DNA of 49,736 nucleotides, taken from assembly GCA_022842995.1 (NCBI GenBank), contig JALHOM010000004.1:28927-78662 (forward strand), read 5' to 3'. The position numbers and the translations under genes were made by a program. This document shows positions 1 through 49,736 of this stretch, piece by piece. This stretch comes from Candidatus Saccharimonadota bacterium. GTDB lineage: Bacteria > Patescibacteriota > Saccharimonadia > Saccharimonadales > 2-12-FULL-41-12. How positions within the stretch are numbered: the first letter of the stretch is position 1; every line of letters begins with the position of its first letter. The notes beneath the pieces are model-generated. The model was not told the origin of the DNA, did no database searches, and saw only the letters and a program-made list of their open reading frames with translations.

Positions 1-68
1 GGAACCTTCCGATGGCAACTGGTTTGCCAATCGCGAAGTTCCGGGCCCGCCGAAGGTGGGTCGAGTCC
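1..68 (+). repeat. tRNA-associated hairpin repeat, copy A
   Basis: This copy aligns over its whole length with 292-357. Both fold into a hairpin with a CTGG-type loop (stem 13-18 with 24-29 here), then the shared linker GAAGTTCCGGG, then a GC hairpin ending in CGAGTCC, which resembles a tRNA T-loop. Stem bases differ between the copies but pairing is kept (GGC/GCC here, GAA/TTC in the other), so the structure seems to be what is conserved. The window begins inside it, so its left end is unknown. Confidence 0.6.
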
Positions 69-88
69 AGATTTTAACCAAAGTCAGT

Positions 89-94
89 TATAAT
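89..94 (+). promoter_or_regulatory. -10 box of tRNA-Arg
   Basis: TATAAT lies 14 nt upstream of the mature tRNA 5' end. No good -35 box is visible at 17 bp spacing. Confidence 0.55.
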
Positions 95-108
95 ATTGTT
101 CGTGGTAC

Positions 109-185
109 GCCCCGGTAGCTCAGTGGATTAGAGCAATGGGCTTCTATCCCACAGGTCGGGGGTTCGAGTCCCTCCCGGGGTACCA
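109..185 (+). tRNA. tRNA-Arg (anticodon UCU)
   Basis: The cloverleaf can be drawn by hand. The acceptor stem GCCCCGG pairs with CCGGGGT with one G-U. The D-arm contains TAGCTCAGTGG. The anticodon loop is CTTCTAT, giving UCU, which reads AGA/AGG. The T-arm is GGGGG-TTCGAGT-CCCTC. The discriminator A and the CCA tail are encoded. The CCA also forms the base of the following terminator stem. Confidence 0.95.
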
Positions 186-222
186 TATAAAAAAGGTCAC
201 TTGCTGGCCTTTTTTATATGGT
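182..222 (+). terminator. terminator of tRNA-Arg, using the tRNA ACCA in its stem
   Basis: A perfect 15-bp stem pairs 182-196 with 208-222, with an A-run on one arm and a T-run on the other. The first four stem bases are the 3' ACCA of the tRNA, so tRNA maturation and terminator folding share sequence. Confidence 0.85.
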
Positions 223-250
223 TTCTTGAAAGGAACTCGAATCACCGACC
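220..250 (-). repeat. inverted copy of the tRNA-Arg T-arm and 3' acceptor strand
   Basis: Read on the minus strand, 22 of these 31 bases match the 3' end of the tRNA-Arg gene without gaps. The core ACTCGAA and the CCGACC end are retained. It continues the terminator palindrome outward, making one long imperfect fold-back of tRNA 3' end, terminator and anti-tRNA. Confidence 0.65.
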
Positions 251-371
251 AAAAAGGTCGGAGGTGAGAAATGCCTGTGGCATTTCGCAAGGGAATCTTC
301 TCTTGAAAACTGGTTTTCAAAGACGAAGTTCCGGGCTCGCCAAAGGTGAGCGAGTCCCTCCCGGGGTACCA
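251..371 (+). repeat. hairpin string ending in a copy of the tRNA-Arg 3' end (includes repeat copy B, 292-357)
   Basis: Successive small hairpins follow the inverted T-arm: an AAATGCC/GGCATTT stem, the CTGG-loop hairpin at 303-320, and a GCTCGCC/GGTGAGC stem. The segment then becomes identical to the last 21 nt of tRNA-Arg (351-371 equals 165-185) and runs straight into a second terminator. There is no intact tRNA here, so this is a 3'-end fragment. Confidence 0.7.
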
Positions 372-408
372 TATAAAGAAGGTCGCTCGTCGACCTTTTT
401 TATATGGT
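368..408 (+). terminator. second copy of the tRNA-Arg terminator
   Basis: An 18-bp stem pairs 368-385 with 391-408, loop CTCGT, with one wobble. It is homologous to the terminator at 182-222 and again includes ACCA at its base. The tail matches the bases after the first terminator before diverging near 422. Confidence 0.75.
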
Positions 409-448
409 TTCTTGAAAGGACTAGTTGGTCTACCCAGTATTTTTACTT

Positions 449-457
449 TGGTATAAT
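449..457 (+). promoter_or_regulatory. extended -10 promoter
   Basis: TGGTATAAT is an extended -10 element about 46 nt upstream of the chosen start of the following gene. No -35 box is obvious. Confidence 0.5.
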
Positions 458-502
458 TCAATAGAGAGCCATCAAGTAAATCTTAAGGTAAATCATACGA
501 GA

Positions 503-1153
503 ATGAGCAATTATTCAGCATTCGACAAAACATTCCTTAAGCTCCTTATCGAGCCCTTTGCGCCCGGAATGACAGGGCACATCACGCCTATCAAATACGA
601 GGCAATTACTCCGGACCTATTTTTGTTTATATTCCGGACGACCAGCCCCGATGGCCAGGATCACTTTTTTGTTTCGCTGGAAACCGATCATATCGACGGC
701 CTAGTAGGTGCACGCTGCGACATAGAAGAGTGGCACGGCACCGATGTCATTGATTTTTGGCCGAGAAGTGATAAGCGCTCCGAACAACCATCCGAAAACA
801 TCGAAGATTATAAGACGCCGTCAAGCGGAGCTTATTTTGCAATGCTTGCCGAGGTAAAAAGACCGACCCATAAGGGCTACTGGGCAGAAGCACTCGTCAT
901 AAGGCCTGGTGATCATATCGGCGAAAAAATCAAAGACTATCCTGAAGATGTCCAGGCAAATATCCGCAGCGCCCTCTCGAATGTTTTGCAACACAGCGTT
1001 GATCCTACAATGTCATTCCTGGAATCATTAAACGCTAAAAAGCTCGGGACTATGGGAGACGACATTAACCAGACGAATATGGCTGTGTCTATCTACGTTC
1101 AACCGAATGGTAGCGTAGAGATGTTTTATAACAACCAGCCTCCCAAGCAGTAA
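503..1153 (+). CDS. conserved hypothetical protein (216 aa)
   Basis: I do not recognise the family. The ATG at 503 (MSNYSAFDK...) was chosen because the upstream in-frame extension covers the promoter and the terminator tail. The protein is soluble and acidic, without signal peptide or membrane segment. The middle has alternating beta-like stretches (DLFLFIFRTT, HFFVSLETDHIDGL), and the C-terminus ends in a short beta segment (NMAVSIYVQPNGSVEMFYNN). It stands alone between the tRNA-Arg repeats and the ABC exporter, with its own extended -10 promoter. A function cannot be assigned. Confidence 0.75.
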   Translation: MSNYSAFDKTFLKLLIEPFAPGMTGHITPIKYEAITPDLFLFIFRTTSPDGQDHFFVSLETDHIDGLVGARCDIEEWHGTDVIDFWPRSDKRSEQPSENIEDYKTPSSGAYFAMLAEVKRPTHKGYWAEALVIRPGDHIGEKIKDYPEDVQANIRSALSNVLQHSVDPTMSFLESLNAKKLGTMGDDINQTNMAVSIYVQPNGSVEMFYNNQPPKQ

Positions 1154-1264
1154 TATTCGCTTATTTTTATAGCATTTAGTTCCTTTCGTCAGAGGTGAGG
1201 AGTACAATGTATATAAAGTGATATACGGCACTTGAAGGATGTTTGCCCAAGAAGAAGGATATAC

Positions 1265-2227
1265 ATGAAGACAGACGACGTAGTTATAGAAGTCAAAAAG
1301 CTCAAAAAAGCCTATGGCAAGAACCAGGTTCTAAAAGGTATTGATCTAAAAGTCCAGCGCGGGACGATGTTAGCGCTCCTGGGTCCAAATGGAGCAGGGA
1401 AAACCACGACCGTAAAAATCTTGAGTACTCTCCTTAAGGCAGATGACGGCGTTGCAAAAATCGAAGGAATTGATGTCAGCGAAGATCCTGATGCAGTACG
1501 ACGAGTTATTGGTCTGACGGGTCAGTCTGCGGCTGTTGACGAGCTGCTGACCGGTCGAGAAAACCTGGTCATGATGGGCGAACTTTACCGACTTACCCGC
1601 AAAAGCGCCAAGGCTCGAGCTCAGGAGTTATTGGAAGATTTTGATCTTGTGAAGGCGGCCGACAGACCAGCTAAAACATATTCTGGTGGTATGCGCCGGC
1701 GACTTGATTTGGCAGTAAGCCTGATAGCAATCCCACCAGTTATCTTTTTAGATGAGCCAACGACGGGTCTTGACCCGCGTTCACGACTCGCGATGTGGGA
1801 AATTATTCGTCGGCTTATGGACAGCGGAACGACGATTTTGCTGACTACCCAATACCTTGAAGAGGCCGATCAGCTGGCGGATAAAATTGTCGTTATTGAT
1901 GGCGGTAAAGTTATCGCCGAAGGGACGGCAGAAGAGCTGAAGGGCAAGGTAGGGAACGATCGCTTAGAGATCGGGTTCGCCAATGCTAGCGACCTGAATA
2001 AAGCTAAATCCGCCATAGGTAAAAACGTTTTTGCATCAAACGATAAAGAGAACTCAATCACCGTCATGGTTAAAGACACGAACACCGATATTAAAGACAC
2101 TCTCAACTTACTGTCAGATAAAAAGATCAAAGTCACCGCGGTAGATGTCCATAAACCAACGCTGGATGATGTTTTCCTTAGTTTGACTGGAAAGACGGAC
2201 AAGAAATCAACAGAGGGAGAAAAATAA
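1265..2227 (+). CDS. ABC transporter ATP-binding protein, DrrA family
   Basis: This is the cytoplasmic ATPase of an ABC-2 exporter of the daunorubicin-resistance/lipid-export type. Visible motifs are Walker A GPNGAGKTT (about residues 40-48), the signature YSGGMRRRLDLA, Walker B VIFLDEPTTGLD and an H-loop region in which TTQYLEEADQLAD takes the usual place. The C-terminal extension of about 100 residues is typical of DrrA and accounts for the 320-aa length. The ATG at 1265 follows AGAAGGATATAC, a good ribosome-binding site; the upstream in-frame start at 1232 lacks one. It overlaps the permease gene by one base (TAATG), implying translational coupling. Confidence 0.9.
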   Translation: MKTDDVVIEVKKLKKAYGKNQVLKGIDLKVQRGTMLALLGPNGAGKTTTVKILSTLLKADDGVAKIEGIDVSEDPDAVRRVIGLTGQSAAVDELLTGRENLVMMGELYRLTRKSAKARAQELLEDFDLVKAADRPAKTYSGGMRRRLDLAVSLIAIPPVIFLDEPTTGLDPRSRLAMWEIIRRLMDSGTTILLTTQYLEEADQLADKIVVIDGGKVIAEGTAEELKGKVGNDRLEIGFANASDLNKAKSAIGKNVFASNDKENSITVMVKDTNTDIKDTLNLLSDKKIKVTAVDVHKPTLDDVFLSLTGKTDKKSTEGEK

Positions 2228-3036
2228 TGGCCGTAGAACTCGAATTTAGTAAAAGCCCTCGTTTTCTGCAACTGCTTAATGATTCGGTGGTGATGATTCG
2301 CCGAAGCAGTACACACATTTTTAGAAACACCGATCAGCTTCTTGGGGCGTTTTTCCAGCCGATTATGTTCCTGCTGTTGTTTTCGGCAGTCTTTGGGGGT
2401 GCAATTAGCTTAGCACTGCCTGAAAATGTAGATTATCTCGACTTTTTGATGGCAGGGATTATCGTGCAAACGGTAGCTTTTGGTTCTACGACTACTGCCG
2501 TCGCCGTTGCTAATGATCTTTCAAAGGGAATTGTCGACAGGTTCAAGTCATTGCCGATGTCGAATATTGCGCTTCTGAATGGCCACGTTGTTTCGGATCT
2601 GCTCCGTAATACAATATCGACCGTTGTTATGATCCTTGCTGGACTGGTGATCGGATTTCGTTCGCCCGCATCCGTCACAGACTGGTTCTTGATCGCCGCA
2701 TTACTACTGTTATTTACCTTTGCATTTTCGTGGCTTTCAGCCGTCGTCGGACTCCTGGCAAAGAGTGTTGAGGGCGTTCAGTGGATCTCTTTTGTTATGG
2801 TATTCCCGCTGACTTTCGCCTCGACAGCCTTTGTTCCGGCAGAGGGCATGCCCAAATATTTGCGCTATTTTGCCGAACACCAGCCTATCACGCAGGTTAT
2901 TGAGGCGGTTCGATCACTGATGCTCGGTGTGCCGACCAACGGTTCGGTGCTACGGTCGATCTTGTGGTCTATCGGAATTACAGTGGTGGTTATCCCGATT
3001 GCGGCCTATTTATTCAAGAAGAAGACAACCAACTAG
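2227..3036 (+). CDS. ABC-2 type transporter permease, DrrB family
   Basis: This is the membrane partner of the ATPase whose stop codon it overlaps. It has 269 aa and about six hydrophobic segments, beginning near residue 40 (PIMFLLLFSAVFGGAI) and ending with GITVVVIPIAAYLF. The segments QTVAFGSTTTAVAVANDL and GIVDRFKSLPMS match the cytoplasmic stretch typical of ABC-2 permeases. It probably works as a homodimer with the upstream ATPase to export a lipid, drug or glycan. The substrate cannot be read from the sequence. Confidence 0.9.
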   Translation: MAVELEFSKSPRFLQLLNDSVVMIRRSSTHIFRNTDQLLGAFFQPIMFLLLFSAVFGGAISLALPENVDYLDFLMAGIIVQTVAFGSTTTAVAVANDLSKGIVDRFKSLPMSNIALLNGHVVSDLLRNTISTVVMILAGLVIGFRSPASVTDWFLIAALLLLFTFAFSWLSAVVGLLAKSVEGVQWISFVMVFPLTFASTAFVPAEGMPKYLRYFAEHQPITQVIEAVRSLMLGVPTNGSVLRSILWSIGITVVVIPIAAYLFKKKTTN

Positions 3037-3055
3037 TTTGTTGACCTAGATCTAC

Positions 3056-3505
3056 ATGTCGGAAGTCCTTGATCAATCTTTGCCTCGAGACGCCAGAGTA
3101 GGCTTAACGGTAGGATTTTTGACTTTGCTGGCAACTCAGGCTAAGGCTGTTCAGCTTTCGGCAGCCGGTAGGCTATTGCCTGATTACGTGCAAATGCCGA
3201 TTTATAGCATGGCACATCCGGTACTCGGCTACGTCGGTGCTAGTATTGGATTTTATGCCTCCAGAATGAGTGTAGAGCAGAGACCGAATTTATCTAGACG
3301 ACTTCAAAGAAGTGCAATTGGCGCAGTGGCGATGAACTTTCTATTCGAAGTAGGTCAGAGTGTGACAATTGCTTCCGAGCGTACACAGAATTTTATGTCA
3401 TCGCAAAATGCACCAGAAACGTTGAAAGATTTCTGCTTTGCTTTAGGTGGTGCAGCAATTTTGCTTTTTCAGGAGAGAAGGGCTATTTGGCGCTCTAAGA
3501 AGTAA
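3056..3505 (+). CDS. small integral membrane protein, unknown
   Basis: 149 aa with about four hydrophobic segments (VGLTVGFLTLLATQA, MAHPVLGYVGASIGFYA, AIGAVAMNFLFEVGQS, CFALGGAAILLF) and a basic C-terminus (RRAIWRSKK). It lies 19 nt after the ABC permease in the same direction, so it is probably in that operon. The last bases overlap the 3' end of the opposite-strand reductase gene by 11 nt. The spacing of the later helices faintly recalls VanZ-like proteins, but I would not assign that family. Confidence 0.7.
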   Translation: MSEVLDQSLPRDARVGLTVGFLTLLATQAKAVQLSAAGRLLPDYVQMPIYSMAHPVLGYVGASIGFYASRMSVEQRPNLSRRLQRSAIGAVAMNFLFEVGQSVTIASERTQNFMSSQNAPETLKDFCFALGGAAILLFQERRAIWRSKK

Positions 3506-4115
3506 TAATCGGAGCTTGCCTCAAGAATAATTCTTTTTCTAGGACCTCTAGACAGGCTTGGGCGACTGTTTTTCTGGAGGTGAAGATTCTGGTAGGACCT
3601 TTTTGGCTTAAGCCGTATGTTTGGGTCTGGCCATTTGTGAGCTTAAGAACCCGCACGACAGTCCAATCTAAATCAGAATTTTTTATTTCTTCTACGTGAC
3701 GTACGCCGTCTTTGACGCGGGCAGGGTCAATCACGGAAATGCTAAGGTTCATAAATCTATCAATCAATGTGATTTTGTCGCCAGGGAAGCGAACGCCTGT
3801 TCCGGTGAGGCTGATAAGACGTTTAACATCTGCTTTTTTTGTAGCTTGCAACACGTTTTTAATGGACTCTGTCTGGAGGCTGTCAGGCGATTTTCGGCCA
3901 TGACCGATAAAGCTGGCTACGGCGTCGCAACCGACGATAAGTTTGCTGACATCATCGAGCTTTGTGGCGTCACACGTAATCACTTCGAGTAATGCCGAAT
4001 CTGTGAAGTCACTTTTTCCGCGAACCCCGGCCCTTATTTGATGGCCCGCATTCATCGCGGCCGCAACAAACTCTTGCCCACTCCGCCCACTAGCTGCAAT
4101 GACTGCAATTTTCAT
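3495..4115 (-). CDS. NAD(P)-binding Rossmann protein, NmrA-like SDR
   Basis: 206 aa. The N-terminus MKIAVIAASGRSGQEFVAAA is a Rossmann nucleotide-binding turn of atypical-SDR form; the usual first Gly is Ala here. RGKSDF after the second strand suggests NADPH preference. It includes CDAVASFIGHG and LDWTVVRVLKLTNG, features of the NmrA/SDR_a family, which are redox sensors or flavin/quinone reductases. The substrate is unknown. It is transcribed toward the membrane-protein gene and overlaps its end. Confidence 0.85.
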   Translation of the reverse strand: MKIAVIAASGRSGQEFVAAAMNAGHQIRAGVRGKSDFTDSALLEVITCDATKLDDVSKLIVGCDAVASFIGHGRKSPDSLQTESIKNVLQATKKADVKRLISLTGTGVRFPGDKITLIDRFMNLSISVIDPARVKDGVRHVEEIKNSDLDWTVVRVLKLTNGQTQTYGLSQKGPTRIFTSRKTVAQACLEVLEKELFLRQAPIITS

Positions 4116-4157
4116 GTTTACTGACGCTTCATATGATAGTTAGATATGTTTATCTGA

Positions 4158-7100
4158 TCAGTCAGTAGGTCCACCGGTGTCTTCTATAACCGCTTCGACT
4201 CTCGTTGTTCCATTTGGTAATGGGGTAACCCTCGTGTCTCCGTTGGAAGTTGGACGGAAGTCCTCGTCACCTCCCGGTATTTGAATGTAGCCATTTACGG
4301 GTACGAGCGTAATAAATGATACTACCTGGAACTGGTCAATCAGTAGATTGCGATCGTTCTGCGCATTGCAAGGTTCATTATTTTCGGGGTCTCCACACTG
4401 ATCGTTCTTGAAGACTACCTTTATTGTCACTATATCCCCAGCCTTGAAGCGTTTCTCGCCTGAGTAGCCTAGATCATAGCTATTATTGTCAGCCCAGGAG
4501 TTAGAAGTGTCTTTTTTGCCATTTACAAATACATCGTATCGGGCAGGTTCATTTAAGTAGTCCTGGCTCCTTACTGTTGGTGTGATTGAATATTGTCCGT
4601 CTTCGGGGACTCTGATCTTAACTTCGGCGTAGTCACCTTTTCGCTTCAGCATGATTGCATGGTCGCCGACGGCTTTAGGATCGCTTACGCGTAAGCTACT
4701 ACACCTTACTAGCCTATTATTTGACTTACATAATTGAGCGTTTTCTGCTTCGACAATTTTTTGCTTAATCGGATCCCTCGGAGTCAATATGACCGCAGTG
4801 CCGGCATCTGTTGTAACGTCTCTTTCGTTCACCGGTATTGCTACCGGAATAACCCGATTAATTGTAGTGACCTGAATGAAGTCAATAATCAAGTTTCTAT
4901 CCTGACCTTTAGCAATGTTTGAAGTGTCGCCAGAAAATTCGATTCTTATTGTGTTGCTGCCTTTTTTCAGTTCCTGGGCTTCTTTGGTCGAGTAAAGCTT
5001 ATAGTTGTTGCCTCTCGTAAGATTGATCTCGTTGCCACCCTTAGCTGGATTGCCATTGATGAAGAATTTTGCCTTGGCGTTACCTTTATCTAGTTTGATA
5101 TCCTCACTAAGCCCACTAAATGAGATTCTGTAAAAATCGGCTTTATCAACCGTCAAGCGGTATTCAATCGATGACTTATTCTTTGTTAGTCTGACTGCTT
5201 GCTTGCCCTGCGGAGGATCTGACTCTGTCGAAAATACAGCAGCGCCGTTGCGTTTTGAGACTGAGCCGTTTTCAGCCTGCACGCGGATTGTTTTGCTGCC
5301 TGTTATTGTGTTATTGAGCACTAACTCCGGACTGGCAGTTGGCCCAGGTTCGCTCACTAAGTCTTCTGAGTCGTCTTCTGCTGGACTGCTGACGGTCGCA
5401 TCGGCTTTATCAACCTGGATTAAGCGTACTGATTCGATGATTGCCTGACGTTTATTAGGAAGTCCTGCTGCATTTGGAGTACTAATTCGTATTTTGATTG
5501 GAGCTTTAGCTTCCAGGGGAATTTTTGTATTGGCGTTAGAGGCCATGCGAACTAATCTAAATGCTCCATTTTGTGCCTGAGCAATATCGCTTTTTACGCT
5601 GCCAGCCAGAAACTCTAATTTAACATTTGTTTTTTGTAATCCACCTATGGAGTCATTTTTGACGTTTGCTCCTAAAATGTAGTTGCCTTTTTCTGGGGCG
5701 TATAATGTGCACTCTAGATACGACGTTCCAGTCAGGAGTCTAACCCCCTCTCCGTCAGCCCTTGTGCCAGAGCCGTTCATCGTTCTTGCGGCAACGCTAT
5801 CCTGTTTGCCGGGATTACACGGAACTGTTGGGTTGGTAGCCGATCCTCGAGTCGTACCATCCGAGCTTGCTGATGACGCGAGTGCTTGAGCCTTTACTAG
5901 TATCAATGAATAGACGAATAAGTCACGATTACTGCCGTCATTTATAAAGGTTGCTTTTAAGGTGACTTCGTCGCCAGCGCTGAGAACGCGGTAGTCTTTG
6001 CCATCTGTCGAGAATAAGTTGCTATATCGTTGGCCTTTTGATGCATCGATGTTAAGACCGACAGGAGAACCCTTTCCAGTCATGCTCAGTCGAGCTTTAG
6101 CAACCTGTCCGCTGGAGTCTTGACTCCTTGCTTGGATGCCGACTGTATAGGCTCCGGCGAGTTCTGGTGTTATTTTAAATTTACATTCGACGCTATCGTT
6201 GTTGGCGAACAGTCCGGCGACAAGGCTATTGTTTCGGGTCGAGTCGGGTACGACCGTTGCTTTCGGTCCGCTCAAAACTCCTCTGCTGGCAAGGGTTGAT
6301 TCGGTAGCTTCGCAAGCAGTCTGTGTTCTTGCGGGGGTATCGCCGCCACCAGTTCGGGTCGTTCCGCCACTACCGCCACCTGCTGGAGGAGGCGTAGCCG
6401 GCGCTTTAGCTGCTTTTCTTAACTCGATGTAGTCAATAATTAACGGGTCAGATGAGTTGCTTGATATTTTTATCGTAAGATTATCGGTACTCTTGAGATT
6501 GACGAGATTACCTGAAATGGAATCTTTTCCATTGAAGAATGTTAGAACATTAGTATTACTAAAGCCAGTCGAATTCAGAGGTATTGTAGCCGTAATTGCC
6601 TTATTGGGCGTACTTCCAAAACCAGATAGGGATATTGTCGCGGTTGATTTACCTTTGGTCCTTACAATTAGGGCGTAATTTCCTGCTTCACGATTTGACC
6701 AGACGCTGGTGTCGGTCTGAATATAAGCCCCAGGTTTTTTGAATTTAATCGCACGACAGCCTGTTGCTGAATTGTCATTGTCGACTAGTTCAGCTGCCTG
6801 GTTGGCGCCAAGGGCTGATCGAATCCCGCCATTCATTGCTTCTTCGTCACCACTTTGACCACCGACGACTTCAGCATCGATGGCTATTTCTGGAGTGGCG
6901 GGGCAATTACCCGCATTAGGATTAACGGTAATTATTGGATCTGGCAGTCTTGTGACGGTAAAGTTGTAGGTATTCTTCTCGTCGGTCGCAACAGCTTTTT
7001 TGGTTTGGTAGGTTTCGCCGCTGCCATTATCGGCTTTAATTGGCTTGCCGAAGCCAGAATTATCGATTAGTCTGCCGTTTAAGGTTGTGGCGAGTGCGAC

Positions 7101-8525
7101 ACAATATTCGCTTCCTATCGCAACATCGAAGTAGTACTGGCCGTTATTGCCGGTTTTTGCTGCTGCTGGAGTATTGCCTTGTCCGGTCTGTTTACCGCAG
7201 TCGCTAATCTTTACGTTGGGAAGCGCAGTTCCGTCAGATGACTTAACAACGCCTGAAATACGTACAGTCTTCTTGTCGTTATTGTTAGTCTGTGGAGTGC
7301 TCGGTGCTCCGCCAATGGAGGATTGATTGCCAGACTTTCGTAGTTCTATCCAGTCTACTGAAGCGTTTGGATTGCCATTCAGGAATAAGGTTACTTTTTT
7401 GCCAGCTGGCAGGTCCTTTAAGATATCGCCGGAAATATTCTGATCGGCATTATTGAAATAAGATAAGATGTTAACGGTTGAAAAGCCATTATCTTTAGAG
7501 GTTAGATCAAATTCTCTTACTTTACCACCTCCTCGGTCCTCTACTACTACCGTCGCCTTAACCTTGCCTTTGCCTCTTACTATCAGCGCATAATTTTGCT
7601 TGGTGTTTATGTCGCTGTTCCCGGTAAAGACATGTTGCAAAGGTTGAGCGGCAGTTATCTTCATGAATGTACAATTAGACGCGCTTGGTTCGTTGTTGCC
7701 TAATGCTTGACCATTTTTTGGTAAAGCTGCTTCGGCTTCTAAGCTGCCGTTAGTGGGTTTTTTATGGGTTGGAACGCACCTTGCAGGGGCTGCCGCCTGA
7801 GGTGCAGCAGGTGGGGGGGTGGTTTGAGCCGGCACTGGTCCTACGCCAGGTGCTGGCGGAGGTGATTGACCTCTTATAACGAAGCCTTTCACAAATATAT
7901 ATCGTTCGGCTCCGATTGAGGCAGAATTTGCCTGATGGCATATCTCTATGCTGGGAGGTACCGTGGCAAGGATCGCCGGATCACTCACGGTAAAGTCGTA
8001 GTCTTTGGTTCTGTCGGCGATGGCGTCAGGTCCATCGGGATCAGTGATTTTTGCGCCATTGACAACGAGGTAGGCTGAAGTGCTACCTTGCAGGTTACCG
8101 GATATTGAAACGGTGATTGAACTTAAGGTGTCGCCCGCCACGATTCCGCTATTATTGTACTTATAGCACGCATTCTGGCCGACATTGTATGTACCTTTCG
8201 GGAATGAGATAACGAGATTTTTTCCTGCTGCTTGTGCACTTTCTTTATTAATAAGCCCGCTATCTCGATACGCCCAGCTATTAGCCCAATTAGGATTACT
8301 GCTGGACGAAACAGGGTAGGCACTACTCGAAAATGCTTTAGAATCTTTTTGTTTTTGAGTTATATATGCCCCAGTACCGATGGAAGCTACAACCAGGACG
8401 GTTATAATGGCGATGAGTTGTTTAGACCCGGTTATGAAAGCTAATCTATTTGTTCTCTTTCTTTGGCTTTCACTCTTAAAATACTCAGCCTTAGTGGCCT
8501 TAACTTGTTTTGGTGATTTTCTCAT
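4158..8525 (-). CDS. giant membrane-anchored surface protein with repeated CBM-like modules
   Basis: 1455 aa. The basic N-terminus carries a single TM/signal anchor (about residues 35-55, KQLIAIITVLVVASIGTGAY), then an unclassified domain and a Pro/Ala-rich linker near 225-245. About six beta-rich modules of roughly 130-150 aa follow. Each has an early EA(E) or C-containing strand, a middle YALIVR/YSITPTVRSQD strand and a terminal NLIIDFIQV-like strand, resembling CBM35/CBM6-type sugar-binding modules. A carboxypeptidase-regulatory-like domain interrupts them near 415-500 (ISGVVKSSDGTALPNVKI). No catalytic domain or LPXTG motif is visible. It is paralogous to the next gene (N-terminus and leader nearly identical). 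Likely role: extracellular glycan adhesion. Confidence 0.85.
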   Translation of the reverse strand: MRKSPKQVKATKAEYFKSESQRKRTNRLAFITGSKQLIAIITVLVVASIGTGAYITQKQKDSKAFSSSAYPVSSSSNPNWANSWAYRDSGLINKESAQAAGKNLVISFPKGTYNVGQNACYKYNNSGIVAGDTLSSITVSISGNLQGSTSAYLVVNGAKITDPDGPDAIADRTKDYDFTVSDPAILATVPPSIEICHQANSASIGAERYIFVKGFVIRGQSPPPAPGVGPVPAQTTPPPAAPQAAAPARCVPTHKKPTNGSLEAEAALPKNGQALGNNEPSASNCTFMKITAAQPLQHVFTGNSDINTKQNYALIVRGKGKVKATVVVEDRGGGKVREFDLTSKDNGFSTVNILSYFNNADQNISGDILKDLPAGKKVTLFLNGNPNASVDWIELRKSGNQSSIGGAPSTPQTNNNDKKTVRISGVVKSSDGTALPNVKISDCGKQTGQGNTPAAAKTGNNGQYYFDVAIGSEYCVALATTLNGRLIDNSGFGKPIKADNGSGETYQTKKAVATDEKNTYNFTVTRLPDPIITVNPNAGNCPATPEIAIDAEVVGGQSGDEEAMNGGIRSALGANQAAELVDNDNSATGCRAIKFKKPGAYIQTDTSVWSNREAGNYALIVRTKGKSTATISLSGFGSTPNKAITATIPLNSTGFSNTNVLTFFNGKDSISGNLVNLKSTDNLTIKISSNSSDPLIIDYIELRKAAKAPATPPPAGGGSGGTTRTGGGDTPARTQTACEATESTLASRGVLSGPKATVVPDSTRNNSLVAGLFANNDSVECKFKITPELAGAYTVGIQARSQDSSGQVAKARLSMTGKGSPVGLNIDASKGQRYSNLFSTDGKDYRVLSAGDEVTLKATFINDGSNRDLFVYSLILVKAQALASSASSDGTTRGSATNPTVPCNPGKQDSVAARTMNGSGTRADGEGVRLLTGTSYLECTLYAPEKGNYILGANVKNDSIGGLQKTNVKLEFLAGSVKSDIAQAQNGAFRLVRMASNANTKIPLEAKAPIKIRISTPNAAGLPNKRQAIIESVRLIQVDKADATVSSPAEDDSEDLVSEPGPTASPELVLNNTITGSKTIRVQAENGSVSKRNGAAVFSTESDPPQGKQAVRLTKNKSSIEYRLTVDKADFYRISFSGLSEDIKLDKGNAKAKFFINGNPAKGGNEINLTRGNNYKLYSTKEAQELKKGSNTIRIEFSGDTSNIAKGQDRNLIIDFIQVTTINRVIPVAIPVNERDVTTDAGTAVILTPRDPIKQKIVEAENAQLCKSNNRLVRCSSLRVSDPKAVGDHAIMLKRKGDYAEVKIRVPEDGQYSITPTVRSQDYLNEPARYDVFVNGKKDTSNSWADNNSYDLGYSGEKRFKAGDIVTIKVVFKNDQCGDPENNEPCNAQNDRNLLIDQFQVVSFITLVPVNGYIQIPGGDEDFRPTSNGDTRVTPLPNGTTRVEAVIEDTGGPTD

Positions 8526-8531
8526 TCTGCA

Positions 8532-8577
8532 TTTCCTTTTTTAGCCGTTTGCGGACAGCATAAGCGTTTTGTCTTTA
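8532..8577 (-). promoter_or_regulatory. shared 5' leader of the surface-protein pair, copy 1
   Basis: 46 nt identical to 13999-14044 upstream of the paralogous gene. On the minus strand it contains a CCG-CAAA-CGG mini-hairpin and ends in AAAAAAGGAAA, the ribosome-binding site. It starts at the edge of the -10 box. Confidence 0.6.
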
Positions 8578-8582
8578 TTATA
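8577..8582 (-). promoter_or_regulatory. -10 box for the 1455-aa surface protein
   Basis: TATAAT on the minus strand predicts a start near 8570, giving a leader of about 45 nt. The paralogous gene has only TAATAG/ATAGTA here, so the two copies may differ in strength. Confidence 0.5.
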
Positions 8583-8759
8583 GCGTATCACAGAATATGT
8601 TTTTCTACTTAATACCCGAGTTGACTAATTTGATCTTATGATTGGGTAGGATTAATTCTTGGCTAGACCCTGTCGTATGAGCATGGATTTTAAACGCCGG
8701 CTCGGTGTGTATGACTGGTTCTATGACAAACCGCTCGAATTTGGCGTGCCCTCGAGGGA

Positions 8760-11700
8760 CTATTTTCTGAGCCAGTTTCCATTGTTGAAGAAAAAGTCCA
8801 TTGGTCTGCTGTACTTTTTCAAGGCGCCGCCGTTGGCTGGTAATTGGGCAGAGTGCGCACCGTTGGTCTCGTCCATTCTTGGCGCACTAGGATTAAGTGA
8901 CTTATATTTATTCCAAAATAGAGTGCTCTGGCTTGGGTCAACAAGGATATCTCCATAATCGACGGCGATTTTAATGGGTCGTTTAGCGCTTTCTGCGTTT
9001 AGCTGTTGCAGAGGACTTCGGTCAATATATGCCTGAGGGTTCTGTTCTGGTGTGCCGCCGGTTTCTAGTGGAATGGTTAGTTTTAGATCGCTAATGGCAT
9101 ATGGTCTTTCGGCTAGTTTCGCCGGCACGACAGGCGTGTTGGCAATTTGTCTATAGCGTAATGCCCAGTCGCTCACTCCGTCGTTTGAGTATGCTGCTGA
9201 AATGAGGCTTGGATACTGTGTAACAAGTTTCAATGACTCGTGTCCACCCATGCTTGATCCCATGGTGTAGATCCGCGATCGATCGATGGCTAGATAACTG
9301 AATGATTCTTCAAGTAAAGTAGGTAATTTGGCAAAGTCAGCGATATTCGCAGGGTAGCCCCAAGATCTTTCGTCGATAATTCTGCCTTGACCAAGTGGTG
9401 AGACCAGGATAACTCCGCCGTATTTCGGATCGTTGGCGGTATTATAAGCAGCTTCAAGGCGGCCGTCTTGCTCGTTGTCGTACCAATAGCCTCTCGCGAC
9501 ACTAGCAGGCCTGTTTACTCCTAGTGGAGAGATTGCGTCTCGATTAGCATCTACGAATTCGGCATTGCCTCGACCGTGAAGATAATAGACAAGAGGCCTC
9601 GGCGTTACTTTTTTGCCGGCTTTTAATTCGGCGATCATGCTTTTAGGAATATAGACTAAGGCCTGAGACATTCTGCCGCCGTTGGCTGTATAAGATATAA
9701 GCATAACGCCTTCTTTGCGGTCAGATTCCTTTCTATTTGGCGCTGCTGGGCAATAAAACAGTCCAACAACACTTAGTGACGGTGGGGAGCAGGCCCATTC
9801 GGTAGCCAGGACATTATTTTTCGATGATCTAGCCCACTGTGGCTGAAGAGATCTTGCTGGCTCAACTGAAACTTCCGATGCAGGTACGCTTGCAACGAGG
9901 TCTATAGGGCGTAGTCTAAAGTGGTCAACAAGTAAGTTGCGATCTTGAGTTGGTCGACATGTGCTTCTTGAGGTACCACATCTATCGTTTTTAAAGACAA
10001 CCCGTATCTTATAGTTTGTGTTTGCGTCGAGCTTGCGAGCATACATGCGAGCTGGTGCATAGCCTTCAGAGCTTGGCGTTATTAAACTGCCGATTTTATC
10101 GCGACCAATAAAGATGTCGGCTTGAGCGGCGCCTGAATAATCGACGCTACGGAGTGTCGCCCCGATAGCATATGTTCCTTTAGCTGTGGTTCGGAAAGTT
10201 GCTTCTACATAATCATTGGTTTTATTGAGGACTAGTGCTTGGGATCCATAAGCGAGCGGGTCGGTAACAGCTAATGAGGAGCAGCTTACTTTCCTGCCTG
10301 TTGCTTGGCAAGTCTGGGCGTTTTCGGCCTCGATAAGCTGTGTGTTGGGGCCAAAACTATCAATGACCGGACTCACTGGGGTTTCTCGTTCGCCGGCAGG
10401 CGGCTGAACGGGTGCGATTGCTGGTATTAGGCGCTTAGTACCTCTGACGCGAAGATAGTCAATAATGAGGTTGCGATCTTGATTGTCGTTCGTGAACTCC
10501 ACTCTAAATGTATGCGTGCCTTTGGGGATGAGAACTTTCTTCTCTGCCGGGTAGTAGTTATGCTTTGGTGAACTCTTTAAGGCTGTATCCTTGCCCAGAA
10601 CCCTGTTGCCGTTAAGTAGTACGCGTGCGTTTGCCGTTTTGCCTTCATAATTCTCACTCCTCCCGTAGAAGTCTAGGCTGTATGTATCGGTGGCGGGGAA
10701 ATTAATCTTGTATTCAACATAATTTTTATTTGCAAATAGCCTGACTGCTTTATTGCCGGCCGAGACCTCGGTGGTGGGATTCTCATCGAACGCTACACCT
10801 TGATAACGGGCGTTTTCTGCTTGAATAGTAATTATTGCCGCACCAGTTGCTTGGCTGTAGCTGATTTGCTCTGCGCCAGGTTCACCCTCTTGAGATGGTA
10901 TGATGATTCTTTCAGTCTGGGGATTTACGGGGTTTCTTGGTGGAGTTGAAGCGGGCTGACTGGGGACCTTAACTAGTTCGATCGTGTCGACTAGCAGGTT
11001 TCTTTTAGTAAGGATATTGTCGGAGCCGTTGATCAATTCTACTCTGACCACTACCTGTTCGTTTGCTTCCATTACGCGAACTGTTTCGCTTTTGACGGGC
11101 ATCCTGAGTCGCGAGTAATTTGCTGCAGATATTACTGTGCTTGATTGTGTACCTTTGTCATTGCCTCGCATTGATATTCTGGCGGTAGCCCTGTCTTGGC
11201 CGGCTCTATTATCGCTTCGGGAAACGGTACTGAGTACGTATCTGTCTTTCGTGGGAGCTGTCAGAGTGCACTGTACATAACTCGCATTTTTTGCGAGACG
11301 GACGGCCATGTTGCCCGAGGCATTAGAATCAGGTTGAAGTGATGCGCCCCTGCTTAAAGTCGCATCTTCAGCCTCGACTTTGCCTAGTTGTTCGCATGGA
11401 GTAATTACTTCTTCGGGCTGAGAATCTCGTTGATCGTCATTGTCCCCAGGACCGGAGCCGGGTACTGCTGGACGTACGGGTTCTGCCGGTATTTCAACGA
11501 GCATAATTGAATCAACCCACAGATTGCGATCCTTGTCGTTGCCTCCCCATGAGTCATTCGTAAAGGTTACCCGTGCCGTTACTCGTGTTTCGGCATCAAG
11601 TTGTCGATAATCGTCTTTCTCGTTAAATCTGACTAATCCGTATCGTTCGCCTTTGGGGGCACTAACTGTTCTAGATGCTGACTTATCAATCCCTGTGAGG

Positions 11701-13994
11701 TCTAGCTTGGCTTGCGCTATGCCCTTATAGTCCTGGCTTCTTACTTTGGCTCCTAGCGCGTAGCGTCCAGTTTTTGGTACAATGAGTGAACACTCGACAT
11801 AGCTGGCATTCCTTGCCAGGATCATGCCACCGACCTCTGGAGAGATTGGATCAGATACGAATATCGCTGTAGTACCGCCGCTGACCCCACTTTCCGCCTC
11901 GGCCACTGCCTTGCTTTCACATGTCAGTGCCTTGGCAGGAGCTGTTCCTTCTTGATTTTGTCCTGTATTTTGCTCGGGTGGTTCTGGGATTTTATACATT
12001 GAAAGCTGATCAACCCATAGCTTGCGCTCAGCATTATTCGAATTTTTTTCGTAGTTGTTTAACGAAATTCTTACGATGATTGATTGTTTTTCATTCAGTC
12101 GACGGTAATCTTCTTGTTGATTGAATCTTATTACTCCGTATTGTTCTTTGCCGGGGGTTCCTACTGTTCTAGTTGCTTCGCTACCTACTCCTCTGGCGGT
12201 AATTTTTGCTTGCGCAACCACTCCATTTAGATCCCCGCTCCGTACATTGCCGCCGAACGAGTATAGTCCTGTCTCTGGAGCAGTAAGTCGACATTCAACG
12301 TAAGCATTCGGAGAAGATAGGACGGCCGCAGTTACTCCAGAATTAGCCGGGTCTTTTAATGATGTGACCGAACCGGATCTGACACCTTGCTCGCCCTCAC
12401 TGGTTCTTATTGCCGAACAGTTGATCGGAGAATTTTGAAGCCTGTTTGAGTCGTTTGGCTGAGGCTTAGGGTCTGGTTTGTCCGCAGCTTTTTCCTTATT
12501 TGCAATCTTAATTGTTATCGGGGTCGATGTTTTAAAGTTGCCTTTTTTATCTCGGGCGAGTGCCGAAAATCTGAAGTCTCCGTCAGGGAACTTGGTGGTG
12601 TCCAGCGCTACGCTGTATGGACTATTTCTTGTTGTTCCGATAACCGACGAGTTGGCTTCATTTTTAAACTCAACATACTCGATACCTGATTGGTCGTTGG
12701 CAGTCGCGGCAAGATTTATCGTGCCTCTGACGTTAGTTCCATTGGCCGGTGATGTGATCGATACACTCGGAGCCGTCGAATCGTTGTTTGCTGCTCCGGT
12801 ACCGTAAATCTTATAGCTACTTACGGTCAAGGTTTTTTTCTCGGCAAATGGTTTTTTGTCGGTGTTGTTTACTTTATTACAAATAGAGATTGAACCACCG
12901 GTGGCGACTGGATTGGTGAACGTCCATGAAATGTTGCCATTAGTTGCTCGCTTAACTATGTAGTCATTGTTTCCAGTTGCCCGCAGGATGACTGTGTTTT
13001 TTCCTGCATCGTTGCTGGCTAAGGCCAGCGTTATACCATTGGCTGTATTCCCGCTATTAACAACGGTTGTCCAGCAGCCCGTAATACCGTTAGTGTAGTT
13101 GTATGTTAAGTAGTTTATGGTAAGTCTGCCGTTATTGCTATGCTCGATAGTATGGTTAGTCGGGGGATTGGCCGGTAGTGGGAAGCCCCATCCAGACCAT
13201 CTGTTGCTGTCTATCACCTGGCCAGCAGGAATTGCCGGCTCAGATGGTGGTGGCGAACCAGGACCTGCAGTAGGAGGTGGCGGTGTTACGGGGGTGATCG
13301 GTGCCTCAGCCTTATCGTAAGCGCCAGCGAATGTATAGTTCGTGATTGTGGCATTTATAGGGAACTGGAATCTGTTATTTCCTGCAGATGTTTTTTCCAG
13401 ACAGAAATAAACCGGTGATCCGGGAGCTAGCCCGTTCAGGTTTGCTGTCAGACTTTTGTTGGCAACCGCTCCGCCGTTGTGTTGAGCAGGATTAGATTCG
13501 GCGAGCACATTTAGGAGATTTCCTCCACGAATCGAAGCTTTAGTTGAGCCTCTCTCGGTTGATGTGTAATTAATTGTGGTGCCAGTGTAAGTGAGATTCG
13601 GATAAGCAGCTGATCCTTCCGGGTTCATGACATAACATAGAGCATAGCCTTGAGTGTAGCCATAGGTATTTTTGAAAGTTAAAGAAAGATTTGGCTTATC
13701 AAACAGACCATTGTTGCCTCCAGGAACGTTTTCGAAAGGTTGCCATCGCCCGCGATCGACTTGAGTGCTCTTGTCGTTGAAATTCACGGCAGTTCGTATG
13801 GCAGCCTTAGAATCTTTTTGTTTTTGAGTTATATAGACCCCAGTACCGATGGAAGCTACTACCAGGACGGTTATAATGGCGACGAGTTGTTTAGACCCGG
13901 TTATGAAAGCTAATCTATTTGTTCTCTTTCTTTGGCTTTCACTCTTAAAATATTCAGCCTTAGTGGGCTTAATTTGTTTTAGTATTTTCCTCAT
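8760..13994 (-). CDS. giant surface protein: CBM-like modules plus C-terminal alpha/beta-hydrolase esterase
   Basis: 1744 aa, the longest gene here. The N-terminus is nearly identical to that of the 1455-aa neighbour, with a TM anchor near 35-55. Two beta domains follow (about 60-400), then a Big-type Ig domain (about 405-495, SVSITSPANGTNVRG), five CBM-like modules (about 525-1365), and an esterase domain (about 1400-1744). The esterase has YLHGRG as the oxyanion loop, GSSMGG as the nucleophile elbow and a late AHS as a likely catalytic His, the pattern of feruloyl/acetyl esterases and PHB-depolymerase-like enzymes. Inferred role: binding and deacylating an extracellular polysaccharide, possibly on a host or in biofilm. 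The exact substrate is unknown. Confidence 0.87.
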   Translation of the reverse strand: MRKILKQIKPTKAEYFKSESQRKRTNRLAFITGSKQLVAIITVLVVASIGTGVYITQKQKDSKAAIRTAVNFNDKSTQVDRGRWQPFENVPGGNNGLFDKPNLSLTFKNTYGYTQGYALCYVMNPEGSAAYPNLTYTGTTINYTSTERGSTKASIRGGNLLNVLAESNPAQHNGGAVANKSLTANLNGLAPGSPVYFCLEKTSAGNNRFQFPINATITNYTFAGAYDKAEAPITPVTPPPPTAGPGSPPPSEPAIPAGQVIDSNRWSGWGFPLPANPPTNHTIEHSNNGRLTINYLTYNYTNGITGCWTTVVNSGNTANGITLALASNDAGKNTVILRATGNNDYIVKRATNGNISWTFTNPVATGGSISICNKVNNTDKKPFAEKKTLTVSSYKIYGTGAANNDSTAPSVSITSPANGTNVRGTINLAATANDQSGIEYVEFKNEANSSVIGTTRNSPYSVALDTTKFPDGDFRFSALARDKKGNFKTSTPITIKIANKEKAADKPDPKPQPNDSNRLQNSPINCSAIRTSEGEQGVRSGSVTSLKDPANSGVTAAVLSSPNAYVECRLTAPETGLYSFGGNVRSGDLNGVVAQAKITARGVGSEATRTVGTPGKEQYGVIRFNQQEDYRRLNEKQSIIVRISLNNYEKNSNNAERKLWVDQLSMYKIPEPPEQNTGQNQEGTAPAKALTCESKAVAEAESGVSGGTTAIFVSDPISPEVGGMILARNASYVECSLIVPKTGRYALGAKVRSQDYKGIAQAKLDLTGIDKSASRTVSAPKGERYGLVRFNEKDDYRQLDAETRVTARVTFTNDSWGGNDKDRNLWVDSIMLVEIPAEPVRPAVPGSGPGDNDDQRDSQPEEVITPCEQLGKVEAEDATLSRGASLQPDSNASGNMAVRLAKNASYVQCTLTAPTKDRYVLSTVSRSDNRAGQDRATARISMRGNDKGTQSSTVISAANYSRLRMPVKSETVRVMEANEQVVVRVELINGSDNILTKRNLLVDTIELVKVPSQPASTPPRNPVNPQTERIIIPSQEGEPGAEQISYSQATGAAIITIQAENARYQGVAFDENPTTEVSAGNKAVRLFANKNYVEYKINFPATDTYSLDFYGRSENYEGKTANARVLLNGNRVLGKDTALKSSPKHNYYPAEKKVLIPKGTHTFRVEFTNDNQDRNLIIDYLRVRGTKRLIPAIAPVQPPAGERETPVSPVIDSFGPNTQLIEAENAQTCQATGRKVSCSSLAVTDPLAYGSQALVLNKTNDYVEATFRTTAKGTYAIGATLRSVDYSGAAQADIFIGRDKIGSLITPSSEGYAPARMYARKLDANTNYKIRVVFKNDRCGTSRSTCRPTQDRNLLVDHFRLRPIDLVASVPASEVSVEPARSLQPQWARSSKNNVLATEWACSPPSLSVVGLFYCPAAPNRKESDRKEGVMLISYTANGGRMSQALVYIPKSMIAELKAGKKVTPRPLVYYLHGRGNAEFVDANRDAISPLGVNRPASVARGYWYDNEQDGRLEAAYNTANDPKYGGVILVSPLGQGRIIDERSWGYPANIADFAKLPTLLEESFSYLAIDRSRIYTMGSSMGGHESLKLVTQYPSLISAAYSNDGVSDWALRYRQIANTPVVPAKLAERPYAISDLKLTIPLETGGTPEQNPQAYIDRSPLQQLNAESAKRPIKIAVDYGDILVDPSQSTLFWNKYKSLNPSAPRMDETNGAHSAQLPANGGALKKYSRPMDFFFNNGNWLRK

Positions 13995-13998
13995 GGAT

Positions 13999-14044
13999 TT
14001 TCCTTTTTTAGCCGTTTGCGGACAGCATAAGCGTTTTGTCTTTA
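13999..14044 (-). promoter_or_regulatory. shared 5' leader of the surface-protein pair, copy 2
   Basis: Identical over 46 nt to 8532-8577, directly upstream of the 1744-aa gene. Identity stops at the outer edge, so the duplication seems to include the leader and the N-terminal coding region but little of the promoter. Confidence 0.6.
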
Positions 14045-14162
14045 CTATTAGGTTACCATAAGTTTTGTATTATGCTAGTTTTTGCATAGTAAATATATAA
14101 ATCATCTGTTAAATCAGGGGTCATTAAGGTAAAATACAGATCTGTAAGCAGGATTATAACTC

Positions 14163-14981
14163 TTGAAAGAACTGAACGGAGCCGAACTAGCTGGATTTAT
14201 CAAAGAGCGTCAAGCAAGGGCTGTTCGTGGCTTGGTGCAGGCGCATGGCGTAAAACCAAAACTCGTCATAATTCGGACCAACCCGGATCCCGTTGTAGAC
14301 AGCTATATGCGCCTCAAGACAGGCTATGGTCAGGATATTGGCGCCGAAGTCGAGGTATGTGACGTCGAACAATCCGGAGCTTTAGATAAGATCGCGCAGT
14401 ACAATGCCGATCAACTTGTGCATGGGATCATTGTTCAGATCCCGCTACCGGATGTCTCGCAAACGGACGAAATTCTTAACTCGGTTATTCCAGAAAAAGA
14501 TGTCGATGGCTTATCTTCAGTCACTGTGTTCGACCCACCGACCCCGGTCGCGATTAATTGGTTGTTGGCGGGCTATAATATTGAGCTTGTTGGTAAAGAA
14601 TTACTTATTATTGGGCAGGGAAGACTTGTTGGTAAGCCACTGGCTGCCATGTGGCAAAACTCAGGCCTTGTGCCCAAGTTGGCAGACAGGAGCACCGACG
14701 TATCTGATCTTAGCACCTTAGCTCTAGAGGCTGACGTTTTGATATGTGCCACCGGTGTGCCAGGACTCATTACGTCAGATATGGTCAAACCAAACGCCGT
14801 AATCGTCGACGCCGGCGTAGCCACCGATAGCAATGGTCTAGTTGGGGATGTTTCACAAGAAGTGAGAGAATTGCCGCATATCACCATTACTCCGGTAAAA
14901 GGCGGAGTTGGTCCACTTACCGTTTGCGCCTTGTTCGAAAACCTGCTTATTGCTGCTCGGCATACGATGATCGACGTATGA
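14163..14981 (+). CDS. folD: bifunctional methylene-THF dehydrogenase / methenyl-THF cyclohydrolase
   Basis: FolD interconverts methylene-, methenyl- and formyl-tetrahydrofolate in the cytoplasm. The catalytic Tyr-Lys pair is visible in SYMRLKTGYG, followed by VQIPLP, EKDVDGLS, the NADP-binding IIGQGRLVGKPLAAM and the C-terminal KGGVGPLT. Its 272 aa are close to the usual 280. It starts with TTG at 14163 behind AGGA; no ATG is available upstream in frame. A likely -10 box (TAAAAT) is at 14130. The stop overlaps the murI start (ATGA), so the two are co-translated. Confidence 0.95.
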   Translation: MKELNGAELAGFIKERQARAVRGLVQAHGVKPKLVIIRTNPDPVVDSYMRLKTGYGQDIGAEVEVCDVEQSGALDKIAQYNADQLVHGIIVQIPLPDVSQTDEILNSVIPEKDVDGLSSVTVFDPPTPVAINWLLAGYNIELVGKELLIIGQGRLVGKPLAAMWQNSGLVPKLADRSTDVSDLSTLALEADVLICATGVPGLITSDMVKPNAVIVDAGVATDSNGLVGDVSQEVRELPHITITPVKGGVGPLTVCALFENLLIAARHTMIDV

Positions 14982-15628
14982 AAATAGGCGTTTTTGACTC
15001 TGGTATCGGTGGACTGTCAGTGGTTAACGCTATAAACAAAGAGCTCCCGGACCTTGAAGTTGTATATATAAACGACCCAGATAATCTACCGTATGGCACC
15101 AAGACGAAGCAGCAGCTTCTTGACCTGGTGATTCCTCGGATCGCCGACTTGATTGATCAAGGATGCTGGGCTGTGGTTATAGCATGCAACACCGTCACAA
15201 CTACAATTATTGCCGACTTGAGACGCCGATTCGATGTCCCCCTTATCGGCCTTGAGCCGATGATTAAGCCTGCGGTCAAGCTAACGAAAACGAAAACGAT
15301 AGCCGTCTGTGCTACTAGGGCGACATTAAATAGTCAAAGATACCGTGATCTCAAAAAAGAATTTGCGGTTGGGGTCACAGTCTTAGAGCCAGACTGTAGT
15401 GATTGGGCAATCCTCATAGAGGATAATGCACTCAACCAGATGAAAATTGAAAGTACGATCTCCCCACTACTTGATCAGGGTGCTGATGTGATAGTGCTTG
15501 GCTGCACTCATTACCATTGGATCGAAGAGGATATTGTTGCTATTGCAAATAAGCATAGAGTGCAGGTCATGCAGCCCGAGAAGGCAGTGGTCGAACACCT
15601 CAAGCGAGTTCTTGAACAGCTTTCGTGA
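14978..15628 (+). CDS. murI: glutamate racemase
   Basis: MurI makes D-glutamate for peptidoglycan. Both catalytic cysteines are present, in ACNTVTT and LGCTHY, with the N-terminal FDSGIGGLSV and LPYGTK typical of the family. At 216 aa it is shorter than most (about 265), mainly at the C-terminus and in loops. The ATG at 14978 overlaps the folD stop by 4 nt; the upstream in-frame extension would duplicate folD coding sequence and is rejected. Its last 29 bases overlap the convergent murD gene. Confidence 0.93.
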   Translation: MKIGVFDSGIGGLSVVNAINKELPDLEVVYINDPDNLPYGTKTKQQLLDLVIPRIADLIDQGCWAVVIACNTVTTTIIADLRRRFDVPLIGLEPMIKPAVKLTKTKTIAVCATRATLNSQRYRDLKKEFAVGVTVLEPDCSDWAILIEDNALNQMKIESTISPLLDQGADVIVLGCTHYHWIEEDIVAIANKHRVQVMQPEKAVVEHLKRVLEQLS

Positions 15629-16913
15629 ACTGATCGCCCCGATCATAGTAGTTCTTGAACAATCCAAAACTAGCACATCCGGTAGAAAGAAGTACGATAT
15701 CGCCAGGTTGGGCGCACTCCCGAGCTTGTTCAACCGCTTCTTCCATAGACCGAGCGCCTAATCGTATCTCGATATCGCCAAAACCGGCTATTGATTTATT
15801 TGCTTCGCGGACGAGTTCGGCAATTTTTGGTCCAGTGTCGCCAAGACATATTAGCGCCCTGGTCTTGCTCCTAATGATCGTCTCGGCCATTGCATCGAAG
15901 GGAATACCTTTATCGGAGCCGCCTACAATCCCGATTTTGGGTTCGGAAAACGCTTGAAATGCAACAATAGCCGTTTCTGGAGTGGTTCCAAACGAGTCGT
16001 TATAGTATCGAACTCCGTCGAGTTCTCGGATTAGTTCAAGGTGGTAGGGTAGGCCGCTAAAAGTACGGATGACTTTTTTTATGGCTTCTTTATCTTGTGT
16101 AATTTGCCAAACTGCAGTTATTGCGGCACAAACATTCTCTCTGTTGTGATGGCCGAGAAGCTTCATGTCTGAGGTTGGACAAATTACTTCTTGAGCGTAT
16201 TTGAAGGAGTCCCCATCAACCCAGCCACTCAATGGTGTAAGGTAGCCGATTTTCCTCCCTGCACTGGCGGAGGCGATGGTTGTGGTTTGTGCATTCTGAG
16301 AGTTATAGATCGCAATGTCATCGGCATTTTGATGGTTAAAGATTTGCTGTTTTGAGTTGTAATATTCCTCCAAGCTGGTGTGCCAGTTTAGATGCTCCGG
16401 TACGACCATTAAACATACTGCAATTTTGGGTGAATACTCGAGATCAATTAGTTGGAAGTTGGCAAGTTCTAGTACAACCCAATCATCGGGCTGTATGTTG
16501 TCATTTAACATCGCCAAGGGTGCAATGCCGATATTCCCGCCCAAATGTACCCGAAACCCGGCATCGCTCAGCATGCGTGCAATAAGCGTGGATGTTGTGC
16601 CTTTGCCTTTTGTGCCGGTGACTCCAATGATCTTTTTCGATGGGCAGACTTTAAAAAATTCGTTGGTATTGGTCGTTATTTTAGCGGGCTCTACGCCTTT
16701 AACGTCTCTAGGGTGAACACCAGGAGAGCGTATGATTAGGTCAAAATCCTGTAGGTTTGCTAAATAATTTTCGCCGAGTTGCGAACTGACATCAGCCGGC
16801 AGGTCTGGGATATTTTCGTGATCACAAACCGTTATTTGGTTGGATTTATCTTTGCCCCAATATTCATAGGCTGATTGACCTTGTTTGCCCCAGCCTAAAA
16901 TAGCAATTTTCAT
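15600..16913 (-). CDS. murD: UDP-N-acetylmuramoylalanine-D-glutamate ligase
   Basis: MurD adds D-glutamate, the product of the convergent neighbour MurI, to UDP-MurNAc-L-Ala. It has an N-terminal Rossmann domain (MKIAILGWGKQGQSAY), the ATP-binding GVTGTKGKGTTSTL (about 95-108), PEHLNWH, and the C-terminal ligase domain with YNDSFGTTPETA and IVGGSDKG. Its 437 aa fit the family. The 3' end overlaps murI by 29 nt on the opposite strand. A -10-like TATACT lies just upstream. Confidence 0.95.
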   Translation of the reverse strand: MKIAILGWGKQGQSAYEYWGKDKSNQITVCDHENIPDLPADVSSQLGENYLANLQDFDLIIRSPGVHPRDVKGVEPAKITTNTNEFFKVCPSKKIIGVTGTKGKGTTSTLIARMLSDAGFRVHLGGNIGIAPLAMLNDNIQPDDWVVLELANFQLIDLEYSPKIAVCLMVVPEHLNWHTSLEEYYNSKQQIFNHQNADDIAIYNSQNAQTTTIASASAGRKIGYLTPLSGWVDGDSFKYAQEVICPTSDMKLLGHHNRENVCAAITAVWQITQDKEAIKKVIRTFSGLPYHLELIRELDGVRYYNDSFGTTPETAIVAFQAFSEPKIGIVGGSDKGIPFDAMAETIIRSKTRALICLGDTGPKIAELVREANKSIAGFGDIEIRLGARSMEEAVEQARECAQPGDIVLLSTGCASFGLFKNYYDRGDQFTKAVQELA

Positions 16914-16946
16914 AGTACTTTATAGTATACAGGAGACGGGTTTGAT

Positions 16947-17327
16947 TTATGCGCTAAGTGTTTGCTTGACAAGGTCGGCAACTTGGCGAGGAGTCATGTC
17001 TGCCTTCAAGATAAAGGCACTTACCCCGAGAGTTCGCACTGTCTCTGGGATTTCCTGTTCGCCCATGTTGGTCAGGATGATAACTTTAATATTTGCTCCC
17101 CAGTCTGTAGCGCGAAGCTTGGCTAGCATCTGGTCGCCGGTCATCTCGGGCATCATGAGGTCCAGAAGGATAATGTCCGGCTTCATACTCTCGGCTAGTT
17201 CGAGACCAAGCTTGCCGTTTTCTGCTGTTTCAACGACGTAGCCTTCGGCCTCAAACTTAATCCGATACATCTGAGAAATCGCCAGATCATCCTCGACAAT
17301 CGCAATCTTAACAGGAGCATTGTTCAT
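16947..17327 (-). CDS. single-domain response regulator (receiver only)
   Basis: 126 aa, made only of a CheY-like receiver: acidic pair EDD near residue 12, phospho-acceptor Asp in ILLDLMMPEMTG (about residue 55), Thr in IILTNMG, and Lys in FILKAD. It has no output domain. It is paralogous to the receiver gene at 18163-18534 and may be served by the histidine kinase at 20492. The start is 7 nt below a TACAAT box, so the mRNA is predicted leaderless. Confidence 0.92.
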   Translation of the reverse strand: MNNAPVKIAIVEDDLAISQMYRIKFEAEGYVVETAENGKLGLELAESMKPDIILLDLMMPEMTGDQMLAKLRATDWGANIKVIILTNMGEQEIPETVRTLGVSAFILKADMTPRQVADLVKQTLSA

Positions 17328-17334
17328 ATCTTGA

Positions 17335-17340
17335 ATTGTA
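17335..17340 (-). promoter_or_regulatory. -10 box, near-leaderless promoter
   Basis: TACAAT on the minus strand lies 7 nt upstream of the ATG of the response regulator, so transcription should begin at or one base before the start codon. Confidence 0.5.
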
Positions 17341-17420
17341 CCGTATAGCTCGACGTGCTCAAAATTTCCATTTGGAGTGTCTCGGATTATGGTTATATAA
17401 AATAAAATACTACTCTGTGG

Positions 17421-17426
17421 TAATCT
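17421..17426 (+). promoter_or_regulatory. -10 box, leaderless promoter
   Basis: TAATCT, preceded by TGG (extended -10), lies exactly 6 nt before the ATG at 17433, so the predicted first base of the mRNA is the A of AUG. Confidence 0.5.
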
Positions 17427-17432
17427 GTAAGT

Positions 17433-17975
17433 ATGATCGAAATAGAGCGAAAATATCGGTTAAATCCTACTCTCAAAAAATCAATACTCGATAAAATAAC
17501 CGAAGAATATGGAAATTTGCAAACAGTCAATCAGATTGATGAAGTATTTTTGCTAAATAAGAGAAGTTTTCATGAATTTACCGCTGGAGATCCGGTATTT
17601 AGACTTAGGGTTATAAACGATAAATGCATCATGACATTGAAGAAAGTCGTTAATTCAGAAGGTGACGCTATTGAGCATGAATTCGAAGTTTCATCGTACG
17701 ATGAAGCCAGGGCTTTTCTTGAGGAGACTGGCTGTAATTCAGTGGTAACTGTCAAGAAAACGAGGCGAACAGTTTCGGGTAATGACGGCATGGTGATTGC
17801 AGTTGACGACGTAGATAAGTTAGGCTCATTTCTGGAGATAGAAATAGTTGCACCTAAAGAGTCCCCAGATATTGTAGATAGAATTCGCCAAACAGCAGCA
17901 AGACTTGGCTTGAACGATGAATCTATTGAGTCGAAAAAGTATGATCGTTTACTGCAAGATTTGAAAGCACACTAG
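17433..17975 (+). CDS. CYTH-domain protein (CyaB / thiamine triphosphatase family)
   Basis: 180 aa. The N-terminus carries the ExExK signature (EIERKYRL), followed by the basic and acidic strands that build the triphosphate tunnel: VFRLRV, MTLKKV, HEFEVSSYDEA, VTVKKTRRTV, IAVDDVDKLGSFLEIEI. The family hydrolyses or cyclises triphosphate-containing compounds such as ThTP, inorganic triphosphate or ATP, using divalent metal; sequence alone does not separate these. It stands divergent from one response regulator and ends just before a 46-bp palindrome. Confidence 0.9.
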   Translation: MIEIERKYRLNPTLKKSILDKITEEYGNLQTVNQIDEVFLLNKRSFHEFTAGDPVFRLRVINDKCIMTLKKVVNSEGDAIEHEFEVSSYDEARAFLEETGCNSVVTVKKTRRTVSGNDGMVIAVDDVDKLGSFLEIEIVAPKESPDIVDRIRQTAARLGLNDESIESKKYDRLLQDLKAH

Positions 17976-17991
17976 GATTTATCGGCAATTT

Positions 17992-18037
17992 GTTTTACTA
18001 CACTTTTTGAACGATCGTTCAAAAAGTGTAGTAAAAC
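17992..18037. repeat. 46-bp perfect palindrome with ACGATCGT core
   Basis: The arms 17992-18014 and 18015-18037 are exact reverse complements centred on GAACGATCGTTC. It lies between the converging CYTH and response-regulator genes and could act as a bidirectional terminator or a protein-binding site. The same core type recurs at 18113, 23203 and 23351. Confidence 0.8.
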
Positions 18038-18112
18038 TTTGTCCGCATAAATAAGCTAAAAACTTAATTTTACAGATGTTAATTACGTAATTTCCAGAAA
18101 ACTACATTATTA

Positions 18113-18124
18113 TGACGATCGTCA
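18113..18124. repeat. short palindrome TGACGATCGTCA
   Basis: A 12-bp perfect palindrome about 90 bp from the 46-bp one. It shares the GACGATCGTC core. Confidence 0.5.
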
Positions 18125-18162
18125 ATTAATTGAGGTTGGGTTTCGGTGATCAGCAAGAGAAT

Positions 18163-18534
18163 TTAAGCGAGTACTTTTTGTGCGGCGGACACGATTTCTG
18201 CGGGGGTAGAGTGGGCTTTGACGATATAATTGTCGACATTTAAAAAACGAAGCACACTTGGCGCTTCGTTTTTACTGATGTTTGTTAGGATAATTACTCG
18301 GATGTTGGCTCCCCATTCTTCTTGGCGGAGCTTTTCGAGCATTTTGTCTCCCGACATGATTGGCATCCGTAGGTCAAGTAAGATCAGGTCCGGAAGCCAT
18401 TCTTGGGCTAGTTCTAAGCCTTGTTTGCCATTTTCGGCTGCTTTTAGCTCGAAACCACTGGCCGCCAGCTTAAAGGCATACATATCTCTGATGCTTTTTT
18501 CATCTTCAACCAGTAAGATTTTTAGCTTTGCCAC
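18163..18534 (-). CDS. single-domain response regulator (receiver only)
   Basis: 123 aa with a GTG start. Receiver motifs are EDE near residue 11, phospho-acceptor Asp in LILLDLRMPIMSGDKML, Thr in IILTNIS and Lys in YIVKAHS. Long blocks are shared with the receiver at 16947-17327 (for example EEWGANIRVIILTN against TDWGANIKVIILTN), so the two arose by duplication, with the CYTH gene now between them. TATACT on the minus strand at 18546-18551 is a probable -10 box, giving a leader of only about 5 nt. Confidence 0.9.
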   Translation of the reverse strand: MAKLKILLVEDEKSIRDMYAFKLAASGFELKAAENGKQGLELAQEWLPDLILLDLRMPIMSGDKMLEKLRQEEWGANIRVIILTNISKNEAPSVLRFLNVDNYIVKAHSTPAEIVSAAQKVLA

Positions 18535-18628
18535 TTCTATTTCAAAGTATAATTCACGGGTGATTTTTCTGAAAATTTTATGAGTTAACCACTGTTATTT
18601 TACGACAGATTTATCTTGTGATTTCTGA

Positions 18629-18634
18629 TAACAT
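18629..18634 (+). promoter_or_regulatory. -10 box, leaderless promoter
   Basis: TGA-TAACAT (extended -10) is 6 nt upstream of the ATG at 18641. Confidence 0.45.
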
Positions 18635-18640
18635 ATATTT

Positions 18641-18880
18641 ATGAATACTGATCAAATCGAAGATCTCAAGCAATTCATCAACGCTCGTATATCTCAAAGC
18701 GAGACCTCTTTAGAGTCTCGGCTTGGCCATAAAATCGATGATTTGAAAGCTGAGATCAATATCCTGAGATCAGACATGAATGATGGCTTCGCTGGTGTAG
18801 CCGATGCTATCGGTGTTATCCATGACAAAATAGATAACCATGAAGAACGCATCGTAAAACTCGAAGCCAAAGCGGCTTAA
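18641..18880 (+). CDS. small coiled-coil protein (79 aa)
   Basis: The sequence is almost entirely amphipathic helix with heptad-like spacing (LKQFINARISQSETSLESRL, IDDLKAEINILRSDMN, VIHDKIDNHEERIVKLEAK). It has no membrane segment. Similar small coiled-coil proteins are common in Patescibacteria, but no function is known to me. It has its own leaderless-type promoter and is followed by an AGCC-GAGT-GGCT hairpin and T-rich stretch, a likely terminator. Confidence 0.75.
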   Translation: MNTDQIEDLKQFINARISQSETSLESRLGHKIDDLKAEINILRSDMNDGFAGVADAIGVIHDKIDNHEERIVKLEAKAA

Positions 18881-18909
18881 AGTACACATTCTCATTTAAG
18901 CCGAGTGGC

Positions 18910-18938
18910 TTTACTTTTCATCTGTTATTAGCTATAAT
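18910..18938 (+). promoter_or_regulatory. promoter of candidate small RNA
   Basis: TTTACT, 17 bp, then TATAAT. The predicted start is A18945. There is no ORF between it and the terminator at 18988-19040. Confidence 0.5.
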
Positions 18939-18944
18939 GCTACT

Positions 18945-19040
18945 AGATTTTTGAGCCTTTGTTTCAAAAATTGACTACTTAGAAGACAAAACGACTCTTT
19001 GCGTATTGATTAATAATCTGTACGTAAGGGGTCGTTTTTT
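18945..19040 (+). ncRNA. candidate structured small RNA (about 96 nt)
   Basis: The segment has a promoter, no ORF, and two hairpins. The first is ATTTTTGA...TCAAAAAT (18947-18974). The second is an 18-bp stem (18988-19005 with 19021-19038) containing several G-U pairs and ending in a T-run. I do not recognise a known family; it could be a regulatory RNA or the attenuating leader of the downstream methyltransferase gene. Confidence 0.45.
18988..19040 (+). terminator. strong Rho-independent terminator
   Basis: An 18-bp stem starting AAAACGAC and closing GTCGTTTT, followed by TTTTTT. It separates the small RNA from the methyltransferase promoter. Confidence 0.75.
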
Positions 19041-19070
19041 ATAATAAAAATGAAATAAAGCACAAGCAAA

Positions 19071-19102
19071 TTGACAAAATGCCCAAAAAATAGTACTATA
19101 AT
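19071..19102 (+). promoter_or_regulatory. promoter of the methyltransferase gene
   Basis: TTGACA at 19071-19076. TACTAT lies 17 bp downstream, and an overlapping TATAAT lies 20 bp downstream. The leader is about 30-38 nt. Confidence 0.6.
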
Positions 19103-19140
19103 CTCATAATTAACCATAAGTAAATAAGAATTATCCTCAC

Positions 19141-20430
19141 ATGGCAACATTACCAATACCGCGTCTGCGCACACCATCTCAAACTATCGAGGCAATGCCT
19201 CGAACTGCTACCTATGAGTCGGCAGAAGGTTTTTCTGAGAGTTTACAGAGGCTGGGTGCAGATTTTTCACCGGAAGTATTATCTGAAGCGGCTGCGCTTG
19301 ATGCTGCAGGAGAAGATGTCCGCGTAGTTGATACGCCTGACGTAGTTTCATTCCCGGGTCTTGAGAGAAGGAAGAAAGTCATCGAATTGGTCACTAGATT
19401 GATGGTTCGTGCTGCTGGAATCTACGACCCAGACAATAAGAAGCCAAGTTTATTGCATAGAATACCTACAGGCGGCAGGTGGAACGCCAAGACGGGAACA
19501 GCCCTAGCAATTAATGCAGGCGTGTTGCCAAGGCGTAGTTTGAAGGGAGAGCAGAGAAGATCTAATACTTTCGCGGGCGATTTGTCTGCCGAAGCTTTTA
19601 CCGACGGAATGTTCATTGAAAATCCGCAGACAGGCACGTACACCGTCTCTCCATTTGCGGGGCTCGGTAGAAGTGCAGCTGAGTTAATGCATGAGCGCGG
19701 TAAACAACCAGAAGAGGTTGCAGAAACTGTTCGTCAGCACCGCGATTACTTACGTGGTAAAGTTGGCCCTATCGGACGGATATTTTTTGATGGCTTAGCT
19801 GACATGGAGGGTGTAAGGACAAGAATGAGTCTCGGCGTTGCAATGATGCGTGAAGCTCTCGCCGATCATCCTAAAGAAGAGCCGCTTCGGTTGGCGAGTA
19901 TAGGCTGCGGTTCATCGTTGCCGGTCATTGAAATAATCAAAGCATTAGAAAAGGATGGCTATAGTTTTGAGAAGTATCACTTAGTTGATCAGGACCCTAT
20001 GGCCTTGGCTGCAGCAGTCTCAGCTATCAAGAATTCTGGTCTTGAGCATATGATGGATAAAATCGAGATACATATAGGCGATGTTGGCGCTCGTGGAGAT
20101 GGAATTCCAGGAATTCCAGATGGTTCGATACACGCCGCTGATGCTTTGGGTTTGTATGAATACCTCAGAAAAGCAACTGGTAAAAAGTTCTTACAAAATT
20201 GCATGAAACTTCTTGGTGATGGCGGATCATTGTGTTTATCAAATATGCATCCAGAAAGAAAACAGCGCGCATTCTTTGAAAATTTAATCAGATGGAATCC
20301 TAGCGCACCAGTCCAGATGCGAAGCTTGACGCAAATGCTAGACAACGTGAAGGCGGCTGGCTACAGTCAGGCGATGATCCGACTAGGAAATCGGGGTTCG
20401 TTATACCCTGGTTATATAGCGAAGAAATAA
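19141..20430 (+). CDS. class I SAM-dependent methyltransferase-like protein
   Basis: 429 aa. A helical N-terminal half of about 240 residues precedes a Rossmann methyltransferase core: motif I is LRLASIGCGSSLPVIEI (about 250-265), the acidic residue after strand 2 is in YHLVDQDP, and GDVGARGDGIP and GDGGSLCLSNMHP follow. The substrate is unknown. Its consensus -35/-10 promoter sits just after the small-RNA terminator. The next gene begins 62 nt downstream in the same direction, separated by an AACCATA/TATGGTT hairpin. Confidence 0.8.
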   Translation: MATLPIPRLRTPSQTIEAMPRTATYESAEGFSESLQRLGADFSPEVLSEAAALDAAGEDVRVVDTPDVVSFPGLERRKKVIELVTRLMVRAAGIYDPDNKKPSLLHRIPTGGRWNAKTGTALAINAGVLPRRSLKGEQRRSNTFAGDLSAEAFTDGMFIENPQTGTYTVSPFAGLGRSAAELMHERGKQPEEVAETVRQHRDYLRGKVGPIGRIFFDGLADMEGVRTRMSLGVAMMREALADHPKEEPLRLASIGCGSSLPVIEIIKALEKDGYSFEKYHLVDQDPMALAAAVSAIKNSGLEHMMDKIEIHIGDVGARGDGIPGIPDGSIHAADALGLYEYLRKATGKKFLQNCMKLLGDGGSLCLSNMHPERKQRAFFENLIRWNPSAPVQMRSLTQMLDNVKAAGYSQAMIRLGNRGSLYPGYIAKK

Positions 20431-20491
20431 CTCTTCTGACATTTGCTAAATTTATTAAAAAACCATAGCATTAAGCTTATGGTTATCAGGC

Positions 20492-22720
20492 ATGCATAGC
20501 AGTTTTTATATACCGCTTTATATTGTCGCACTGCTCAATTTTCTGATTGGGCTTGTTGTTCTGCTTAGAAATCATAAGAGCTACGCAAATTTAGTCTATT
20601 TTTGGCTAGTTTTTTCAGTGAGCGTTTGGGCGGCTGGACTTGCTGGGTTTATACTATCCGACAATTTAACTGTCGCTCTTTATTGGGCGAAAATCTATTA
20701 TCTTTCAGCGTTGGCAATATCTGTATCTTTATTTTTATTTACACGCATTTTTGGTTTTTCACGAAAAACACCATTTAGGCTGGCGGAATACTTTTATCTC
20801 GGTTTGGCAACTACCTTTGGCTTGTTGCTGATGCTCGTACCCGGTTTTTTGACTGGTGACGTGACCGAAACTGGGGCGTTAGGTAAATCGGTAACTCTAA
20901 ATAAGTTACATTATTTCTTCTTCACAGTTTTATTTCTATCTGGGTTCGTAGCTTCTTTAATTCGACTATGGGCTGCCTACAAAGATAAGTTGAATCATCT
21001 CAAAGCCAAACAAGTAAGGTATCTGCTCGTAACTATCGTTGCATCTATGTTGTTCGGGATGGCATTTAACTTAGTTTTACCATGGCTCGGAAACTATGAT
21101 CTTATATGGGTTGGACCGCAGTTTTCAATCATTTTTGTTATTGGAACTGCAATAGTGATAGTGCGCCATAAAATGTTCGATATCAGATTGATCATCGTTA
21201 GGTCTCTTGGCTATGTACTGAGTATCGGTTTTTTGATTTTGGGACTTGCACTGGCATCGTCACTTTTTATTCAAAGATTGTTTGAAAACAGCGGCAACTC
21301 ATGGATACCGACTACTTTAAATGCCGTAATTTTCGTCGTAGCCGTTCTGACGTACCCGTCTGTTAAAAAGTTTTTTGATCGAATAACTAACAGGTTTTTC
21401 TTTCGGGATGCGTATGATCCGCAGGAGTTTTTGGACCAGTTAAACAAGAGTATTGTTAGTAATATCGAGATTGGGATTTTGCTGAGGCGGACCACGGCAA
21501 TTATTCAAGAGAATATTAAATCGAGCTTTTTACAGATTGTTATTCCGAAGACGGAGTCTACTGAAGAACGAATCGTTGGTACTGTTGACGGTAAATATAG
21601 TGACCATGAGATCAACTATATGCGGGGGCGACTAGTTGGTTTGGGGCGTAAAATTGTTACCGTTGAGGATTTGGGCCCGGATGAAGATGAGCTCCAGAAA
21701 ATCTTTAATAAGCACGATATAGCTGTTCTGGTGCATTTGTCGGCTAGTTCCTATGGCCAGTCGCAAACGATCGCTTATATGATTTTTGGGAGTAAAAAGA
21801 GCGGAAATATATATAGCAAGGCAGACCTCAAAATCATTGAAATTATTGCCGATGAGCTGGTTATTGCTATTCAGAATGCGCTTCGTTTTGAAGAAATACA
21901 GGACTTCAATGTCACTCTTCAGAATAAGGTAAATACCGCCACGAATAAACTGCGCCGCACAAACGAGAAGCTCAAAGCGATGGACGAGACCAAAGACGAG
22001 TTTATCAGTATGGCTTCTCACCAGCTGAGGACGCCTCTCACGAGCGTTAAGGGCTATTTGAGCATGGTTTTAGAGGGTGATGCGGGCGAAATCAACGATA
22101 CACAGCGAAAACTGCTTGATCAGGCCTTTGTGAGTTCTCAGCGCATGGTTTACTTGATAGCCGACCTTTTGAACGTCTCTCGCTTGCGAACGGGCAAGTT
22201 TATTATTGATGCGCATCCGGCAAATCTTGCAGATATGGTAGAAGGCGAGATCTCGCAGTTGGTAGGGCAAGCACGTGCAAAGGGAATTACACTCACATTC
22301 GAAAAGCCAGATGATTTCCCTGATCTTTTAATTGACGAAACCAAGACGCGTCAAGTGATCATGAATTTTGTTGATAACGCCTTATTTTACACGCCTTCAG
22401 ACGGGCGGATAGAGATTGAGTTGTCTCAAGATAAAGGGCATGTTTACTTCCAGGTTAAGGATAACGGCCTTGGGGTGCCAAAAGACGAGCAAAAGCACTT
22501 GTTTACGAAGTTTTATCGGGCTAAGAATGCGAGGAATATACGGCCTGATGGCACAGGGCTGGGGTTGTTTATGGCCAAGAAGGTCATTACAGCTCAAGGG
22601 GGCAATATTTTGTTTAGTAGTACCGAAGGCAAGGGCAGTACTTTTGGGTTTAGTTTTAATAAGAAGCATTTAGCTTTGGACCGGCCTGCTGAGGAGGCTG
22701 GTTTGGGCGACTCTGATTAG
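20492..22720 (+). CDS. membrane sensor histidine kinase (7TM, GAF-like, HisKA, HATPase)
   Basis: 742 aa. About seven hydrophobic segments occupy residues 5-235, the layout of the histidine-kinase N-terminal 7TM region. A degenerate GAF-like domain follows (about 310-465), then a coiled linker, HisKA with the phospho-acceptor His510 in SMASHQLRTPL, and HATPase_c with N-box NFVDNALFYT, G1 DNGLGVP and G2 GTGLGLFMAKKV. It has no receiver domain, so it needs a separate partner; the two receiver-only genes at 16947 and 18163 are the nearest candidates. The signal sensed is unknown. A TATGGT box 8 nt before the ATG suggests a near-leaderless transcript. Confidence 0.92.
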   Translation: MHSSFYIPLYIVALLNFLIGLVVLLRNHKSYANLVYFWLVFSVSVWAAGLAGFILSDNLTVALYWAKIYYLSALAISVSLFLFTRIFGFSRKTPFRLAEYFYLGLATTFGLLLMLVPGFLTGDVTETGALGKSVTLNKLHYFFFTVLFLSGFVASLIRLWAAYKDKLNHLKAKQVRYLLVTIVASMLFGMAFNLVLPWLGNYDLIWVGPQFSIIFVIGTAIVIVRHKMFDIRLIIVRSLGYVLSIGFLILGLALASSLFIQRLFENSGNSWIPTTLNAVIFVVAVLTYPSVKKFFDRITNRFFFRDAYDPQEFLDQLNKSIVSNIEIGILLRRTTAIIQENIKSSFLQIVIPKTESTEERIVGTVDGKYSDHEINYMRGRLVGLGRKIVTVEDLGPDEDELQKIFNKHDIAVLVHLSASSYGQSQTIAYMIFGSKKSGNIYSKADLKIIEIIADELVIAIQNALRFEEIQDFNVTLQNKVNTATNKLRRTNEKLKAMDETKDEFISMASHQLRTPLTSVKGYLSMVLEGDAGEINDTQRKLLDQAFVSSQRMVYLIADLLNVSRLRTGKFIIDAHPANLADMVEGEISQLVGQARAKGITLTFEKPDDFPDLLIDETKTRQVIMNFVDNALFYTPSDGRIEIELSQDKGHVYFQVKDNGLGVPKDEQKHLFTKFYRAKNARNIRPDGTGLGLFMAKKVITAQGGNILFSSTEGKGSTFGFSFNKKHLALDRPAEEAGLGDSD

Positions 22721-22741
22721 GGGTGGATTTTCTTTAGATAA

Positions 22742-22904
22742 TTCGCTGGCCAGCGAAAACAGATCCTTCTTGAAACCAAGAAGTAATAATTTCTTCTAAT
22801 GAAGAAGCAAATTTGATGTACTTTTAAACAAAAGTAACAATAGTTTTAATGTTCTTTCAATAAAGAACCAAATTACTACCTTTTTTGCATCAGCAAAAAG
22901 GTAG
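22742..22904. repeat. array of six consecutive small hairpins
   Basis: After a perfect 16-bp palindrome (22742-22757) come five stem-loops with 4-nt loops at 22766-22783, 22791-22806, 22819-22836, 22851-22868 and 22876-22904. Stems are 6-13 bp and starts are 25-32 nt apart, separated by AT-rich single strands. Loops are AAAC, TAAT, AAAC, CAAT and ATCA. There is no ORF. It directly follows the histidine kinase stop; only the last hairpin could serve as a terminator. Confidence 0.7.
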
Positions 22905-22917
22905 CCCAAAAAAATGA

Positions 22918-23060
22918 CCGGCCATCCCATCGAAGCTGACTACCATTTTTAGCTATGGCTAATTTGATCCTTCCGGAACTCGCGGTTTGGCGCTTCAAAC
23001 AGTCCTCAGGATCAGAAACTAGCCATAGCTAAAAATACTAATCAGTCGATGGAAAGCCGG
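22918..23060. repeat. MITE-like element with about 43-bp terminal inverted repeats
   Basis: The left arm (22918-22961) and right arm (23020-23060) are inverted copies that start CCGGC and share CCATCGA and a perfect TTTTTAGCTATGGCTA block. The loop holds a second inverted pair (TTTGATCCT with AGGATCAGAAA) and a conserved GGAACTC-hairpin-TTCAAACAG unit. It encodes no protein. Confidence 0.65.
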
Positions 23061-23061
23061 G
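23028..23061 (+). repeat. 34-bp dispersed repeat, copy 1
   Basis: Identical to 34803-34836. The unit runs from GCTAAAAATAC to GAAAGCCGGG and forms the right arm of the MITE-like element here. Confidence 0.85.
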
Positions 23062-23144
23062 TAACCCAGGAGTGAAAGTCTGGTTGATTAGATACCGAGC
23101 AGAGCATAGACTAGGCTGGTCTTATATTTTTCATCTGTTATTCC

Positions 23145-23180
23145 AAAGCCGGCTCGCGCGGGACTGGGCGTTTGGTTTGG
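23145..23180 (+). repeat. GCCGGCTC-type dispersed repeat, copy 1
   Basis: AAAGCCGGCTCGCGCGGGAC followed by a GT-rich tail. Related copies are at 34739-34770 and 34909-34940; all three keep GCGGGAC and a TTTGG-like tail. Confidence 0.6.
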
Positions 23181-23202
23181 GTTAGGGGTAGGTTGGGCTT
23201 AG

Positions 23203-23250
23203 AAATTTACCCTAAAATTGTGACGGTCGTCACGATTTTAGGGTAAATTT
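23203..23250. repeat. 48-nt inverted repeat with GACGGTCGTC core
   Basis: The 23-nt arms pair with one T-G mismatch around the centre GT (23226-23227). It shares its core with 23351-23378, 18113-18124 and, in part, 17992-18037. Confidence 0.8.
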
Positions 23251-23350
23251 TTCATGAAGTCAGGCAGGCTAAATGATCCGAATAACAGGGGTCGAACTAC
23301 CTTTGAGCAGTTGAGGTCTGAAGAATCATATGAGTATAGGAAATTTGCCC

Positions 23351-23378
23351 AGTTTTTGTGACGGTCGTCACAAAAACT
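23351..23378. repeat. 28-nt inverted repeat with GACGGTCGTC core
   Basis: Perfect 13-nt arms (AGTTTTTGTGACG and its complement) around GT. The rest of 23379-23700 shows no gene; it is AT-rich non-coding DNA. Confidence 0.75.
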
Positions 23379-23812
23379 CATGACACATATATCTTTTTAA
23401 TTTTTACTAGCCTCTTTTACCCAAGGCGAACCTTAACTCATGACTCATATCTCATAACTCACTGCTAATTTATCTTTAATCTTATAACTTTATTCTGTTG
23501 TCTAATTAAATGTATCTTGCAACAACGGCTGTCAAATTGAGGGCTTTTTTGGTAAGGGCTAATAACAGGGATAAGCGGGATGGAATGCAGCTTCGATAAC
23601 AGGGGTGAAATATAAGCGAACCATATAATTGCGCTTATGACTATCCGTATGCATGAATATTGACAATTATGTAAATCTGTGATATATTGTAGCCATAACA
23701 CGTTTTGGGCTGTTAAGCACAAGTGGCGTGGGTAGAGATTTAGAAAACTAATTCCTTATAGACAAGTGTCTGCTTTTTGCATTCCTTCAAAAAGGGGAGG
23801 TTACAAGATTTT

Positions 23813-25291
23813 ATGAGTAAAGGACGTCCAGATTTAGATCCAAGTATCGGTGCTCCAGCTCCAGCTATAATACATAATCCTACACTTCGTGAGAGATTCT
23901 TCAATGGAAGATTAGGAAGGGTGGTTGCCGTAGTGGGTGGCATAGCAATCGTTGGCGCATTAGCTGGAGGTGTTATGAAAACCAGCGGGGATCGTAATAT
24001 CGCCGTTGGTCAAGGCGGTGACACTGAATTAACTACCGGAACCATGCAGGGAACAACCGAGGTTGGTACAACAACTGCACCTGCAACAACTGAAGCGGGC
24101 ACTACAACAGGCGTCGATCCTGCAGATGTTCTCAGTGCGCCTGGTAGCGTAAATAAGAAGAATACTAAGAATCGTATTTCTCAAGAAGCATTGGCAAAAA
24201 TCTTGAGTGTTGAGACCACTACATTCAACTGCACTAAAGATGTCGACAATACAGCTGAAGTGGTAACCCTAGCGGATGGATCAAAGATAGTTCGTCCTGA
24301 AGTTGGCGCTCGTCCAGGTAAAGGACTGTGGGGTGATTCAATATCAACACCAATGAAGCATACTGAAAATCGTAAGGCAGCCGAACGAGAGATTAAGACT
24401 GCATTATGTGAAGACCCTGTAGTTGCAAGTATGGTCGCAAGACACTTTGCAGAAATGGAAATCGACGGTCATAAGATTATAAATATGAACCCATGGCTTA
24501 AGCCATACGCCGGCAATCCTAGTGGGATTAATGACGACGCTGAGCGACTAATGCCTGGTTACGGGAAAGAGCTCAAGGGCGACAAAGCCGTTGAAGAAGC
24601 TCTTGAGGCTAAAAGGGAACACGAAGCATTAGCTGAAAAGCTAGCGACACTACTTGATCGTTATAAGAATCTTGGTTTCAAAGGAAATGTAACTACTACA
24701 TTGAATTACCATCTCAAAGCGGGTGGCCACAAAGTCGAAGGAATGCCAGAGGTTGAGTTAAACGAAGATCAGTACAAAGGCACATTCTTAGTATTCGAAC
24801 TTACGGATAAAGACGGCGATTGTTTAAGGGTTCTTATGTTTAATACTGGCGATAAGAGGCTGGCAGAGAGCGGTGTTTGTGAAGTATTGAACCCTCCTGC
24901 TAAGCCACATACCCCTGCGCGACCAGTTAACCCTACGGGACCACGAACAACCATTACTACAGTTACTCCTCCGCCACGTCCAAGAAATCCCCGTACGCCC
25001 GTGAAACCTCAAGGTGGCAAAGATCATACGCAGAGTCCGGTAACTCCTGATAGAAATAATCCTGATCAGGATCGCCGACCAAATATTCCTACCCCCACGG
25101 TAGCTATTCAGCCTTCTGGTGCGCCTAATGTAGATCCTCATGTTGAGGTTGCGCCTGTGACTGGTAACCCGTCTAGACCTGATGTAGTACCAGATCCTCG
25201 GCCTGAAGGACAACAACAAGGGACTACTACTCCTGCATCTGATGGAACAAAGAACGACGCGCCAGTGGTCGGTGAAGTGGCGACACCTTAA
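23813..25291 (+). CDS. membrane-anchored proline/threonine-rich secreted protein, unknown
   Basis: 492 aa from the ATG at 23813, chosen because AGGGGAGG lies upstream; an earlier in-frame ATG at 23777 overlaps that site. One TM segment (about residues 32-53, RVVAVVGGIAIVGALAGGVM) is followed by a Thr-rich linker, a folded region of about 250 residues (two cysteines near TTFNCTKDV and KTALCEDPV), and a Pro/Thr-rich tail (PPPRPRNPRTPVKPQ). No known domain is recognised. It lies 36 nt before the LPXTG-like surface protein and is probably co-transcribed with it. It is preceded by about 110 nt of leader. Confidence 0.75.
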   Translation: MSKGRPDLDPSIGAPAPAIIHNPTLRERFFNGRLGRVVAVVGGIAIVGALAGGVMKTSGDRNIAVGQGGDTELTTGTMQGTTEVGTTTAPATTEAGTTTGVDPADVLSAPGSVNKKNTKNRISQEALAKILSVETTTFNCTKDVDNTAEVVTLADGSKIVRPEVGARPGKGLWGDSISTPMKHTENRKAAEREIKTALCEDPVVASMVARHFAEMEIDGHKIINMNPWLKPYAGNPSGINDDAERLMPGYGKELKGDKAVEEALEAKREHEALAEKLATLLDRYKNLGFKGNVTTTLNYHLKAGGHKVEGMPEVELNEDQYKGTFLVFELTDKDGDCLRVLMFNTGDKRLAESGVCEVLNPPAKPHTPARPVNPTGPRTTITTVTPPPRPRNPRTPVKPQGGKDHTQSPVTPDRNNPDQDRRPNIPTPTVAIQPSGAPNVDPHVEVAPVTGNPSRPDVVPDPRPEGQQQGTTTPASDGTKNDAPVVGEVATP

Positions 25292-25327
25292 GGTTTATCG
25301 ATGAAAGTAATCAATAAGGATATAGCA

Positions 25328-27439
25328 ATGAAGAACATTTTTAAAGCACTACGGAACAAAGTTACTTTGTTCGCGGTCCTGACAATTGCATTGTTGGGTA
25401 TCGCAGGTGCAGTATCAATCGCATCTTTTGGTCCTGATCGACCAATCAAAAAATACGTTCAAGGTCAAAAAGGCTTTGATTATGTAACCTTTAACTCCTT
25501 CACTGACGTACCAAACATTGGTGACGAACGAAATTTCGTAACCGGTAAGATCAATAACGCTCCTGACGGATTTTATGACCCAATGTATCAGGTCCGTGAT
25601 GGTAACGAAATATTGGTTCGTGTATACGTTCACAACAATGCAGACGCAAGCCTAAATAGTGCTGAAAATGGCGCAAAAGGTGTAGCTAAAAACACGAAAG
25701 TTCGTGCAGAAATCCCTACTGGCTTAGCTACCGCTCAGCAAGCAAAAGCATATATTACTGCTGACAATGCACAGCCTAAATCAATTTATGACACGCTAGA
25801 TGTAACGGCTAATTATCCAATAGAGCTTGATTACGTTGAAGGTTCTGCGCATCTAGATTCTAATTTTGTAAATGATCTGCCTTTGTCTGACGACATTGTA
25901 AAAGGTGGAGTCCTTATCGGTGACGATAAGTTAGATGGTAACATTCCAGGATGTTTCGAATATGTTGCCTTGGTAACGTTCAAGGTTAAGGTTAAGGCTT
26001 CTAACTATAACGTTGCTAAGACTGTACGACTTGAAGGCGAAGACAAGACTAAGTGGCGTGAACAGGCTGAAGTTCAGCCCGCCGGTACAGTTGAGTGGAA
26101 GCTAGAATTTAAGAACACTGGTGCTGCTCAGCTTAACAACGTAGATATCTACGATCAGTTGCCAGCGAAAATGACATTGGTTCCTGGTTCTACTATGATC
26201 TATAACACCAAATTCCCAAGCGGCGTAAATGCAGGAACAGACAATATCATCAAGAATGGTATTGATGTCGGAGACTACGCTCCTGCAAGTAACGTGATTG
26301 TGGTATTTAAGGCCAAAGTTCCTTCTATGAATGAACTAGCCTGCGGTGTAAATACTTTTGTAAACAAAGGGTTTGCAATCCCAGAAGGTCAGGCGGCAGT
26401 AACAGATAATGCTTCTGTTACGGTCAATAAAAACTGTGTTACGCCAACATACTCTTGTGACCTCTTGACTGCTACAAAAGTAGGGACTGGTCGAGAATAC
26501 AAGTTCACTGCTAATGCTTCAAATGCTGGTGGTGCAACTATTCAACGATATGTCTTTACGTTCGGTGATGGTCAGACACGCACTGTTACTAACAATTCTC
26601 TGAATTACACTTATGCAGCTGATGGTCGGTATAATGCCAATGTAAAAGTGGATGTACTGGTTAATGGTCAGACCGTGACCGTTGGAGGAAACGGTGGTTG
26701 TGCGGTGCAACTCAATGTTGATACTGCTGTTCCAGCTTACGCTTGTGACATGTTGACTGCCGAGAAGCTGAACGGACGAACGGTACGATTCAACGCCAAG
26801 GCTTCTGCTACTAACGGTGCAACAATTCAGAACTATACTTACAATTTCGGTGATGGTTCTGCAGTCCTGACTTCTACGAACGACCTCGTAACTTACACGT
26901 ATGAAAAAGATGGTTCATACAAGCCAGAAGTTAAAGTAAACGTGCTTGTTAATGGTCAGACTGTGTCTGTCAGCGGTGCAAACTGTGTTGCAAACCTCGA
27001 GTTTTCAACCGTAAACCCTACTTACTCATGCGACCTTGTGACTATCGAAAAGACAGGTGAGCGCAACGTTAAGGTAAAGGCTAAGGCCTCTGCAAATAAT
27101 GGCGCTACAATCAAGCGATATGTATACAACTTCGGTGACGGTTCTGCTGAACTTACAACCGACAAGACAGAAGTTACACACACCTATGCAAAAGACGGCC
27201 AATACGCTGTGCGCGTAAAAGTGCAGATAGGCATCGGTAACGAAACTGTAACGGCTGAAAGCAACGCTTGTGCAGCAGCTGTAACCTTCGCGAGTACACC
27301 GACTACTCCTGTCACTCCAACCACTCCTGGTAAATTACCAGAGGCTGGTGCGGGTAGCGTAATTGCCACTTTCTTGGCTGTTACTGGTGTGAGCACCCTT
27401 GGCTACTATCTGCTTGCACGACGATCTGCTCGTATCTAA
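25328..27439 (+). CDS. LPXTG-type surface protein with DUF11-like and three PKD repeats
   Basis: 703 aa. The start at 25328 follows AAGGATA; a start 27 nt upstream is possible. It has a signal/TM segment (VTLFAVLTIALLGIAGAVSI), a DUF11-like region near 60-360 (VEWKLEFKNTGAAQLNNVDI), then three repeats of about 90 aa, each opening with Y(S/A)CD and containing YxFxFGDGxxxxxT...YxxDGxY, the PKD fold. The C-terminus is a sorting signal: LPEAG, a hydrophobic stretch and RRSARI. Inference: anchored to the wall by a sortase, projecting PKD domains for adhesion. LPEAG differs from canonical LPXTG at the fourth position. Confidence 0.87.
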   Translation: MKNIFKALRNKVTLFAVLTIALLGIAGAVSIASFGPDRPIKKYVQGQKGFDYVTFNSFTDVPNIGDERNFVTGKINNAPDGFYDPMYQVRDGNEILVRVYVHNNADASLNSAENGAKGVAKNTKVRAEIPTGLATAQQAKAYITADNAQPKSIYDTLDVTANYPIELDYVEGSAHLDSNFVNDLPLSDDIVKGGVLIGDDKLDGNIPGCFEYVALVTFKVKVKASNYNVAKTVRLEGEDKTKWREQAEVQPAGTVEWKLEFKNTGAAQLNNVDIYDQLPAKMTLVPGSTMIYNTKFPSGVNAGTDNIIKNGIDVGDYAPASNVIVVFKAKVPSMNELACGVNTFVNKGFAIPEGQAAVTDNASVTVNKNCVTPTYSCDLLTATKVGTGREYKFTANASNAGGATIQRYVFTFGDGQTRTVTNNSLNYTYAADGRYNANVKVDVLVNGQTVTVGGNGGCAVQLNVDTAVPAYACDMLTAEKLNGRTVRFNAKASATNGATIQNYTYNFGDGSAVLTSTNDLVTYTYEKDGSYKPEVKVNVLVNGQTVSVSGANCVANLEFSTVNPTYSCDLVTIEKTGERNVKVKAKASANNGATIKRYVYNFGDGSAELTTDKTEVTHTYAKDGQYAVRVKVQIGIGNETVTAESNACAAAVTFASTPTTPVTPTTPGKLPEAGAGSVIATFLAVTGVSTLGYYLLARRSARI

Positions 27440-27492
27440 TCACCCTAGTTTACTTGTAGATTAGCTTCTATAACGAGACGAACTGTCGGTAA

Positions 27493-27544
27493 GGTTTTAA
27501 CGTCCAGTGGTTAACCCGCATGTGGATAACCACTGGCGAAAACC
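27493..27544. repeat. long intergenic hairpin
   Basis: A 10-bp perfect stem CCAGTGGTTA/TAACCACTGG (27504-27513 with 27527-27536) is enclosed by GGTTTT/AAAACC. It lacks a T-run, so it is not a classical terminator for the surface-protein gene 50 nt upstream. Confidence 0.55.
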
Positions 27545-27625
27545 TGCAGAATGTGCTACGCTTTCAATAAGCTATTAAATCAAAAAAGAGCACTGACTGA
27601 CCGCTCCAAACTAGCCAAGAAATAC

Positions 27626-27668
27626 GAAACCCTACGGGAGGTGGTGGACCTCCAAATCGTAGGGTTTC
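27626..27668. repeat. two-level hairpin, possible terminator or RNA element
   Basis: The outer stem GAAACCCTACG/CGTAGGGTTTC is perfect (11 bp). The inner stem GGAGGT/ACCTCC closes the loop GGTGG. The inner arms are an SD-like and an anti-SD-like sequence. No ORF lies around it; 27545-27625 holds nothing else I can name. Confidence 0.5.
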
Positions 27669-27738
27669 TTCATGCCTAAAAACCACCTCACTCTTATCAC
27701 CCATCCATTTTCGTTCCGCCCCAAAATGCCATAACTAC

Positions 27739-27781
27739 TTTTGCAAGGATAAACCCTGTTGCAGGGTTTATCCTTGCAAAA
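27739..27781. repeat. left-end palindrome of the RAYT element
   Basis: Perfect 20-bp arms with a 3-nt loop TTG, ending 3 nt before the transposase stop codon region. Confidence 0.8.
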
Positions 27782-27783
27782 TG

Positions 27784-28413
27784 CTAATGGTCGGCGAGGG
27801 TGTATTTCAGTTCTTTTAGTTCGGCCCTTGCTGACTCATAGTCTTTAACGAAGTTTTGATAGTTTTTTTCGTTGTTGTCGTGCAAAAGCATGATTTTGTC
27901 TGGGTGAAGCCACTCTGCGCTTCTTTTCCGCAGGAAGTGGAGGTAGCTGGAATAAGGATAATCTTCAAACGGCATACCTATATCCTGAGGATTTAGATGG
28001 ATGTACCGGCTGATATGGATGAGATAAGAGTCATCAAGGATTGGGCTGGCTTTATATGTACCCTGAAAGAGTGTGCCTTTCCTGTTATATTTGCGGTTGA
28101 AATACATGCTGTAGGCTGTCATTACGCTTCGCATGACGGCAGGCAAACCCTCGTCTGTGAGGGTGTAGATAAGTAAATGGAAATGGTTTGGCATGAGGCA
28201 GTAAGCCAAAACTTCGACTTGATCGTATAGATGAACTGCTTGTCTGCCGAAGCGGTCCACAGCCGGTTCTGGGGATAGATGTCTTCTGAGTAAAGACAGA
28301 AAAGTCGCATAATCTTGGCTATCGATGAATATTGATCGTTTATCTACTCCACGGTTGAAGACATGGTAGTAGTTATCTCGAATAGGTGTCTTGACGATGT
28401 ATTTACTAGGCAT
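27784..28413 (-). CDS. REP-associated tyrosine transposase (Y1 / IS200-like)
   Basis: 209 aa from MPSKYIVK. Y1 transposases are HUH single-strand nucleases that cut at hairpins. Motifs are YYHVFNRGVDKRSIF near the N-terminus, the HUH metal site PNHFHLLIY (about 95-103), and a helix with candidate catalytic Tyr in TAYSMYFNRKYNRKGTLFQG, then YIHLNPQDIG. The length fits the RAYT/TnpA_REP group. The upstream in-frame extension to 28464 is rejected because it translates the palindrome. The ATG sits at the inner edge of the right palindrome. Confidence 0.92.
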   Translation of the reverse strand: MPSKYIVKTPIRDNYYHVFNRGVDKRSIFIDSQDYATFLSLLRRHLSPEPAVDRFGRQAVHLYDQVEVLAYCLMPNHFHLLIYTLTDEGLPAVMRSVMTAYSMYFNRKYNRKGTLFQGTYKASPILDDSYLIHISRYIHLNPQDIGMPFEDYPYSSYLHFLRKRSAEWLHPDKIMLLHDNNEKNYQNFVKDYESARAELKELKYTLADH

Positions 28414-28451
28414 TGCAGGGTTCTTCCTTGCAACAAGGATAAACCCTGCAA
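28413..28451. repeat. right-end palindrome of the RAYT element
   Basis: 18-bp arms with two mismatches and a CAA loop. It overlaps the transposase start codon, so the end hairpin could also affect expression. Confidence 0.75.
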
Positions 28452-28516
28452 AAGTAGAGTGCAAGCAGTAGCGGAACAGGGGTAGGAGATTTTATGGTTA
28501 ATTAGACGGATTTTTG

Positions 28517-28586
28517 ACATTCACCACTGTATTTTGTCTTGAAATAAGGTATAATATGGGTAATATTTCGGTCTCATCGTCTAACG
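28517..28586 (+). repeat. duplicate of the tRNA-Glu promoter and tRNA 5' end
   Basis: 70 nt essentially identical to 28710-28779. It includes the TATAAT and the first 17 nt of tRNA-Glu, after which it jumps to TGAGATC, the 3' acceptor strand of the same tRNA. The result is a promoter driving a deleted mini-tRNA. Confidence 0.85.
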
Positions 28587-28709
28587 TGAGATCCGCCAGT
28601 TGGCGGATCGCAAGGTCGGAAACCTGGCTCGCGAATGCGACCAAGTTGAGACGGGGTCGACCGCAATTTCAAAGAAATTGACGGGTGACTAGGACACCAG
28701 GCTGTCCTA
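28587..28709 (+). repeat. hairpins and internal tRNA-Glu fragment
   Basis: It contains the palindrome GATCCGCC-AG-TTGGCGGATC (28590-28609), a CAATTTC-AAA-GAAATTG hairpin, and TAGGACACCAGG, which is the D-arm/anticodon-stem part of tRNA-Glu. No intact tRNA can be folded. Confidence 0.65.
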
Positions 28710-28742
28710 ACATTCACCACTGTATTTTGTCTTGAAATAAGG

Positions 28743-28748
28743 TATAAT
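28743..28748 (+). promoter_or_regulatory. -10 box of tRNA-Glu
   Basis: TATAAT, 14 nt upstream of the mature tRNA. The same spacing occurs at tRNA-Arg. Confidence 0.6.
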
Positions 28749-28762
28749 ATGGGTAATATTTC

Positions 28763-28837
28763 GGTCTCATCGTCTAACGGTTAGGACACCAGGTTTTCAT
28801 CCTGGCAATCGGAGTTCGATTCTCCGTGAGATCACCA
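28763..28837 (+). tRNA. tRNA-Glu (anticodon UUC)
   Basis: The acceptor GGTCTCA pairs with TGAGATC with one G-U. The D-arm is GTCTAACGGTTAGGAC. The anticodon arm is CCAGG-TTTTCAT-CCTGG with UUC. The T-arm contains GGAG-TTCGATTC-TCC. The encoded CCA ends at 28837. It is the only intact tRNA in a cluster of its own fragments. Confidence 0.95.
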
Positions 28838-28874
28838 TGAAAAGAGCTCAGTCATTTGACTGGGCTTTTTTCAT
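28837..28874 (+). terminator. terminator of tRNA-Glu
   Basis: ATGAAAA...TTTTTTCAT with inner CAGTC/GACTG. The last A of the tRNA CCA is in the stem. Confidence 0.8.
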
Positions 28875-28891
28875 GCTTTTCATCAGAGGAG

Positions 28892-28911
28892 ATCGAACTC
28901 CGATTGCCAGG
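28892..28911 (-). repeat. inverted 20-nt copy of tRNA-Glu T-arm and anticodon stem
   Basis: Exact reverse complement of 28801-28820 inside tRNA-Glu. Read-through RNA could pair with the tRNA precursor across the terminator. Confidence 0.9.
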
Positions 28912-29029
28912 GCACCGTGAGGTGGGGCAATCGTGAGTACGACAACAAGTCACACGCGCAGATGCTTGCATCGAGCATGTGACGCAGTTTCCAATTAACT
29001 TGTTTAATTGATTCTCCGTGAGATCACCA
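28912..29029 (+). repeat. hairpin string ending in tRNA-Glu 3' end, fragment 2
   Basis: It includes CACC-GTGA-GGTG, GATGC-TT-GCATC and a CAATTAA/TTTAATTG stem, then 20 nt (29010-29029) identical to the tRNA-Glu 3' end including CCA. Confidence 0.8.
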
Positions 29030-29068
29030 ACCTAAAACACCCACATTTTGTGGGTGTTTTAGGTTGGT
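29026..29068 (+). terminator. terminator after tRNA-Glu 3' fragment 2
   Basis: A perfect 19-bp stem (29026-29044 with 29050-29068) starts with the fragment's ACCA. The sequence differs from the tRNA-Glu terminator, so it was not simply copied. Confidence 0.8.
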
Positions 29069-29191
29069 TGAATCCCGTAGGGATTCAGAACTCCGCAGGA
29101 GTTCGTTCATGAGGAGCTCTCGCATCCGCCAGTTGGCGGAGAGAAAGTGACGAAATGGTTGACTTTAGTCAACGGATTCGTGAGATCACCA
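29069..29191 (+). repeat. degenerate inverted T-arm, hairpins and tRNA-Glu 3' fragment 3
   Basis: Small hairpins follow one another: AATCCC-GTA-GGGATT, GAACTCC-GCA-GGAGTTC, TCCGCCAG/TTGGCGGA (29125-29140) and GTTGACT-TT-AGTCAAC. The segment ends in CGTGAGATCACCA (29179-29191), the tRNA-Glu 3' end with a 3-nt deletion just upstream. Confidence 0.7.
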
Positions 29192-29228
29192 AAACAATAG
29201 CCCCACTTCTGTGGGGTTTTTTTTGGTG
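29187..29228 (+). terminator. terminator after tRNA-Glu 3' fragment 3
   Basis: CACCAAAA ... TTTTTTTTGGTG with inner CCCCAC-TTCT-GTGGGG. The tRNA CACCA again forms the stem base. Confidence 0.75.
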
Positions 29229-29347
29229 GTTCGCCAGCTGGCGAACGAATCGAACTCTAGTTCGAAGATCAAAGTCACGCACAGGAATTTATTCCGAGCA
29301 TGACTGCAGATCGCAAGGCTTCAGCCTTATTCTCCGTGAGATCACCA
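29229..29347 (+). repeat. inverted T-arm, hairpins and tRNA-Glu 3' fragment 4
   Basis: Starts with the perfect palindrome GTTCGCCAG/CTGGCGAAC (29229-29246), then GAATCGAACTC (29247-29257), an exact inverted copy of the tRNA-Glu T-loop, then TCGAACT-CT-AGTTCGA, GGAAT-TT-ATTCC and AAGGCT-TC-AGCCTT, and ends with 19 nt of the tRNA 3' end (29329-29347). The terminator that follows is imperfect and merges into the next gene's promoter. Confidence 0.75.
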
Positions 29348-29382
29348 ACATAACTCTCCATTTTTGCGGGGTCTTGATTTGC

Positions 29383-29388
29383 TATACT
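29383..29388 (+). promoter_or_regulatory. -10 box, leaderless promoter
   Basis: TGC-TATACT lies exactly 6 nt before the ATG at 29395. Confidence 0.55.
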
Positions 29389-29394
29389 GAACAG

Positions 29395-29799
29395 ATGAAG
29401 ATAATTGCTATACGGCTACATGATGGTCAGGATTTGCTTGAAGAAATTCAACGGTTGGTCGCGAAGCACGAGGTTCAAGCTGGTGTTGTTTTGTCTGCTG
29501 TCGGAAGTTTGAAAACGTCAAATATACGGGTTCCTGTCATCGATGGTAAAGTTAAATATATAACTCCTGCCAACTTGGAAATTGATAGTTTACAGGGCAC
29601 TGTTTCTAAAAATGGTTGTCATTTGCATATCGTTGTATCAGATGCGGAAGGGAAGGTTAGCGGTGGCCACATGAAAGAAGGGTGCGTTATCCGGACTACA
29701 TGCGAACTTGTAATTGGCGTTTTAGATAGATTATCTTTCAATCGAGAGCCTGACGAGCAAACAGGCTTTGATGAACTTACTGTATCTTCTGTTAACTAG
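29395..29799 (+). CDS. PPC-domain (DUF296) DNA-binding-like protein
   Basis: 134 aa, a single PPC domain. The N-terminus MKIIAIRLHDGQDLLEEIQRL, GVVLSAVGSLKTSNIR, the metal-site-like HLHIVVSDAEGKVSGGHMKEGC and ELVIGVL match this family. In plants it accompanies AT-hooks; in bacteria it occurs alone with unknown role. The start at 29395 is set by the -10 box 6 nt upstream. The longer in-frame ORF to 29155 only translates the tRNA fragments. Confidence 0.9.
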   Translation: MKIIAIRLHDGQDLLEEIQRLVAKHEVQAGVVLSAVGSLKTSNIRVPVIDGKVKYITPANLEIDSLQGTVSKNGCHLHIVVSDAEGKVSGGHMKEGCVIRTTCELVIGVLDRLSFNREPDEQTGFDELTVSSVN

Positions 29800-29888
29800 A
29801 ACAATCACACACCGCTTGTTCGGAAGTGTGAAGCTTAGAAAAAAGTGGCAGCAATCCTTTTTAACGCGAGCAAGATTGCGCAATTAAA

Positions 29889-30344
29889 TCAGCTTGTAAC
29901 CGACCGACCGTAAGCGATCTGTTTGGCGCATTCTTCTCCTAGGATTGGGCCATGAACTTCGAGTGGTTTTTTAGATAACGCAACTATATCTTCCATCGGA
30001 AGCCAAGGGTCCATGTGAGGCTCTGGCGGCGCTCCGTAATAGAATGTTGTGATGCCGGCTTTGATGCTTCCAGAAAAACACATAGAGCAACTCGAAGCAT
30101 TGGCAAATAGAACATATTCATTAAGGTAACGCGACTCAAGCTTTTGGCCTAATTGTCTTAAGGCGTTGATTTCTGCATGGGCAGTTGGGTCGTTACTGCT
30201 ATTTTGCGTATTATAGTCCCGGACCACGATTTTTCCGTCCGCAGTCGTAATTACACAGCCGAACGGTGGGTTACCGCTTTCAATAGATTTAGCGGCTTCG
30301 GCCTGGCATTCTTTGATCAGTTCTTGGATTTTTTCTTCAGTCAT
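29889..30344 (-). CDS. nucleoside deaminase, cytidine/guanine deaminase superfamily
   Basis: 151 aa. The zinc-dependent deaminase motif is complete: HAEINAL supplies the first zinc ligand and proton-shuttle Glu, and SCSMC, in place of the usual PCxMC, supplies the two cysteines. PPFGCVI precedes it, as in guanine deaminase/TadA-like enzymes. The free-base substrate (guanine, cytosine or similar) cannot be fixed. The start codon is 6 nt below TATACT on the minus strand, so the mRNA is predicted leaderless. Confidence 0.9.
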   Translation of the reverse strand: MTEEKIQELIKECQAEAAKSIESGNPPFGCVITTADGKIVVRDYNTQNSSNDPTAHAEINALRQLGQKLESRYLNEYVLFANASSCSMCFSGSIKAGITTFYYGAPPEPHMDPWLPMEDIVALSKKPLEVHGPILGEECAKQIAYGRSVTS

Positions 30345-30350
30345 ATTGAT

Positions 30351-30356
30351 AGTATA
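30351..30356 (-). promoter_or_regulatory. -10 box, leaderless promoter
   Basis: TATACT on the minus strand, 6 nt before the ATG at 30344. Confidence 0.55.
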
Positions 30357-30448
30357 TGTGATCTGAATATAAGTATTTTAAGTATTTTGGCCAGGCGAGG
30401 AAGAATTGCCCTATGTTATTCTGTTTGATTCAAATTTTCGGCAGCGCC

Positions 30449-32410
30449 TCAATCTAACTGATCTCGTCCAAGTAACCGGGCGCGCATTTCGCTGAAGCGT
30501 TTTTCTCGGTCGTTTGTTTGCTGCCGGGGCGTAGAGCTGCGCGGTTTCTTGGGGTCTGTAGGAGTCGTTCCATTTTTGCCGGAAACGGTGTTCACGACGG
30601 GGATGATAATCGGGCTTTGACCGGTTTTATCAAATAGATAGTGTGTCAGGTGGTCGCGTAGCTCGGCTTTGAACCTGTCTAGATCTACTCGGCTGAAACG
30701 TTGGTTGGCTGCACGAGCGATTTCTGTGCGGATTTCTTTCATGAAGTCGGCGTTTTCTTTTACGTGGATGAAGCCTCTCGTGATAATGTCGGGACTGGTT
30801 AGTAGCCGACCAGACTTTCTGTCAATTGTCAGTAGGATGGTGAAGATGCCCTCCTTGCCAAGCAGTAGTCGGTCTTTAACGACCAGACTGCTGACGACTT
30901 GTCCGTTTTGATCTACCAATTGGCTACCAGACGGAACGGGTTTGAGCGGCGTACAGCTGTCGGATTTGAGCAGGAAGCTATCGCCATTTTCGGGCAGATA
31001 GGTGTTTTTTCGGGGGACACCTTCGTTGACCGCAAGTTCGTTATGATATGATCTGCGCAAAGTTCCCGCATGAACCGGGATAAAGAACTTGGGTCGCATG
31101 ATTCTGATCATTTCACTTAGTTCATCGCGTTTGGCGTGACCAGAAACGTGCAATGGTCCGCAACCATCTATCTCGTGAGTCGGATGTCTGTATAGGTGGA
31201 CTCCTGATCGTTTGAGGCGATTACTGATTTGGTCGTAACTTACTTCGTTGCCTGGGATCGGAGATGAGCTGATGATGACGGTGTCGCTGGCGCCGAGTTT
31301 GACGTATTTATGCTCTCCCGCGCTCATGCGTTGCAATGCGGCATTTGGTTCGCCTTGTCCGCCGGTGCACATCACGACTACTCTGCCGTCTTTGATATTG
31401 GCGACGGCGCTCATGGGTATGATGGTTCCTTTTGGAATCGACAAGATGCCTTGCCTCACGGCGATTTCGGCGTAGCCAAGCATACTCCGACCATCAAGAG
31501 CTACTTTACGGCCACTTGCAACGGCGGCGTTTATAATCATCTGGATCCGGTTGATGTTACTAGAAAACAGAGCGACGAAAATCCGACCATCTGCGTGGGT
31601 GATGATATCTAAGTAGGTTTGTTGAAGGGTGTCCTCGGTTGGTGTGCGACCTGGTGCGTCGGCATAGCTACTATCGCTCATAAGTAAAAGCACTCCCTCG
31701 TCACCGATTTTCGTTAATCTTTTGACGTCGACAGGTTTTTTATCAAGTGGTTCGGGGTCAAGCCGGAAGTCACCTGTGGCGACGATATTGCCGACGGGGG
31801 TATAGATACAGACGGCGCTTGGGTCAGGGATGGAGTGTGTGACGCGGATGAATTCGACGCGGAAGCTGCCGATTTTTATTTGTTCATTGGCGTCCATGTT
31901 GACGATTTGAAGATCGGGCGAAAAGCCTTCTATGGCGGTTGATTCATCTGCGAAAGATCGCTCGATAACGCCGATTGAATACGCCGAACTATAAATCGGG
32001 GCAGGAACCTCAGGCACAATATGTTTCAGCCCGCCAATGTGATCTAAGTGTCCATGGGTTATGACGTAAGCCTTAACTTTATGGCGTATGCTACGCAGGT
32101 ACGTGATGTCATTTACGGCGTAGTTGATGCCCGGCAAGTCAATGCCGAGATGATTGCCGCAGTCCAAAACAATGGCGTCATTTTGATATTCTAAAATTGC
32201 CATATTTTTCTCGCCAACATCGTCAAGACCACCCAAGAATGTTAGCGTGATCCCGTCGTTCGTTGTGGGCGCAGGCTTTGGTGGCATCTCTGTCTTGGTG
32301 GTGTATGGAGTGAGACGCTTTTCGGCGTCGTCGTTATTCCGACGGCTGGCCCTCATGGCCTCACCGCGTGTTTTTGTGGACAAGGGTTGTCCGTTAGTCT
32401 GTTTATTCAT
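30449..32410 (-). CDS. rnj: ribonuclease J
   Basis: 653 aa. RNase J is a metallo-beta-lactamase/beta-CASP enzyme with 5' exo- and endonuclease activity in mRNA decay and rRNA maturation. Visible are the metal site HGHLDHIGG, DCGNHLGIDLPGINYAV before it, VHSIPDPSA-like VTHSIPDPSAVCI, GDFRLDPEP, the beta-CASP STMSD-like SDSSYADAPGRTPTE, HVSGHA and the C-terminal HAGTLRR. Both termini are basic extensions (RASRRNNDDAEKR; KPRSSTPRQQTNDREKR). The start follows AAGGAAAAT. A consensus promoter lies about 155 nt upstream, leaving a long leader. Confidence 0.95.
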   Translation of the reverse strand: MNKQTNGQPLSTKTRGEAMRASRRNNDDAEKRLTPYTTKTEMPPKPAPTTNDGITLTFLGGLDDVGEKNMAILEYQNDAIVLDCGNHLGIDLPGINYAVNDITYLRSIRHKVKAYVITHGHLDHIGGLKHIVPEVPAPIYSSAYSIGVIERSFADESTAIEGFSPDLQIVNMDANEQIKIGSFRVEFIRVTHSIPDPSAVCIYTPVGNIVATGDFRLDPEPLDKKPVDVKRLTKIGDEGVLLLMSDSSYADAPGRTPTEDTLQQTYLDIITHADGRIFVALFSSNINRIQMIINAAVASGRKVALDGRSMLGYAEIAVRQGILSIPKGTIIPMSAVANIKDGRVVVMCTGGQGEPNAALQRMSAGEHKYVKLGASDTVIISSSPIPGNEVSYDQISNRLKRSGVHLYRHPTHEIDGCGPLHVSGHAKRDELSEMIRIMRPKFFIPVHAGTLRRSYHNELAVNEGVPRKNTYLPENGDSFLLKSDSCTPLKPVPSGSQLVDQNGQVVSSLVVKDRLLLGKEGIFTILLTIDRKSGRLLTSPDIITRGFIHVKENADFMKEIRTEIARAANQRFSRVDLDRFKAELRDHLTHYLFDKTGQSPIIIPVVNTVSGKNGTTPTDPKKPRSSTPRQQTNDREKRFSEMRARLLGRDQLD

Positions 32411-32571
32411 ATTTTCCTTATCGCTCTATTTGCTGCCATAAAGGAGCAAAATGAAGAGCTGTTAATACTGGTGTTTTTCGATAGAGGTCGAATTTAAATA
32501 ACGTTTGAATTTGGCTATAAAGAGAAGAGCGACCAAATCTATCAAAGAAGAGAAATATCTCAGTAAGCCTA

Positions 32572-32600
32572 ATTATAGCAAATTAGCTTAAGCTTGTCAA
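32572..32600 (-). promoter_or_regulatory. consensus promoter of the RNase J gene
   Basis: TTGACA (32595-32600), 17 bp, then TGC-TATAAT (32572-32577) on the minus strand. Both hexamers are perfect, the best in the window. The 5' leader is about 155 nt. Confidence 0.8.
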
Positions 32601-32654
32601 GTATTTTTAACGCCATTCAGGTTGAAGCTATGGCTAAAGGATCGTAATGACGAT

Positions 32655-32894
32655 TTATTTAGAAGAAATTGGGTCGGTGGTTTTTTCTTCGGGGATGATG
32701 ATGGCGGCCAGGATGTAGATTATGAGGCCTGGAAAGACACCGCTAAAGAGGATAACGAGCATGGTGGCTAAACGTATCAGCGTAGAGTCGACACCGAAGT
32801 AGCTGGCGAGTCCACCGCAGACACCAGAAAGCATTCGGTCGGTTTTGGACCGGTATAGTTTTTTGACTTCTGGTTGTGTCTGTTTGGCGCTCAT
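32655..32894 (-). CDS. PspC-domain membrane protein
   Basis: 79 aa. The PspC signature is clear: [30 protein letters not shown] followed by a single hydrophobic segment ([26 protein letters not shown]), in pieces recognisable across the family. PspC proteins act in envelope-stress responses; in this lineage they usually stand alone, as here. A TATACT -10-like box lies about 30 nt upstream. Confidence 0.92.
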
Positions 32895-33038
32895 GATTGG
32901 ATACTCGTTTAATGTACTTCTAGTATACGCTTTATAGGGATTCTTCTCAACAGATGTGATACATGCTAAAATAGAGGCTTTGAAATTTACTAAATAAACG
33001 TTGCATGCATGAGCGGTATGCAGATAGACTAGGTGTAT

Positions 33039-34469
33039 ATGGCAACAACAAAATCAACCAAACTCCCAATCAAGAAATATAAGAAGACCAAAATCTTGGC
33101 AACGCTCGGTCCAGCAACCGATACGTATGAAGGCGTTAAGACTATGATTGAAAACGGGGCCAATGCTATCCGTTTGAATTTTAGTCATGGCACCAACGAA
33201 GATCGTGATCGGCAAATCCCATGGATTCGCAAGGCTCAAAAAGAGATCGGCAAACCAGTAGCTATTGTTCAGGATTTGCAAGGACCAAAGATACGTCTTG
33301 GGGATTTTGACGGGATTATAAATGTTGCTCGTGGTCAAAATCTCGTTTTTGGCTATAAGGCAGATTACGACAGCACTGGTGTTATCCCGACGCAGTACGA
33401 CCTTGCCAAGAAGGTGAAGCGTGGCGAAGAGATGTATATTTACGACGGCAAGCTGAAGACGATTATCACGGCGGTTAAAGATGGAAAAGTCTATGCCACC
33501 GCCGAAAATTCTGGAATTATGATTAAGCGAAAAGGTATTAACTTGCCTGATACTGATTTTGGTGGCGATATCATCACAGCCAAAGACAAAGCCGATATTG
33601 CCTACGGCTCCACAAAGGATCTTGACTATGTTGCGCTGAGTTTTATTCAGACGGCCGATGATATCAAGAAGCTTAAGCGAATGTTGAGTAATCTCGGTTC
33701 TGACGCGCTGGTTATTGCTAAGATAGAGACCAAAAAAGCCATCGAAAACCTCGAAGAAATTATCAAAGAGACCGACGCTGTCATGGTTGCTCGTGGTGAC
33801 CTTGCCACCGAAACTTCTCCAGAATCAGTACCGATTATTCAAAGGCAGATTATCGAGTTGGGTATGAAGTATGCCAAGCCGACCATTGTGGCTACGCAAA
33901 TGCTGGCCAGTATGACTGAGGCTCCTGAGCCGACGCGTGCCGAAGTGTCTGATGTTGCGACGGCAGTGCTACTCGGTGCCGACGCCATCATGCTGAGCGA
34001 CGAGACAGCGATGGGGCGTTACCCGCTTGAGTCAGTTGATGTCATGAAAAAGGTTATTAACTACACTCAGAATCATGCTTTGCACCCGATTTCTGTCATT
34101 AACATGGAGATCGAGGATAATAAATCACGAGCTATCTCGCATGCTGTCATTGAGCTTGCGCAGCAAATGGAAGCCACGGCTATTGTGGCCGAAACAAAGT
34201 CGGGAGCAACGGCTCTGCATGTAGCAGCGGCTCGACCGAACATGCCGGTATTGGCCGTAACTTCAACCGACAGAGTTGCGCAACAATTGGCGCTTGTCTA
34301 CGGAGTTAAGTCATTTGTGCGACCCGATGATAAGTTCCAGGCTACTAAGCTGACTAACTGGTTGCAAAAGAGTAAAGTTTTGAATAAGGGCGATGTTATA
34401 GTGACGGCTTCTGGGCAGTATCCGGGGGTTGCGGGGGTTACCGACACTATTAAGGTTCGCGTTCTTTAA
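33039..34469 (+). CDS. pyk: pyruvate kinase
   Basis: 476 aa. It makes ATP and pyruvate from PEP, the last step of glycolysis. Motifs are [48 protein letters not shown], the active-site [16 protein letters not shown] with [10 protein letters not shown], and [20 protein letters not shown]. The C-terminal domain is complete but without an extra PEP-utiliser domain. ATG at 33039 follows AGGTG; an in-frame GTG two codons upstream is less likely. A TGC-TAAAAT box lies upstream. Confidence 0.96.
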
Positions 34470-34649
34470 TTCTAGAATTTGGCCTGCAAGCAAGCTTGCC
34501 TCTTGGCTATTTTTGACTTGCCGGTTTACGATACTCGCTTCACCGTACGAAATGTACGGCTCGCTGGAGTTTCGCACCGGACGTACCAAAACTATCTCAA
34601 GCCAAAATCAATAATTTAGTGAGCGACCTGAACTCTGTTTCTGATTTAA

Positions 34650-34690
34650 TATTTCCGGAACTCTCCGCCAGCTGGCGGATTCAAACAGCT
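34650..34690 (+). repeat. GGAACTC-hairpin-TTCAAACAG repeat
   Basis: The palindrome TCCGCCAG/CTGGCGGA (34664-34679) is framed by GGAACTC and TTCAAACAG. The same frame holds a different hairpin (GCG-GTTTGG-CGC) at 22975-23002 and a third (TCCGC/GCGGA) at 34835-34867, so the frame and the pairing, not the stem sequence, are conserved. The 34470-34650 stretch shows only small inverted repeats and no gene. Confidence 0.65.
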
Positions 34691-34738
34691 TGATCTGAAC
34701 ATAGACTGCGGATGGATTATTTTTCGAATCGGTTTATG

Positions 34739-34770
34739 AAAAGCCGGCTCCCGCGGGACAAGACGTTTGG
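34739..34770 (+). repeat. GCCGGCTC-type dispersed repeat, copy 2
   Basis: AAGCCGGCTCCCGCGGGAC plus a GT-rich tail; related to 23145-23180. The core CCCGCGGG is itself palindromic. Confidence 0.55.
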
Positions 34771-34802
34771 ATTAAAATATTTAAGATTAGAAATTAGTCA
34801 CT

Positions 34803-34836
34803 GCTAAAAATACTAATCAGTCGATGGAAAGCCGGG
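34803..34836 (+). repeat. 34-bp dispersed repeat, copy 2
   Basis: Identical to 23028-23061, about 11.8 kb away. It is directly followed by the GGGACTC-hairpin-TTCGAACAG unit. Confidence 0.85.
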
Positions 34837-34940
34837 ACTCTCCGCTTTGCAAGGCGGATTCGAACAGTTGTCGAAAAATATATTACACACCTACCTATTT
34901 TTCATGAAGTCGGGGTGCGCGGGACTGGACATTGGTTTGG
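34835..34940 (+). repeat. third hairpin-frame unit and third GCGGGAC repeat
   Basis: 34835-34867 holds GGGACTC, a TCCGC/GCGGA stem (34841-34858) and TTCGAACAG. 34909-34940 holds GTCGGGGTGCGCGGGACTGG and a GT-rich tail. The remaining bases to 35075 hold the pgk promoter (TGG-TAGAAT near 35023) and no gene. Confidence 0.5.
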
Positions 34941-35075
34941 CTTATTTGATAGGGAAATAACTTGTATATGCAGCAGAGCCGGGGTATGAAATTATTGCGT
35001 CTAGTTTAAACTGAAATGTTACTGTGGTAGAATCAAAATAAGAATAACCAGTATACGGGTGGAAAAACTAATCAG

Positions 35076-36365
35076 ATGTTTCATAAAAAAACGGTAGAAG
35101 ATATCGATCTAGCGGACAAGACGGTATTGGTACGGGTTGATTATAACGTGCCTCTTAAAGACGGCATTATTACCGATGATTACCGGATTCAAAAATCACT
35201 ACCGACTATCCAATATTTGAAGGACAAGCAATGCAAGATCGTTTTGTGTTCACACCTGGGCCGTCCCGAAGGCCCTCATGATAAGTCGGTTTCTTTGGCG
35301 GTGGCGGCGCGACGTCTCGGTGAAATGCTTGGCGAAAAAGTAGAGTTTTCAACTGACTGTATCTCGGATGATGCTAAAGCAAAGTCCAAAAAGCTCAGCG
35401 TCGGTCAGATATTACTGTTAGAAAATCTGCGTTACTACAGCGAAGAAGAGGCCAATGACGATACGTTTGCCAAGAAATTATCTGAAGGCATGGATATTTT
35501 TGTGCAAGATGGTTTCGGTGTGGTGCACCGGGCTCATGCCAGCACCGATGCAATAACACGGCACTTGCCGTCTGTAGCTGGCTATTTGGTGGCTACCGAA
35601 GTATCGACCATCAAAGAAGCGATGGATAGTCCTGCAAGGCCACTCATGGCTGTGATTGGTGGCGCCAAGATCAGTGACAAAATCGAGATGCTACGCAGAT
35701 TTATCGATATTGCAGATGTGGTTGCGGTTGGTGGTGCTATGGCCAATACATTCTTGTTGGCCAATGGTTATGACGTCGGGGCAAGTCTTGCCGACAAAGA
35801 AGACGTTCCGCTCGCACGTGAAATAATCGAGAAAGCTCGGGCTAAAGCAAAAGACGGTAATTTCGTCTTTTATATGCCACAGGATGGCGTTGTCGCAAAA
35901 GATATCAAAGAAGGCGTCAAGACCAGAATTGTTGACTGGGGCACCCATGCAATTGCCGATATCGAGAGCTACCCAAAACTGCCTTCCAAAGAAGCGTCAG
36001 TTGTAGAAGATGACGAAAAGATTTTGGATATTGGGCCTTTTTCTGGTGCGTTTATTGCCGGAAGCATGCAACTTGCCAACACCGTGGTTTGGAATGGTGC
36101 TATGGGAGTTACCGAAATCGATGGGTTGCAGCATGCCGTTGGGCCGTTTTCGCATGGGACTGAATTATTGGTAGAAGCCATGCTTGGACAATTTGGTCAC
36201 CGGCCGAAATCGGTTGTCGGTGGTGGCGACACCGTCGGATATATTGAAGATCGTAAGCTTGTCGGCTTGTTTGATCATGTGTCGACAGGTGGCGGTGCAA
36301 GTATGGAATTAATGAGCGGCAAACCACTGCCCGGTGTTGAAGCACTGCAAAACAAGGAGGGCTAA
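35076..36365 (+). CDS. pgk: phosphoglycerate kinase
   Basis: 429 aa. It transfers phosphate from 1,3-bisphosphoglycerate to ADP. Family motifs are TVLVRVDYNVPL, SHLGRP, ENLRYYSEE, DGFGVVHRAHAS, MAVIGGAKISDKIE, NTVVWNGAMGV and the C-terminal VGGGDTV with HVSTGGGASMELMSG. It is slightly longer than the usual 390-415 aa. Its stop lies within the ribosome-binding site of the following tpiA (AAGGAGGG), so the genes are coupled. Confidence 0.96.
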   Translation: MFHKKTVEDIDLADKTVLVRVDYNVPLKDGIITDDYRIQKSLPTIQYLKDKQCKIVLCSHLGRPEGPHDKSVSLAVAARRLGEMLGEKVEFSTDCISDDAKAKSKKLSVGQILLLENLRYYSEEEANDDTFAKKLSEGMDIFVQDGFGVVHRAHASTDAITRHLPSVAGYLVATEVSTIKEAMDSPARPLMAVIGGAKISDKIEMLRRFIDIADVVAVGGAMANTFLLANGYDVGASLADKEDVPLAREIIEKARAKAKDGNFVFYMPQDGVVAKDIKEGVKTRIVDWGTHAIADIESYPKLPSKEASVVEDDEKILDIGPFSGAFIAGSMQLANTVVWNGAMGVTEIDGLQHAVGPFSHGTELLVEAMLGQFGHRPKSVVGGGDTVGYIEDRKLVGLFDHVSTGGGASMELMSGKPLPGVEALQNKEG

Positions 36366-36366
36366 A

Positions 36367-37158
36367 ATGCATTCCAAAAGAACCTTAATCGTCGCTAACT
36401 GGAAAATGAACATGACTGTCGGTCAGTCGAGTCAGCTTGCGGCCAATATGCACAAAACTATATCAGGGCACCGTGATATTGAGGTGGTGATTGCACCGAG
36501 TTTTCTGTCGCTTCAGCCACTGAGTCTCGAAATTGACCGTCGGCGCTTTCGTCTGGCTTCACAGAACGGACACGAGATCGACGAAGGGGGCTATACCGGC
36601 GAAGTGTCGTTTGCGATGATGCGTGATCTGGTTCACTATTCGATAATCGGTCATTCATCTCGAAGAATTTATTTTGCCGAAACCAATAAGCAGATTCGTG
36701 ACAAAGTTGCTGCTTGTATCCGCAACGGTATTTCGCCTATTTTATGCATTGGCGAAACGGCCGCCGAAAAAGCAGAAGGCCATACTAGGCAAGTGGTTCA
36801 TGACCAACTGACGGTGGCTTTGAGCAATGTAACTCCCGAAGATCTGCACAATGTAGTGATTGCTTACGAACCGGTATGGGCGATTACGACATTTGGCGGC
36901 AAAACATCCAATCCGGAAGATATTAAAAAAATGTTTAGTTATATACGTGCCCAACTAACTGATTTGTATGGCGAAAAAGCTGCGGGGCGCGTGCGCTTGT
37001 TGTATGGCGGTAGTGCCGACAACACAAACGCCGGGGGCTATTTGGCTCTGGAAGATTGTGACGGACTTTTAGTCGGAAGCGCGAGTCTGAACTATCATAA
37101 ATTCGCTGGCATCGTTGACATAGCTTACAAAATTAACAGATCAAGAAGCGATGATTGA
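36367..37158 (+). CDS. tpiA: triosephosphate isomerase (divergent)
   Basis: 263 aa from the ATG at 36367, 7 nt after AGGAGG. It interconverts DHAP and G3P. Catalytic residues are present: Lys in ANWKMN, His in IIGHSSRRIYF and Glu in AYEPVWAI. Two normally invariant stretches deviate: GHSERR is GHSSRR (the conserved Glu after the His is Ser), and the flexible loop WAIGTGK reads WAITTFGGK. The phosphate-binding YGGSADNTN and LLVGSASL are near canonical. Context (pgk directly upstream) supports the assignment despite the divergence. Confidence 0.92.
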   Translation: MHSKRTLIVANWKMNMTVGQSSQLAANMHKTISGHRDIEVVIAPSFLSLQPLSLEIDRRRFRLASQNGHEIDEGGYTGEVSFAMMRDLVHYSIIGHSSRRIYFAETNKQIRDKVAACIRNGISPILCIGETAAEKAEGHTRQVVHDQLTVALSNVTPEDLHNVVIAYEPVWAITTFGGKTSNPEDIKKMFSYIRAQLTDLYGEKAAGRVRLLYGGSADNTNAGGYLALEDCDGLLVGSASLNYHKFAGIVDIAYKINRSRSDD

Positions 37159-37175
37159 TATCGAAAGAAGCAATA

Positions 37176-38498
37176 ATGGCCGATGAACCAAAAGCCGCTC
37201 CCAAATCGAGCAAGTCGATAGCTGCTGGAAAATATTTTGATGTAACGCCTGCTAAAGAAACGGTTGCTCCCATGACTTCACGGCCGATCATCGTTGGTCA
37301 TGCGAGCGGCATTCAAAAAGACCCTATGGTATCCGCAGGTAATGAAGCCGAAGATACGGTAGAATCAGAAAAACTAACCTTCAAGCGCGAAAAAGTTTTG
37401 GAGCCGGTTTCTACGGCTTTGGCTAACGAAGATGCGTCAGAATCAACTAGCCAGACAGGGGTTTCTGAAAAACAACAGCAAGAATCAGTAGATAATAAAG
37501 CAGATGAACCTGACCAAGCTCAGACAAAGGCAGCCGGGCAAGAATCGGGTGCTGTAGATGCCATAATTAGCGAAGTAAACACCAAAAAAGAGCGTGAAAA
37601 AGATGAAGACGAGCGACTTAAAAAAGAGGCTGAAGTTGCCGAGCTAGCCGCTTCAAAGAAATATTATGTGAAAATCCAAACCCCCGCCAGTAAGCGTAAG
37701 ACTCGACTGCTCAGCCTGCTTTTGATAGCGTCGCTTATCGGCGGTACCGGCTGGTATTTTGGCGTTGGTCCGGGAGTAGAGATGTGGAGTAAGGATGTTT
37801 CAACGCAGACTACCGTAACGCCCGCTACTGAAGCAACTTCTTCTAACTCGCGTAATTCGACCCAGCAACCGAAAACAACCCCGAAAGCTACCTTTGCTGA
37901 CGCAAAACTTGGTTTGGCGTTTAGTTATCCGGGCGATTGGAAAGTTGCTCAAGCCAAAGACAGTGAATTCCCAACGCGAGACGTCCTGACCATCACTTCT
38001 CCGAGCGAGAAACTAAACATCGTCGGCGCCAATGACGCGACTCTTGAGGCAGAAGTTTTCTTCAGAACCCGCGTATTCGTACAAAATACGACTAACCCCA
38101 AAGAGTATGCGTCAGATTTAGTGCGAATGTCTTCTTGTACAAGCGAGGATATGGTTGTTGCAGGCTCGACGATGAAGCTACTATTTGTTGATTATAAAAA
38201 GACCGACCCTGCCGTTAGTCAGCTAGCCTTATCTCCGGAAAATTGTGTCAAGAATGGCGCTGTCTTTAATGGCAATGACCAAATACAGTTTACGTCCAAG
38301 AAAAACACCTTTATTGTCTATAGTGAACTGGTTTTTAGCGAAAATCATTTAAAAAAGACTGGCACTACCACGCCGGAAGCGATAGCTTTGGCGCAAGAAA
38401 AAGGCATAACAATTAATAAGTCCGATTTATTGAAATCGGCGCAATATGCCAAATTTAAAGAAATAGTTTCATCACTGCGCGAAGAAATAGCCCCTTAA
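37176..38498 (+). CDS. membrane-anchored protein with acidic cytoplasmic region and PsbP-like outer domain
   Basis: 440 aa from MADEPKAAPK (ATG 37176; an in-frame TTG at 37155 is less likely). The first 165 residues are low-complexity, rich in Glu, Lys, Ala and Gln. A single TM segment follows (TRLLSLLLIASLIGGTGWYFGVG), then a Ser/Thr linker (about 205-235), and a domain starting FADAKLGLAFSYPGDWKVAQ, the opening typical of PsbP/MOG1-like folds. Function is unknown. It lies 17 nt after tpiA and is probably in the pgk-tpiA transcript. Confidence 0.8.
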   Translation: MADEPKAAPKSSKSIAAGKYFDVTPAKETVAPMTSRPIIVGHASGIQKDPMVSAGNEAEDTVESEKLTFKREKVLEPVSTALANEDASESTSQTGVSEKQQQESVDNKADEPDQAQTKAAGQESGAVDAIISEVNTKKEREKDEDERLKKEAEVAELAASKKYYVKIQTPASKRKTRLLSLLLIASLIGGTGWYFGVGPGVEMWSKDVSTQTTVTPATEATSSNSRNSTQQPKTTPKATFADAKLGLAFSYPGDWKVAQAKDSEFPTRDVLTITSPSEKLNIVGANDATLEAEVFFRTRVFVQNTTNPKEYASDLVRMSSCTSEDMVVAGSTMKLLFVDYKKTDPAVSQLALSPENCVKNGAVFNGNDQIQFTSKKNTFIVYSELVFSENHLKKTGTTTPEAIALAQEKGITINKSDLLKSAQYAKFKEIVSSLREEIAP

Positions 38499-38516
38499 AT
38501 CCTGTCGACGAGCTGG

Positions 38517-38522
38517 TACAAT
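38517..38522 (+). promoter_or_regulatory. -10 box, near-leaderless promoter of the helicase gene
   Basis: TGG-TACAAT with predicted start at about 38529, two bases before the ATG at 38531. Confidence 0.5.
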
Positions 38523-38530
38523 TGATGGGT

Positions 38531-41500
38531 ATGCATGAAAATAACCTTGCCGTCGGTGGCCTAAACCCAGAACAAGAACGAGCGGTACTCACGACCGAGG
38601 GCCCCTTGCTTATCCAGGCAGGCGCCGGCAGTGGTAAGACGAAGACGTTGACTCAGCGGATAGCCTATATCCTGCAGACCGGAAAAGCACGCCCAGATCA
38701 AATCCTCGCGGTAACCTTCACCAACAAAGCTGCCCGAGAAATGCATGAACGCTTGGCGGGGATTCTTGGTTTCAACCCAAAAGTTCGAAGTTATTTGCCG
38801 TATATGGGCACGTTTCACGGTATCTGCGTGCGTTTACTTCGGATTGATGGTTCGGCGGTTGGCGTTCCTGGCAATTTCGTGATATTTGATGAAGCGGATC
38901 GACTCAGTGCTATTAAGCAGGCTTCTAAAGAGCTGATGATTGACGAAAAAGCCTATCCAGCCAGGCAGATTTCGTCACTAATTAGTAATGCAAAAAATGA
39001 GTTAATTGGTCCGCGTGAATATGATGAGATCGCATCTAGTCCCTTAACGCGGGCGGTCGCACAGGTTTTTCCTCGTTATGAGGCTATCTTAAAAAATGCC
39101 GGTGCTTTAGATTTCGATGATTTGATTTTGCGCGCCGTACGGATGTTGGAACTGCAAAAACCGATCCGCGAAAAATGGCAAAATCAATTTCGCTATATCA
39201 TGATCGATGAGTATCAAGATACCAATCTCGCCCAGTATAAATTAATCAAGCTCCTGGTCAATGATCAACAGAATATCGCGGTCGTTGGGGACGACTGGCA
39301 ATGTATGCCCCCGGGGTCCCTTGTGTCTGCGCCTGCTGGGGACGTGCCTATAGAGAAGATTGCGCCGGGTGATCTTGTTGTTTCGGCAGTAGGTTACGGA
39401 GTGAAGGGTGAGCAGGCAGTAGAAAAAGTGCGGTCTTTTGATTACAAAGGCCAGTTAATTAAGATTACGACTGCCGGTGGCAAGACACTGACTTGTACGC
39501 CCAAACACCTACTGTTCACGAGGTGGAGTGATCTTCAAGATAAGTATTTCGTTTATGTCATGTATGTCGAAGAATTCGGGTATCGGATCGGTATGGCAAA
39601 GAGCTTTCGGTTCGATGGCAAGAAAAATGATATTGGCCTCAGGGTTAGGGCCAACCAAGAACGTGCCGAGAAAATGTGGATACTTGGTGTTTACGATAGT
39701 CGGTCTGAAGCTCAAGTGGCAGAAATGCATGCGTCGTATTTTTATGGAATTCCGATGCTTGTTTTTCGGGCGTATGCCAACCGGGCAATGTCATTGAATC
39801 AAGATCAGATTAATGAGCTTTACAGGGCTATAGATACGAAGACGCGTGCTCTAAAATTATTCGAGGATTATCAGTTACATCTAGAATATCCGCATTTTAT
39901 GCCTCAGGCAACTTCGCGGAACGGTATTAAAAGGGTGATGATAAACCTGGTATTGTTCGGCGATAGGCGAGGCGTGACTGCTCAAAAAACTGCCCTTAGT
40001 CGATTGTCTGCCAACACGAGTGATCCGAAAGATCTAAAAATTTTCGCTGAAAAAGGCTACAACATTCGACCTGGCAAAAACGATACATTCAGACTTGAAA
40101 TAATGACAAAAAACTACGGAAAACTAGAGGACTTGGTACATGAATGTATGAGTTCACGCGCTGCAAAAGGTATGGGGGTGGCGAAATATTCCTTCATGAC
40201 TGATAGAAAATTTGCCTTTACGCCCGCAAGCCATGTCTATCCTGGCATGATCGTTCCGATAGAGACCGAGCAGGGAATCGGAGAAGACGTTGTGACATCG
40301 GTAGAGAAGGTTAATTATAGTGGGAAGGTATATGATTTAGACGTTCAAAATACTCATAATTATATTGCCGGCTCAATCGTTTCTCATAATTCGGTGTACT
40401 CATGGCGGGGAGCCGATTTTCGGAATATTTTGCGGTTCGAGCAAGATTATAAAAACACGACAATTATCAAGCTTGAGCAAAATTACCGCAGTACCAAAAT
40501 GATTTTAAATGCTGCGCATGGGGTGATCATTAAAAATGCCAATCGCTCCGACAAAGAACTGTGGACTGAAGCAGGCAATGGAAAGCCGGTCCAAATTAAT
40601 CAGCTGATGCACGAACGAGCCGAGGGTGAATATATTGTGAGGACTATCCAAAATCAAATGTCTGCTCGCCTGAGAGATTACAACGATTACGCGATTTTAT
40701 ATCGGACAAATGCTCAGAGTCGTTCACTCGAAGAAGCGTGCCTACGGTATGGTCTGCCGTATCGCATAGTTGGTGGTCAGCGATTTTATGACCGAAAAGA
40801 AATTAAGGATATTTTGGCCTATATCAGGTTGCTATATCAGCCCGATGACCAGGTTAGTTTTGAGCGCGTTGCGAATGTGCCAACGAGAGGCTTAGGGGCT
40901 AAATCAATCCAAGTATTTTTGGCATTTGCGGCGGCCGAAGAAGGTGGGCTCAAAGAGGCTTTACGGAATATCGACGCCTGTCATGGGCTGACGCCGCGGG
41001 CCAGAAAATCACTCAACGAATTTGCAGCGATTATTTTTGATTTTAATGCGCGGCTAGAGGATCTCAGGCCGGTTGAGCTCATTGAAGCCTTGATCGCACG
41101 CATAGATTACTTTGAGTTTTTGAGCGATGGTACGCCGCAGGGCGAAGCACGCCAAGAGAACGTTAAAGAACTACTGAGCGTCGCCAATGAATACGAGGAC
41201 GTTGGGCTAGAAGGCTTTTTGGAAGAGGTTGCTTTGGTTGGTGGCGTTGACGAAAGCCACACCGACGGTCAAGCCGTCACGCTAATGACCATCCATGCAG
41301 CTAAAGGTTTGGAGTTTCCGGTCGTCTTTATGCCTGGCATGGAAGAAACTATTTTTCCGCATTCTCGGGCAATGTATGATCAAGGCGAAATGGAAGAAGA
41401 GCGTCGGCTTTGTTATGTCGGGATGACGCGGGCCAAAGAAGAACTTTATTTGTCGTACTGTGTATCGCGGATGCTTTATGGTATGCCTCAGCATAATATT

Positions 41501-41776
41501 CCGTCACGATTTTTATCGGAAATAGACGGACAGTATATCGAACAGGTTGTCCTCGGGGGCTACACTCATGACGATAATGTATTTGCCAAGCCGCCAGAAA
41601 TGAGCGATGAGCCACGCTACGTTCCGGATTATCACGAAGGCGAACGAGTCCATCATCAAGTCTTTGGTGAAGGGACTATCGTGGAAATTGAGGGCGATGT
41701 TGCGGCAGTGTACTTTAAGGGGATTGGTCCCAAAAAACTAAGCCTATCCATCGCACCGCTTGAGAAACTCGGATGA
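38531..41776 (+). CDS. pcrA: UvrD/PcrA superfamily 1 DNA helicase containing an intein
   Basis: 1081 aa; removing the intein (residues 258-620) leaves about 718 aa, the usual PcrA/UvrD length. Extein motifs: Q-motif LNPEQERAV, Walker A AGAGSGKTKTL, AVTFTNKAAREM, GTFHGICVRLLR, Walker B IMIDEYQDTN, motif III VVGDDWQ interrupted then SVYSWRGAD, LEQNYRS, LMTIHAAKGLEFPVV, VGMTRAK, and a C-terminal Tudor-like VHHQVFGEGTIVEIEGD. It unwinds DNA in repair and replication. The ATG at 38531 was chosen over 38522/38525 because the -10 box is at 38517. Its stop overlaps the Nudix start (ATGA). Function should depend on protein splicing. Confidence 0.95.
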   Translation: MHENNLAVGGLNPEQERAVLTTEGPLLIQAGAGSGKTKTLTQRIAYILQTGKARPDQILAVTFTNKAAREMHERLAGILGFNPKVRSYLPYMGTFHGICVRLLRIDGSAVGVPGNFVIFDEADRLSAIKQASKELMIDEKAYPARQISSLISNAKNELIGPREYDEIASSPLTRAVAQVFPRYEAILKNAGALDFDDLILRAVRMLELQKPIREKWQNQFRYIMIDEYQDTNLAQYKLIKLLVNDQQNIAVVGDDWQCMPPGSLVSAPAGDVPIEKIAPGDLVVSAVGYGVKGEQAVEKVRSFDYKGQLIKITTAGGKTLTCTPKHLLFTRWSDLQDKYFVYVMYVEEFGYRIGMAKSFRFDGKKNDIGLRVRANQERAEKMWILGVYDSRSEAQVAEMHASYFYGIPMLVFRAYANRAMSLNQDQINELYRAIDTKTRALKLFEDYQLHLEYPHFMPQATSRNGIKRVMINLVLFGDRRGVTAQKTALSRLSANTSDPKDLKIFAEKGYNIRPGKNDTFRLEIMTKNYGKLEDLVHECMSSRAAKGMGVAKYSFMTDRKFAFTPASHVYPGMIVPIETEQGIGEDVVTSVEKVNYSGKVYDLDVQNTHNYIAGSIVSHNSVYSWRGADFRNILRFEQDYKNTTIIKLEQNYRSTKMILNAAHGVIIKNANRSDKELWTEAGNGKPVQINQLMHERAEGEYIVRTIQNQMSARLRDYNDYAILYRTNAQSRSLEEACLRYGLPYRIVGGQRFYDRKEIKDILAYIRLLYQPDDQVSFERVANVPTRGLGAKSIQVFLAFAAAEEGGLKEALRNIDACHGLTPRARKSLNEFAAIIFDFNARLEDLRPVELIEALIARIDYFEFLSDGTPQGEARQENVKELLSVANEYEDVGLEGFLEEVALVGGVDESHTDGQAVTLMTIHAAKGLEFPVVFMPGMEETIFPHSRAMYDQGEMEEERRLCYVGMTRAKEELYLSYCVSRMLYGMPQHNIPSRFLSEIDGQYIEQVVLGGYTHDDNVFAKPPEMSDEPRYVPDYHEGERVHHQVFGEGTIVEIEGDVAAVYFKGIGPKKLSLSIAPLEKLG
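39302..40390 (+). other. intein inside the helicase motif III (363 aa)
   Basis: It starts at Cys in DDWQ|CMPPGSL and ends at HN before Ser in SHN|SVYSWRG. Block A is CMPPGSLVSAPAGDVPIEKI, block B is TLTCTPKHLLFT with the TxxH, and blocks F/G are VYDLDVQNTHNYIAGSIVSHN in two overlapping motifs. All residues for Cys1/Asn-Ser+1 splicing are present. The central region of about 200 aa has VYVMY, GYRIGMAKS and a later SEAQVAEMHASYFYGIP, which looks GIY-YIG-like rather than LAGLIDADG; that reading is an inference. Confidence 0.92.
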
Positions 41777-42207
41777 AACTACTCGGAAAAATTCTCTACG
41801 TAATGTGTTACCCGGGCTTATTTGTCGTGCTCAATGGTTCGCGCAGGACAAGATTGATAGTGCTTCATAATAATCAGGTCGTTTTAGTCCGGCCGTTCTT
41901 GGGCATGGGTGAATATTTATTGCCAGGAGGCGGAATTCACCGCAGAGAAACGCCGCAGGCGTCGGCAGTCAGGGAGCTTCGCGAAGAAACCGGGATTTGC
42001 ATCGATGAGTCAGAGCTTCAACATCTCCAGGACACCAGGGTCAAGACCAGGGGGATTTCGATAAGGGTGGTTGTTTTTACAGTCCACCTTGAACACATGC
42101 CTCAGACTAGATCTAAAGGCCTAGAAATTGCCGAAGTACGATTAATGCCCCTCGATCAGGCCCGGAGTGTTATGTTGCCAGCCGAAGCTCGGTTGCTAGA
42201 ATTATGA
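41773..42207 (+). CDS. Nudix hydrolase
   Basis: 144 aa. The Nudix box is complete: GGGIHRRETPQASAVRELREETGI fits GX5EX7REUXEEXGU, read here as GGGIHRRETP and AVRELREETGI. It hydrolyses nucleoside diphosphates linked to another moiety; the specific substrate is unknown. LVRPFLGMGEYLLPGG before the box is typical. The start overlaps the helicase stop by 4 nt, suggesting co-translation and perhaps a link to DNA repair or nucleotide-pool cleaning. Confidence 0.92.
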   Translation: MKLLGKILYVMCYPGLFVVLNGSRRTRLIVLHNNQVVLVRPFLGMGEYLLPGGGIHRRETPQASAVRELREETGICIDESELQHLQDTRVKTRGISIRVVVFTVHLEHMPQTRSKGLEIAEVRLMPLDQARSVMLPAEARLLEL

Positions 42208-42212
42208 AGTGG

Positions 42213-42218
42213 TATAAT
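42213..42218 (+). promoter_or_regulatory. extended -10 promoter with leader of about 85 nt
   Basis: TGG-TATAAT at the end of the Nudix gene. The leader to 42310 includes an AGGA-GTAA-TCCT hairpin and a T-run, which might be regulatory; I do not recognise a riboswitch. Confidence 0.5.
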
Positions 42219-42310
42219 TATAGATACGTTTAAGAGACATTTGCCAGGTGAATTAAGAGAAACGAGGAGTAATCCTTAGTCGGCGAATTTGTTTTTTTAA
42301 ACATTACTAT

Positions 42311-43537
42311 ATGAAACTATCGACACCCAAAAAGCATGCCATGAGACATGCTGCTCGGATAAAAAAGAGCTTCAATGATCGTCACCCGTTCGTGGTGCCG
42401 TTTGTGACGTTATTGGCTCTGATTTTTTTGTCTGGAGTAGGGTTTTTGATTTTTGGTGGCCAGACCGTAGAGCCAAGCGATTCTAAGGTCGTTCGGATAT
42501 ATATTGATGGTGAAAATCGGATTATCCCAACGCGGGCGAGTACTGTCCGTGAAATGCTGGATAGGGCAGATATTTACCTTGGCGATCAAGACCTGGTGGA
42601 GCCGTCTTTAGACAGTCCAATCTCATCTCAGGAATTTAACGTTAATGTTTACCGCGCAAGGCCGGTGACGGTTGTTGACGAGAACGGTAAACGGGTTATA
42701 GCCAAAACAGCCGAAACGAGCCCGGCTACTATGGCTAAGCGAGCTGGCTTTGATCTGTACCCTGAGGATATCGTTGCGGTTGTAGAGCCCGATAAAAGTC
42801 TTGATCAGGGTGTTCTGGGGACGCAAGTGACCATAAACCGAGCTGTGCCGGTCAAGATGAATCTGTATGGAACGACATATGATATTCGAACTCATGCGAC
42901 GACTGTCGAGGATTTGGCCAAAGAACGCAATATTTCATTTGATGATAAGTCTGTCTTGCCGGCACCAAAAACAGCCCTGAAACCAAACGACGTCGTCTTT
43001 ATAACCCAGCCGGGCAAGCAGATTATAAGTAGCGAAGAAGCAATTCAAAATAAAGAAGAAACTATTTTCGACACTGGCATGGCTGTCGGCCAGACAGAAG
43101 TGCGGACCGAGGGTTCGGTGGGTCGAAAGGCTATCGTCTATGAATTGACAGCCGATGGTCGGAAAGTTGCTTTAAATGAAGTTATTATTTCCCAGCCAGT
43201 GACGCGGGTAGTGGTGAAGGGTAAAAAAGTTACCACGCCAATTTATGTAGGCGACAAGTCAGCTGTCATGAGTGCGGCTGGTATTGCTCCTGAAGATCAC
43301 TTTTATGCTAATTCAATTATTACTAAAGAATCTGGATGGAATGCAACGGCAAGAAATAAAAGTTCTGGAGCTTATGGCTTATGCCAGGCCTTGCCGGGCA
43401 CAAAGATGGCGAGCGCAGGTGGTGACTGGGAAACGAACCCAGTAACTCAGTTAAAGTGGTGCAACTCTTATGCTAATGCAAGACATAAGGGCTGGCAGGG
43501 TGCTTATAATTTTTGGCAGGTAAATCGCTGGTGGTGA
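42311..43537 (+). CDS. YabE/Rpf-like protein: DUF348 repeats, G5 domain, transglycosylase-like domain
   Basis: 408 aa. A basic N-terminus and TM anchor (about 28-50, VVPFVTLLALIFLSGVGFLIFGG read in part) are followed by three DUF348 repeats (about 56-100, 112-155, 178-220), a G5 domain (about 240-318) and a C-terminal lytic-transglycosylase-like domain with catalytic Glu in ITKESGWN and SSGAYGLCQALPGTKMA. Such proteins remodel peptidoglycan and, in Rpf/YabE relatives, promote resuscitation or sporulation. In an episymbiont it could act on its own wall or that of its host. It ends WQVNRWW. Confidence 0.92.
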   Translation: MKLSTPKKHAMRHAARIKKSFNDRHPFVVPFVTLLALIFLSGVGFLIFGGQTVEPSDSKVVRIYIDGENRIIPTRASTVREMLDRADIYLGDQDLVEPSLDSPISSQEFNVNVYRARPVTVVDENGKRVIAKTAETSPATMAKRAGFDLYPEDIVAVVEPDKSLDQGVLGTQVTINRAVPVKMNLYGTTYDIRTHATTVEDLAKERNISFDDKSVLPAPKTALKPNDVVFITQPGKQIISSEEAIQNKEETIFDTGMAVGQTEVRTEGSVGRKAIVYELTADGRKVALNEVIISQPVTRVVVKGKKVTTPIYVGDKSAVMSAAGIAPEDHFYANSIITKESGWNATARNKSSGAYGLCQALPGTKMASAGGDWETNPVTQLKWCNSYANARHKGWQGAYNFWQVNRWW

Positions 43538-43547
43538 TAGATTAAGG

Positions 43548-43645
43548 AGAGAAAACTCAGCTTTTTCTGGGGTTTTTCCCTCCTTGGCTCGGCTGGCGAG
43601 TCGGCTTCGGCTCCTCCTTATCTGGTAAGAGCCTCTTAATTTGAA
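43548..43645 (+). repeat. intergenic inverted repeats after the Rpf-like gene
   Basis: AAGGAG...CTCCTT encloses GAAAAC/GTTTTTC, followed by a GGCTCGGCTGGCGAG palindromic stretch and TAAGAG-C-CTCTTA. Probably includes the terminator of the upstream gene. Confidence 0.45.
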
Positions 43646-43725
43646 AATAAAGTTAAATTTCAGAGACGATCTATGTAAGTAGCAGTCTCGTGTATTGACA
43701 GTAATTACGTTAAACTGGGTTTGGA

Positions 43726-44535
43726 ATGAAGAATAAATTAGAGCCGAAAAAATCTTTAGGACAGCATTGGTTGCATGACAGTGAAGTACTTCAGGATATC
43801 GTCGAGCTGGCTGAGATTGAGCCGGGAGATATGGTAGTGGAAGTGGGACCTGGTCTGGGGACGCTTACGCGACCACTACTGGAAGCGGGCGCGAATGTTA
43901 CCTCTGTCGAATTTGACCCCGACCTGTATAAAAACCTCGAAAAGCGGGGCCTCGAGATTTTTGGTAAGAAAAACCTCGAAAGGCTAAACCTCGTTAATGA
44001 AGATATTTTGAATTTCCGTTTCGACCAGATCGAAGGCGGGTACAAAGTAGTTGCAAATATCCCCTATTATCTCACCAGTAATTTGATTCGATTGTTGAGT
44101 AGCGGGCCGAAGCGTCCGGATATGATCGTTCTATTGATCCAAAAAGAAGTCGCCGAGCGGTTATGTGCAGTGGCGGGGAACATGTCGCTCCTCAGTATTT
44201 GGGCACAGCTTTATTACGACTGCGACCTAGGCCCGTTAGTGCCGGCAGAGTTATTTACACCACCTCCTAAAGTAGACTCTGAGGTAGTGATTATGACACT
44301 TCTGGATAAACCTCGGATCGAAGGGGTTGATCATAAGACGTTGCGGAAGATTTTGCAGGCCGGATTTAGCAATAAACGTAAGACGCTTCACAATTCTTTA
44401 TCGGCAGGGCTTCATCTGTCGAAGGACGAAGTGGCCGAGCTTCTTGAAGCGGCCGGAATTTCGCTGAAATCACGTCCGCAAGAGCTCGATCATCAAGCCT
44501 GGAAAAGAATAGCCGTAAATTACTTAACACGTTAA
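43726..44535 (+). CDS. rsmA: 16S rRNA adenine dimethyltransferase (RsmA/KsgA)
   Basis: 269 aa. It dimethylates two adjacent adenines in the 3' terminal helix 45 of 16S rRNA during small-subunit maturation. Motifs are the N-terminal KKSLGQHWLHD, SAM motif I VVEVGPGLGTLTRPLL, VEFDPDLYKNL and the catalytic motif IV NIPYYLTS. FTPPPKVDSEVV and the C-terminal helical region are present, and the length is normal. A -10-like TAAACT is about 10 nt upstream of the ATG. Confidence 0.96.
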   Translation: MKNKLEPKKSLGQHWLHDSEVLQDIVELAEIEPGDMVVEVGPGLGTLTRPLLEAGANVTSVEFDPDLYKNLEKRGLEIFGKKNLERLNLVNEDILNFRFDQIEGGYKVVANIPYYLTSNLIRLLSSGPKRPDMIVLLIQKEVAERLCAVAGNMSLLSIWAQLYYDCDLGPLVPAELFTPPPKVDSEVVIMTLLDKPRIEGVDHKTLRKILQAGFSNKRKTLHNSLSAGLHLSKDEVAELLEAAGISLKSRPQELDHQAWKRIAVNYLTR

Positions 44536-44556
44536 GCATATTCACGACCCGATTTC

Positions 44557-44562
44557 TATGAT
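44557..44562 (+). promoter_or_regulatory. -10 box, leaderless promoter
   Basis: TATGAT lies exactly 6 nt before the in-frame ATG at 44569, which decides among three clustered ATGs (44563, 44569, 44578). Confidence 0.45.
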
Positions 44563-44568
44563 ATGCTT

Positions 44569-45000
44569 ATGCTTATAATGGATTTCAAAGGGAGCATTGG
44601 CTATCTAATCCACGAATTGGCGAATAAAATCACCGCCGAATCTGATCAAGTGCTTTTTGAGCGATATGGTATCGGCTTCTCGCAGTACAAAGTTCTCATG
44701 GTGCTAGAATCACGCCCCGGCATACCTCAAAAACAAATTGCAACGACGCTGAATCAAACAGAGGCAAGTATTAGTCGGCAAATTGGTCTGTTGATCGAAA
44801 ATAATTTAGTTGAGATTGGTCCTTCGAAAGATAATCGTCAGCATTTAATTTACTTGACACCACGAGGTGAAGAGATGGCTATTAAGTCGACCAGTGCATT
44901 AAATAATTATTTAGCGCCCTACTTTGGTAATCTTTCAGATCGACAGAAGTCGGAGCTTATCGAAGTGTTCCAGACACTGCGAACAAACTTCAATATTTGA
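44569..45000 (+). CDS. MarR-family transcriptional regulator
   Basis: 143 aa. A winged-helix dimer typical of MarR: GIGFSQYKVLMVLESRPGIPQKQIATTLNQTEASISRQIGLLIENNLVEIGPSKDNRQHLIYLTP, read in pieces, shows the recognition helix (TEASISRQIGLL) and the wing with the conserved DNRQ (DxR). It presumably represses a nearby transporter or stress gene; the convergent MacB-like ABC pair is the nearest candidate. The start is set by the -10 spacing, and the neighbouring ATGs cannot be excluded. Confidence 0.92.
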   Translation: MLIMDFKGSIGYLIHELANKITAESDQVLFERYGIGFSQYKVLMVLESRPGIPQKQIATTLNQTEASISRQIGLLIENNLVEIGPSKDNRQHLIYLTPRGEEMAIKSTSALNNYLAPYFGNLSDRQKSELIEVFQTLRTNFNI

Positions 45001-45038
45001 AATGATGAGCCGATTTACCTGGAAAGTAAAGCGGACTT

Positions 45039-46307
45039 CTATTCGTTGCGCAAGGCTTCGATCGGATCTAGCCGGCTGGCTTTGAAGGCTGGGATTATTC
45101 CGGCTACCATGGTGATTGTGGCCATGATGCCGACGATCATGATGGCAAGCATTGGTGTGATATTGAGCAGTTGCAGACCCTCGATACCCTTCAAAAACGT
45201 ATTGCTAGCAATTGAATTCACCGCAAGCTGAGCTCCATAGGCCCCGATAAGCCCAAATACGCTGCCCCAAAATCCGAGCAAGGCTGCCTCTACGCTAAAT
45301 AGCCCAAAGATGGTCTTCTTTTTTGCTCCAAGCGCACGGAATAAGCCGATTTCACGGGTGCGTTCCAGTACCGCCATAAATAGGGTGTTGACGACGCCCA
45401 CAACACTGGCCAGGATAGCGATACCGCTAAAAGCGGCAAGGGCTGCTTGGACGCCGCTGACGATGTTATTTAGCGTATTGTTTATGTCTGCTAGGCTGGA
45501 TGCGCTAAACTTATTTTCACTGAGTTTATTTTTGAATTCTTGGTCGGAAATGCTTGAGTCTTTGGTTGCAAGTACTGCAAAAAAGGTGGGTTCACCGGTA
45601 GGCGCTTGGGCGCTAGCTAGGCGCTTGGCATCGATTGAGTTGATGGTTAAGGCAGAGTCGATAAGTGTCGGTTCATAGGTCCCTTTGATTATCAGACCGT
45701 CTTCTTGGGTCTGACCTTTGGCGTCAGTATAGGTGATCTTTAGTTCTTTGCCGATGGCGTCTTCAGAGCTACTGGCACCGACTAGTTTTACGTATTTTCT
45801 GGATATGGTTACCTTACCTTCATCGCCGTTTTTATCGAGGTTTTGGCCGGCAGTTATGCGGACCGGGATATCGGGTATGAAGGTAGAAGATGGGACGGTG
45901 TATTTCTTGCCGTCAGGCGCAGAGGCGTAGTCGATAGCTGGAGCGTAGGGGAAGATGATTTCGTTAACTGCGTCGATTTCCTGTATTTTGTCGATATCGG
46001 TTGGTCGTAAATAGGCCTGCGAAAAGTCGGTTACCGCTGCTGACTTATTGGGGTCATATTCCTGTGGGTCGCCGTTGCCGAAGGCTCCGCCGAAGTCGTT
46101 GGCTCCCTCTTTATTGACCTGATAAATATTGACATTTTGGTAGTCGCCGAGTTGTGAGGTTATGTAGTTTCGTACGCCCTGCCCTAAGCCAAGGCTCAGA
46201 GCTAGAGTGAATGTACCGATAGAGATTGCTAGAATAGTAAGAAATGTGCGCAATTTCGATCGACGCAGGTTACTGTTGGCGGTAGAAATGAGGTCTAAAC
46301 TACGCAT
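45039..46307 (-). CDS. ABC transporter permease, MacB/FtsX family
   Basis: 422 aa. One N-terminal TM (KLRTFLTILAISIGTFTLAL) is followed by a large extracytoplasmic MacB-like periplasmic-core domain (about 45-270) and three C-terminal TMs (AALAAFSGIAILASVVGVVN, AALLGFWGSVFGLIGAYGAQ, LAIMIVGIMATITMVAGIIP). NTLFMAVLERTREIGLFRALGAKKKTI is the FtsX coupling region and ends the core. Partner of the ATPase encoded just upstream, whose stop it overlaps by 8 nt. Likely role: mechanotransmission or export of lipoproteins or peptides. Confidence 0.93.
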   Translation of the reverse strand: MRSLDLISTANSNLRRSKLRTFLTILAISIGTFTLALSLGLGQGVRNYITSQLGDYQNVNIYQVNKEGANDFGGAFGNGDPQEYDPNKSAAVTDFSQAYLRPTDIDKIQEIDAVNEIIFPYAPAIDYASAPDGKKYTVPSSTFIPDIPVRITAGQNLDKNGDEGKVTISRKYVKLVGASSSEDAIGKELKITYTDAKGQTQEDGLIIKGTYEPTLIDSALTINSIDAKRLASAQAPTGEPTFFAVLATKDSSISDQEFKNKLSENKFSASSLADINNTLNNIVSGVQAALAAFSGIAILASVVGVVNTLFMAVLERTREIGLFRALGAKKKTIFGLFSVEAALLGFWGSVFGLIGAYGAQLAVNSIASNTFLKGIEGLQLLNITPMLAIMIVGIMATITMVAGIIPAFKASRLDPIEALRNE

Positions 46308-47001
46308 TTTTCTCTCCTTCGTCGTGGTGCTTCTTGGCGATGTCTTTTTTGACTTGGCCGTCTTTCAGGAAGATCACTCGACTACACCTTTTTGCAAGGT
46401 CCAGATCATGCGTAACGATCAATAGGGTTGTTCCGAGTTTTTGGTTGAGTTCAAACAGTAGATTTTCGACGGCTGCTCCGTTTTCGGAATCTAGATTACC
46501 GGTTGGTTCGTCGGCAACCAAAATCTTTGGTTTGGTTACCAGCGCACGGGCGATGGCAACGCGTTGTTTTTGGCCGCCACTTAAATCTTTGGCTTTGTTT
46601 TTGGCTTTATCGAGTAGGCCGACTTGTTCCAGGGCTTCCATGGCCTGCTTGTTTCTGGCTCGTCTGTTTACGCCTTTAAGCTTCAGTGGAAGTGCGACGT
46701 TTTCGACGACCGAATCGTTGCCTTGCAAGAAAAATGATTGAAAAATAATTCCAACGTTTTCTCCGCGCCATTTGTCGGTGTCGGTTTTCTGGAAAATCGA
46801 AGCTTCCCCGTCCTTGATATCACCAGAGGAAGGACGATCCAGGCCGGTCATGATGTGGAGCATGGTACTTTTTCCGGAACCACTTTTCCCGATAATGGCA
46901 TTTGTGGTGCCGGCTTCGAAATCGGCACTGACGTTATCGAGTGCCGTGAATTTATTGTCTTTTTTGCCGTACGTTTTGGTAACTGACTGGATCGATAACA
47001 T
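46300..47001 (-). CDS. ABC transporter ATP-binding protein, MacB/LolD family
   Basis: 233 aa. Walker A GKSGSGKSTML, Q-loop IIFQSFFLQGND, signature LSGGQKQRVAIARAL, Walker B ILVADEPTGNLD and H-loop LLIVTHDLDLAKRC are intact. The C-terminus is short and Lys-rich. It is the first gene of a two-gene minus-strand operon with the permease. TATAAT on the minus strand at 47030-47035 and GGGAGAAG near the start give a conventional leadered promoter. Confidence 0.95.
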   Translation of the reverse strand: MLSIQSVTKTYGKKDNKFTALDNVSADFEAGTTNAIIGKSGSGKSTMLHIMTGLDRPSSGDIKDGEASIFQKTDTDKWRGENVGIIFQSFFLQGNDSVVENVALPLKLKGVNRRARNKQAMEALEQVGLLDKAKNKAKDLSGGQKQRVAIARALVTKPKILVADEPTGNLDSENGAAVENLLFELNQKLGTTLLIVTHDLDLAKRCSRVIFLKDGQVKKDIAKKHHDEGEKNA

Positions 47002-47078
47002 TAGATTTACTTCTCCCTATTCAATGAGAATTATAGTATAAAAAACTACATTTAGCGAATATATCTGTGGCGGCGCGT

Positions 47079-47084
47079 TACAAT
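47079..47084 (+). promoter_or_regulatory. -10 box, leaderless promoter of the small zinc-ribbon gene
   Basis: TACAAT, 7 nt before the ATG at 47092, divergent from the ABC ATPase promoter. Confidence 0.45.
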
Positions 47085-47091
47085 ATTGCTT

Positions 47092-47211
47092 ATGGATGAA
47101 GCACTCATTTGCGACGCTTGTGGGCATTACCCCATTGTGCAGGAGCATGCACATTTCGTTTGCCCGGAGTGTAGTTACAAAACTAAATGTTGCGAGGGTG
47201 GCGTTTGTTGA
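47092..47211 (+). CDS. 39-aa zinc-ribbon peptide
   Basis: Translation from ATG 47092 gives MDEALICDACGHYPIV, then VCPECSYKTKCCEGGVC before TGA. The two CxxC pairs, 14 residues apart, form a minimal zinc ribbon; the tail adds CC and a final C. It has a leaderless-type promoter but no other support, and the last 37 nt overlap the end of the opposite-strand hydrolase remnant. It may bind nucleic acid or act as a metal-binding peptide; function unknown. Confidence 0.6.
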   Translation: MDEALICDACGHYPIVQEHAHFVCPECSYKTKCCEGGVC

Positions 47212-47414
47212 TCATAACGGTCGTCCAGCCATAGCGCTTCGGCGACCAGTTTATGGACGACCGCACCGGCAAACGGCGTTGTTCGTAAACCTTGGCCAGT
47301 TTCGCTGTCGTGATTCTCGGCAAAGTCGGCTCGTTTATTGAGCTCGTCAGATGACTTTGTAATTTTACTTTGGATGGCCTCTAGCCTTTCAATGAGTTCT
47401 GGCGGTACCCTCAT
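47175..47414 (-). CDS. C-terminal part of the frameshifted glycoside hydrolase
   Basis: This 79-codon frame continues the upstream hydrolase after a one-base shift. Reading back in this frame before its first ATG gives EEALTGKYPDYGMRVPPEL, which joins smoothly to WMNYLI in the other frame. AENHDSETGQGL and the FAGAVVHKL that follows match the usual end of GH63/MGH1-type (alpha/alpha)6 barrels (NxxTG then a hydrophobic helix). It is probably not an independent gene. Confidence 0.7.
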   Translation of the reverse strand: MRVPPELIERLEAIQSKITKSSDELNKRADFAENHDSETGQGLRTTPFAGAVVHKLVAEALWLDDRYDQQTPPSQHLVL

Positions 47415-48675
47415 TCCGTAGTCTGGATATTTGCCTGTTAAGGCCTCCTCCGATAAGGTAATTCATCCAGGCCCACACCGGTCCATCCCACATAATTTTT
47501 TGTTGCATGTGAGGGTCGTAATTGGGTGAGTCGGTTGCTACGGAAGGCAGCATATACGGGCTGGAATATGATTGTTCGATGTTATCGACCAAAGCTTCGA
47601 GCTGAGCGAGCGGTAAATTATCGAGCATTATGGGGAATAAACACGACACGGTATCTTCGTCTACGAAGCCTGGTTTTTGAAGGGACGGCACAAAAATGTC
47701 TGGAGTCAGAGCGGTTCCTTTATTCTGTGGGTTTTTTCTGGCCCTAAAGGCCCCTTTTTTATCGCGCGCTTTAGGGTCCCATAGTGTTTCAATAATGGCT
47801 TTTTCGATCTTGCCTGCCCAAAGTTTATACTGCAGCGCATCTTCTGGGCGTCCGAGTTGGCCAGCGAGATCAGCCATACTCCTGAGATCATTGACGAATA
47901 AGACATTCATCATGGGATCGAGGTGGCAGAAGTAATCAAAAATTTTATCGGTTTGCCAGTTGTTAGCGCGGTTACGGATGGAAAGCAAGGCCATGCCGCC
48001 GATATCAACCGCCGTATTGTAGTAGTCAATTAATTTGGGTGTGTCTGGGCCTCGGCGTGGTAGCTTGAGCCGTTTTATATAGTTATAGAGTGGCGAAGAG
48101 TCTTGCCCGTTTTCGTTGCTATGAATCAGCCCGATGAGGTTGGCTTCAATCCTACTAATTCGGTCAGTGATAAAGTATTCAATTTGGTTCTGAAGTCCGG
48201 GATACATCTCTTCCACGAAACGACGTGCAACAGACGGGTCAACACCAAAAGTCTGACAGGCCTCCGTGATGGCAAGTAGGGTTGAAGCTTCGAGTGTTGG
48301 TTGCGAATAAGCACTCTGGTTGCGGCCGGGAAAGGTTAGCTGCTCTGGTACGAAGCGTGCACCGGGAGCGTACGATATATTGGGAATCATGCCATCTGGC
48401 CGAGCACTCGTTATGACGGCTCGTAGTACTTCCATGGCTTCATTGATATGGCCATGTTTCGCCAGGAAGATCGCGCTAAAGCAGTTGTCCCACTTGTAGT
48501 CATTTTCGTAATGAGATTCTATGGCGGCCGGTGGTATGCCGCCTTGTGGGTCGCGCCCATATTTGACTGCCCCGGCACGTCGCTCGGCGAAAAGATGAGC
48601 CACTTCGGCAGTGGCCGGAAAAACCAGCGGAAACTCACGATGTGCAAGTTCGGCCGAACTATGTGGTGTGCTCAA
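47389..48675 (-). CDS. MGH1/GH63-like (alpha/alpha)6-barrel glycoside hydrolase, frameshifted near the 3' end
   Basis: 428 aa as read, TTG start. The features of mannosylglycerate-hydrolase/trehalase-like barrels are clear: YKWDNCFSAIFLAKHG, DGMIPNISYAPGARF, SQPTLEASTLLAI, YNTAVDIGGMALL, ALQYKLWAGKIEKAIIETLWD and WDGPVWAWMNYLI, as separate segments. The expected catalytic-domain end is missing from this frame and is found in the other frame at 47175-47414; the shift maps to an extra G (CC at 47450-47451 on the plus strand). The joined product would be about 499 aa, the normal length. It could be a pseudogene, a sequencing indel or a programmed shift. Expected to hydrolyse alpha-glycosides. 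Confidence 0.85.
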   Translation of the reverse strand: MSTPHSSAELAHREFPLVFPATAEVAHLFAERRAGAVKYGRDPQGGIPPAAIESHYENDYKWDNCFSAIFLAKHGHINEAMEVLRAVITSARPDGMIPNISYAPGARFVPEQLTFPGRNQSAYSQPTLEASTLLAITEACQTFGVDPSVARRFVEEMYPGLQNQIEYFITDRISRIEANLIGLIHSNENGQDSSPLYNYIKRLKLPRRGPDTPKLIDYYNTAVDIGGMALLSIRNRANNWQTDKIFDYFCHLDPMMNVLFVNDLRSMADLAGQLGRPEDALQYKLWAGKIEKAIIETLWDPKARDKKGAFRARKNPQNKGTALTPDIFVPSLQKPGFVDEDTVSCLFPIMLDNLPLAQLEALVDNIEQSYSSPYMLPSVATDSPNYDPHMQQKIMWDGPVWAWMNYLIGGGLNRQISRLRNEGTARTH

Positions 48676-48744
48676 GCGGTTTATAGCTCCCTTTGATTAC
48701 CCTCTGCTACGTAATATTGTTGCACATATTGTCGGCTAGTTTGC

Positions 48745-48750
48745 TACACT
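48745..48750 (+). promoter_or_regulatory. -10 box, near-leaderless promoter
   Basis: TGC-TACACT, 8 nt before the ATG at 48759. Confidence 0.5.
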
Positions 48751-48758
48751 GCAGTAAT

Positions 48759-49493
48759 ATGAGACCGTTTCTGTTGATTCAGAGTCGCCCCGAAGATGAA
48801 ACTTCGAACGATGAATATCGGGCATTCTTAAAATACTCGGAACTTCCAAATGATAAATTAGTTCGTCATAGAGGCGAGCAGGCGTCCTTGGGCTGGATTG
48901 ACTTAAGCGATTATTCGGGAATTTTCATCGGGGGCGGTCCGTTCAACATGAGCGATCCAGAAGTTAAAAAATCCGATGTTCAAAAACGCTTCGAAAAAGA
49001 AATCATGACGTTGCTTGATCAGGTGGTAGCGAAAGACTATCCGATGTTAGCTGCCTGCTATGGCATAGGTGTTGTTACGCGTCATCAAGAAGGCGTACTG
49101 TCGACTAAGTACGGCGAAGACGTTGGAGGGGTTGATATCTCAATGACTGTCGAAGGAGCGAAAGATAAAATACTTAACGGGTTAAGTAATTCGTTTCGGG
49201 CTTTTGTGGGTCATAAAGAAGCCTGCGAAGAATTGCCGATCAGCGCTTGCCTACTGGCATCCTCAGAAGCCTGTCCCGTGCAGATGTACCGCGTCAAAAA
49301 CAACATCTACGTCACTCAGTTTCACCCTGAGCTCGATAGCAATGGACTGGAAGTGAGGATAAATACCTATAAACATCATGGCTATTTTGCGCCTGAAGAG
49401 GCCGAGGAGCTGATTGCCAAAGGACACGCTGAATCGATATCTGAGCCGGGGAAGATTCTTGCCAATTTCGTCAAAATTTATGCGAAGTCGTAG
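48759..49493 (+). CDS. class I glutamine amidotransferase
   Basis: 244 aa from ATG 48759; the upstream in-frame extension covers the promoter. It is a GATase-1 fold: GIFIGGGPFNMSDPEV, the nucleophile Cys in LAACYGIGVVTRHQ (usual form CxGxQ), and the His-x-Glu pair in VTQFHPELDSNG. It resembles stand-alone GMP-synthase-like amidotransferases (YfeJ-type) rather than a biosynthetic subunit. The partner or acceptor is unknown. The next gene starts at once after its stop. Confidence 0.9.
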   Translation: MRPFLLIQSRPEDETSNDEYRAFLKYSELPNDKLVRHRGEQASLGWIDLSDYSGIFIGGGPFNMSDPEVKKSDVQKRFEKEIMTLLDQVVAKDYPMLAACYGIGVVTRHQEGVLSTKYGEDVGGVDISMTVEGAKDKILNGLSNSFRAFVGHKEACEELPISACLLASSEACPVQMYRVKNNIYVTQFHPELDSNGLEVRINTYKHHGYFAPEEAEELIAKGHAESISEPGKILANFVKIYAKS

Positions 49494-49724
49494 GTGTCTG
49501 TGGAGTTTACCTTTGAAGCAAAACTTTGGAAATACGAACGTAGCGCAGCCTGGTATTTTGTTACTTTGCCTCGTGATGTTGCCGATGATATAAAGGAAGT
49601 TTACGGCGCATCTTCGAACGGATTTGGGTCGATAAAGGTTATGGTGCGTATTGACCAAGTCTCGTGGGAGACATCCATCTTTCCCGATAAATCGTCGGGC
49701 TCGTATTTACTGCCAATCAAATAA
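49494..49724 (+). CDS. DUF1905-domain protein
   Basis: 76 aa with a GTG start directly after the amidotransferase stop. The family pattern is evident: AAWYFVTLPRDVADDIKEVY, GFGSIKVMVRIDQVSWETSI and FPDKSSGSYLLPIK. Function is unknown. The zero gap suggests co-transcription with the amidotransferase. Confidence 0.88.
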   Translation: MSVEFTFEAKLWKYERSAAWYFVTLPRDVADDIKEVYGASSNGFGSIKVMVRIDQVSWETSIFPDKSSGSYLLPIK

Positions 49725-49736
49725 TCAGTTAGAGTA

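Follow-up and report, generated by a model that had tools for sequence, protein, structure and literature searches.

tRNA genes are classic landing sites of mobile DNA, and in the cases known to us the landing element carries an integrase and uses one tRNA each. Several families of short repeats are also described. REP sequences are short, non-coding hairpins scattered through one genome, with a GTAG tetranucleotide beside the hairpin in REP/RAYT systems, while Rickettsia palindromic elements measure close to 100 nt. The tyrT repeats of Escherichia coli (rtT RNA, Rfam RF00391) are tandem units downstream of a tRNA gene, each of which closes with a repeat of the 3' end of that tRNA. Integration sub-sites are described in the Islander work as the anticodon loop, the T loop and the T/acceptor junction (PMC4383910), and mycobacteriophage Ms6 is described as using a 7-bp T-loop site (PMC1762012). 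tRNA fragments have been reported to arise from integration (PMC9897764), and Rickettsia palindromic elements have been called parasitic palindromic sequences (PMC5799277).

The window analysed here is a stretch of 49,736 nt (C4:28927-78662) from the 1.11-Mb genome of a Candidatus Saccharimonadota bacterium (hereafter G000), and it opens within a tRNA-Arg(TCT) locus (Table 1). An initial annotation had described an ordered series at this gene, consisting of the tRNA, a terminator using ACCA, an inverted T-arm, hairpins, 21 nt copied from the 3' end of the tRNA, and a further terminator. Our repeat analysis confirmed this order, and only the proposed start of another inverted T-arm had to be shortened, to the 12 nt of 409-420, beyond which the sequence no longer agrees. 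The inverted T-arm, at about 229-250, lies in an imperfect inverted repeat (154-199/205-250; 46 nt, 78%), and the 21-nt copy, which spans the 3' part of the T-loop, the T-stem, the acceptor and the CCA, lies in a direct repeat (165-234/351-420; 70 nt, 91%). Beyond what had been annotated, we found that the hairpins represent one conserved, dispersed family, core A, which is the common part of the loci. The core A pattern at 263-292 did not occur in 100 shuffles.

Upstream of the tRNA-Arg gene stand three tandem partial copies of the same tRNA. Each of these units comprises a promoter, the tRNA 5' part with an altered D-loop, and core A in the T-loop, without the 3' strand of the acceptor. The last unit is interrupted by a 10-N gap and then ends in the first 68 nt of the window, so that the core A remnant found there is truncated by the window start and the gap; the repeated units are visible in locus L009. 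This scaffold gap (L009 2018-2027; C4:28917-28926) lies immediately ahead of the window and within the tandem units, so the true number of upstream units may be larger. The region at 69-108, which recurs ahead of the upstream copies, reads as a putative tRNA-Arg promoter; a sigma-70 consensus scan returned no promoter there, and terminator 1 went unflagged by the consensus scan on the plus strand.

Table 1. Features of the tRNA-Arg and tRNA-Glu loci in the window (R1 and R2, covariance models of core A and core E)
Feature	Position	Strand	Evidence
Core A, 3' part, of upstream partial tRNA-Arg copy	1-68	+	R1 54.1 bits, model 32-98
Putative tRNA-Arg promoter region, TATAAT at about 89-94	69-108	+	From sequence
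tRNA-Arg(TCT), intact	109-185	+	ARAGORN; Rfam RF00005 65.7 bits
Terminator 1, palindrome with encoded ACCA	182-222	+	Inverted repeats, arms 182-199/205-222
Inverted variable region and T-arm of tRNA-Arg	223-250	-	Inverted repeat; local alignment p 0.003
Direct copy of variable region/T-stem 5' strand	256-262	+	Sequence; pairs with 244-250 in predicted fold
Core A in place of T-loop	263-351	+	R1 110.8 bits at 261-358, seed member of model
Core A hairpins at tRNA-Arg	H1 268-286; H2 about 293-332; H3 335-351	+	Covariation
Exact 21-nt copy of tRNA-Arg 3' end	351-371	+	Direct repeat
Terminator 2, compensated differences relative to terminator 1	368-408	+	Inverted repeat
Diverged core A in D-loop of upstream partial tRNA-Glu copy	28583-28687	+	R1 28.6 bits
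tRNA-Glu(TTC), intact, second case in window	28763-28837	+	ARAGORN
Inverted T-arm and variable region of tRNA-Glu	28888-28911	-	Sequence; p 0.003
Core E, first copy	28931-29017	+	R2 58.2 bits, in model seed
tRNA-Glu 3' end copies	29010-29029, 29174-29191, 29329-29347	+	Sequence
Core E, second copy	29254-29335	+	R2 77.3 bits, in model seed

Core A is a family of about 95 nt with the layout GGTGAG-H1-GCAAGG-H2-CGGG-H3, and it is also found nested within itself, in H3. The covariance model R1 was built from 15 copies of G000 and holds 35 pairs, 24 of which change on both sides within the seed; across 131 matches in named public contigs (130 distinct), most pairs occur in two to four Watson-Crick types. 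Leaving out pairs with 30% G.U or more, the helices contain G.U in 71 of 4051 cells (1.75%) and A.C in 41, as compared with 291 G.U in 4124 cells (7.06%) of tRNA stems drawn by ARAGORN. This scarcity favours DNA-like hairpins. On the other hand, G.U slightly exceeds A.C (p 0.006, an excess for which the A.C class has no control since ARAGORN draws no A.C) and a single G.U pair in H3 is conserved (102 of 127 cells), both of which favour an RNA strand. Core A is thus composed of structured, covarying helices, which may act at the level of RNA or of DNA. At the Rfam gathering score the window returned only tRNA families, and neither this search nor a lax scan of four loci gave a family for the core A hairpins, a group I or group II intron family, or a match to RF00391.

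In G000, 36 R1 rows were obtained, four of which were left out as overlapping-source duplicates or weak reverse-strand rows; 31 of the remaining 32 matches lie at 19 of the 39 tRNA genes, and the last one stands at the end of a contig. Core E, a second family described below, raises the number of occupied genes to 21 of 39, which bears out the initial proposal that one architecture is common to different tRNAs. Of 60 genomes of the order, 32 contained R1 matches, and copy numbers ran from 0 (28 genomes) to 35 (G000). A phylum-wide draw placed it in 11 of 379 genomes, ten in the same order and one weak, these counts being low because ten candidates per genome were scored. Most matching public records are named as Saccharibacteria/Saccharimonadia. 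There was no match in plasmids; 52 phage records match, and in the five of them listed it is the tRNA part alone that does so. In the one open library covered, the open-access literature yielded no description of such units in Saccharibacteria.

A pattern scan gave at least 114 stretches, and 115 loci (one viral) with 121 places were analysed. Among the pattern matches listed, 88 of the 121 places had a tRNA gene within 400 nt, and 86 of the 88 shared the strand of that gene; when 23 of the 33 tRNA-distant places were inspected by eye, about six proved to be fortuitous matches, from unrelated bacteria or a virus record. Viral contigs gave a single pattern hit (L188), which is without H2 and H3 and was judged a chance match. 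After merging, the 214 model matches came down to 202 distinct places, 167 of them no more than 600 nt from a tRNA gene. Most (162/167) share the strand of the gene, with 97 standing downstream and 65 upstream of it, and five are on the opposite strand. The other 35, some of them at contig ends, have no tRNA gene within this distance, which counts against an insertion element that enters tRNA genes.

One may ask whether any element is needed at all, since each locus could be the independent product of tandem duplication together with template switching at the hairpins of tRNA and terminator. The inverted repeats do extend terminator palindromes, as such events would predict. Moreover, tRNA-Ile offers a case without any core (L013 550-801, G000 C1:2750-3000; also L038): a 5' half stands before and a 3' half after an intact gene, the two halves overlapping by ATAATGA at the anticodon loop, as though the entire gene had been inserted into its own loop. 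Against this, one and the same covarying core recurs in numerous families of the order, at tRNAs that are unrelated to each other (100 of the 115 pattern loci used). A shared family at unrelated tRNAs needs a common source, and we therefore consider independent origins hardly probable at all.

On the 3' side, the tRNA resumes in the T-loop in 101 of the 162 same-strand units, 48 being unplaceable. On the 5' side, the flank ends at the 5' strand of the T-stem in 62, in the D-loop in nine and in the anticodon loop in eight; rarer ends are the 3' side of the D-stem (7), the variable region (5), the 3' side of the anticodon stem (3) and the acceptor (1), with 67 unplaceable. In two pseudo-tRNAs, one Leu(TAG) (L010) and one Glu-like (L160), core A fills both the anticodon loop and the T-loop. 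Two tmRNA genes (L087 and L185) have a core A unit downstream, and by eye core A is found within other G-rich/C-rich hairpins in L102, L133 and L141. The idea that tRNA 3' ends are targeted as a class is consequently too narrow: it is the T-, anticodon and D-loops that are targeted, 65 of the 162 same-strand units stand upstream of the gene, and the units also involve tmRNA and a small number of other hairpins.

Three further loci (L068 about 930-1350, L126 about 380-620, and L157 on the minus strand) contain an unnamed intergenic RNA with the hairpin GAGGGGGTGGGCACC, which could pair with a downstream CCCACCC to form a pseudoknot. Here an intact copy is preceded by truncated copies carrying core A. 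This RNA has no Rfam match, and its interpretation as a tmRNA containing core A was supported by neither Rfam nor ARAGORN, so we treat it as an unknown RNA.

The tRNA pieces that surround the cores are largely of local origin. In G000, 18 of 38 testable tRNA genes (one of the 39 was too short) have an inverted copy of their own T-arm within 130 nt downstream at p<=0.01, as against 1/39 upstream and 0/34 far downstream. The initial annotation had asked whether the inverted copies match the local tRNA rather than a common source, and a better match to some third, common tRNA would have contradicted its reading. The comparison did not refute it: the local tRNA ranked first, ties included, in 15 of the 18 significant inverted T-arms. 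Flanks were compared for 30 core matches of G000 (14 downstream, 16 upstream), and here the local tRNA was best for 12 of the 14 downstream inserts at their 3' flank (one tie) and for 11 of the 16 upstream cores at their 5' flank (one tie). A simple scan of a 70-nt inverted region gave a weaker result, with the local tRNA as unique best in four of 14 downstream units and tied in three, probably because the T-loop is universal. tRNA-Ser(GGA) may be an exception. Its upstream broken copy in G003 and G011 (L043 about 1430-1600; L069 about 950-1130) looks by eye more like the tRNA-Ser of other lineages than like the gene next to it, a situation that replacement of the functional gene could produce.

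Of 82 downstream units across genomes, 80 were testable; 62 of these match the final 20 nt of the local tRNA at 15 positions or more, and 47 of the 62 at all 20. Terminators 1 and 2 show a mean identity of 0.58, compared with 0.37 after shuffling. The persistence of exact tRNA 3' ends beside diverged terminators hints at selection or gene conversion.

Regarding the spread of core A, 23 of 96 cores have their nearest relative in the same genome at another tRNA, while shuffled labels gave 3.8 on average and at most 11 (200 shuffles; 177 of the 202 cores used, of 90-106 nt and known genome, in statistics that ignore genome kinship). Mean core identity is 0.605 within and 0.623 between genomes; as the former is not above the latter, most or much of the spread is old. 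Within one genus, the tRNA-Ser(GGA) gene of G003 is accompanied by an upstream unit and that of G005, another species, is not, although the surroundings align at 71%. No fixed-length target-site duplication could be defined and no clean before/after site was found at the nucleotide level, which counts against an element. The same holds for the side on which units stand. Upstream and downstream units, counted per genome, number 1/12 for Lys(CTT), 1/8 for Lys(TTT), 0/6 for Leu(GAG), 0/5 for His, 6/0 for Ser(GGA) and 6/1 for Pro(GGG), a preference (chi 57.0, reached by 0 of 5000 shuffles) that recurs across genomes and that selection or old inheritance would give equally.

The slot that core A occupies is not reserved for it. 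In the tRNA-Glu array of the window it is taken by core E, for which the model R2 was built from a seed of six, including both array copies. Core E was found in 18 of 40 relatives, and about 13 of 20 fetched loci have, by eye, a same-strand tRNA closely upstream. It follows that what recurs is the slot and not one sequence. Other structured inserts, which resemble neither core A nor core E, lie in upstream broken copies at tRNA-Met and tRNA-Trp (L018 and L020) and at tRNA-Ser (L032 and L033). Ahead of the array, at 25301-27439, we noted a 712-aa protein with internal repeats, a C-terminal LPEAG motif and a hydrophobic tail, which resembles a sortase-anchored surface protein.

On balance, core A most likely represents an insertion element of Saccharibacteria, small and non-autonomous, a reading to which we assign a probability of about 0.5. 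Such an element would enter the hairpin loops of tRNA-like genes, mostly the T-loop, in the orientation of the RNA, and the insert would persist only where a whole tRNA gene remains beside the interrupted copy. A broken copy upstream would then keep the promoter, the 5' part and the core, and one downstream the core, the 3' part, the CCA and the terminator. The inverted T-arm probably derives from fold-back copying begun in the terminator palindrome, which we propose because the palindrome runs from the terminator back through the CCA, the acceptor and the T-arm. The structure, the loop position, the strand bias, the local source of the tRNA pieces, the presence or absence within one genus and the kinship of cores at different tRNAs of a genome are direct observations; insertion as such, the sequence of events and fold-back copying are our interpretation. 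The locus acts like a target-restoring insertion, which is a likeness in how it works and not a claim of membership in that family.

A bolder version of the insertion-element reading, which we put forward only tentatively, is that the units form a new element class, whose structured inserts would be grafted into hairpin loops of RNA, or of a coding strand exposed by transcription, and would be carried back into the genome by the local tRNA. The targets would then be RNA-gene loops and not DNA sequences. This would fit the strand bias, the two unrelated cores in one slot, the two loops filled in a single pseudo-tRNA and the units at tmRNA and non-tRNA hairpins. The reverse transcriptase domain RVT_1 (PF00078) was found in 10 of 60 genomes and not in G000, the core-richest one, which argues against a plain retro route.

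Alternatively, the units may be a selected regulatory RNA, in which upstream copies would be co-transcribed leaders, downstream copies would catch read-through, and both would tune tRNA folding or supply; the inverted T-arm could sequester the T-arm of the tRNA, and the broken halves could compete for pairing. The 312 nt at 109-420 fold far better than shuffled sequences (z -10.0; 0/100 shuffles), and in the predicted structure the tRNA T-arm sits in the palindrome while the 5' acceptor strand pairs with the 3' acceptor strand of the unit. The same-strand bias, the isoacceptor-specific side, the conserved G.U pair in H3 and the exact tRNA 3' ends would all suit a regulator. However, core A is patchy in one genus and absent from 28 of 60 genomes, downstream units stand behind a terminator, so low a G.U content would be unusual for a fold kept as RNA, and at least two unrelated cores occupy the slot. 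On balance we find a regulatory origin rather unlikely.

The enzyme that would move the proposed insertion element was sought among three types. Tyrosine recombinases (PF00589) occur mostly as one per genome, with or without cores, and G000, with its 35 core matches, has a single one, of Xer size. This bears on the possibility that the loci are attachment footprints of tyrosine integrases, in which an element entering the T-loop or anticodon loop would split the tRNA, restore it with its own sequence and leave the displaced fragment behind. Much of the architecture agrees with this: intact tRNAs stand beside displaced fragments, the breaks coincide with known sub-sites as described for Islander (PMC4383910) and Ms6 (PMC1762012), tmRNA is involved too, and the first terminator often differs from the second, as it would if it had arrived with an insert. 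Yet only about 190 gene-free nucleotides, with no encoded integrase, separate the restored tRNA from the displaced fragment; the lone recombinase sits poorly with so many copies; 5' fragments make up 65 of 162 here, as against 159 beside 3760 3' fragments in the Islander set (PMC4383910); and one core serves many tRNAs, whereas Ms6 vectors are described as needing identity of the attP and attB cores (PMC1762012). An integrase origin thus appears quite improbable. For integron attC arrays, which combine folded single-strand sites with a dedicated integron integrase, the PF00589 search showed no second tyrosine recombinase in G000. We also considered gene cassettes, and dropped the idea since the genes between units (L064, L050, L059) looked mutually unrelated.

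Y1 transposases (PF01797), which in REP/RAYT-type systems move hairpins as single-stranded DNA, are the third type. G000 has five genes resembling them, and PF01797 was detected in 16 of the 32 genomes with cores, as against 3 of the 28 without (Fisher p 0.0018). A system of this kind would also account for the near-strict Watson-Crick pairing expected of DNA hairpins, and one of the genes adjoins the tRNA-Glu array. That gene, at 27784-28464 on the minus strand, encodes a Y1/RAYT-type transposase of 226 aa with palindromes TTGCAAGGATAAACCCTGCA... on both sides, and forms a REPtron-like unit. The link to core A is statistical only, though, and may be confounded by genome content, and the core-rich G012, G039, G043 and G021 gave no PF01797 match. 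Nor do the hairpins flank a Y1 gene of their own as in a REPtron: in the 17 of 20 RAYT neighbourhoods that we inspected by eye, most flanks carried other short palindromes, and no core A was recognised; the other three neighbourhoods yielded no matching frame. We therefore regard a RAYT-driven origin as very improbable, and, because most of these flanks carry their own palindromes and several core-rich genomes gave no Y1 match, we name no enzyme for the insertion element.

Altogether, as many as half of the tRNA genes are accompanied in this order of reduced bacteria by gene-less units of about 0.2 kb with a conserved fold in loops. If they are elements, a route of movement is needed with no dedicated enzyme in sight; if they are regulators, they would represent an undescribed layer of tRNA control. 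For annotation, their partial tRNA copies can be miscalled as tRNA genes or as island ends.

Among the known systems, the tyrT repeats share with core A the tandem units downstream of a tRNA gene that end in a copy of its 3' end; core A differs in serving many tRNAs, in its conserved core and in the inverted T-arm. Like REP/RAYT, core A consists of short, dispersed non-coding hairpins, and Y1 transposase genes are present in many of its host genomes, but its unit is a three-hairpin one lodged in RNA-gene loops and the RAYT genes here carry different palindromes. Rickettsia palindromic elements, as described, are similarly palindromic and spreading in reduced genomes (PMC5799277), a likeness of description and not of sequence; the target of core A, by contrast, is the loop of an RNA gene, and partial tRNA copies accompany it. 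The integrative elements of tRNA and tmRNA genes, as far as the Islander and Ms6 accounts describe them (PMC4383910; PMC1762012), resemble core A in the whole tRNA with a displaced fragment, the break in the T-loop or anticodon loop and the use of tmRNA. Unlike these elements, core A units measure only about 0.2 kb, are integrase- and gene-free, recur at many tRNAs of one genome, carry a structured insert in place of an island and, in two fifths of the same-strand cases, keep the 5' part upstream.

Follow-up and report, generated by a model that had tools for sequence, protein, structure and literature searches.

Traces of a possible small mobile element in partial copies of tRNA genes of Saccharibacteria

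Features of the tRNA-Glu locus

The window, i.e. the whole stretch of DNA analyzed (49,736 nucleotides from a Candidatus Saccharimonadota bacterium), contains an intact tRNA-Glu gene that is followed by three modules and preceded by a partial copy of itself (Table 1). An earlier note on this DNA had proposed that the 3′ end of the tRNA recurs three times downstream, and this was borne out by exact matches of 20, 13, and 19 nt at spacings of 192, 162, and 156 nt. These matches are far beyond chance. The longest match to tRNA-Glu or its complement was 20 nt at the locus and at most 11 nt in the rest of the window, and 300 random sequences gave matches of no more than 10 nt (direct) or 14 nt (inverted). 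The inverted copies of the T-arm were recovered as well, exact over 20 nt in module 1 and 11 nt in module 3, and the degenerate copy suspected in module 2 was located as a short segment paired with a sense counterpart. Small hairpins lie between the inverted T-arm and the tRNA 3′ end in each module, and the span of module 1 (28892-29029) has a fold z-score of −3.1. A homologue of module 2 is present behind a second tRNA-Glu gene (L009). The CCA tail was said to form the base of each terminator stem; this holds for the three terminators of Table 1, but the "imperfect" last terminator of the note is unsupported, because the terminator scan found none past 29347.

The upstream side of the gene had been overlooked. 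Here, promoter and tRNA positions 1-17 are duplicated over 70 nt without mismatch, with promoter-like hexamers at 28539 and 28732. The older copy is interrupted in its D-loop by a structured insert (R1 match at 28585-28682, 33.2 bits, E = 1.9 × 10−6 by cmsearch; fold z = −4.6), which replaces GT in TAACG[GT]TAGG and, judged by eye, obeys the two-base rule described below.

Table 1. Positions of features at the tRNA-Glu locus, numbered from the first letter of the window
Feature	Position	Strand	Basis
RAYT-type Y1 (HUH) transposase gene	27784..28464, likely ATG 28412	−	PF01797, NF047646
Older copy of promoter and tRNA-Glu positions 1-17	28517..28586	+	70-nt exact duplicate of 28710-28779
Structured insert in D-loop of upstream tRNA-Glu copy (R1 family, A2-like variant)	28587..28689	+	cmsearch, fold
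tRNA positions 20-31 (TAGGACACCAGG), then inverted copy CTGTCCTAAC; fold-back at truncated end	28690..28711	+	sequence, repeat
Promoter and 5′ part of intact tRNA-Glu gene	28710..28779	+	duplicate of 28517-28586
Intact tRNA-Glu (TTC)	28763..28837	+	ARAGORN, Rfam
Terminator 1	28836..28875	+	RNA fold, terminator scan
Module 1: inverted copy of tRNA-Glu 39-58 (20/20)	28892..28911	−	repeat match
Module 1: sense GGCAATCG	28926-28933	+	sequence
Module 1: form-B insert with preceding sense segment	28926..29009, core 28955-28979	+	sequence, alignment
Module 1: copy of tRNA-Glu 3′ end (56-75), 20 nt exact	29010..29029	+	sequence match
Terminator 2	29027..29068	+	RNA fold
Module 2: perfect hairpin of inverted GAACTCC (29088-29094) and sense GGAGTTC (29098-29104)	29088..29104		sequence, fold
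Module 2: form-B insert	29105..29178, core 29118-29147	+	alignment, fold
Module 2: copy of tRNA-Glu 3′ end (63-75), 13 nt	29179..29191	+	sequence match
Terminator 3	29189..29228	+	RNA fold, terminator scan
Module 3: inverted copy of tRNA-Glu 50-60 (11/11)	29247..29257	−	repeat match
Module 3: sense remnant and form-B insert	29258..29328, core 29278-29302	+	alignment, fold
Module 3: copy of tRNA-Glu 3′ end (57-75), 19 nt	29329..29347	+	sequence match

A structured insert family

The inserts fall into two types. The main one (type A) is about 91 nt long and made up of three hairpins with unpaired, conserved linkers (GUGA, GCAAG, and GG). In an alignment of 43 inserts, 97.1% of cells in the stems were paired and 25 of 30 base pairs showed double changes; the covariation score was 0.54, compared with 0.18 for shuffled alignments and less than 0.10 for slid structures. 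By covariation, the insert is a new structured family, to which the upstream element of tRNA-Glu belongs (R1 match, E = 1.9 × 10−6). Since G-U cells (about 73) far outnumber A-C cells (2) in the stems, the strand that folds is the tRNA-sense strand, which fits RNA and single-stranded DNA alike. A search against Rfam 15 at gathering and relaxed thresholds returned only tRNA, RNase P, and weak matches to miRNA-like hairpins; resemblance to twister-sister, hammerhead, HDV-like, or group I or II RNAs found no support in Rfam.

The second type, form B, has a conserved core (CGCA-hairpin-GAG(C/A)A) and occupies the three downstream modules of tRNA-Glu as well as other tRNAs of the source genome and of relatives. 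It is defined from 12 aligned sequences; the tests of covariation, spread, and two-base replacement cover type A. In the same window, a tRNA-Arg gene (109-185) carries type-A inserts on both flanks: one at 263-353 downstream (109 bits), and one at 1-63 upstream, where a tandem array of promoter-tRNA-insert units, each of 190 bp and nearly identical to the others, comes to its end.

Layout of the copies around tRNA genes

Most tRNA genes of the source genome (1.11 Mb) turned out to have the same layout: 3′ fragments some 140-190 nt behind the gene, 5′ fragments ahead of it, or both. Downstream, the intact tRNA and the terminator are followed by an antisense arm, a sense arm that starts at about position 43, the insert, and tRNA sequence from position 57 to CCA. 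Upstream, it is promoter, tRNA 5′ part, insert, short sense segment, antisense segment, promoter, and intact tRNA. Taken together, both plans place the insert inside a partial tRNA copy that adjoins an intact tRNA. Upstream partial copies carry a promoter and downstream ones a terminator, and at some tRNA loci identical units stand in tandem.

Behind module-bearing tRNAs, the terminator is followed by an inverted copy of the tRNA's own 3′ half. This copy spans the point at which the insert interrupts the partial copy, and was therefore made from the intact sequence. This copy and the sense arm make up a hairpin adjacent to the insert. The own tRNA was the best match of the antisense arm at 16 of 27 loci with an insert, compared with 5 of 22 others; on reading the sequences, most of these five also carry modules that the simple pattern had missed. 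The idea that tRNAs in general have an antisense arm was mostly rejected, as own-tRNA matches occur mainly where a module follows.

Two further patterns were seen upstream of tRNAs. An approximate leader of the form AAGAGCAG, hairpin, CGATGAGAAAAACC, hairpin, GGTTTGTCTCAT recurs before tRNA-Asn (L030), tRNA-Ala GGC (L029), and at L153, L202, L205, and L256; possibly, it represents another structured RNA family. In upstream modules of tRNA-Gln, tRNA-Leu, and tRNA-Pro (L024, L040, L046, L147), an antisense T-arm (TTCGAACC/TTGAACC) lies within the promoter region of the next copy, where it may serve as a −35-like box.

Distribution and linkage to tRNA genes

In the order Saccharimonadales, model searches, from which all insert counts derive, found the insert in 70 of 149 genomes, with up to 30 copies per genome. 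In a phylum-wide sample of 287 genomes, matches were confined to members of this order, and the named insert-bearing relatives are nearly all Candidatus Saccharibacteria. As the insert recurs in these 70 genomes, one of them complete in a single contig, the locus is not an assembly artefact, a possibility that the earlier note had raised. No match was obtained in viral (IMG/VR, exact patterns), phage, or plasmid collections.

The association with tRNA genes is close: 50 of 58 copies sampled from relatives lay less than 300 bp from a tRNA, all 50 on its strand (31 downstream and 19 upstream), and the remainder were mostly at contig edges or second copies farther from the tRNA. The complete genome G040 contains at least 14 inserts. 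Of the 14 listed, 12 lie no more than 200 bp away from a tRNA and share its strand, and the other two sit in orphan tRNA remnants of the same plan. Tandem identical units probably break short-read assemblies, so that copy numbers would be underestimated. Inserts are often found at contig ends in many relatives (e.g. G127:C4:50, G086:C3:78, G078:C37:4373, and G016:C12:19072).

A two-base insertion rule

For fitting, the insert ends were fixed at TGA... and ...GAC, and the flanks were compared with the neighboring intact tRNA, with a loss of 0-7 bases permitted. Exactly two tRNA bases were missing in each of the 47 clean fits, and the preceding base was always G; the value of two hinges on where the insert ends are placed, whereas its constancy does not. 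A further 58 copies with diverged flanks or nested inserts fell below the fit threshold and are not among the 47. The replaced bases (bracketed) lie in (i) the T-loop, GG[TT]CGA; (ii) the D-loop, CAAGTG[GT]AAGG; (iii) the D/anticodon junction, TAGAG[CG]CTTCC; (iv) the anticodon arm, CAACGG[GT]TCTGG; and (v) the anticodon loop, CTGGGG[GC]CGTG and CTTAGG[AA]CTAG. Sites outside the T-arm account for 6 of the 47 fits. Inserts also occur nested within inserts at a GGGTCG site, which resembles the GGTTCG of the T-loop.

Spread, turnover, and probable order of addition

Relationships among 90 inserts from eight genomes were compared with 2000 shuffles, the own locus being excluded. The nearest relative was in the same genome for 47 inserts (shuffle mean 14.8, maximum 33), a within-genome spread that gene conversion between inserts could mimic. 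It was at the same tRNA anticodon for only 3 inserts (shuffles 3.1, i.e. chance), on which grounds vertical, tRNA-specific orthology was rejected. Near-identical inserts can sit in copies of distinct tRNAs, and on opposite sides.

Occupancy changes between close relatives. Two genomes of one genus, G071 and G078, carry inserts at mostly different tRNAs. The tRNA-Pro(TGG) gene was compared among five species belonging to one genus: two modules follow it in G086, just a form-B-like one in G127, and none in G104; with one shared neighbor gene in this comparison (G086, G104, G127, G135, and G147), no empty site with both flanks conserved was found. At tRNA-Pro of G078, the distal unit is closer than the proximal one to the single unit of G071 (score 69.5 versus 35.5) and has the terminator in common with it (85% versus 74%). 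This points to proximal addition of units with their own terminator, and the proximal unit appears to be the newer one.

At tRNA-Met of G047 (L205), a 1.1-kb segment with a 205-aa membrane-like ORF stands between two near-identical copies of terminator and module, as if a gene-carrying circle had integrated; G016 has a single terminator-module copy at this tRNA.

Candidate machinery

The transposase gene of the window (PF01797, E = 3.6 × 10−10; NF047646, E = 6.2 × 10−12, below its cut-off) adjoins the upstream element of tRNA-Glu. It is bounded by nearly identical palindromes of its own (27739-27781 and 28413-28451), with which it forms a mobile-looking unit itself. In G037, too, tRNA-Glu has a RAYT gene as its neighbor, and four further Y1-like genes were noted elsewhere in the source genome. 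RAYT/Y1 genes were detected in 34 of 70 insert-bearing and 8-11 of 79 other genomes (p ~ 10−6, uncorrected for kinship), and none was detectable in the complete genome G040 with its at least 14 inserts. R1 had no match at most RAYT loci, and the palindromes flanking RAYT genes differ from the insert, on which grounds these genes were rejected as its source, though the co-occurrence stands. Reverse transcriptases were equally considered and showed no association: RVT_1 was present in 13 of 70 carriers and 17 of 79 non-carriers (p = 0.69), and G000 has no reverse transcriptase. A RAYT/Y1 HUH protein is the only candidate mobilizer with support. No autonomous copy of the insert element was found.

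Interpretation

We favor the reading, with a probability of about 0.55, that the modules were left behind by a non-autonomous, tRNA gene-targeting mobile element of Saccharibacteria. Its mobile part would be the compact structured insert, whose three hairpins surround a junction that a tRNA stem closes. The insert would enter a tRNA loop after a G and swap out exactly two bases; new copies would arise by insertion rather than gene conversion, presumably through an enzyme acting in trans. With every insertion seen, the other part of the tRNA gene (promoter and 5′ part, or 3′ part and terminator) is present as a local copy, and this duplication may be part of the event itself. Owing to it, an intact tRNA would stay in place with the disrupted copy upstream or downstream, and the element could be tolerated because the intact tRNA is kept. 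The antisense segment would be the scar of a copying step, an inverted copy of an arm of the intact tRNA. Behind tRNA-Glu, the element probably inserted three times in succession, with the newest module closest to the tRNA. Of this picture, the fold, the placement in tRNA loops, the strand, the spread within genomes, the two-base replacement, and the turnover are shown by the data above.

Among the three origins that the earlier note had offered, a mobile element using tRNA ends comes closest. Spread within genomes and turnover agree with it; the mobile part is a folded loop insert, and use is made not only of tRNA 3′ ends but also of 5′ parts and of D- and anticodon loops. Fold-back copying at the terminator captures the antisense segments, which continue from the terminator palindrome, mainly where a module follows, but leaves the insert unexplained. 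An RNA family with a tRNA-like 3′ end was right in that a new structured family exists, although its body is the insert and not the tRNA end.

An unlikely alternative is a functional RNA, in which insert-bearing copies would regulate the neighboring tRNA. Base pairing of the antisense arm is possible either with the intact tRNA or with the sense arm next to it, and the insert would serve as a switch or protein-binding aptamer. The strong covariation, the conserved unpaired junction bases, the fixed strand, the match of the antisense arm to its own tRNA and sense arm, and the exact tRNA ends in the modules all speak for this reading. It accords poorly with an order of which about half of the genomes lack the insert, with the chance-level tRNA-specific orthology (3/90), and with the different tRNAs occupied within one genus. 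Moreover, modules stand behind terminators or ahead of the tRNA's own promoter, and nested, tandem, and orphan copies exist.

Quite improbable is an origin without transposition, by template switching at hairpins during replication, local fold-back duplication, and homogenization of inserts by gene conversion. While this would account for the sense-antisense-sense pattern around terminator palindromes, for antisense arms copied from the intact tRNA, and for tandem identical units, it provides no source of the same 91-nt insert at new tRNAs, and leaves unaccounted for both the constant two-base replacement at several places in the tRNA and the different tRNAs occupied in genomes of the same genus. 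A regulatory RNA and a purely replicative origin are possible readings, but a mobile element agrees better with the turnover and the insertion rule. Very unlikely, finally, are site-specific recombination cassettes, small circles integrated by a recombinase at tRNA T-loops with the insert as folded recombination site, as in integron arrays: proximal addition, unit-specific terminators, and the tRNA-Met segment of G047 (two near-identical copies, compared with one in G016) speak for them, and against them stand units that apart from this segment lack genes and stem from the tRNA at the site, the loss rather than conservation of two bases, the lack of a linked recombinase among our findings, and D- and anticodon-loop sites without T-loop sequence.

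A bolder reading, which we regard as speculative and rather unlikely, is that the insert moves by itself, as mobile RNA or as a hairpin element of single-stranded DNA, entering exposed loops of tRNAs at the level of the nucleic acid by two-base exchange and being copied back into the chromosome beside the parental gene. It would then be a minimal bacterial parasite of tRNA genes without coding capacity, with a mechanism not yet described.

Significance and comparison with known systems

Few sites in genomes are as conserved, or as often targeted, as tRNA genes. The genomes of Saccharibacteria are very small, and nonetheless up to 30 copies of the element are present in a genome of 1.1 Mb. The element appears to be a tiny mobile one, of a kind not yet described and specialized on tRNA genes; no published description was found in a search whose scope excluded most subscription papers and preprints. 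If confirmed, it would stand as a class of its own among mobile or selfish structured elements, and its insertion rule (G, then two replaced bases) points to specific enzyme or ribozyme chemistry. For annotation, the tRNA fragments around these genes should be taken neither for introns nor for random pseudogenes. Some Saccharibacteria are cultured, so that movement, expression, and enzyme are directly testable.

Several known systems share traits with the element. REP/BIME sequences with RAYT (TnpA_REP) proteins are likewise short non-coding hairpin repeats that spread within genomes through a protein in trans, and here a RAYT gene lies beside the locus and RAYTs co-occur with inserts, though none was detectable in G040. 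The inserts differ from them in being 91-nt multi-hairpin structures found only in tRNA copies, in one orientation, and with two-base replacement, and the RAYT genes here have their own, different palindromes. Integrative elements with tyrosine integrases also use tRNA loops or arms as sites, restore an intact tRNA, and duplicate a tRNA end. The units described here, however, measure about 160-190 bp and have no room for an integrase gene; they use 5′ parts and D- and anticodon loops as well, add an inverted arm, and lose two bases (47/47). Group I introns are mobile structured RNAs within tRNA loops, but the insert is too short for a group I core and has no Rfam match, and its host copy is an incomplete tRNA next to an intact one. 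Integron arrays (attI/attC) resemble the modules in growing at a fixed proximal site and in having a folded structure at the unit boundary; nearly all units here are without genes, though, and an attC core was not recognized by eye. Eukaryotic tRNA-derived SINEs, too, are non-autonomous and combine a tRNA-derived part with an unrelated body. In contrast to SINEs, the insert was not seen away from tRNA sequence and has no association with reverse transcriptase; it is the body that moves, and the tRNA part is local.
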